23,296 nt of DNA from IMG/VR virus record IMGVR_UViG_3300025120_000577, positions 1 through 23,296 of that record; one strand, 5' to 3'. Position numbers and translations under genes: made by a program. Below are positions 1 through 23,296 of the stretch, in pieces (the stretch's first letter is position 1; each line of letters begins with the position of its first letter). The notes below the pieces were generated by a model that was not told where the DNA came from, ran no database searches, and worked only from the letters and a program-made list of their open reading frames with translations. This DNA comes from a virus.

Positions 1-45
1 GAAGAATTAAAAGATAAAGTAAGAGCTAACGGAAAGGCTTATTAA
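1..45 (+). CDS. 3' end of an unidentified upstream gene
   Basis: The window opens inside a reading frame that gives 14 residues ending in KVRANGKAY and then stops with TAA at 43-45. That stop overlaps the ATG of the next gene by one base (TAATG), the same coupling seen many times in this window, which supports it as a real gene end. Too little is visible to name the protein. By position, upstream of the endolysin and connector genes, it could be a head gene, but this is a guess. Confidence 0.6.
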   Translation, partial: EELKDKVRANGKAY

Positions 46-257
46 TGACAGAGTTGATTGTAGCTTTACTTATGATTGTACACGGAGAGATTAAGGAAGC
101 ACGTATCCAGCCGACAATGTCAGATTGTCTTAAAGGCAAGCGTGTCGCGAAACGTGCATCTAAATCACACATAAAATATCAATGTATTAAATCAAAAGCA
201 GAACTTGAAGAAAATATAGATGGGTCCTTATCTATAAAGAAATTAATTTTAAACTAG
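45..257 (+). CDS. Conserved small phage protein, 70 aa, unknown function
   Basis: The ATG overlaps the upstream stop in a TAATG junction. The protein has a short hydrophobic N-terminus (residues 3-13, LIVALLMIV), two cysteines (C28 and C47) and a lysine-rich middle. Its ending, ELEENIDGSLSIKKL, resembles a small protein I recall from many uncultured marine phages. It lies directly before the endolysin gene, with 8 nt between them. The hydrophobic stretch is too short, and followed too soon by charged residues, for a convincing membrane-spanning holin, so I do not call it one. Function unknown. Confidence 0.8.
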   Translation: MTELIVALLMIVHGEIKEARIQPTMSDCLKGKRVAKRASKSHIKYQCIKSKAELEENIDGSLSIKKLILN

Positions 258-265
258 GAGTATAT

Positions 266-742
266 ATGAACTTGAGTCGTAACTTCACTTTATTAGAACT
301 TATCAAATCAGATACAGCTGTTAGGAAGGGTATCAATAATAATCCTAATGCAGGACAAATAGAAAAATTAAAAGATTTATGTGAAAATATTTTGCAACCA
401 GTACGAGACCATTTTGGTAGAGTTAAAGTGACCAGCGGGTTCCGTTCAGAAGACCTTTGCCTTGCTATAGGATCAAGTCGGGACAGCCAGCATGCAAAAG
501 CTGAAGCCGTTGACTTCGAATGTATTGGAGTTGACAATGCTGAAGTTGCTGATTGGGTTAAAAAGAACCTTGAAACGGATCAGCTGATACTCGAATACTA
601 CACGCCCGGAGAACCCAACAGCGGGTGGATCCACGCAAGTTGGATTGCTGAAAATAAAAGAGCACAATATCTTCTTGCTTATAGACAAGAAGGTAAAACT
701 AAATATAAACCAATACTAGGTAAAGCAAAGGATATATTATAA
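266..742 (+). CDS. M15 family peptidase (endolysin-type, peptidoglycan hydrolase)
   Basis: The 158-aa protein has the layout of the peptidase M15_3 family (zinc D-Ala-D-Ala carboxypeptidase or L-Ala-D-Glu endopeptidase fold). SGFRS lies at 57-61, SQH-x6-D gives candidate zinc ligands H76 and D83, and WIHASW at 121-126 gives the third ligand H123. E110 in the LILEY strand is a candidate catalytic base. The usual Gly of SxHxxGxAxD is Ala here (A79). The N-terminal helix (FTLLELIKSDTA) is typical of phage M15 enzymes. It would cut the stem peptide of peptidoglycan, either for lysis or as a virion-associated lysin. There is no signal peptide and no holin is recognisable nearby, so release would need a holin encoded elsewhere. 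AGGAG at 258-262 precedes the ATG by only 3 nt. Confidence 0.92.
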   Translation: MNLSRNFTLLELIKSDTAVRKGINNNPNAGQIEKLKDLCENILQPVRDHFGRVKVTSGFRSEDLCLAIGSSRDSQHAKAEAVDFECIGVDNAEVADWVKKNLETDQLILEYYTPGEPNSGWIHASWIAENKRAQYLLAYRQEGKTKYKPILGKAKDIL

Positions 743-873
743 TGGCTATAGGACGAGGACAAATGACTGCTCAAATAGATGGTAAGCTTAGAGGTGCAAG
801 AGGTGAAAAAAAGAAAAAAACTCAATTTAAAAAGAAAACAAAAAGTTTAAAGTTATTTAAAAAAAAGATTTAA
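742..873 (+). CDS. Very basic 43-aa protein, unknown
   Basis: The ATG at 742 overlaps the endolysin stop (TAATG) and the frame runs to TAA at 871-873. The product has 13 Lys and 3 Arg in 43 residues, with runs EKKKK and FKKK. The N-terminal half is less charged (MAIGRGQMTAQIDGK). Coupled start, short spacing to the next gene (1 nt) and the absence of any better frame support it as a gene. A basic peptide of this kind could bind nucleic acid, but nothing in the sequence proves that. It is distinct from the second 43-aa basic protein at 15914-16045. Confidence 0.7.
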   Translation: MAIGRGQMTAQIDGKLRGARGEKKKKTQFKKKTKSLKLFKKKI

Positions 874-874
874 A

Positions 875-1393
875 GTGAAACCCACAATAATCAAAGAAAA
901 CTTCTTTGAAAACCCTGATGAAATTGTTGGACTTACAAATAAAATAAAATGGATACCTCCAGGGCCTACTGCAGACTGGCCTGGAGTAAGATCAAAAAAT
1001 TTATGCGATATACTACCTAACTTAAATAATTATATTATAAGTAAAATTCTTAAATTATATTATGGACGAGATAATATAAATGTTTCAGATACAATAATTC
1101 AGTTTCATAAGATTAAATTATCTGATTACGAAAACCATAATAAAAAAAATACTAGATTTCATAAAGATTACACAGACATTGCAGGTTTAATATATTTGAC
1201 CAAAGGTATAAATGATGAAAATATTGGAACTTCAATTTTAGACGATGAAGGTAATTTAGGTGTTAAAATATCTAACGTCTATAATACTTTAGTATGTTAT
1301 GATGGTAATAAATCACATGGTGCTACTGGTCTAAATGATATAGAAAGATTAACTATTGTAATTTTTTTAAAGCACGTAAATGAAAAAAACTAA
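875..1393 (+). CDS. 2OG-Fe(II) oxygenase-like protein (DUF6445-like)
   Basis: The 172-aa protein starts at GTG, one base after the previous stop; no ATG lies near. Its C-terminal half has the jelly-roll signature of 2-oxoglutarate/Fe(II) oxygenases: FHKDYTD gives iron ligands H96 and D98, SHGATG gives H148, and R158 (ERLTIVIF) is the expected 2-oxoglutarate-binding Arg. The stretch DIAGLIYLTKG followed by GTS resembles the DUF6445 family, which I recall beside tryptophan-halogenase genes in bacteria. It overlaps the halogenase gene by 14 nt, so the two are almost certainly co-translated and probably share a pathway. The full HxD...H...R set suggests an active enzyme; the substrate is unknown. 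The region is very AT-rich compared with the structural genes. Confidence 0.75.
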   Translation: MKPTIIKENFFENPDEIVGLTNKIKWIPPGPTADWPGVRSKNLCDILPNLNNYIISKILKLYYGRDNINVSDTIIQFHKIKLSDYENHNKKNTRFHKDYTDIAGLIYLTKGINDENIGTSILDDEGNLGVKISNVYNTLVCYDGNKSHGATGLNDIERLTIVIFLKHVNEKN

Positions 1394-2528
1394 AATAACT
1401 ATTGTTGGAAGAGGTAATGCAGGATGTTTTACTGCTTTACATTACGGTTACTATCTTAGAAAAAATAAAGAAATCGAAATTGAATTAGTTTATGATCCTA
1501 ATACTCCTACTGAATTTGTAGGCCAAGGAACTCAACTAGAAGCTACAGACTTGATGAGTAAGGCATTAGACATATGCCAATACCACAACCAGCCTAAAGC
1601 CACTTTAAAACTTGGAATACTTTACGAGGGTTTCGGTAAAGTAAATGAAAAAATTTTTCATCCTTTTACGTACAATACTACTTCAGTTCATTACGAACCC
1701 CATAAGGTACAGGATGCAATTTTAAAATCAAATTTGTTTTCTATAAAAAAACAAGACATAAAAGATATTTCTAATATAGATTCCACATGGGTTTTTGATT
1801 GTAGAGGAAAAAAAATAAATAATTATGAAGAATATGATGTGCTTGATAGTCCAGTAAATGCTGTTTTGTTAGTTAGAGTAAACCATAGAGATTTAAATCA
1901 AAACTGGACAAGATCAGTAGCCACTCCCAACGGATGGACTTTTATTATTCCAAATGTTGAGGGAACTACTTCCTATGGATATTTATTTAATAAAAATTTA
2001 ACTACTAAAGAGGAAGCTATAAATAATTTTAATCAAACTTTTAAACTTGAAGAAAACAAAGTAAACCTAGAAGAAATAAAATACCAAGAATTTAAAAATT
2101 ACATTAAAAAAGAAATGATAAAAGATAATGTTATTTTTTCTGGTAACAGATTATTTTTTCTAGAACCACTTGAAGCAACTGCAGTTCAAGCTTATCTTTA
2201 TTGGGCTAGATGTGCTTACGATCATATGTTTTTTAAAAAATCAAAAGAAGAAACACATAGAAGATATAAACAGTATACTTTAGAACTACAAAATTTTATT
2301 AATTGGCATTACATAACTGGATCTAAATTTGAAACACCCTTCTGGAAAGAGAGCTCTAAATATAAAATAGAAGATCCTGTATTTTTTGATTATTTAAAAA
2401 GATCTAGAGAAAAATCTTACATGGATTTAAAAGATCTAGACGACCCATTAAATACACAAGTAAGGTATGGACAATGGAATTCTATTAATTTTAAAAATTG
2501 GGACGAAGGTGTTAATAAAAAAAGATAA
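1380..2528 (+). CDS. Flavin-dependent tryptophan-halogenase-like protein
   Basis: The 382-aa protein begins with a Rossmann FAD-binding motif (ITIVGRGNAG, glycines G10, G12, G15), followed by VGQGTQLEAT at 47-55. K77 in ATLKLGI sits almost exactly where the catalytic Lys (K79 in PrnA and RebH) lies in tryptophan halogenases. FLEPLEATAVQ at 260-270 matches the FVEPLESTGI motif carrying the catalytic Glu. GWTFIIP at 185-191 corresponds to the WxWxIP motif, with Phe replacing the second Trp. INWHYITGS followed by TPFW at 307-322 matches the family's C-terminal HY...FW stretch. At 382 aa it is shorter than the usual 500-540, as expected for a compact viral form. A flavin halogenase (VirX1) has been described from a cyanophage, so a phage enzyme is plausible. 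Such enzymes need FADH2 from a reductase, which is not seen here. Substrate and halide are unknown. Confidence 0.87.
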   Translation: MKKTKITIVGRGNAGCFTALHYGYYLRKNKEIEIELVYDPNTPTEFVGQGTQLEATDLMSKALDICQYHNQPKATLKLGILYEGFGKVNEKIFHPFTYNTTSVHYEPHKVQDAILKSNLFSIKKQDIKDISNIDSTWVFDCRGKKINNYEEYDVLDSPVNAVLLVRVNHRDLNQNWTRSVATPNGWTFIIPNVEGTTSYGYLFNKNLTTKEEAINNFNQTFKLEENKVNLEEIKYQEFKNYIKKEMIKDNVIFSGNRLFFLEPLEATAVQAYLYWARCAYDHMFFKKSKEETHRRYKQYTLELQNFINWHYITGSKFETPFWKESSKYKIEDPVFFDYLKRSREKSYMDLKDLDDPLNTQVRYGQWNSINFKNWDEGVNKKR

Positions 2529-3027
2529 TTTTTTATCTCAATCACACGCAGAAACTATTTATAATTTTGCATACAATTCTAGTTATAAAATAGGTTGGGA
2601 AGACTCTCCCGATTTGAGTGCAAGACAATACCCAAGTCTTCATAGTATTGTTAGTTTAAAAGATTTAAGTGATTTAGGATTAATAAAAGCACTTCTAGAC
2701 TTTACTGCTCAAACAAAATTTAACATTTTTAAACAATCTAATTTTACAAAAGCTGTAATTAATTTATCTAAACCATCAGATGTTCATTACACCCACACAC
2801 ACTCAAATGCCCTAGTAGCTCTTTATTACATTAACTTATCCTGGAAGGATGAATATGCAGGAGAAACTTTGTTTTACTCTAATGAAGATGAAGTAATATA
2901 CACTAGTAAATATAAACCAAGAAAACTTGTATGTTTTGACGGAGCTATTCCTCATGCATTAAGACCACAATCTATCATAGGACCTAATTATAGGTTTACA
3001 TTATCCATGTTCTTTAAAAAAGAGTAA
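2509..3027 (+). CDS. 2OG-Fe(II) oxygenase-like protein with unusual HxH motif
   Basis: The frame could open at ATG 2467, but that would overlap the halogenase by 62 nt. GTG 2509 gives a 20-nt overlap and a typical start (IKKDNFLS) for this prolyl-4-hydroxylase-like group, so I chose it (172 aa). Numbered from GTG: VHYTHTHSN holds H93, H96 and H98; WAGETLFY-like residues follow (AGETLFYS); FDGAIPH gives distal H149; R152 and R162 (NYRFTLSMFF) are candidate 2-oxoglutarate ligands. The canonical H-x-D/E is H-T-H here, so the iron site may lack its carboxylate, or the ligand may be another residue. I recall related phage proteins with HxHP-like sequences, so this may be a family trait. It closes the halogenase island; the next gene begins 34 nt later with its own strong RBS. 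Confidence 0.75.
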   Translation: MLIKKDNFLSQSHAETIYNFAYNSSYKIGWEDSPDLSARQYPSLHSIVSLKDLSDLGLIKALLDFTAQTKFNIFKQSNFTKAVINLSKPSDVHYTHTHSNALVALYYINLSWKDEYAGETLFYSNEDEVIYTSKYKPRKLVCFDGAIPHALRPQSIIGPNYRFTLSMFFKKE

Positions 3028-3041
3028 ATTAATGGTACAAT
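3013..3041 (+). promoter_or_regulatory. Candidate sigma70-like promoter before the connector genes
   Basis: TTTAAA at 3013-3018 is separated by 17 bases from TACAAT at 3036-3041. AAGGAG (3050-3055) and ATG 3062 follow, leaving a short leader. It would restart transcription of the structural operon after the halogenase island. In such AT-rich DNA a match of this quality arises often by chance, so confidence is low. Confidence 0.25.
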
Positions 3042-3061
3042 AATGGACTAAGGAGATTTAA

Positions 3062-3757
3062 ATGGCAACATCAGGAACAACTAGTTTTAACCTAAATATT
3101 GATGAAGTAATTGATGAAGGCTACGAAAGATGTGGTCTGTCAACTAACTCTGGTTATGATTTACGTTCTGCTAGAAGAAGTTTAGATCTTTTATTTGCAG
3201 AATGGGGTAATAGAGGTATCCATCTTTGGAAGGTAGCTCTTCATGAAGCCTCTCTAGTTAGTGGACAAGCAGAATATTCTGTTGCAGCTGATGTTAATGA
3301 TGTTTTAGAAGCTTTTGTATCTTCGACTGCAGCAGGTGCAAATAGCATTAACACTCAAGATGTATCTCTAACTAAAATAGATAGATCAGCTTATGCAGCT
3401 TTACCAAATAAATTAGCACTTGGACAACCTTCGCAATATTATGTTGAAAGATTAACAACACCTAAAATTTATTTATATCAAGCACCTGATTTAAACACTT
3501 ACACGACATTGAAATATTATGTTATAAAAAGAATTGAAGATGCTGGTGCTTATACAAATGATGCTGATGTTGCTTATAGATTTTTGCCATGCATGTGCGC
3601 GGGCTTAGCATATTATTTATCTATGAAAAAAGCACCACAATTACTACAACAAAATAAATTAGTTTATGAGGATGAATTGAAAAGAGCGTTAGATGAAGAT
3701 GGTCAAAGAACATCTACATACATCACTCCACAATCTTTTTATCCTAACGGAATATAA
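3062..3757 (+). CDS. Head-tail adaptor / neck protein (P22 gp4 or T7 gp11-like)
   Basis: The 231-aa protein has the layout of podovirus adaptor or tail-tubular-A proteins. A helical N-terminus (IDEVIDEGYERCGL, then DLRSARRSLDLLFAEW) is followed by a beta-rich middle (VSGQAEYSV; PSQYYVERL; PKIYLYQAPD) and a C-terminal helical part (AYRFLPCMCAGLAYYLSMKKAP, split by family convention, then LKRALDEDGQRTS). These proteins form a ring under the portal that joins head and tail. AAGGAG at 3050-3055, 6 nt before the ATG, is one of the best RBSs in the window. It is followed 2 nt later by the next structural gene. The assignment rests on remembered sequence patterns; a tail terminator is a less likely alternative. 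Confidence 0.75.
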   Translation: MATSGTTSFNLNIDEVIDEGYERCGLSTNSGYDLRSARRSLDLLFAEWGNRGIHLWKVALHEASLVSGQAEYSVAADVNDVLEAFVSSTAAGANSINTQDVSLTKIDRSAYAALPNKLALGQPSQYYVERLTTPKIYLYQAPDLNTYTTLKYYVIKRIEDAGAYTNDADVAYRFLPCMCAGLAYYLSMKKAPQLLQQNKLVYEDELKRALDEDGQRTSTYITPQSFYPNGI

Positions 3758-3759
3758 TT

Positions 3760-4200
3760 ATGGCAAAATGGGCTACAGGAAAAAGATCGCAATCAATATC
3801 TGACAGATCAGGAATGGCTTTTCCATACAATGAAATGGTTAAAGAATGGAATGGTTCTTTAGTTCATTACTCTGAGTTTGAACCCAAACATCCTCAGATA
3901 AGAAGAAAATATAATGTGGCTGATGCTATAGCTTTACAAAATTCAAGAAATATGAAATTTCAACAACCAAATCAAAAATTCACAAATGACCAAACAATTT
4001 CTGATTCTGGTGGAACAATGGTGGGAGTTGCAAATTTAACTTTACCAGGTGACTTTGCATTTAGAACACAAGATTTTACAATAACAAATTATGGAGCTAC
4101 TTCTACTATGCATAGTATGATACCCGAGAATGGTTCAGAACAAAACAGAAGAAGACAATTAGATGTAACACCAGGAAAAGTAGAGGTGAATATTACATAA
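3760..4200 (+). CDS. Conserved phage structural-module protein, unknown function
   Basis: The 146-aa protein starts with a basic, Ser-rich N-terminus (AKWATGKRSQSISDRSG), followed by WNGSLVHYSEFEPKHPQ and a Gln/Asn-rich part (NSRNMKFQQPNQKF). No membrane segment or catalytic motif is visible. It sits between the two connector genes, with 2 nt before it and a 1-nt TAATG overlap after it, so it probably belongs to the neck or a virion accessory. I recall similar proteins at this position in uncultured marine phages but no function. Confidence 0.75.
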   Translation: MAKWATGKRSQSISDRSGMAFPYNEMVKEWNGSLVHYSEFEPKHPQIRRKYNVADAIALQNSRNMKFQQPNQKFTNDQTISDSGGTMVGVANLTLPGDFAFRTQDFTITNYGATSTMHSMIPENGSEQNRRRQLDVTPGKVEVNIT

Positions 4201-4862
4201 TGTCTATATCACATGCTAATTTTTTAACACAAGTAAGAAACTATACTGAAGTAGATAGTAATGTTTTATCAGATACTATTATTCAAGATTTTATAAGATC
4301 GGTAGAATTAGATATTGCAGGTAAGGTAGATTATGATGATTTAAGAAAGTATGCTACTTCAAGTTTTACAGCAAACAATAGGTATGTATCTATACCATCA
4401 GATTCTTTGATACTAAGATCAGTTCAAGTTATCGATGGCTCTGGTAATAGAACTTTTTTAGAAAAAAGAGAAACAAGTTTTATATCAGAATTTAATGGGA
4501 CAGGAGCAACAGGTACTCCAAAATATTATGCAAACTGGGATGATTTTAATATATTAGTTGCGCCAGTTCCTGCTTCAGCTTTGCAGCTACAAATAAATTA
4601 CATAAAAGATCCACCAAATTTTACTTCTACAAATCAAACATTTATAGCCAGTTATCAAGAATCGATGTTGCTGCATGGTGTTCTAACGGAAGCTTTTAGA
4701 TTTTTAAAAGGTCCTATGGATATGTACAACCTGTATGAAAAGAAGTATAATGAAGAGGTACAGAATTTTGCTCTACAACAAATGGGCAGAAGAAGACGAG
4801 CGGAGTATGATGATGGAGTGCCAAGAGTACAAATTCCTTCACCACCTCCAAATATTAATTAA
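4200..4862 (+). CDS. Connector/adaptor-like structural protein (phage SU10 adaptor-type)
   Basis: The 220-aa protein begins with a helical part (LSDTIIQDFIRSVELDIAGK), has a beta-rich core (LILRSVQVIDGSGNRTFLEK; ATGTPKYYANWDDFNILVAP; LQLQINYIKDPP) and ends in helices (MLLHGVLTEAFRFLKGPMDM, then YEKKYNEEVQNFALQQMGRR) with a basic, proline-rich tail. This arrangement resembles the adaptor described for the short-tailed phage phiSU10 and other neck proteins that bind the portal. Its start overlaps the previous stop by one base. The exact place in the neck cannot be given from sequence alone. Confidence 0.68.
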   Translation: MSISHANFLTQVRNYTEVDSNVLSDTIIQDFIRSVELDIAGKVDYDDLRKYATSSFTANNRYVSIPSDSLILRSVQVIDGSGNRTFLEKRETSFISEFNGTGATGTPKYYANWDDFNILVAPVPASALQLQINYIKDPPNFTSTNQTFIASYQESMLLHGVLTEAFRFLKGPMDMYNLYEKKYNEEVQNFALQQMGRRRRAEYDDGVPRVQIPSPPPNIN

Positions 4863-4876
4863 TAAGGAGAAAAATT

Positions 4877-5344
4877 ATGGCAATAACAACTAACGCAATT
4901 TGTAATACGTTTAAAAAACAATTACTAGCAGGCGAACACGATTTTGATAGTTCTGGTGGAGATACATACAAATTAGCAATGTACACTAGCTCAGCGACTT
5001 TAGGTAAATCAACAGCTAACTATTCTACTAACCCTGGTGGTGGATCTAATACTGAAGTAGCAAACACAGGTACTTATGCAGCAGGTGGCGGAACACTAGT
5101 TAACCAAGGAGTTAAAGTGTCCTCATCAATAGCAATTACTGATTTTGCTGACTTATCATTTACTGGAGTTACTCTTACTGCAAGAGGAGCATTGATATAC
5201 AATACAACAACTGATGGTGGTTCAAACACTACGGAAGCAGTTGCTGTTTTAGATTTTGGTGGAGACAAGACTGCAACATCTGGAACTTTTACAATTCAGT
5301 TCCCTGCATTCACAACTTCTGCTGCGATTTTAAGAATAGCTTAA
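4877..5344 (+). CDS. Beta-rich virion structural protein
   Basis: The 155-aa protein is rich in Gly, Ala, Ser and Thr and shows alternating beta-strand patterns (DTYKLAMYTSSATLG; FTGVTLTARGALIYN; AVAVLDFGGDKTATSGTFTI). Its opening, AITTNAICNTFKKQLLAGEH, is a type I recall from many marine phages, annotated only as structural or hypothetical. TAAGGAG at 4863-4869, 7 nt before the ATG, is a strong RBS and suggests high expression. It stands directly before the long fibre gene, so a decoration, tail or fibre-attachment role is possible. Confidence 0.75.
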   Translation: MAITTNAICNTFKKQLLAGEHDFDSSGGDTYKLAMYTSSATLGKSTANYSTNPGGGSNTEVANTGTYAAGGGTLVNQGVKVSSSIAITDFADLSFTGVTLTARGALIYNTTTDGGSNTTEAVAVLDFGGDKTATSGTFTIQFPAFTTSAAILRIA

Positions 5345-5360
5345 TTTATAAGGAGTTAAA

Positions 5361-7613
5361 ATGGCTTTGGTAATAAACGATAGAGTTAAAGAGACTACAG
5401 TTACAACTGGAACAGGTACATTAAGTCTTGCTGGTGCAGTATCAGGTTTTGAAACGTTTGTTGCCGCCATTGGTAATTCCAACACAACGTATTATGCTAT
5501 TACAGCTTCAAATGGAGATTTTGAGGTTGGCTTAGGAACAGTAACAGATGCAACACCTGACACTCTTGCAAGAACAACTATTATATCATCATCAAATTCT
5601 GATAGTGCGGTAAACTTTGCAGCAGGAACGAAAGAAGTATTTTGTACTCAACCTGCATCAAAATCAGTTATACTTGACGCTAGTGGAAACATTGTTGCAA
5701 ACAATGGAGTCAATTTAACAGCATTAAATGCAACTGCTCTTACAAGTGGTACTGTAAATAATGCTAGACTTCCAACTCCAATAAGTGACAAAGTTATTAA
5801 TGCATCTACTCCATTAACTGTTAAGGGTGATGGATCAAGTGCAGACGGACAAATAGTTCTTAATTGTAGTCAAAACTCTCACGGAGTAAAAATTAAAAGT
5901 CCAGCTCATTCTGCTAACGCAACTTGGGAATGGATTTTACCTGTTAACGATGGAACTTCAGGGCAAGTTTTAACTACAGATGGAAACTCAACTGCACAAT
6001 TGACTTGGACAAGTCCAGAGGTAGGAGACATCACTAATGTAATCGCAGGTACAAATTTATCAGGTGGTGGCACATCAGGTGATGTTACATTAAATTTAGC
6101 TGACGCTTCTACATCTGCTAAAGGAGCTGCATCATTTAGTTCAGATAACTTTGCTGCTAGTTCTGGCGCAATAACAATTAAAGATGCGGGAGTAGCCACA
6201 GCAGAAATTCAAGACGATGCAGTAACTCAAGCTAAGATAGCAGACGATGCAGTAGGTGCAGACCAACTTGCAGCAAACGCTGTAGTAACTGCTTCTATTG
6301 TAGATGCAAATGTGACTACTGCTAAAATTACTGATGCAAATGTTACGACTGCTAAAATAGCTGATGCTAATGTTACAACTGCCAAAGTAGCAAACGATGC
6401 AATCACTTTAGCAAAAATGGCTGCAGGAACAGATGGTAATATTATTTCTTATGACGCAAGCGGAAACCCAGTTGCAGTTGCAACAGGAAATTCAGGACAA
6501 GTTTTAACTTCAGCTGGAGCAGGAGCTCCTCCAACTTTTGAAACACCTACAGTTGGAGACATTACTAACGTAATTGCTGGTACAAACTTATCTGGCGGAG
6601 GTGCATCAGGTGATGTTACATTAAATTTAGCCGATGCCTCTACATCTGCCAAAGGAGCTGCCTCATTTAGCTCAGACAATTTTGCTGCTAGTTCTGGAGC
6701 AATAACAATTAAAAACGCTGGAGTAGCTACAGCAGAAATTCAAGACGATGCAGTAACGACTGCAAAAATAGCTGATGCTAATGTTACTACTGCTAAACTT
6801 GCAGATGGGAATATAACTGTTGCTAAAATGGCAGCGAACAGTATCGACAGCAGTCAATACGTTGACGGTTCAATAGACACAGCCCACATTGCAAATGATC
6901 AAATTACGAATGCCTTAATGGCAGACGATGCTATAGACGCAGCCCAAATTGCTGATAATGCTGTTACGTTAGCTGCAATGGCTCATGGTACAGACGGTAA
7001 TCTTATTACTTATGATGCTAACGGAGCTCCAGCTTATGTTACTACTGGTAACTCTGGTCAAGTTCTAACTTCTGCAGGTGCAGGAGCCCCACCAACTTTC
7101 CAAACTCCAACAGTTGGAGATATAACTTCTGTTGTAGCAGGGTCTGGTTTAACAGGTGGAGCTACTAGTGGAGCTGCTACATTAAACGTAGGAGCAGGTA
7201 CTGGTATTGATGTTGCAGCAGATGCAATTTCTGTAGATGTGTCTGACTTTATGGCTAATGGTTCAAACAACAGAATTGTTACTGCAACTGGTGCTGATGC
7301 ACAAAATGCAGAAGCTAATTTAACCTTTGATGGTTCTACTTTAGCTGTTAGTGGGGCTATCACTACTACTGGTAATATTACTACAGACCACGTTTTACCT
7401 ACAGCAAATGATACTTTTGATTTAGGTGCTGATGGCAATGTTTGGAGAAACGTTTACACTGGTGACTTACATTTAACTAATGAAGCTAAAGATGAAGGTA
7501 ACTCAGTTGATGGCACAAAAGGTAATTGGACTATTCAAGAAGGTGAAGAACATTTATTTATTTTAAATAATAAAAACGGTAAAAAATATAGATTTAAACT
7601 AGAAGAGATGTAA
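5361..7613 (+). CDS. Long tail fibre protein with tandem repeat modules
   Basis: The 750-aa protein has an N-terminal attachment domain (about 1-115; MALVINDRVKETTVTTG, then TTYYAITAS) of a type common in marine phage fibres. A shaft of short repeats follows (NVTTAKIADA type, 10-residue period), with three copies of a module beginning VGDIT at residues 221, 398 and 585. The last two are each preceded by an almost identical TGNSGQVLTSAGAGAPPTF linker. The final 80 residues form a tip domain (VYTGDLHL; VDG-x-KG-x-W; QEG) also found in the fibre encoded at 8752-9432. AAGGAG at 5350-5355 gives a strong RBS. As a host-recognition fibre it would be trimeric on the virion. No enzyme motif is seen in the tip. 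Confidence 0.88.
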   Translation: MALVINDRVKETTVTTGTGTLSLAGAVSGFETFVAAIGNSNTTYYAITASNGDFEVGLGTVTDATPDTLARTTIISSSNSDSAVNFAAGTKEVFCTQPASKSVILDASGNIVANNGVNLTALNATALTSGTVNNARLPTPISDKVINASTPLTVKGDGSSADGQIVLNCSQNSHGVKIKSPAHSANATWEWILPVNDGTSGQVLTTDGNSTAQLTWTSPEVGDITNVIAGTNLSGGGTSGDVTLNLADASTSAKGAASFSSDNFAASSGAITIKDAGVATAEIQDDAVTQAKIADDAVGADQLAANAVVTASIVDANVTTAKITDANVTTAKIADANVTTAKVANDAITLAKMAAGTDGNIISYDASGNPVAVATGNSGQVLTSAGAGAPPTFETPTVGDITNVIAGTNLSGGGASGDVTLNLADASTSAKGAASFSSDNFAASSGAITIKNAGVATAEIQDDAVTTAKIADANVTTAKLADGNITVAKMAANSIDSSQYVDGSIDTAHIANDQITNALMADDAIDAAQIADNAVTLAAMAHGTDGNLITYDANGAPAYVTTGNSGQVLTSAGAGAPPTFQTPTVGDITSVVAGSGLTGGATSGAATLNVGAGTGIDVAADAISVDVSDFMANGSNNRIVTATGADAQNAEANLTFDGSTLAVSGAITTTGNITTDHVLPTANDTFDLGADGNVWRNVYTGDLHLTNEAKDEGNSVDGTKGNWTIQEGEEHLFILNNKNGKKYRFKLEEM
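6021..6227 (+). repeat. Fibre module copy 1 (69 aa)
   Basis: It encodes residues 221-289 of the long fibre, from VGDITNV to DDAVT. It is identical to copy 2 (6552-6758) at 67 of 69 residues, although about 22 codons differ silently. Confidence 0.9.
6303..6392 (+). repeat. 30-bp tandem coding repeat, three units
   Basis: Three units of 30 bp (6303-6332, 6333-6362, 6363-6392) each encode a 10-residue DANVTTAKIA-type block of the fibre shaft. A further unit begins at 6774. The period and reading frame mark it as a protein repeat and not a CRISPR array. Confidence 0.85.
6483..6758 (+). repeat. Fibre module copy 2 with TGNSGQVLTS linker
   Basis: 6483-6551 encode the linker from TGNSGQ to ETPT, and 6552-6758 encode residues 398-466, offset by exactly 531 nt (177 residues) from copy 1. 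A third, more diverged copy has its linker at 7044-7112 and its VGDITSV start at 7113. Confidence 0.88.
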
Positions 7614-7617
7614 TCTC

Positions 7618-8733
7618 ATGGCTTTGGGAGTAACAGCATATTCGGAAGCACCTTATGGAGCAGAAGATTCAAACGTAATAGCCTATCCATCAGGGATAAC
7701 TTTAACATCAAGTTTGGGTTCAGGATCTACTCCTGGAACTGCTGATGTACCAGTAACAGGAAGTCAAGCTACTATTTCAAACGGTGGAGCCGTTGCAGGT
7801 TCTTCTGTATTAGTAACTCCAAGTTCTGCAGGTCAACTAACAACTTCTATTGGAGCAGAAACTATAAATGTAGGTGTAGATATTACAGGTATAGAATTAT
7901 CTATAAGTAATAAAGAGTTTTCACAAGATACATTAAATTCATTTGCTCAAGCACCTTTTGCAACTCAAAGTCCAGACACTATTGAAGTACCAATTGTAGA
8001 TATTTTTACAACTGTAGGTGCTGGAACTCTACCAAGTTTCTTATTACAAACTTCTATTGGAAGTCAATCTGTGACTGCAAACGCTATTGCTGCGGTTACA
8101 GGATCTCAATTAACAAGCACTGCTGGAGATGTATCTTTTCAATCAGAACCTTTTGTAGATCTTACAGGATCACAAGCAAATATTTCACTGGGAACTTATT
8201 CTGTTGCTGCGGATGGTAATGTAAGTGTTGTAGTTACTGAGCATACTATTTCTTCATCGATTGGTTCAATCACTACGACTGCAAACGCTATTGCTGCGAT
8301 TACTGGATCACAACTAACAGGATCTATTGAAGATGTATCTTTTACAATTACAGGTAATGTATCTGTTACAGGACAAACGTTAACTTCAAGTCTAGGAACA
8401 GAAAACCCAATCGCAAATACTTTAGTAGATGTTACTGGACAACAATTAGCAATGTCTATGGGAGATGAAACTCCTACTGGAAATGCCAATGTTGTATTAT
8501 CGGGTATTCAACTAACAAGTTCAATCGGAACAATAGATGCAGTAACTGTAGCTGAAGTTACAGGAATTCAAATGTCTTCATCTATAGGTTCGGTTATTAC
8601 AACTGGTACTGCTGATATAGGTGTTACTGGTATTCAACTACAATCTAGTACAGGAAGTCCAAATATAACAGCATGGCAAGAAATTGATCCAGGAGTATCT
8701 AACGTTTGGACTACTGTTGATCTAGCAGCTTAA
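7618..8733 (+). CDS. Beta-repeat virion protein (VTGxQLTSSxG repeats)
   Basis: The 371-aa protein begins with ALGVTAYSEAPYGAED and a similar stretch near residue 115 (SFAQAPFATQ). Most of its length is made of roughly 22-24-residue units of the type VTGxQLTSSIGxxxxxxNAxxxV; about ten can be recognised to residue 345. It ends WQEIDPGVSNVWTTVDLAA. Repeats of this kind form stacked beta structures and occur in structural proteins of marine phages. Placed between two fibres, it is probably a fibre, whisker or adhesin component. The start is 4 nt after the fibre stop with no clear RBS nearby, which suggests translational coupling. No catalytic motif is seen. Confidence 0.78.
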   Translation: MALGVTAYSEAPYGAEDSNVIAYPSGITLTSSLGSGSTPGTADVPVTGSQATISNGGAVAGSSVLVTPSSAGQLTTSIGAETINVGVDITGIELSISNKEFSQDTLNSFAQAPFATQSPDTIEVPIVDIFTTVGAGTLPSFLLQTSIGSQSVTANAIAAVTGSQLTSTAGDVSFQSEPFVDLTGSQANISLGTYSVAADGNVSVVVTEHTISSSIGSITTTANAIAAITGSQLTGSIEDVSFTITGNVSVTGQTLTSSLGTENPIANTLVDVTGQQLAMSMGDETPTGNANVVLSGIQLTSSIGTIDAVTVAEVTGIQMSSSIGSVITTGTADIGVTGIQLQSSTGSPNITAWQEIDPGVSNVWTTVDLAA

Positions 8734-8745
8734 TAAGGATATAAT
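8717..8745 (+). promoter_or_regulatory. Candidate sigma70-like promoter before the short fibre
   Basis: TTGATC at 8717-8722 lies 17 bases before a perfect TATAAT at 8740-8745. The expected transcript start would fall almost on the ATG at 8752, which would make the message leaderless. The alternative is that the sequence is only AT-rich spacer behind AAGGA (8735-8739). Confidence 0.22.
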
Positions 8746-8751
8746 AACAAT

Positions 8752-9432
8752 ATGTCATCAACATTTACTGATCTTGGAATAGAACTTATGGTTACAGGTG
8801 CCAACGATGGTACTTGGGGAACTAAAACAAATACAAATTTAGAAATTATTAATCAAATACAAGGTTATGTTAATAAATCAATTGCAGGAGGTGCAAACAC
8901 AACGCCTTTAGCAATAGCTGATGGATCCACATCTTCCTCAGATGCTAGAAATTTAATTGTAGAATTATCAGGATCGATTTCAGGAAATCAAATTGTTACA
9001 GTGCCTAACAGTATTGAAAAATCTTATATTGTTTTTAACAATACCTCTGGAGCACATACTGTACAATTTAAAACAGTTAGTGGAACAGGGCCTACCTTTT
9101 CAACTACAAACAAAGGAATAAAAATTGTTTATAGTAACGGAACCAATATTATTGATGTTACTGCAAATCCAGGAGATATTGCAACTGGTCAAATTACGGC
9201 TACAGGAAATATATTACCTGGTGCTAATGACACTTATGATTTAGGAGCTTCTGGTAACGTTTGGCAAAATTTATATACAGGGGATTTACACCTTAATAAT
9301 GAACATAAAACTGAAGGTAATATAGTAGATGGTTCTAAGGGTAGCTGGACTTTACAGGAGGGTGCTAAGGATATATACTTAATCAATAACAAATCTAATG
9401 AAAAATTTAGATTAAAGTTAGAAAAAATTTAA
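8752..9432 (+). CDS. Short tail fibre protein
   Basis: The 226-aa protein has a recognisable N-terminal fibre domain (FTDLGIELMVTGANDGTWGT, then NTNLEIINQIQGY) that I recall from many cyanophage and marine phage fibres. A beta-rich middle (SYIVFNNTSGAHTVQFKTVS) follows. The C-terminal tip (residues 152-226, 9205-9429) matches the tip of the long fibre: 44 of 69 aligned residues are identical by my count. A shared tip on two different stalks suggests either a common receptor or a common attachment or trimerisation function. AAGGA lies 12 nt before the ATG, a long spacing. Confidence 0.82.
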   Translation: MSSTFTDLGIELMVTGANDGTWGTKTNTNLEIINQIQGYVNKSIAGGANTTPLAIADGSTSSSDARNLIVELSGSISGNQIVTVPNSIEKSYIVFNNTSGAHTVQFKTVSGTGPTFSTTNKGIKIVYSNGTNIIDVTANPGDIATGQITATGNILPGANDTYDLGASGNVWQNLYTGDLHLNNEHKTEGNIVDGSKGSWTLQEGAKDIYLINNKSNEKFRLKLEKI

Positions 9433-9442
9433 AGGAGATACA

Positions 9443-10153
9443 ATGGGCGTTATATCAAATGGAACTACAATATTAGACAATGGTGCAATTGGAGATGATA
9501 AAGTTGATACAGCTCAAATTGCAGATGATGCAGTAGATGCAGCGAGACTTGCAAACACTGCTGTTACTGCAGGAGACTACACAGTTGCATCTATAACAGT
9601 TGATGCTCAAGGAAGAATTACTGCTGCATCAAGTGGATCAGCAGGTGGTAAAACAGAATATTGGCGTGGAGTTATAAACAGTGGAAGTGGAAACATTTCA
9701 ACAACTGGAAACGTTGCTAACTTTTATATGTGGGGAGCTGAAGGAGGACAAGGTGCAGGTAATAGAGATAACCCACCCGCAGTTTCACCAGGTGGCGCAT
9801 CAGCATACGGATATTGGAATTCACCAATTGTTCAACCTGGAAACGCAGTTCCTTATTCTATAGGTGCAGGAGGTAACGCAGGAACTCCACCACATGGAAA
9901 CTTTAAAGGTGGAGCTGGTAACGCAGGAGCAGCTACAACAATTAATTTAGGTCCAGGAACTATTACTATTAATGGTGGTAATGGAGGTAATGCTCCCCCT
10001 AATTGGAGTGGTTCAGGAAACGCTGGAAGCGCAGGAAATTTTTCAGGTACTTCAGCTGACCAAACAAACTGGAGTCCATCATCATATTTAATCGGAGAAC
10101 AAAACTCAGGATCCGGTAAATTACTGTTCTTCGCTAACGATGGAGATTCATAA
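9443..10153 (+). CDS. Glycine-rich tail fibre adhesin
   Basis: The 236-aa protein opens with fibre-shaft repeats related to the long fibre (DDKVDTAQIADDAVDAARLA), followed by TVASITVDAQGRITAASSG, a common connector in phage fibres. Residues 96-202 are strikingly Gly/Asn/Ala-rich (MWGAEGGQGAG; SIGAGGNAGTPPHG; INGGNGGNAPP). They recall the glycine-rich motifs of distal adhesins such as T-even gp38, where loops between polyglycine helices bind the receptor. The last 30 residues return to a beta pattern (SGKLLFFANDG). AAAGGAG at 9431-9437 is a strong RBS. It is probably the receptor-binding tip, and its end overlaps the next gene by one base. Confidence 0.75.
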   Translation: MGVISNGTTILDNGAIGDDKVDTAQIADDAVDAARLANTAVTAGDYTVASITVDAQGRITAASSGSAGGKTEYWRGVINSGSGNISTTGNVANFYMWGAEGGQGAGNRDNPPAVSPGGASAYGYWNSPIVQPGNAVPYSIGAGGNAGTPPHGNFKGGAGNAGAATTINLGPGTITINGGNGGNAPPNWSGSGNAGSAGNFSGTSADQTNWSPSSYLIGEQNSGSGKLLFFANDGDS

Positions 10154-10629
10154 TGGCTTATGTATTTTTTTCAGCTAATGCATCAGGAGTAGCAGGAACT
10201 GTTTGTGGTATCTGTGCTGATGACACTGCTTTAGCAAAAGTAATTCCGTCATCATCTGCTTATAAAGTTATTTCAATAACTGATGACGAATTTAATAATA
10301 TTAAATATAGAGTAAAACGAGCGGATAGTTATAACGGTGATGATATTGTTTGGCAGGATACAGCACCAACAGAAGCTGCTCCAGATTCTGGAAATGATCC
10401 AGGTTACATGCAGGAAGATATCCAAGATCAAATAGATAATTCAGTAGTTGCTATTAATGATTGGGTTGCTAATTATCCAGATAATTCTGATGTTTCAACT
10501 TGGAATGCTTACAAGACTCAATTAGAATCTACAGATATTAGTGGTTGGACTTATCCAACACAAACATCTATTGAAAAGTATTTTTCAGATAACGCACAAA
10601 CATCATTAAATATTTTACAACTTCCATAA
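10153..10629 (+). CDS. Probable tail fibre assembly chaperone
   Basis: The 158-aa protein starts in a TAATG overlap with the adhesin gene. It has a small beta N-terminal part (MAYVFFSANASG; YKVISITDDEFNNIKYRV), an acidic linker and a helical C-terminal part with DVSTWNAYKTQLESTDIS-GWTYP. The W-x2-Y-x3-L pattern followed by a W-x-x-P resembles the C-terminus of Tfa-type tail fibre chaperones, which are usually encoded directly after the fibre they help to fold. Position and pattern agree, but the similarity is short; it could instead be a small virion protein. Confidence 0.5.
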   Translation: MAYVFFSANASGVAGTVCGICADDTALAKVIPSSSAYKVISITDDEFNNIKYRVKRADSYNGDDIVWQDTAPTEAAPDSGNDPGYMQEDIQDQIDNSVVAINDWVANYPDNSDVSTWNAYKTQLESTDISGWTYPTQTSIEKYFSDNAQTSLNILQLP

Positions 10630-10641
10630 ATAATATATAAC
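10614..10641 (+). promoter_or_regulatory. Candidate sigma70-like promoter before enzyme island 2
   Basis: TTTACA at 10614-10619 lies 16 bases before TATAAC at 10636-10641, and the ATG follows at 10649 without any Shine-Dalgarno sequence. If real, the transcript would begin at about the start codon. Weak evidence in AT-rich DNA. Confidence 0.2.
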
Positions 10642-10648
10642 TCTTTAC

Positions 10649-11389
10649 ATGAATGTAATTGAGTTCATATCTCATAGGGAATACGCTAGATCTAAACAGG
10701 AATTACCCATTCCAATAAGACTTAACGTACCCAAATGGTATAGAGACTTATCTAGTAAAATAAATGATCCTACAATAAAATCTTGTATGCCTTTTTTAGA
10801 TACCTTAACAACGGGTTATCTACTAAAAACACCTCAAGACTTATATCTTCATCACAATAAAGTTATGCCTGATGGCTCTAAAGGAACTTTTCATAGATGG
10901 GGTCTTAAGGGTAAAGAAATGTGGTGTGAGAATTTACAAATAAATTTAAACACTCATGAAAGAGATGCGCACAGTCCTCATCAATTAAGAGGGTCCCCAC
11001 AAGAAGAAAAAAATAAAAGACTACCCTTTTTAAAATTTTTAAATCCTTGGATAATTAAAACACCTCCTGGGTATGCATGTTTGTTTGTGCCACCATTAAA
11101 TAATGCTGATGATAGATTTTCAATAATACCTGGAATAGTAGACACAGATACATTTACTTCAGAAATTAATTTTCCATTTGTTGTTAATGGTGATAAATAT
11201 CCTGAATTAGAAACAAGAATTAAAAGAGGAACACCTTTCGTACAAGTAATACCGTTTAAAAAAGAAAATTGGGAAATGAAAATAATTGAAAGAAGTACAG
11301 AAGAATTAGGTGCTGTAAAATTATGGCACAGATTAGACTTGTGGCAAAGATATAAAACTAAATTTTGGAATAAAAAAAGATGGAGATAA
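10649..11389 (+). CDS. DUF6065-like protein
   Basis: The 246-aa protein has a motif series that matches, from memory, the DUF6065 family. These are PKWYRDL (28-34), IKSCMPFLDTLTTGY (43-57), KFLNPWIIKTPPGY (129-142) with CLFVPPLN (144-151), PGIVDTDTF (161-169), FPF (175-177) and GTPFVQVIPFKKENW (194-208). An aromatic, basic end (WHRLDLWQRYKTKFW) follows. The family has no known activity. The strongly conserved Pro-, Asp- and Trp-rich core suggests a compact enzyme or binding domain. It overlaps the next gene, a 2OG-Fe(II) oxygenase, by 10 nt, so the pair is probably co-translated and may act together. No RBS precedes it. It has no signal peptide or membrane segment. Confidence 0.72.
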   Translation: MNVIEFISHREYARSKQELPIPIRLNVPKWYRDLSSKINDPTIKSCMPFLDTLTTGYLLKTPQDLYLHHNKVMPDGSKGTFHRWGLKGKEMWCENLQINLNTHERDAHSPHQLRGSPQEEKNKRLPFLKFLNPWIIKTPPGYACLFVPPLNNADDRFSIIPGIVDTDTFTSEINFPFVVNGDKYPELETRIKRGTPFVQVIPFKKENWEMKIIERSTEELGAVKLWHRLDLWQRYKTKFWNKKRWR

Positions 11390-11955
11390 AAGATTACGTT
11401 CAAATAAATGATGCTGTGTTGCCATGGCCAGCTTTAAGTAGTTTATTAAAATACATAAATATCCAAAACTTTGAACAAGCAATTGTTGGTGGAGCAGAAA
11501 CAGAAAGAATTGATTTCAATATAAGAAATACATATACCAAACCTTTTAATAATTTATCAAACTCTATGTCCGAAGTTCATTGGTGTAATTTGTTACATAA
11601 ATATTTTAAATACTTTATTCAAAAATATAATAGAGATTTAAATTTATTACCAAGTTTGGTTAGTCCCGCAGAAATAAATGACATACAAATATTAAAATAT
11701 AACGTAGGAGGTTTTTACAGATACCATACCGATCACTTTCATAGTAATCCTAGAACATACAGTTGTATTTTGTTATTAAATGATGATTACGAAGGTGGTC
11801 ATTTAAATTTTATGAACACAAACGGTACTGGAGAATATAAGATAGATGTAAAACCAAATAGACTAATAATTTGGCCTAGTAGTTTTATGTTTCCTCATTG
11901 TGTAGTACCGGTAACTAAAGGAGTAAGGTATTCAATAGTATCATGGGCACTTTAA
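11380..11955 (+). CDS. 2OG-Fe(II) oxygenase (prolyl-4-hydroxylase-like)
   Basis: The 191-aa protein carries a full catalytic set. GFYRYHTDHFH gives iron ligands H116 and D118, CILLLNDDYEGGHLNF (129-144) is the typical strand-EGG-strand, FPHCVVPV gives H173, and R183 in GVRYSIVSW is the 2-oxoglutarate-binding Arg. This layout fits PKHD/P4H-type hydroxylases acting on peptides or small molecules. The N-terminal 95 residues are helical and variable. The ATG lies inside the end of the DUF6065-like gene, and its own end overlaps the next gene by 13 nt, so three proteins are translationally linked. It is probably an active dioxygenase; the substrate is unknown. Confidence 0.88.
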   Translation: MEIKDYVQINDAVLPWPALSSLLKYINIQNFEQAIVGGAETERIDFNIRNTYTKPFNNLSNSMSEVHWCNLLHKYFKYFIQKYNRDLNLLPSLVSPAEINDIQILKYNVGGFYRYHTDHFHSNPRTYSCILLLNDDYEGGHLNFMNTNGTGEYKIDVKPNRLIIWPSSFMFPHCVVPVTKGVRYSIVSWAL

Positions 11956-12575
11956 AGGATAGGGGATATAAGGTTGTAAAAAACTTTATTACACAAAAAG
12001 AAACAAATCTTATAAAAGAGTATTGTATCTTAAGACATAAAATAAATTTTGACGATACAAGGTTTAATGATTTTGCTCAAAATAATAATGGTGATACTTC
12101 TATTTACGCAGATCCTCTGACGGAAGCCTTAATGATTTCTAAAACAAAATTAATGGAGCAAGAGAGTGAATTGAAATTGTTTCCTACTTATTCTTTTTGG
12201 AGAATGTACACATACAATGCGGAATTAACACCACATAAAGATAGACAATCTTGTGAGATAAGTGTTACTGTTATGTTTGGATCTGATGGAACATCGTGGC
12301 CTTTCTTTGTTGAAGATAAACAAATTGATCTCGAACCGGGTGATGCAGTAATATACTTGGGGACAAAAGTTAAACATTGGAGAGAAACCTTTACGGGAGA
12401 TTGGCACGCTCAAGGTTTTTTACATTATGTTGACCAAGATGGTCCGTATGCTGATTGGAAGAGAGATAAAAGACCACAATTTGCTATAAGAAATGAATAC
12501 CTTGCAAAGCAAGAAATGTCTAATAAAAGAAAAACAGGTCAGTTTGATCAAATACCCATAAAGGAAAAAAAATGA
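11943..12575 (+). CDS. 2OG-Fe(II) oxygenase-like protein (second of island 2)
   Basis: The 210-aa protein has FWRMYTYNAELTPHKDR with iron ligands H98 and D100, EISVTVMFGSD (105-115), a strand ending in LEPGDAVIYLG (130-140) and KHWRE with distal H145. Downstream, GDWHAQGFLHYVD (152-164) replaces the usual R-x-S strand, so the normal 2-oxoglutarate Arg is absent; R147 is a candidate substitute. The C-terminal 40 residues are highly charged. Related proteins with the HYVDxDGPYADW ending are common in marine phages and in bacteria by my recollection. It overlaps its neighbours on both sides (13 and 4 nt). It is less similar to the other three oxygenase-like proteins than would be expected from a recent duplication. 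Confidence 0.8.
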   Translation: MGTLKDRGYKVVKNFITQKETNLIKEYCILRHKINFDDTRFNDFAQNNNGDTSIYADPLTEALMISKTKLMEQESELKLFPTYSFWRMYTYNAELTPHKDRQSCEISVTVMFGSDGTSWPFFVEDKQIDLEPGDAVIYLGTKVKHWRETFTGDWHAQGFLHYVDQDGPYADWKRDKRPQFAIRNEYLAKQEMSNKRKTGQFDQIPIKEKK

Positions 12576-12817
12576 AATTTAGAAGATTTCCCAAAGATGG
12601 ATCTGCAGACATAATCTTTGAGGAACATGAAAAGAATATTATATATAAAACAGGTAAGTTACATTTTACACCTGAAGCGTTAAAACATTTTGGCAACCAT
12701 TTAGTGCATATTGTGGCTGAATGGCACTTGGATTTTAACGATAAAATAAAAGGTATAACAACAACAGAAAATCAAGTTGTAGAAACAGAAAAATCTAAAG
12801 ATGACCCTAAGGTTTAA
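12572..12817 (+). CDS. Small protein of unknown function, 81 aa
   Basis: The ATG overlaps the previous stop (ATGA-type, 4 nt). The product has a beta-like first half (MKFRRFPKDGSADIIFEEHE, then IIYKTGKLHFTP), a helix with ALKHFGNHLVHIVAEWHLDF and an acidic, Lys/Glu-rich tail. I recall similar short proteins in uncultured marine phages next to the nozzle gene. No function can be given. The following 29 nt to the next gene hold a possible promoter. Confidence 0.7.
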   Translation: MKFRRFPKDGSADIIFEEHEKNIIYKTGKLHFTPEALKHFGNHLVHIVAEWHLDFNDKIKGITTTENQVVETEKSKDDPKV

Positions 12818-12841
12818 ACTTTAAAGGGTTTATAGTATAAT
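12813..12841 (+). promoter_or_regulatory. Candidate sigma70-like promoter before the nozzle gene
   Basis: TTTAAA at 12813-12818 lies 17 bases before a perfect TATAAT at 12836-12841. The geometry and -35 sequence equal those of the candidate at 3013-3041. The predicted start falls at about the ATG of 12847, and no RBS with normal spacing is present (AAAGGG ends 18 nt upstream). Suggestive only. Confidence 0.27.
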
Positions 12842-12846
12842 GACTT

Positions 12847-14757
12847 ATGCCATTAGCAAACATACAAATAGCGCCAGGATTCAATAAACAAGTTACGGAG
12901 ACCGGAGCAGAAGGTCAATGGACTGATGGAGATTTTGTAAGATTTAGGTATGGATCTCCTGAAAAAATTGGTGGCTGGCAACAAATTACATCTGATACTT
13001 TGGTTGGAGCTGTTAGAGAACAACTAGTTTGGGCTGATTTAGATGGAAGAAGATACGTGGCTTTAGGGACAAATAAAGCTTTGTTGATTTATTATGAAGA
13101 TGCTTTTTATGATATTACTCCACTAAACACTGCTATTACCGGATGTACTTTTACTACAACAAACACTTCTGCAACCGTTACTGTAAACAAATCAACACAC
13201 GGACTTTTAGTAGGAGATTTATTTACTTTTACTTCAGTGACCCCGCCTACTGGTGCAGGTTATGTGGCAGCTGATTTTACAACAAACACATTTCAAGTAG
13301 TAACTTCTGCAGTAAATACTTTTACAATCACTATGGCTTCAGCCGCACAAGGTGCAGCTAGTGCAAGTGGTGCAGCTACTGTTAACCCATATATTAAACC
13401 AGGACCACTAACTGCCACGGCAGGTTATGGTTGGGGTACAGGTACATGGGGAAGAGGAGCTTGGGGATCTGCTTCAACAACTAGTAATTTAATTATTGAT
13501 CCTGCTTCTTGGTCAATAGATAATTTTGGTCAAGTTATGATAGCAACTATTAAAAATGGAAAAACTTTTAGTTGGTCTCCTATAAACACTAATTCCAATG
13601 CTTTAACAACAAGAGCTGCTGTTGTAACTGGAGCACCGACTAGATCAGTCATGTCCATTGTTTCTGATAGAGATAGACACTTAGTAGTTCTTGGAACAGA
13701 AACAACTGTCGGAGATGGAACGACTCAAGATAAAATGTTTATTAGATTTTCTGATCAAGAAAATTTATCCGACTACACACCTACTTCAGTAAATACTGCA
13801 GGAACTTTTAGACTAGATTCTGGTGTTAAAATTGTGGGAGCAGCGAAAGGTAAAGATTACATTTTAATTTTAACAGATACCTCAGCATATGTAATGCAGT
13901 TTGTTGGACCTCCTTTTACTTTTTCAATTAGACAAGTTGGAAGTAACTGTGGGTTAATTGGTCAACATGCTTTACATTATGTAAATGGAAGAGTTTGGTG
14001 GATGGGTCAAGCAGGAGGTTTTTTTGTATTTGATGGAACAGTTAAATCAGTTCCTTGTTTAGTTGAAGATTTTGTATTTACAAATACTGGTAGTAATTTA
14101 GGAATTAATTACAGTGCAGGAGAACAAGTATATGCAGGTCTTAATCATTTATATGAAGAAATTAATTGGTTTTATCCTAAAAATGGTTCTGACCAGGTAG
14201 ATAGAATGGTAACTTATAATTATACTGAGAATGCTTGGACTACAGGTTCTTTATCTAGAACTTCTTATCATGACGCAACCTTATACGATAACCCTTACGC
14301 TACAGAGTTTAGCGGTACAGGAGTCCCAACATTTCCAATAATTCAAGGTGTTACAAACGTAAACGGTTCTTCTACCTATTATGCTCAGGAAGTTGGAGTA
14401 GACCAGGTTGACATTACAGGAAACAAAACAGCTATTCCGGCATTTATTCAATCAGGGGATTTTGATTTATCTGCTGGTGGTGATGGAGAATTTTTTATGA
14501 GTATGAGAAGATTTATACCAGATTTTAAAAGACTTGTAGGTAATGCGCAAATTACAATTAATTTAAGAAATTACCCAACAAGTACAGCAGCGAGCTCACC
14601 TTTAGGGCCATTTACAATTACAAGCTCTACTGATAAAGTAGATACACGTGCCAGATCTAGATTTGCAAGTGTTAAGGTAGCTAACCTTTCAACAGAACAA
14701 AGCTGGAGATATGGTACTTTTAGAGCCGATATACAACCAGATGGAATGAGAGGATAA
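12847..14757 (+). CDS. Tail nozzle / tail hub protein (P22 gp10 or T7 gp12-like)
   Basis: The 636-aa, beta-rich protein starts NIQIAPGFNKQVTETGAEGQ and then W-TDGDFVRFRYGSPEKIGGW, the hallmark opening of phage stabilisation/nozzle proteins of short-tailed phages. Repeated strand patterns follow (VALGTNKALLIYYEDAFYDI; FGQVMIATIKNGKTFSWSP; YILILTDTSAYVMQF; VWWMGQAGGFFVFDGT), as expected for a beta-propeller-like platform, and the C-terminus has FRADIQPDGMRG. Residues about 105-165 form a Thr/Ser/Ala-rich inserted beta domain (HGLLVGDLFTFTS) seen in other members. It would form the tube end through which DNA leaves. The stop overlaps the next start by one base. Confidence 0.83.
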   Translation: MPLANIQIAPGFNKQVTETGAEGQWTDGDFVRFRYGSPEKIGGWQQITSDTLVGAVREQLVWADLDGRRYVALGTNKALLIYYEDAFYDITPLNTAITGCTFTTTNTSATVTVNKSTHGLLVGDLFTFTSVTPPTGAGYVAADFTTNTFQVVTSAVNTFTITMASAAQGAASASGAATVNPYIKPGPLTATAGYGWGTGTWGRGAWGSASTTSNLIIDPASWSIDNFGQVMIATIKNGKTFSWSPINTNSNALTTRAAVVTGAPTRSVMSIVSDRDRHLVVLGTETTVGDGTTQDKMFIRFSDQENLSDYTPTSVNTAGTFRLDSGVKIVGAAKGKDYILILTDTSAYVMQFVGPPFTFSIRQVGSNCGLIGQHALHYVNGRVWWMGQAGGFFVFDGTVKSVPCLVEDFVFTNTGSNLGINYSAGEQVYAGLNHLYEEINWFYPKNGSDQVDRMVTYNYTENAWTTGSLSRTSYHDATLYDNPYATEFSGTGVPTFPIIQGVTNVNGSSTYYAQEVGVDQVDITGNKTAIPAFIQSGDFDLSAGGDGEFFMSMRRFIPDFKRLVGNAQITINLRNYPTSTAASSPLGPFTITSSTDKVDTRARSRFASVKVANLSTEQSWRYGTFRADIQPDGMRG

Positions 14758-15407
14758 TGGACCCTATTACACAAAGAATATTAGATCAGCAAAGGGCTAT
14801 AACACAAAACCCTGACTTTAATAATTACCAACCATCAAATACTTCTTTAGATCAAGATATTATGAATATGCAATCTCCTGCAAATGGTATTGTAGCGTTA
14901 AATTCTTCTAATCAAAATGTTCCTGTTAATCAGGATATCATGTTTCAAGATAATCTTGTGCCAGATAGTAATCCAATAGACCTAAAAGGAATGGCAAAGA
15001 GCATGGGTAAAAAAATTGTAACAGATTTTGCTATTAAAAAATTAGGTTTGGATGGAATTAAAGCTAATGTATTAAAATCAGCCGTAGGGTCAAATCTTAT
15101 AGGTTTTAGTAATCCTCTTTCTGCAGCTTTTACAGTAGGCTCTTTGTTACCAGATTCAGTTAAAGGAATTGCAGGTATATTGAGAGGTAAGATAGCTAGC
15201 AAAGCAATTGCTAGAGATATTCTTGATGATAAACAAGGTACTAAGGACACTACTATTTCACCTAAAATTACAAATATGCAACCTACTGCTCAAGATATTG
15301 CTATGGGGGGCGGAGGAGATCCATCACCAAAAGGTCCTTCACCAAAAGGTCCATCGAGATCCCCACATCAAGGAAGCGGGACTGGTGGATTACACTCAGG
15401 GTATTAA
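14757..15407 (+). CDS. Probable internal/virion-associated protein, unknown
   Basis: The 216-aa protein has a polar, Gln/Asn-rich N-terminus (ITQRILDQQRAITQNPDFNN), a central part of amphipathic helices with small residues (GMAKSMGKKIVTDFAIKKLG; LSAAFTVGSLLPDSVKGIAG) and a low-complexity Gly/Pro/Ser C-terminus (PSPKGPSPKGPSRS). The style is similar to the internal virion proteins at the end of the window. It begins in a TAATG overlap with the nozzle gene. No catalytic motif is seen. A role in ejection is inferred only from composition and place. Confidence 0.65.
   Translation: MDPITQRILDQQRAITQNPDFNNYQPSNTSLDQDIMNMQSPANGIVALNSSNQNVPVNQDIMFQDNLVPDSNPIDLKGMAKSMGKKIVTDFAIKKLGLDGIKANVLKSAVGSNLIGFSNPLSAAFTVGSLLPDSVKGIAGILRGKIASKAIARDILDDKQGTKDTTISPKITNMQPTAQDIAMGGGGDPSPKGPSPKGPSRSPHQGSGTGGLHSGY
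15321..15355 (+). repeat. 15-bp tandem repeat encoding PSPKG
   Basis: Two 15-bp units (15321-15335 and 15336-15350), differing at one base, plus a partial third encode PSPKG-PSPKG-PS near the C-terminus of the preceding protein. It is probably a slippage-prone low-complexity tail. Confidence 0.8.
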
Positions 15408-15409
15408 CA

Positions 15410-15574
15410 ATGGCTAGAGTCGATATAGTAATTACAGAACCTACACCAGAATATGATCCAGAAAATCAAAGACAGGTTGCACAATCTTTACGTACTATGC
15501 AAGATAAGTTAAATACATCTTATCAACAAGAAATTAAAAATGAACAAGATACTTTTAATTATTTTTTATCATGA
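15410..15574 (+). CDS. Small conserved phage protein, 54 aa
   Basis: The ATG at 15410 is 2 nt after the previous stop, and the frame ends in TGA at 15572-15574, overlapping the next ATG in an ATGA junction. The product begins MARVDIVITEPTPEYDPENQ, has a Gln-rich helix (LRTMQDKLNTSYQQEIKNEQ) and ends DTFNYFLS. I recall close relatives in uncultured marine phages at the same place. Tight coupling on both sides supports it. Function unknown; a small virion or assembly factor is possible. Confidence 0.78.
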   Translation: MARVDIVITEPTPEYDPENQRQVAQSLRTMQDKLNTSYQQEIKNEQDTFNYFLS

Positions 15575-15921
15575 CCATACGATATAAAAATCAAGGATTC
15601 AAACAAGCAAGCACAGGTAAAACTACAGCACTTACATGTCCTACTGATGCAAGTATAATAGTAAAAAGTGTATACTGTGCAAACAATGATGCTTCATCTG
15701 CTATTTTAGTAAACATGAATCTAGTAGACTCCTCTGACTCAAATACAGAATATGAATTTTTTAGAGACGACCTAGCTGCAAAATCACAAGTGAATGCTAC
15801 ACCACAAGGTATAAATCTTGAAGCAGGTGATGCAATAACCGTAACAGCAGCTTCAGGAAGTAATAAAATACAAGGTGCAATAAGTTATGCACTTATAGAT
15901 AGATCGCAGGAGAATGGCTAG
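15571..15921 (+). CDS. Beta-sandwich-like structural protein, 116 aa
   Basis: The protein starts in the ATGA overlap. Alternating hydrophobic patterns (ASIIVKSVYCANNDASSAIL; VNMNLVDSSDSNTEYEFF; QGINLEAGDAITVTAASGSN) give a small all-beta fold, with a conserved-looking GINLEAGDAITV turn. It resembles short beta-sandwich proteins of phage virions such as decoration or fibre-associated proteins, but I cannot name the family. It overlaps the next gene by 8 nt, and its last codons carry that gene's RBS. Confidence 0.72.
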   Translation: MTIRYKNQGFKQASTGKTTALTCPTDASIIVKSVYCANNDASSAILVNMNLVDSSDSNTEYEFFRDDLAAKSQVNATPQGINLEAGDAITVTAASGSNKIQGAISYALIDRSQENG

Positions 15922-16045
15922 AAAATTTAAAGATCACGTAGAAAGACCTCAGCCTAGGAAACGTCCGGGTCGTCATAAAAAAAGACTTAACAAAAATGAA
16001 AAAAGAGATTATAAACCATACAACAAACAAGGAAGAAAACAATGA
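15914..16045 (+). CDS. Small basic protein (RPGRHKK type), 43 aa
   Basis: The ATG at 15914 follows CAGGAG (15907-15912) and the frame ends in TGA at 16043-16045, overlapping the next ATG. The product has 10 Lys and 8 Arg in 43 residues: MARKFKDHVERP, then PRKRPGRHKKRLNKNEKR and KPYNKQGRK. I recall nearly the same pattern in small proteins of marine phages including cyanophages. Conservation of such a short protein across phages suggests a real function, possibly RNA or DNA binding, but no activity is known to me. Confidence 0.8.
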   Translation: MARKFKDHVERPQPRKRPGRHKKRLNKNEKRDYKPYNKQGRKQ

Positions 16046-16239
16046 GCGATCTCGTGAAGATACCTGCAGAAGCAAAAGAGATTATCAAACACAAAAGAAC
16101 AGGACAAGTGTATGCTACTAAAGCTGATTTTGATGCTGATGTTGCTAATACCAATACTGATACTACTGTGGATGATTTCAGACAAGACCTCGAAATAAGG
16201 GTGACAAAAGTTTCTATGGGTGCTAAAACAAAAGAATAA
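16042..16239 (+). CDS. Small conserved phage protein, 65 aa
   Basis: It starts in an ATGA overlap and ends sharing one base with the next ATG (TAATG). The sequence has IPAEAKEIIKHKRTGQVYAT, then KADFDADVANTNTDTTVDDF, and ends in a basic strand (RVTKVSMGAKTKE). The KHKxTGxVYATxADF pattern is one I recall from other marine phage genomes. Function unknown. It is the last of a run of four small genes joined by 4-8-nt overlaps. Confidence 0.78.
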   Translation: MSDLVKIPAEAKEIIKHKRTGQVYATKADFDADVANTNTDTTVDDFRQDLEIRVTKVSMGAKTKE

Positions 16240-17168
16240 TGAAACCCCGTGGAGCCACCGAGCTGCAAATGGAAATGCTTTACAAGCATGTTCCAAAAGA
16301 ACTGCTTGATCAAGTACAAATATGTACTTCAATTCCAGGTAAGGTTCCTATAGATCCAACCAAATTAAATATTCTTTGGCAAAAAAATTCTTACGATCAA
16401 GCGAACCTTAGTCATTGGTTTGCTGAACAAAAAAACCATGAGCAATATGATTGGTATGTTTTTAACAGTCATTGGAATTATGAAAAATTTAGATATTTTT
16501 TTAATATCCCAACTGAAAAATGTGTGGTTATAAAAAATGGTACAAATAATTTTCCAAAAAGAAAAGTTTACAAAAAAGGTGATCCAATAAAAATACTACA
16601 TCACAACACTCCTTGGAGAGGTTTAAATGTTTTATTGGCTGCTATGCAATTAGTTAAAAATCCAAACATTACATTAGATGTCTATAGTTCCTCACAAGTT
16701 TATGGAGATGCTTTTTCGAATAAAAATGAAAAAGATTTTGAACCCATGTATGAACAAGCAAGACAACTACCTAATGTAAATTACATAGGATATAAACCAA
16801 ATGAATACATACTAGAACATATTACAGATTATGATTTATATGCTTACCCAAGTAATTTTGAAGAAACTTTTTGTGCTTCTGCGTTAGAAGCGTTAGCTGC
16901 TGGTGTTCATGTGATTACAAATAACTTTGGTGCATTATACGAAACTTGTTCTGAGTGGCCTGTTTATATTAATTACAATTCAGACAATGAAAGAATGGCA
17001 ATAGATACAGCTGCTGCTATTGAAGTTGCCGCAACATACTTACATGAATCATTCATACAAGAGCATCTTGAAGAGCAACAAAAATTTTACAAAAGATTTT
17101 ACAGTTGGAGTAAAAAAGGAATGGAGTGGGAAGGCTTTTTACGTGGAGCTTTGAGTGAAAGAAAATAA
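16239..17168 (+). CDS. Glycosyltransferase, GT-B fold (family 4-like)
   Basis: The 309-aa protein has the C-terminal nucleotide-sugar half of group 1 glycosyltransferases. IKILHHNTPWRGLNVLLAAM (117-136) includes R127 at the donor-phosphate site. NVNYIGYKPNEYI (179-191) and LYAYPSNFEETFCASALEAL (200-219) follow, the latter with the E-x7-E motif (E209 and E217), and then AAGVHVITNNFGA. The N-terminal half is short but keeps the acceptor-domain pattern (GATELQMEMLYKHVPKELLD; VFNSHWN; VVIKNGTN). It is cytoplasmic, with no membrane segment. It overlaps the second glycosyltransferase gene by 14 nt. Possible acceptors are virion proteins, DNA bases or host envelope precursors; the sequence does not discriminate. 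Confidence 0.88.
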   Translation: MKPRGATELQMEMLYKHVPKELLDQVQICTSIPGKVPIDPTKLNILWQKNSYDQANLSHWFAEQKNHEQYDWYVFNSHWNYEKFRYFFNIPTEKCVVIKNGTNNFPKRKVYKKGDPIKILHHNTPWRGLNVLLAAMQLVKNPNITLDVYSSSQVYGDAFSNKNEKDFEPMYEQARQLPNVNYIGYKPNEYILEHITDYDLYAYPSNFEETFCASALEALAAGVHVITNNFGALYETCSEWPVYINYNSDNERMAIDTAAAIEVAATYLHESFIQEHLEEQQKFYKRFYSWSKKGMEWEGFLRGALSERK

Positions 17169-18057
17169 AACATATATTAACGAAGACACTTACCAAACTT
17201 TAAAAGACGTTCAGGTTACACCATCAAATAATGAAAAAGTTGAACTCAATGAATACGAAAAACGTATTACACCAATATGGTTAAACAACACCGGACAACG
17301 GAAAAATAAAATATCTATATTTGTTGCTACACCTGTTCACAGTGATTGTTCAATACATTATGCGCAGGGTTTATTAGAATTACAAAAAATGTGTTTTGAA
17401 AAAAAAATAGAAATACAATTTCAATTGTTAAAATCATCATTAGTAACACAAGGAAGAAACTTATGTGTTTCCGGTTTTATAGAATCTGGAATGACCCACA
17501 TGTTGTTTGTTGATTCAGATATATTAATGAATGCAGAATCTATTTTTAAAATGATAGACAGGGATAAGGATGTTATTTCAATTCCGTACCCACTTAAAAC
17601 ATTTAATTGGGATAAAGCTTTTGATGCAATAAAAAAAGGTGATGTAAAGAAACCTTCTGATATTCATAAATGGACCAATAGTTATCCAATGAGAGTAAAA
17701 GACACTAACGATATTGTTGTTACAGAAGGTGTAATAGAAGTAACTCACAGTCCAACAGGATGTATGCTTATTAAAAAAGAAGTGTTTGATAAAATGATTA
17801 AACATTATCCTGACAAAGGAATAGTTCAAAAGACAGTCATTAATGGCGAGTATGTAAATAGACCTCATTTATGGAACTTTTTTGATTGTATTCATGATCC
17901 TGAAACTAAAACATATTTAGGTGAAGATTTTAGTTTTTGTAAATTATGGAAAGACATAGGTGGTAAGTGCTATGCTTTTATTGATGACCCAATTATGCAC
18001 ATCGGGGAGCATCAATATACAGGACGTTTTGCCGATGAGTTGATAATACCTGAGTAA
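17155..18057 (+). CDS. Glycosyltransferase, GT-A fold
   Basis: The 300-aa protein starts at GTG 17155, preceded by GTGGAG (17143-17148) at 6 nt; a TTG at 17151 is the only nearby alternative and is out of frame. ISIFVATPVHSDCSIHYAQG (53-72) opens the nucleotide-binding fold. LVTQGRNLCVSGFIESG (96-112) and MLFVDSDILM (116-125) follow, with the D120-S-D122 metal-binding motif. A late HIGEHQY is a plausible metal-ligand His region. The N-terminal 50 residues are a polar extension. It follows the GT-B enzyme with a 14-nt overlap, so they probably build the same glycan in sequence. Similar GT-A proteins occur in structural modules of marine phages. Confidence 0.85.
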   Translation: MKENKTYINEDTYQTLKDVQVTPSNNEKVELNEYEKRITPIWLNNTGQRKNKISIFVATPVHSDCSIHYAQGLLELQKMCFEKKIEIQFQLLKSSLVTQGRNLCVSGFIESGMTHMLFVDSDILMNAESIFKMIDRDKDVISIPYPLKTFNWDKAFDAIKKGDVKKPSDIHKWTNSYPMRVKDTNDIVVTEGVIEVTHSPTGCMLIKKEVFDKMIKHYPDKGIVQKTVINGEYVNRPHLWNFFDCIHDPETKTYLGEDFSFCKLWKDIGGKCYAFIDDPIMHIGEHQYTGRFADELIIPE

Positions 18058-18075
18058 AATGTTAATATTGAAAAC

Positions 18076-18087
18076 TTAAGATCTTAA
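18076..18087. other. 12-bp perfect palindrome in the 46-nt intergenic gap
   Basis: TTAAGATCTTAA reads the same on both strands and sits in the largest gap of this part, between the glycosyltransferases and the internal virion genes, 4 nt before AGGAG (18090-18094). It could be an operator-like site or chance; a stem of six pairs with no loop is not a terminator. Confidence 0.25.
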
Positions 18088-18103
18088 ATAGGAGAATTAA
18101 TTA

Positions 18104-19096
18104 ATGTTACATCTTTTACCTTACGCACTAGCAGCTTATGGCGGAATACAAGGATACAAAAGCGCAAAACAAGCTGGTGTAGGTGGCTTAGGTTCACTTG
18201 TCCACGGTGCTCTTGGTGCATATGGTGGATACAGCATGGGTTCTGCAGGTATGAGTATGTTCCCTGGATCATCAGCAGCAGCAAAATTTGCAGCAATGCC
18301 TTTGACACAATCTTTAACAAGACTTCCTGGAATTTCTCAGATTCAAACACAAGGTGCAAATTCAAAATTTTTAGGCACTGACAAAGCCACAGGTGGTGCT
18401 CTGGTTCCTAACCCAGATTATGTAGATCCTACAAAAAGTGGTGGTAGCTTATTAGACTTACTAAGAAAAAAAGGCAGTAATGAATACGATCCATTAAAAA
18501 TTGCAATGGCAGCAGGAGGGATACCTTACGCACTTGGTGCATTTGATCAAGGTGGACCTACTGATATTTACACTCCTGGTTACAATGAAAATTATTTAAA
18601 AACAAGAGAAGAAAGAAGTTTCTCATATATAGATCCTATGACAGGAGAAGAAAAAGAATATAAAAAAGTTTATGTTCCAGAAGAAAATCCTAATCCTCCA
18701 GGATCCGGAATGGATAAAGTTCCTGCTTATAGATCAGGTGGTATAGCAGAAATTAAAAAATTTAATGAAGGTGGTGTAAACTATCTTCCATCAAAAGTTT
18801 CACATGACGAAAATGATTCTAATAATTATGTTAGAGCGTCAGGTTATGTTGAGGACGGAGCAGGAGTAGGTGATAAAGACGAAGACACGATGTTAGCTCA
18901 ATTAGCAGACGGTGAGTTTGTAACAAGAGCAGATGGTGTGTTAGGCGCAGGAATCATTGCAGGTGCTAATCCAAATAGCATGAAAGACATGAGAGAAAAA
19001 GGTGCTACTTACTTCTACGAACAACAAAAAAGATATAAAAGAGTATTTGATTTATTGAAGGAGGCAAATGGCAACAGCAAGCAAAAAACGAATTAA
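18104..19096 (+). CDS. Internal virion / DNA-ejection protein (first)
   Basis: The 330-aa protein is Gly/Ala-rich at its N-terminus (LPYALAAYGGIQGYKSAKQA; GGLGSLVHGALGAYGGYSMG), a composition typical of podovirus internal proteins that insert into membranes during ejection. A second small-residue segment lies at 133-146 (IAMAAGGIPYALGA). The C-terminal motif at 251-284 (DGAGVGDKDED-x2-LAQLADGEFVTRAD, then VLGAG) is a pattern I recall in internal or structural proteins of many short-tailed phages, followed by a helical end (YFYEQQKRYKRVFDLLKE). AGGAG at 18090-18094 is 9 nt before the ATG. It overlaps the next gene by 29 nt. Confidence 0.75.
   Translation: MLHLLPYALAAYGGIQGYKSAKQAGVGGLGSLVHGALGAYGGYSMGSAGMSMFPGSSAAAKFAAMPLTQSLTRLPGISQIQTQGANSKFLGTDKATGGALVPNPDYVDPTKSGGSLLDLLRKKGSNEYDPLKIAMAAGGIPYALGAFDQGGPTDIYTPGYNENYLKTREERSFSYIDPMTGEEKEYKKVYVPEENPNPPGSGMDKVPAYRSGGIAEIKKFNEGGVNYLPSKVSHDENDSNNYVRASGYVEDGAGVGDKDEDTMLAQLADGEFVTRADGVLGAGIIAGANPNSMKDMREKGATYFYEQQKRYKRVFDLLKEANGNSKQKTN
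19058..19064 (+). promoter_or_regulatory. Ribosome-binding site AAGGAGG deciding the 19068 start
   Basis: AAGGAGG lies inside the end of the previous gene, 3 nt before ATG 19068. It is the strongest Shine-Dalgarno match in the window and supports the 29-nt overlap being real. Confidence 0.7.
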
Positions 19097-19529
19097 ACCA
19101 CTAGTGAGTGTATTACCAATAGAGCCAAAAGATATTGAAAGATTTTGGCCCTTAGCTGAATTTATGGTTGCGGAAGCTTTAGCTTTTTCAGGAAAATGGG
19201 CTGACTCTTCATACTTTTATGATGAGTTAAAAGCTGGCACAATGCAACTTTGGGTAATGTTTGGTTCTGATGAATTTGAAGAAAATAAAGTTTTTGGTAT
19301 TTGTATTGGACAAATTCAAGAACAACCTAATTACAAACAATATGAAATAATTATTTGTACGGGAAAAAGAAGAGAATTGTGGGAAGATAATATTGTTAAT
19401 GAAGTTACAAATTTTGCAAAATTAAATGAATGCAAAAAATTAAATATAATGGCCAGACCTGGTTGGGAAAAAGTTTCCAAAAAATGGGGATGGAAAAAGA
19501 AACACGTTCAACTAGAGAAATGGATATAG
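19068..19529 (+). CDS. Internal virion protein with GNAT-like fold (T7 gp13-like)
   Basis: The 153-aa protein has a GNAT-like order of elements: a helix near IERFWPLAEFMVAEALAFSG, strands LWVMFGS and VFGICIGQIQE, YEIIICTGKRRELWEDNI, a helix (NEVTNFAKLNECKKLNIMAR) and a C-terminal GWEKVSKKWGWKKKHVQLEK. Small phage proteins with this MARPGWEKxxKxxGWK ending are usually placed with T7 gp13-type internal proteins or acetyltransferase-like proteins. The typical acetyl-CoA loop (R/Q-x2-G-x-G/A) is not obvious, so enzymatic activity is doubtful. It lies between two internal-protein genes, as gp13-like genes do. Confidence 0.68.
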   Translation: MATASKKRIKPLVSVLPIEPKDIERFWPLAEFMVAEALAFSGKWADSSYFYDELKAGTMQLWVMFGSDEFEENKVFGICIGQIQEQPNYKQYEIIICTGKRRELWEDNIVNEVTNFAKLNECKKLNIMARPGWEKVSKKWGWKKKHVQLEKWI

Positions 19530-19533
19530 CACT

Positions 19534-20379
19534 ATGGGATTCATGAGGCCTAAAGCAACTCCTACACCAAACACACAAACCTACTATCAAAGAGAGGCTC
19601 CTGGTATAGAAGAACGAAAAATGGAGTTAATGGACGTAGCAAGAGATATTGCTAATGTTCCTATTAACTTACCAGATTATAAAGTAGCAGGTTTAGGTAC
19701 TTTAGAGCAACAAGGAATTACTGCTGCAGGGCAAACAGGTGTTGGACAAAATACTCTTGGTGCAGGTATTGGAACAGTTCTTAATGCAGCAACTCCAGTT
19801 GGACAACAACAAATAAATCAATATTTAAATCCTTACCAACAATATGTTACTGATGAAATTGGCAGACAAGGACAAATGATGCAAAATCAGTTGGGTGCTA
19901 AAGCAATCGGTGCAGGTGCTTTTGGTGGTGGTAGAGAAGGTGTTCAACAAGCAGAGCTTCAAGGAAGAACCTTATCTAACATTGGTCAATCTTTAGCTTC
20001 AGGATTTCAAACGGCATTAGGTGCAGCACAAAGACAACAACAAGTTGGTTTAGCTGCAGGACAACAATTAGGAGCAATGGGTGCCCAACAACAACAGATG
20101 TCACAAATGGATATAAATCAATTAATGGCTGCTGGAGGATTACAAAGACAATTAGCTCAACAAACTTTAGATGCACAAAGACAATCTACATTACAACAAC
20201 AATACGAACCATACCAAAGAGCTGAGTTCTTAGCTAACTTGTATGCAGCAGGACCAAAAACACAATCAGGTGTAACAATGGGAACTGGACCAAGCACAAG
20301 TCCATTTGCACAAGCTGTCGGTACTGGTATAGGAGCATTTGCAGCTTACCAAGGTGCTAACCAAACTAAACCAGCATAG
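19534..20379 (+). CDS. Internal virion protein, Gln/Ala-rich (second)
   Basis: The 281-aa protein has many Gln residues and long Ala/Gln helices (AAQRQQQVGLAAGQQLGAMG; QQTLDAQRQSTLQQQYEPYQ), a NPYQQYVTDEIGRQ motif near residue 107, and an AFGGGREGVQQAEL stretch. The last part is small-residue-rich (GTGIGAFAAYQGANQ). NPY-x2-Y-V followed by a Gln-rich helical domain is a recurring layout of podovirus ejection proteins. The start lies 4 nt after the previous stop. No enzyme motif is seen. It probably forms part of the trans-envelope channel with its neighbours. Confidence 0.75.
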   Translation: MGFMRPKATPTPNTQTYYQREAPGIEERKMELMDVARDIANVPINLPDYKVAGLGTLEQQGITAAGQTGVGQNTLGAGIGTVLNAATPVGQQQINQYLNPYQQYVTDEIGRQGQMMQNQLGAKAIGAGAFGGGREGVQQAELQGRTLSNIGQSLASGFQTALGAAQRQQQVGLAAGQQLGAMGAQQQQMSQMDINQLMAAGGLQRQLAQQTLDAQRQSTLQQQYEPYQRAEFLANLYAAGPKTQSGVTMGTGPSTSPFAQAVGTGIGAFAAYQGANQTKPA

Positions 20380-20387
20380 GGAAGTTT

Positions 20388-22613
20388 ATGTCACTTAACA
20401 AAATTTTAAACAGACCAATGTTTAGAAAAGAGGCACTTAGAAAAGGTGCTTTAAAAACTGTTAACGCAAACACAGGTGTTATGGTTGGACAACCTTATAC
20501 TGCAGCACCCGTTCCAGCAATAAGAAAACCACCAACCATGTTTGAACGATTACAGGTAAGCTCACCTATAAGAATGGGAAAAAATTTAATTAGAGGAGGA
20601 GTGCAAATACCTGGAGTTCTTGGTTTTGAGGGAGGTATGAAAGTTGCAGAAGGTATGGGTATTAAAGATCCATTAATGCAAACGCCTTTTGGTTTGGCTG
20701 GAGGTTATGCGGCTACAAGAGCATTACCGGCTTTAGCAGGTATAGGTTTTGTTCCAAGTGCGGTTGGGTTAGGTGCAATATACGGTGTAAAAAATAGAGT
20801 TGAGGCAGGAATCAAAGAGAGAGCAAGAATTAATGCAATGTCTCCTAAGGAAAGAGCTGATTTTGAAAGACAAAATAGATTAAAAGCTACTGATTACATG
20901 AGTGAAGGTATAACAGACCAAGAACTATTTGGTAAGTTTGTACCAAAACCACCACAACCAATTGATACAAAAAAATCAGCTGCACCAAAAACAGGACCAG
21001 GTTCTGGAAGACCAAATTTTGGTTATAGTAAATCAAAAGAATTGAAAGCTGAAGGCGACCCACTGCTACAGGACAACGTAGCTGATTCTGAGGACATAGC
21101 AAATTTAGATTTAGTGCAAGAAAATTCATTAGGAATACCTCCTGAAGGTGAGGATGGTATTACTAATTACGAAAGCACCATACAAGAAGATAAGGAAAGA
21201 AGACAAGCTGAAAAATTATTAACTATTAAAGAAAAAGATACTATTAAAAAAAACAACGAAGCTGCAGGAAATAATGAAATAAATTTAGGTGGAGCATCCA
21301 ATGATCCTGATTTTAATAAAACAATTGCACTTGCAAAAAAATATCAAGAAGAAATATTTAAAGATGAAGGATCACAAGCAGGTACAGTATTTTTAGCAAA
21401 CCTTGCATCAGCATTACTAACAGGAACTACTAGAAGATCTGGATTAGCTGGAGCTATGGAAGTATTTGGTCAAGCAATTGGACCTGCTGTAAATAACTAC
21501 GCAACAATAAAATTAAAAGAAGGTGAATTACGACAAAATAGAAGAGCAAAATCTTTAGAAGCAGCCATGGATCATATGAAGTTTTTAAATGAGGCCGCTA
21601 TAGTTGAGAGACCTGACGTAACTGCCGGTGTAGTTCAGATAAGAGGAGCTGGTGGAGACTTACAAAACTATAATGGTTACATAGGCAAAGATGGAACTAC
21701 TTATTTACCAGGTGGCTTAGGCAAAGACGGAAGACAATCTTTATCACCTATAGCACAAGGTGGTATTTTAAAAGACTCTGGTCCTGATGGAGTGCTAGGG
21801 ACTGAGGATGATATATCTCTTGGAAGATTTGAAAAATTCTTAAAACAAGATAAAATTAGTTCTAGATTAAACGATATTGAAGACACTCTTGGAAACAGAT
21901 ACACAGCATACTCAGTTACTTTAGATATTTTAGACACTATTAAACAAACTGATGCAGAAGGTAATTTAGTTAGCCCAGGGGTAGGACTTACTTTAGACAC
22001 TTATTTAAGAAGAATAGGAAACGCTGCTTCAGATTTGATTGGAAGAGATATTGTTGCTGAAAATTTAAAAGTTGCTAAAGCTGATTTACAAACTCTTTTT
22101 GATGATGAAGTTGAAATGATTAATAAAGATCCCGATCTTTCTGAAAAAGAAAAAGAAAACGAAATTGCAATGATAGACAAAGACAAACTTTATGATCAAA
22201 TAGTAAAAGATAAAAAAGATGTAGGTTGGTTCTCTGGTTTGTCAGCAAAAGATCAAGAAAAATTAGCTGTTCAAGAAACTTCATTAGTATACGCACTAGC
22301 AAATACTTTTAAAGATCAAGATAGATTAACCCAAAGGGATATTAACGCTGCTAGAGAAATTGTAAATTTATTTGCTATTGGAAGAGGTGGTCAAGATGTA
22401 AGAGATTCAATTGAAGCTATTGCAGGTCAGTTAAGAGCAGATATTAGAAGACAAGAATTATTATATACTTCAAGTGGAGGTTTATATTCTACAATTCAAG
22501 ATTTAAAAGAATTAGAAGGTTATGATTCTTCTAAAGCGCAAGAAAAAGTTGAAGAAGCATTTGGTTTAACAAAGGAACAAATTAAAAATCAATTAGGTGA
22601 AATGGAATTATAA
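20388..22613 (+). CDS. Large internal virion / ejection protein (third)
   Basis: The 741-aa protein has a basic N-terminus (NKILNRPMFRKEALRKGALK) and a small-residue, possibly membrane-active region (about 65-140; GGVQIPGVLGFEGG; ALPALAGIGFVPSAVGLGAI). A long charged, disordered stretch (about 180-300) leads into a helical part (GTVFLANLASALLTGTTRRS). Residues 463-475 read DSGPDGVLGTEDD, like short Asp-rich calcium-loop motifs. The C-terminal third is helical and charged (QTLFDDEVEMINKDPDLSEK; INAAREIVNLFAIGRGGQDV). No lytic transglycosylase motif was found. Its position among the internal proteins supports a role in DNA ejection. Spacing is 8 nt before and 1 nt after. Confidence 0.73.
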   Translation: MSLNKILNRPMFRKEALRKGALKTVNANTGVMVGQPYTAAPVPAIRKPPTMFERLQVSSPIRMGKNLIRGGVQIPGVLGFEGGMKVAEGMGIKDPLMQTPFGLAGGYAATRALPALAGIGFVPSAVGLGAIYGVKNRVEAGIKERARINAMSPKERADFERQNRLKATDYMSEGITDQELFGKFVPKPPQPIDTKKSAAPKTGPGSGRPNFGYSKSKELKAEGDPLLQDNVADSEDIANLDLVQENSLGIPPEGEDGITNYESTIQEDKERRQAEKLLTIKEKDTIKKNNEAAGNNEINLGGASNDPDFNKTIALAKKYQEEIFKDEGSQAGTVFLANLASALLTGTTRRSGLAGAMEVFGQAIGPAVNNYATIKLKEGELRQNRRAKSLEAAMDHMKFLNEAAIVERPDVTAGVVQIRGAGGDLQNYNGYIGKDGTTYLPGGLGKDGRQSLSPIAQGGILKDSGPDGVLGTEDDISLGRFEKFLKQDKISSRLNDIEDTLGNRYTAYSVTLDILDTIKQTDAEGNLVSPGVGLTLDTYLRRIGNAASDLIGRDIVAENLKVAKADLQTLFDDEVEMINKDPDLSEKEKENEIAMIDKDKLYDQIVKDKKDVGWFSGLSAKDQEKLAVQETSLVYALANTFKDQDRLTQRDINAAREIVNLFAIGRGGQDVRDSIEAIAGQLRADIRRQELLYTSSGGLYSTIQDLKELEGYDSSKAQEKVEEAFGLTKEQIKNQLGEMEL

Positions 22614-22614
22614 A

Positions 22615-23296
22615 ATGGCTACTATATCAGAAATTCAAAAAGCAATTGATACTAATACTTTTGATCCTAGTAAATATACTAGACAACAGAGACAACTTAT
22701 TGATGCAGCAATTGATAAGGGACTTTTAACTGGACCTACAACTTCAGAATTAACAAAAAAAAGATCAGGTGCTGCAAGAGAAGTAGCAACCATGGATGAG
22801 GCTGTAAAAAATCCTATTGGTGTAAGATTACAACAAACAGGAAGCTCTTTAGATGGTAGATCAGAAGCAGTCCTTGCTGGAGATCTTATAGGATCTATTA
22901 CACCTTATGTGATGATGAGAAAGAAAATATTTAGTGCAGCTAAATCAAAAGTACCTGGAGATAAATCAACAGGTTTGTTTGCTAGAACAAAAATGTTTAG
23001 CAACTTTTCAGATAAATTAACTGCAAAACTACCAGGAAGATTTAAATTATTAGGTGGCCTTACAAAATTAATCGCTAAAGTAGCAGACCCAACTATCGGA
23101 AGAGTTTTAGCTAGTCCTCTTGGAAAAGCAGAAATGATGTCTGTGTTAGGTGGTACTGCAGGTGCAGGTGCAGGTTCAGTTACTTATGACATGTTGAATG
23201 AAACTGTTGGAATTGCTGCAATGGATGCAATAGCTTCTGACTTAGAAAACATGAGTCCAAAAGAAGTTAATACAGATATGATGGCTAACGCTGCAG
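22615..23296 (+). CDS. Internal virion protein, 5' part (runs off the window)
   Basis: An ATG one base after the previous stop opens a frame that stays open to the end of the window, giving 227 residues. It begins MATISEIQKAIDTNTFDPSK, has QQRQLIDAAIDKGLLTG and then a basic, small-residue-rich middle (GRFKLLGGLTKLIAKVADPT; GGTAGAGAGSVTYDMLNETV). The composition matches the preceding internal proteins. Podovirus genomes often place their largest ejection protein last in this block, sometimes with a muralytic domain; none is visible in the part present. Confidence 0.75.
   Translation, partial: MATISEIQKAIDTNTFDPSKYTRQQRQLIDAAIDKGLLTGPTTSELTKKRSGAAREVATMDEAVKNPIGVRLQQTGSSLDGRSEAVLAGDLIGSITPYVMMRKKIFSAAKSKVPGDKSTGLFARTKMFSNFSDKLTAKLPGRFKLLGGLTKLIAKVADPTIGRVLASPLGKAEMMSVLGGTAGAGAGSVTYDMLNETVGIAAMDAIASDLENMSPKEVNTDMMANAA

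Follow-up and report, generated by a model that had tools for sequence, protein, structure and literature searches.

Why does a phage carry a gene for a flavin-dependent halogenase, and does the position of this gene between two oxygenase-like genes reflect a joint task? The question arises from a linear virus record of 23,296 bases, analyzed here over its whole length (the window). A preliminary description of this DNA placed three overlapping genes, here called ox1, hal and ox3, at positions 875 to 3027, and the open reading frames are present there. The trio and its borders are arranged as follows.

266 to 742, plus strand: M15 peptidase (endolysin-type; PF08291, E = 1.9e-17), left border of the cargo site
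875 to 1393, plus strand: ox1, 172-aa 2OG-Fe(II)-oxygenase-like protein, GTG start; H96, D98, H148, R158
1380 to 2528, plus strand: hal, predicted compact flavin-dependent halogenase of 382 aa, ATG start; PF04820 match (E = 1.2e-30) and AlphaFold model
2509 to 3027, plus strand: ox3, 172-aa protein with a predicted prolyl-hydroxylase fold, GTG start; H96-x-H98...H149...R162, from model and profiles
3062 to 3757, plus strand: tail adaptor, right border of the cargo site; 74.5% identity to HTVC023P gp54, with relatives annotated "tail adaptor"

The overlap between ox1 and hal is 14 nt, and that between hal and ox3 is 20 nt given a start of ox3 at the GTG at 2509. A program-made list of open reading frames has the start of ox3 at an ATG at 2467; the orthologous frames of two other contigs, L004 and L005, begin at the matching GTG. 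Both overlaps, as originally described, are repeated in L004 and L005 (-14 and -20). A further contig, L003, matches the window at 100% identity over its 6148 bases and is therefore not an independent example, but the same population. The three genes are intact, and values of dN/dS between 0.08 and 0.12 for hal and ox3 (about 0.08 for hal) and between 0.10 and 0.37 for ox1 indicate purifying selection. Between the endolysin gene and ox1, positions 742 to 873 hold a small, very lysine-rich open reading frame of 43 codons.

A search of marine contigs for the same gene order, proposed in the preliminary description, found the trio in the related phages L004 and L005. The trio proteins are 89 to 92% identical to those of L004 and 87 to 90% identical to those of L005, compared to 78.5% and 47%, respectively, for the endolysin and 82% and 77% for the adaptor; three genes past the adaptor, compared in L005 only, are 65, 73 and 78% identical. 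Because the trio is 87 to 92% identical while the flanking phage genes are 47 to 82% identical, the three genes move as a unit and have been exchanged in this form between related phages. The endolysin gene forms the left border, in the same order, in L004, L005, L174 and the Pelagibacter phage isolate HTVC023P (gp49). In HTVC023P, the stretch between the same two borders holds small genes only and no halogenase, and in L174 it is occupied by oxygenase-like, sulfotransferase-like and ox1 genes. These comparisons show a variable cargo site between the M15 endolysin and the tail adaptor, beside virion genes, of which the trio is one load.

HTVC023P and a second Pelagibacter phage isolate, HTVC027P, share gene order with the window phage, have structural proteins 51 to 75% identical to its own and also encode 2OG oxygenases; no halogenase match was reported in either isolate in the search for hal homologues. 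The window phage is probably an HTVC023P-type marine phage and, because these two isolates are its best matches, we infer that SAR11, an abundant ocean bacterium, is the likely host. A second island lies at 10649 to 12817, just upstream of a phrog_3287 structural gene. It includes a phrog_7084/DUF6065-like protein, a clear PF13640 2OG oxygenase (11380 to 11955; H116, D118, H173, R183) and a "ferrochelatase"-labelled protein with an HxD pattern (11943 to 12575), and HTVC023P has a similar island (gp65 to gp67). Two overlapping glycosyltransferase-like genes at 16239 to 18057 (a PF00534 match and a weak Anp1 match) are conserved with HTVC023P and HTVC027P.

The surroundings of related halogenases bear on whether the trio is more than a chance assembly. 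In 29 podovirus-type loci, 35 of the 57 immediate neighbors of the halogenase were of 2OG type, whereas the other 55 viral halogenase loci had 6 among 107, both counts including near-duplicate contigs. Farther out in the podovirus-type loci, more than four positions from hal, 2OG-type genes were also frequent (41/116), so the halogenase is better described as a member of oxygenase islands than as a unique attractor of such genes. Given how widespread 2OG-type genes are in these phages, adjacency of hal to an oxygenase gene is no proof of a shared substrate. Oxygenase-like runs reach nine consecutive genes (L014 and L020). In L020, positions 300 to 5999 hold about nine oxygenase-like genes in a row directly upstream of the halogenase, and a carbamoyltransferase-like frame lies at the edge of the locus. 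The flanks of related loci also gave three JmjC_2 matches, sulfotransferase matches and weak HalD matches. An oxygenase gene lies directly upstream of the halogenase gene in the Pelagibacter phage isolate HTVC008M and in the single-cell-derived marine virus AG-345-E15. The HTVC008M pair, whose oxygenase is of 2OG type, overlaps by 17 nt and resembles the arrangement in the window, but its halogenase is of the long form and the phage is T4-like.

One interpretation is that a hotspot has accumulated three unrelated cargo genes, with overlaps that come from compact phage genomes only and no joint pathway. Several observations fit this: ox1 occurs without hal or ox3 in L173 and L174 (in L174 at the same site), most ox3 loci have no hal inside the fetched stretch, partners differ between loci, and overlaps of 4 to 60 nt are usual between neighboring genes in these loci. 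Against it, distinct contigs share the whole trio with unchanged overlaps, the trio is more alike than any compared flank gene, and hal adjoins ox3 also in L010, L013 and L128, the last with a much more divergent hal. We regard chance stacking as conceivable but doubtful. We lean instead towards a three-gene cargo cassette of an HTVC023P-type phage, exchanged as a unit, in which a halogenase and two oxygenases probably act on the same or a related substrate.

Our results agree with the earlier claim that two oxygenase-like genes flank hal, although on different grounds for each. In ox1, an HxD...H...R pattern (H96, D98, H148, R158) is invariant in 10 homologues with 28 to 91% identity, and the protein matches phrog_1644 and phrog_274; it had no match in Pfam and nothing significant among PDB sequences. 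Its canonical 2OG/Fe site pattern places ox1, by sequence, in the 2OG-Fe(II) oxygenase superfamily. The label "DUF6445-like" had to be dropped: ox1 did not match PF20043 at E 0.1, and neither did anything in the whole window, in a search that also matched no control genome.

The ox3 protein fell below the cut-offs of PF13640 (E = 5e-4) and of the FlmC-like NCBIfam family NF052475 (2e-17) and, because a search of PDB sequences gave nothing significant, it was assigned by structure model. The model (pLDDT 91.7) aligned with PHD2 (VIA Z 17.3, 162 residues, 3.2 A) and with a bacterial P4H in complex with EF-Tu (Z 16.6). The predicted fold is a double-stranded beta-helix nearest to protein prolyl hydroxylases, a proximity that says little about substrate because Foldseek lists many PHD2 entries. 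The FlmC-like label was not adopted; the Lactobacillus FlmC paper concerns a biofilm protein that is apparently not an oxygenase.

The metal motif of ox3 is unusual. In 49 homologues the HxD/E motif is absent and HxH stands in its place, with H96, H98 and H149 invariant, and H98 aligns without gaps with D98 of ox1 (profile probability 88%, E = 3e-6). An HxN/HxG reading, a possible non-haem halogenase motif, was rejected on two grounds: across 55 sequences H96 and H98 never change, whereas position 100 does, and H98 falls in the Asp column of the profile alignment. A His-x-His...His pattern like that of ox3 is found in TIGR02466/PF13759 proteins (PDB 3bvc and 2rg4, both uncharacterized), a separate family that is common around related halogenases. 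In two distinct oxygenase-like families of these phages (ox3 at 2509 to 3027; L010 at 5408 to 6007), His-x-His replaces His-x-Asp and the distal His is kept; these families may bind a metal through three histidines on a fold of 2OG type. The PHROG labels "minor coat protein", "DNA endonuclease V" and "ferrochelatase" land on oxygenase-like proteins of the window (875 to 1393, 2509 to 3027 and 11943 to 12575) and are probably misleading names.

The fold of ox3 and the location of the site invite a more specific proposal, namely that the cassette modifies a virion or host protein, with hal acting on Trp or Tyr side chains and the oxygenases hydroxylating the same protein, thereby changing host binding or stability. 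The cargo site is part of the late structural region, in some T4-like relatives hal stands between the major head and tail tube genes without oxygenases, and the HTVC008M halogenase lies between terminase subunits; the nearest folds to ox3 and the three JmjC_2 matches point the same way. However, the late region is also a frequent home of cargo genes, fold similarity does not give the substrate, and no candidate substrate protein was identified. In this specific form we consider the proposal unlikely.

The assignment of hal itself draws on several kinds of evidence. Its PF04820 match scored 107.2 bits against a curated cut-off of 21, and it also matched PHROG 2928 (E = 1e-58). An AlphaFold model built on 37 viral homologues (mean pLDDT 89.8) retrieved flavin-dependent halogenases as all of its first 50 Foldseek matches in the PDB, and VIA-align gave Z scores of 37.0 for AbeH, 33.8 for RebH, 32.7 for PrnA and 27.8 for VirX1, the last three being the comparison that the preliminary description had called for. 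The residues named there (GRGNAG at residues 10 to 15, K77, E262 and E265) are all present. The main motifs of hal are located as follows.

1407 to 1424, plus strand: GRGNAG dinucleotide (FAD) motif, residues 10 to 15; G10, G12 and G15 invariant in 37 homologues
1608 to 1610, plus strand: predicted catalytic Lys77, equivalent to PrnA K79 by profile alignment; invariant in 37 homologues
1932 to 1952, plus strand: GWTFIIP (GWTWKIP in PrnA); W186 kept, F188 in place of the second Trp
2172 to 2174, plus strand: predicted catalytic Glu265, equivalent to PrnA E346 by profile alignment; invariant in 37 homologues

In the profile alignment, the E265 column takes the Asp of the PrnA E346D entry 2jkc. 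In hal, the GWxWxIP motif retains its first Trp, Ile and Pro, and both W186 and F188 are found in all 37 homologues. The preliminary description had made the assignment hang on whether the best structural match would be a non-halogenating flavin monooxygenase and whether K77 and E265 would misalign; the outcome favored a halogenase on both counts, and we predict that hal, with its PF04820 fold, is a compact flavin-dependent halogenase.

With PrnA and RebH, hal has in common the fold, the FAD motif and the aligned catalytic Lys and Glu, but it is about 120 to 150 residues shorter and about 20% identical. Its profile matches to PrnA skip from about residue 92 to 233, leaving PrnA residues 93 to 232 or so largely unmatched, and the column of PrnA E450, a tryptophan-binding residue, is not acidic (mostly N/S) in the 37 homologues, in a C-terminal region where the alignment is weak. 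For these reasons we name hal a flavin-dependent and not a tryptophan halogenase: "tryptophan-halogenase-like" is apt for the fold and catalytic residues, whereas a PrnA- or RebH-type enzyme for free tryptophan is unsupported. The same features weigh against the idea of an auxiliary metabolic pathway in which the cassette produces or modifies a small metabolite of the host (indole, tryptophan or a quinolone-like signal). This idea draws on the nearest solved structures, which are small-molecule halogenases, mostly for tryptophan; SAR11-type hosts are not known for metabolites of this kind, and we give it a low probability. That hal is a flavin monooxygenase of the halogenase fold that hydroxylates without halogenating, like QhpG, is very improbable. 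NCBIfam does give a weak QhpG match (E = 0.0015, far short of the cut-off), and GWxWxIP carries a Phe, but the 50 top structural matches are all halogenases and the halogenase Lys and Glu are strictly conserved.

Relatives of the compact halogenase are encoded by at least 410 viral contig stretches. In a quick, midpoint-rooted tree with long branches, which included the Syn1 and S-PM2 enzymes and left out VirX1 itself, the compact enzymes grouped apart from the long bacterial and cyanophage enzymes with 99% SH-aLRT support. A pattern-limited scan of 84,980 bacterial and archaeal genomes (species) found three homologues; L088 and L089 have viral-looking neighbors, and only L090, from a Poribacteria MAG (40% identity), has cellular-looking ones. 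The L090 homologue (6001 to 7095) has genes for an ABC transporter, a peptidase and a flagellin-like protein as neighbors. The compact clade thus appears to be nearly all viral, and a recent bacterial donor of hal is unsupported; an older transfer from bacteria is compatible with these data. The view of the trio as a complete tailoring pathway transferred from bacteria, put forward in the preliminary description, fares poorly given this clade, its single cellular-looking homologue and the free change of partners. Nor did we see the same pairing in bacterial clusters: in a small sample, the two bacterial plasmid halogenase loci inspected contained TonB receptors and lacked an oxygenase pair.

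Phage halogenases are already known. VirX1 of a cyanophage (PDB 6qgm; 531 residues in the entry compared to 382 for hal) is phage-borne and flavin-dependent, and we found no other phage halogenase whose structure has been solved. We know of no natural substrate for VirX1. The long cyanophage enzymes of Syn1 and S-PM2 lie across the 99%-supported branch from the compact clade. Compact cyanophage "tryptophan halogenases" (T4-like GC 212; Sf-CH8, S-ShM2) are of the same class as hal (359 to 390 aa, 35 to 44% identity) but, unlike hal, lie among structural or transaldolase genes without oxygenase neighbors. Cyanomyoviruses carry prnA (PMC3037559), and a halogenase was present in 20 of 153 cyanophages surveyed (PMC10452541). 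What is new here is a compact variant in an unusual oxygenase context; the literature searched, which under-covered subscription journals, yielded no description of a halogenase-oxygenase cassette.

Under the cassette reading, we infer halogenating activity for hal and a substrate common to its partners. By analogy with PrnA, reduced FAD and O2 would form a flavin hydroperoxide on hal. The reduced flavin would come from the host, as no flavin reductase (PF01613) was found in the 23-kb fragment. The hydroperoxide would oxidize chloride or bromide to hypohalous acid, which would reach Lys77 and, with Glu265, halogenate an electron-rich aromatic group. The ox1 and ox3 proteins, read from overlapping frames, would probably oxidize the same or a related substrate. 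As that substrate, we would favor a peptide, a protein or another large molecule over free tryptophan.

A small cassette that moves as a unit and has strictly conserved catalytic residues offers a testable system for the role of halogenases in phages. The recurrent runs of 2OG-type oxygenase genes suggest that many marine phages carry islands for oxidative tailoring that are hidden by current annotation names such as the three PHROG labels quoted above. We speculate, with little confidence, that exchangeable islands of marine phages, combining a compact halogenase with several prolyl-hydroxylase-fold oxygenases, some of them with a His-x-His metal site, add halogen and hydroxyl groups to a protein of the phage or its host in the course of infection. 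If true, this would be a so far unseen form of protein modification by phages.
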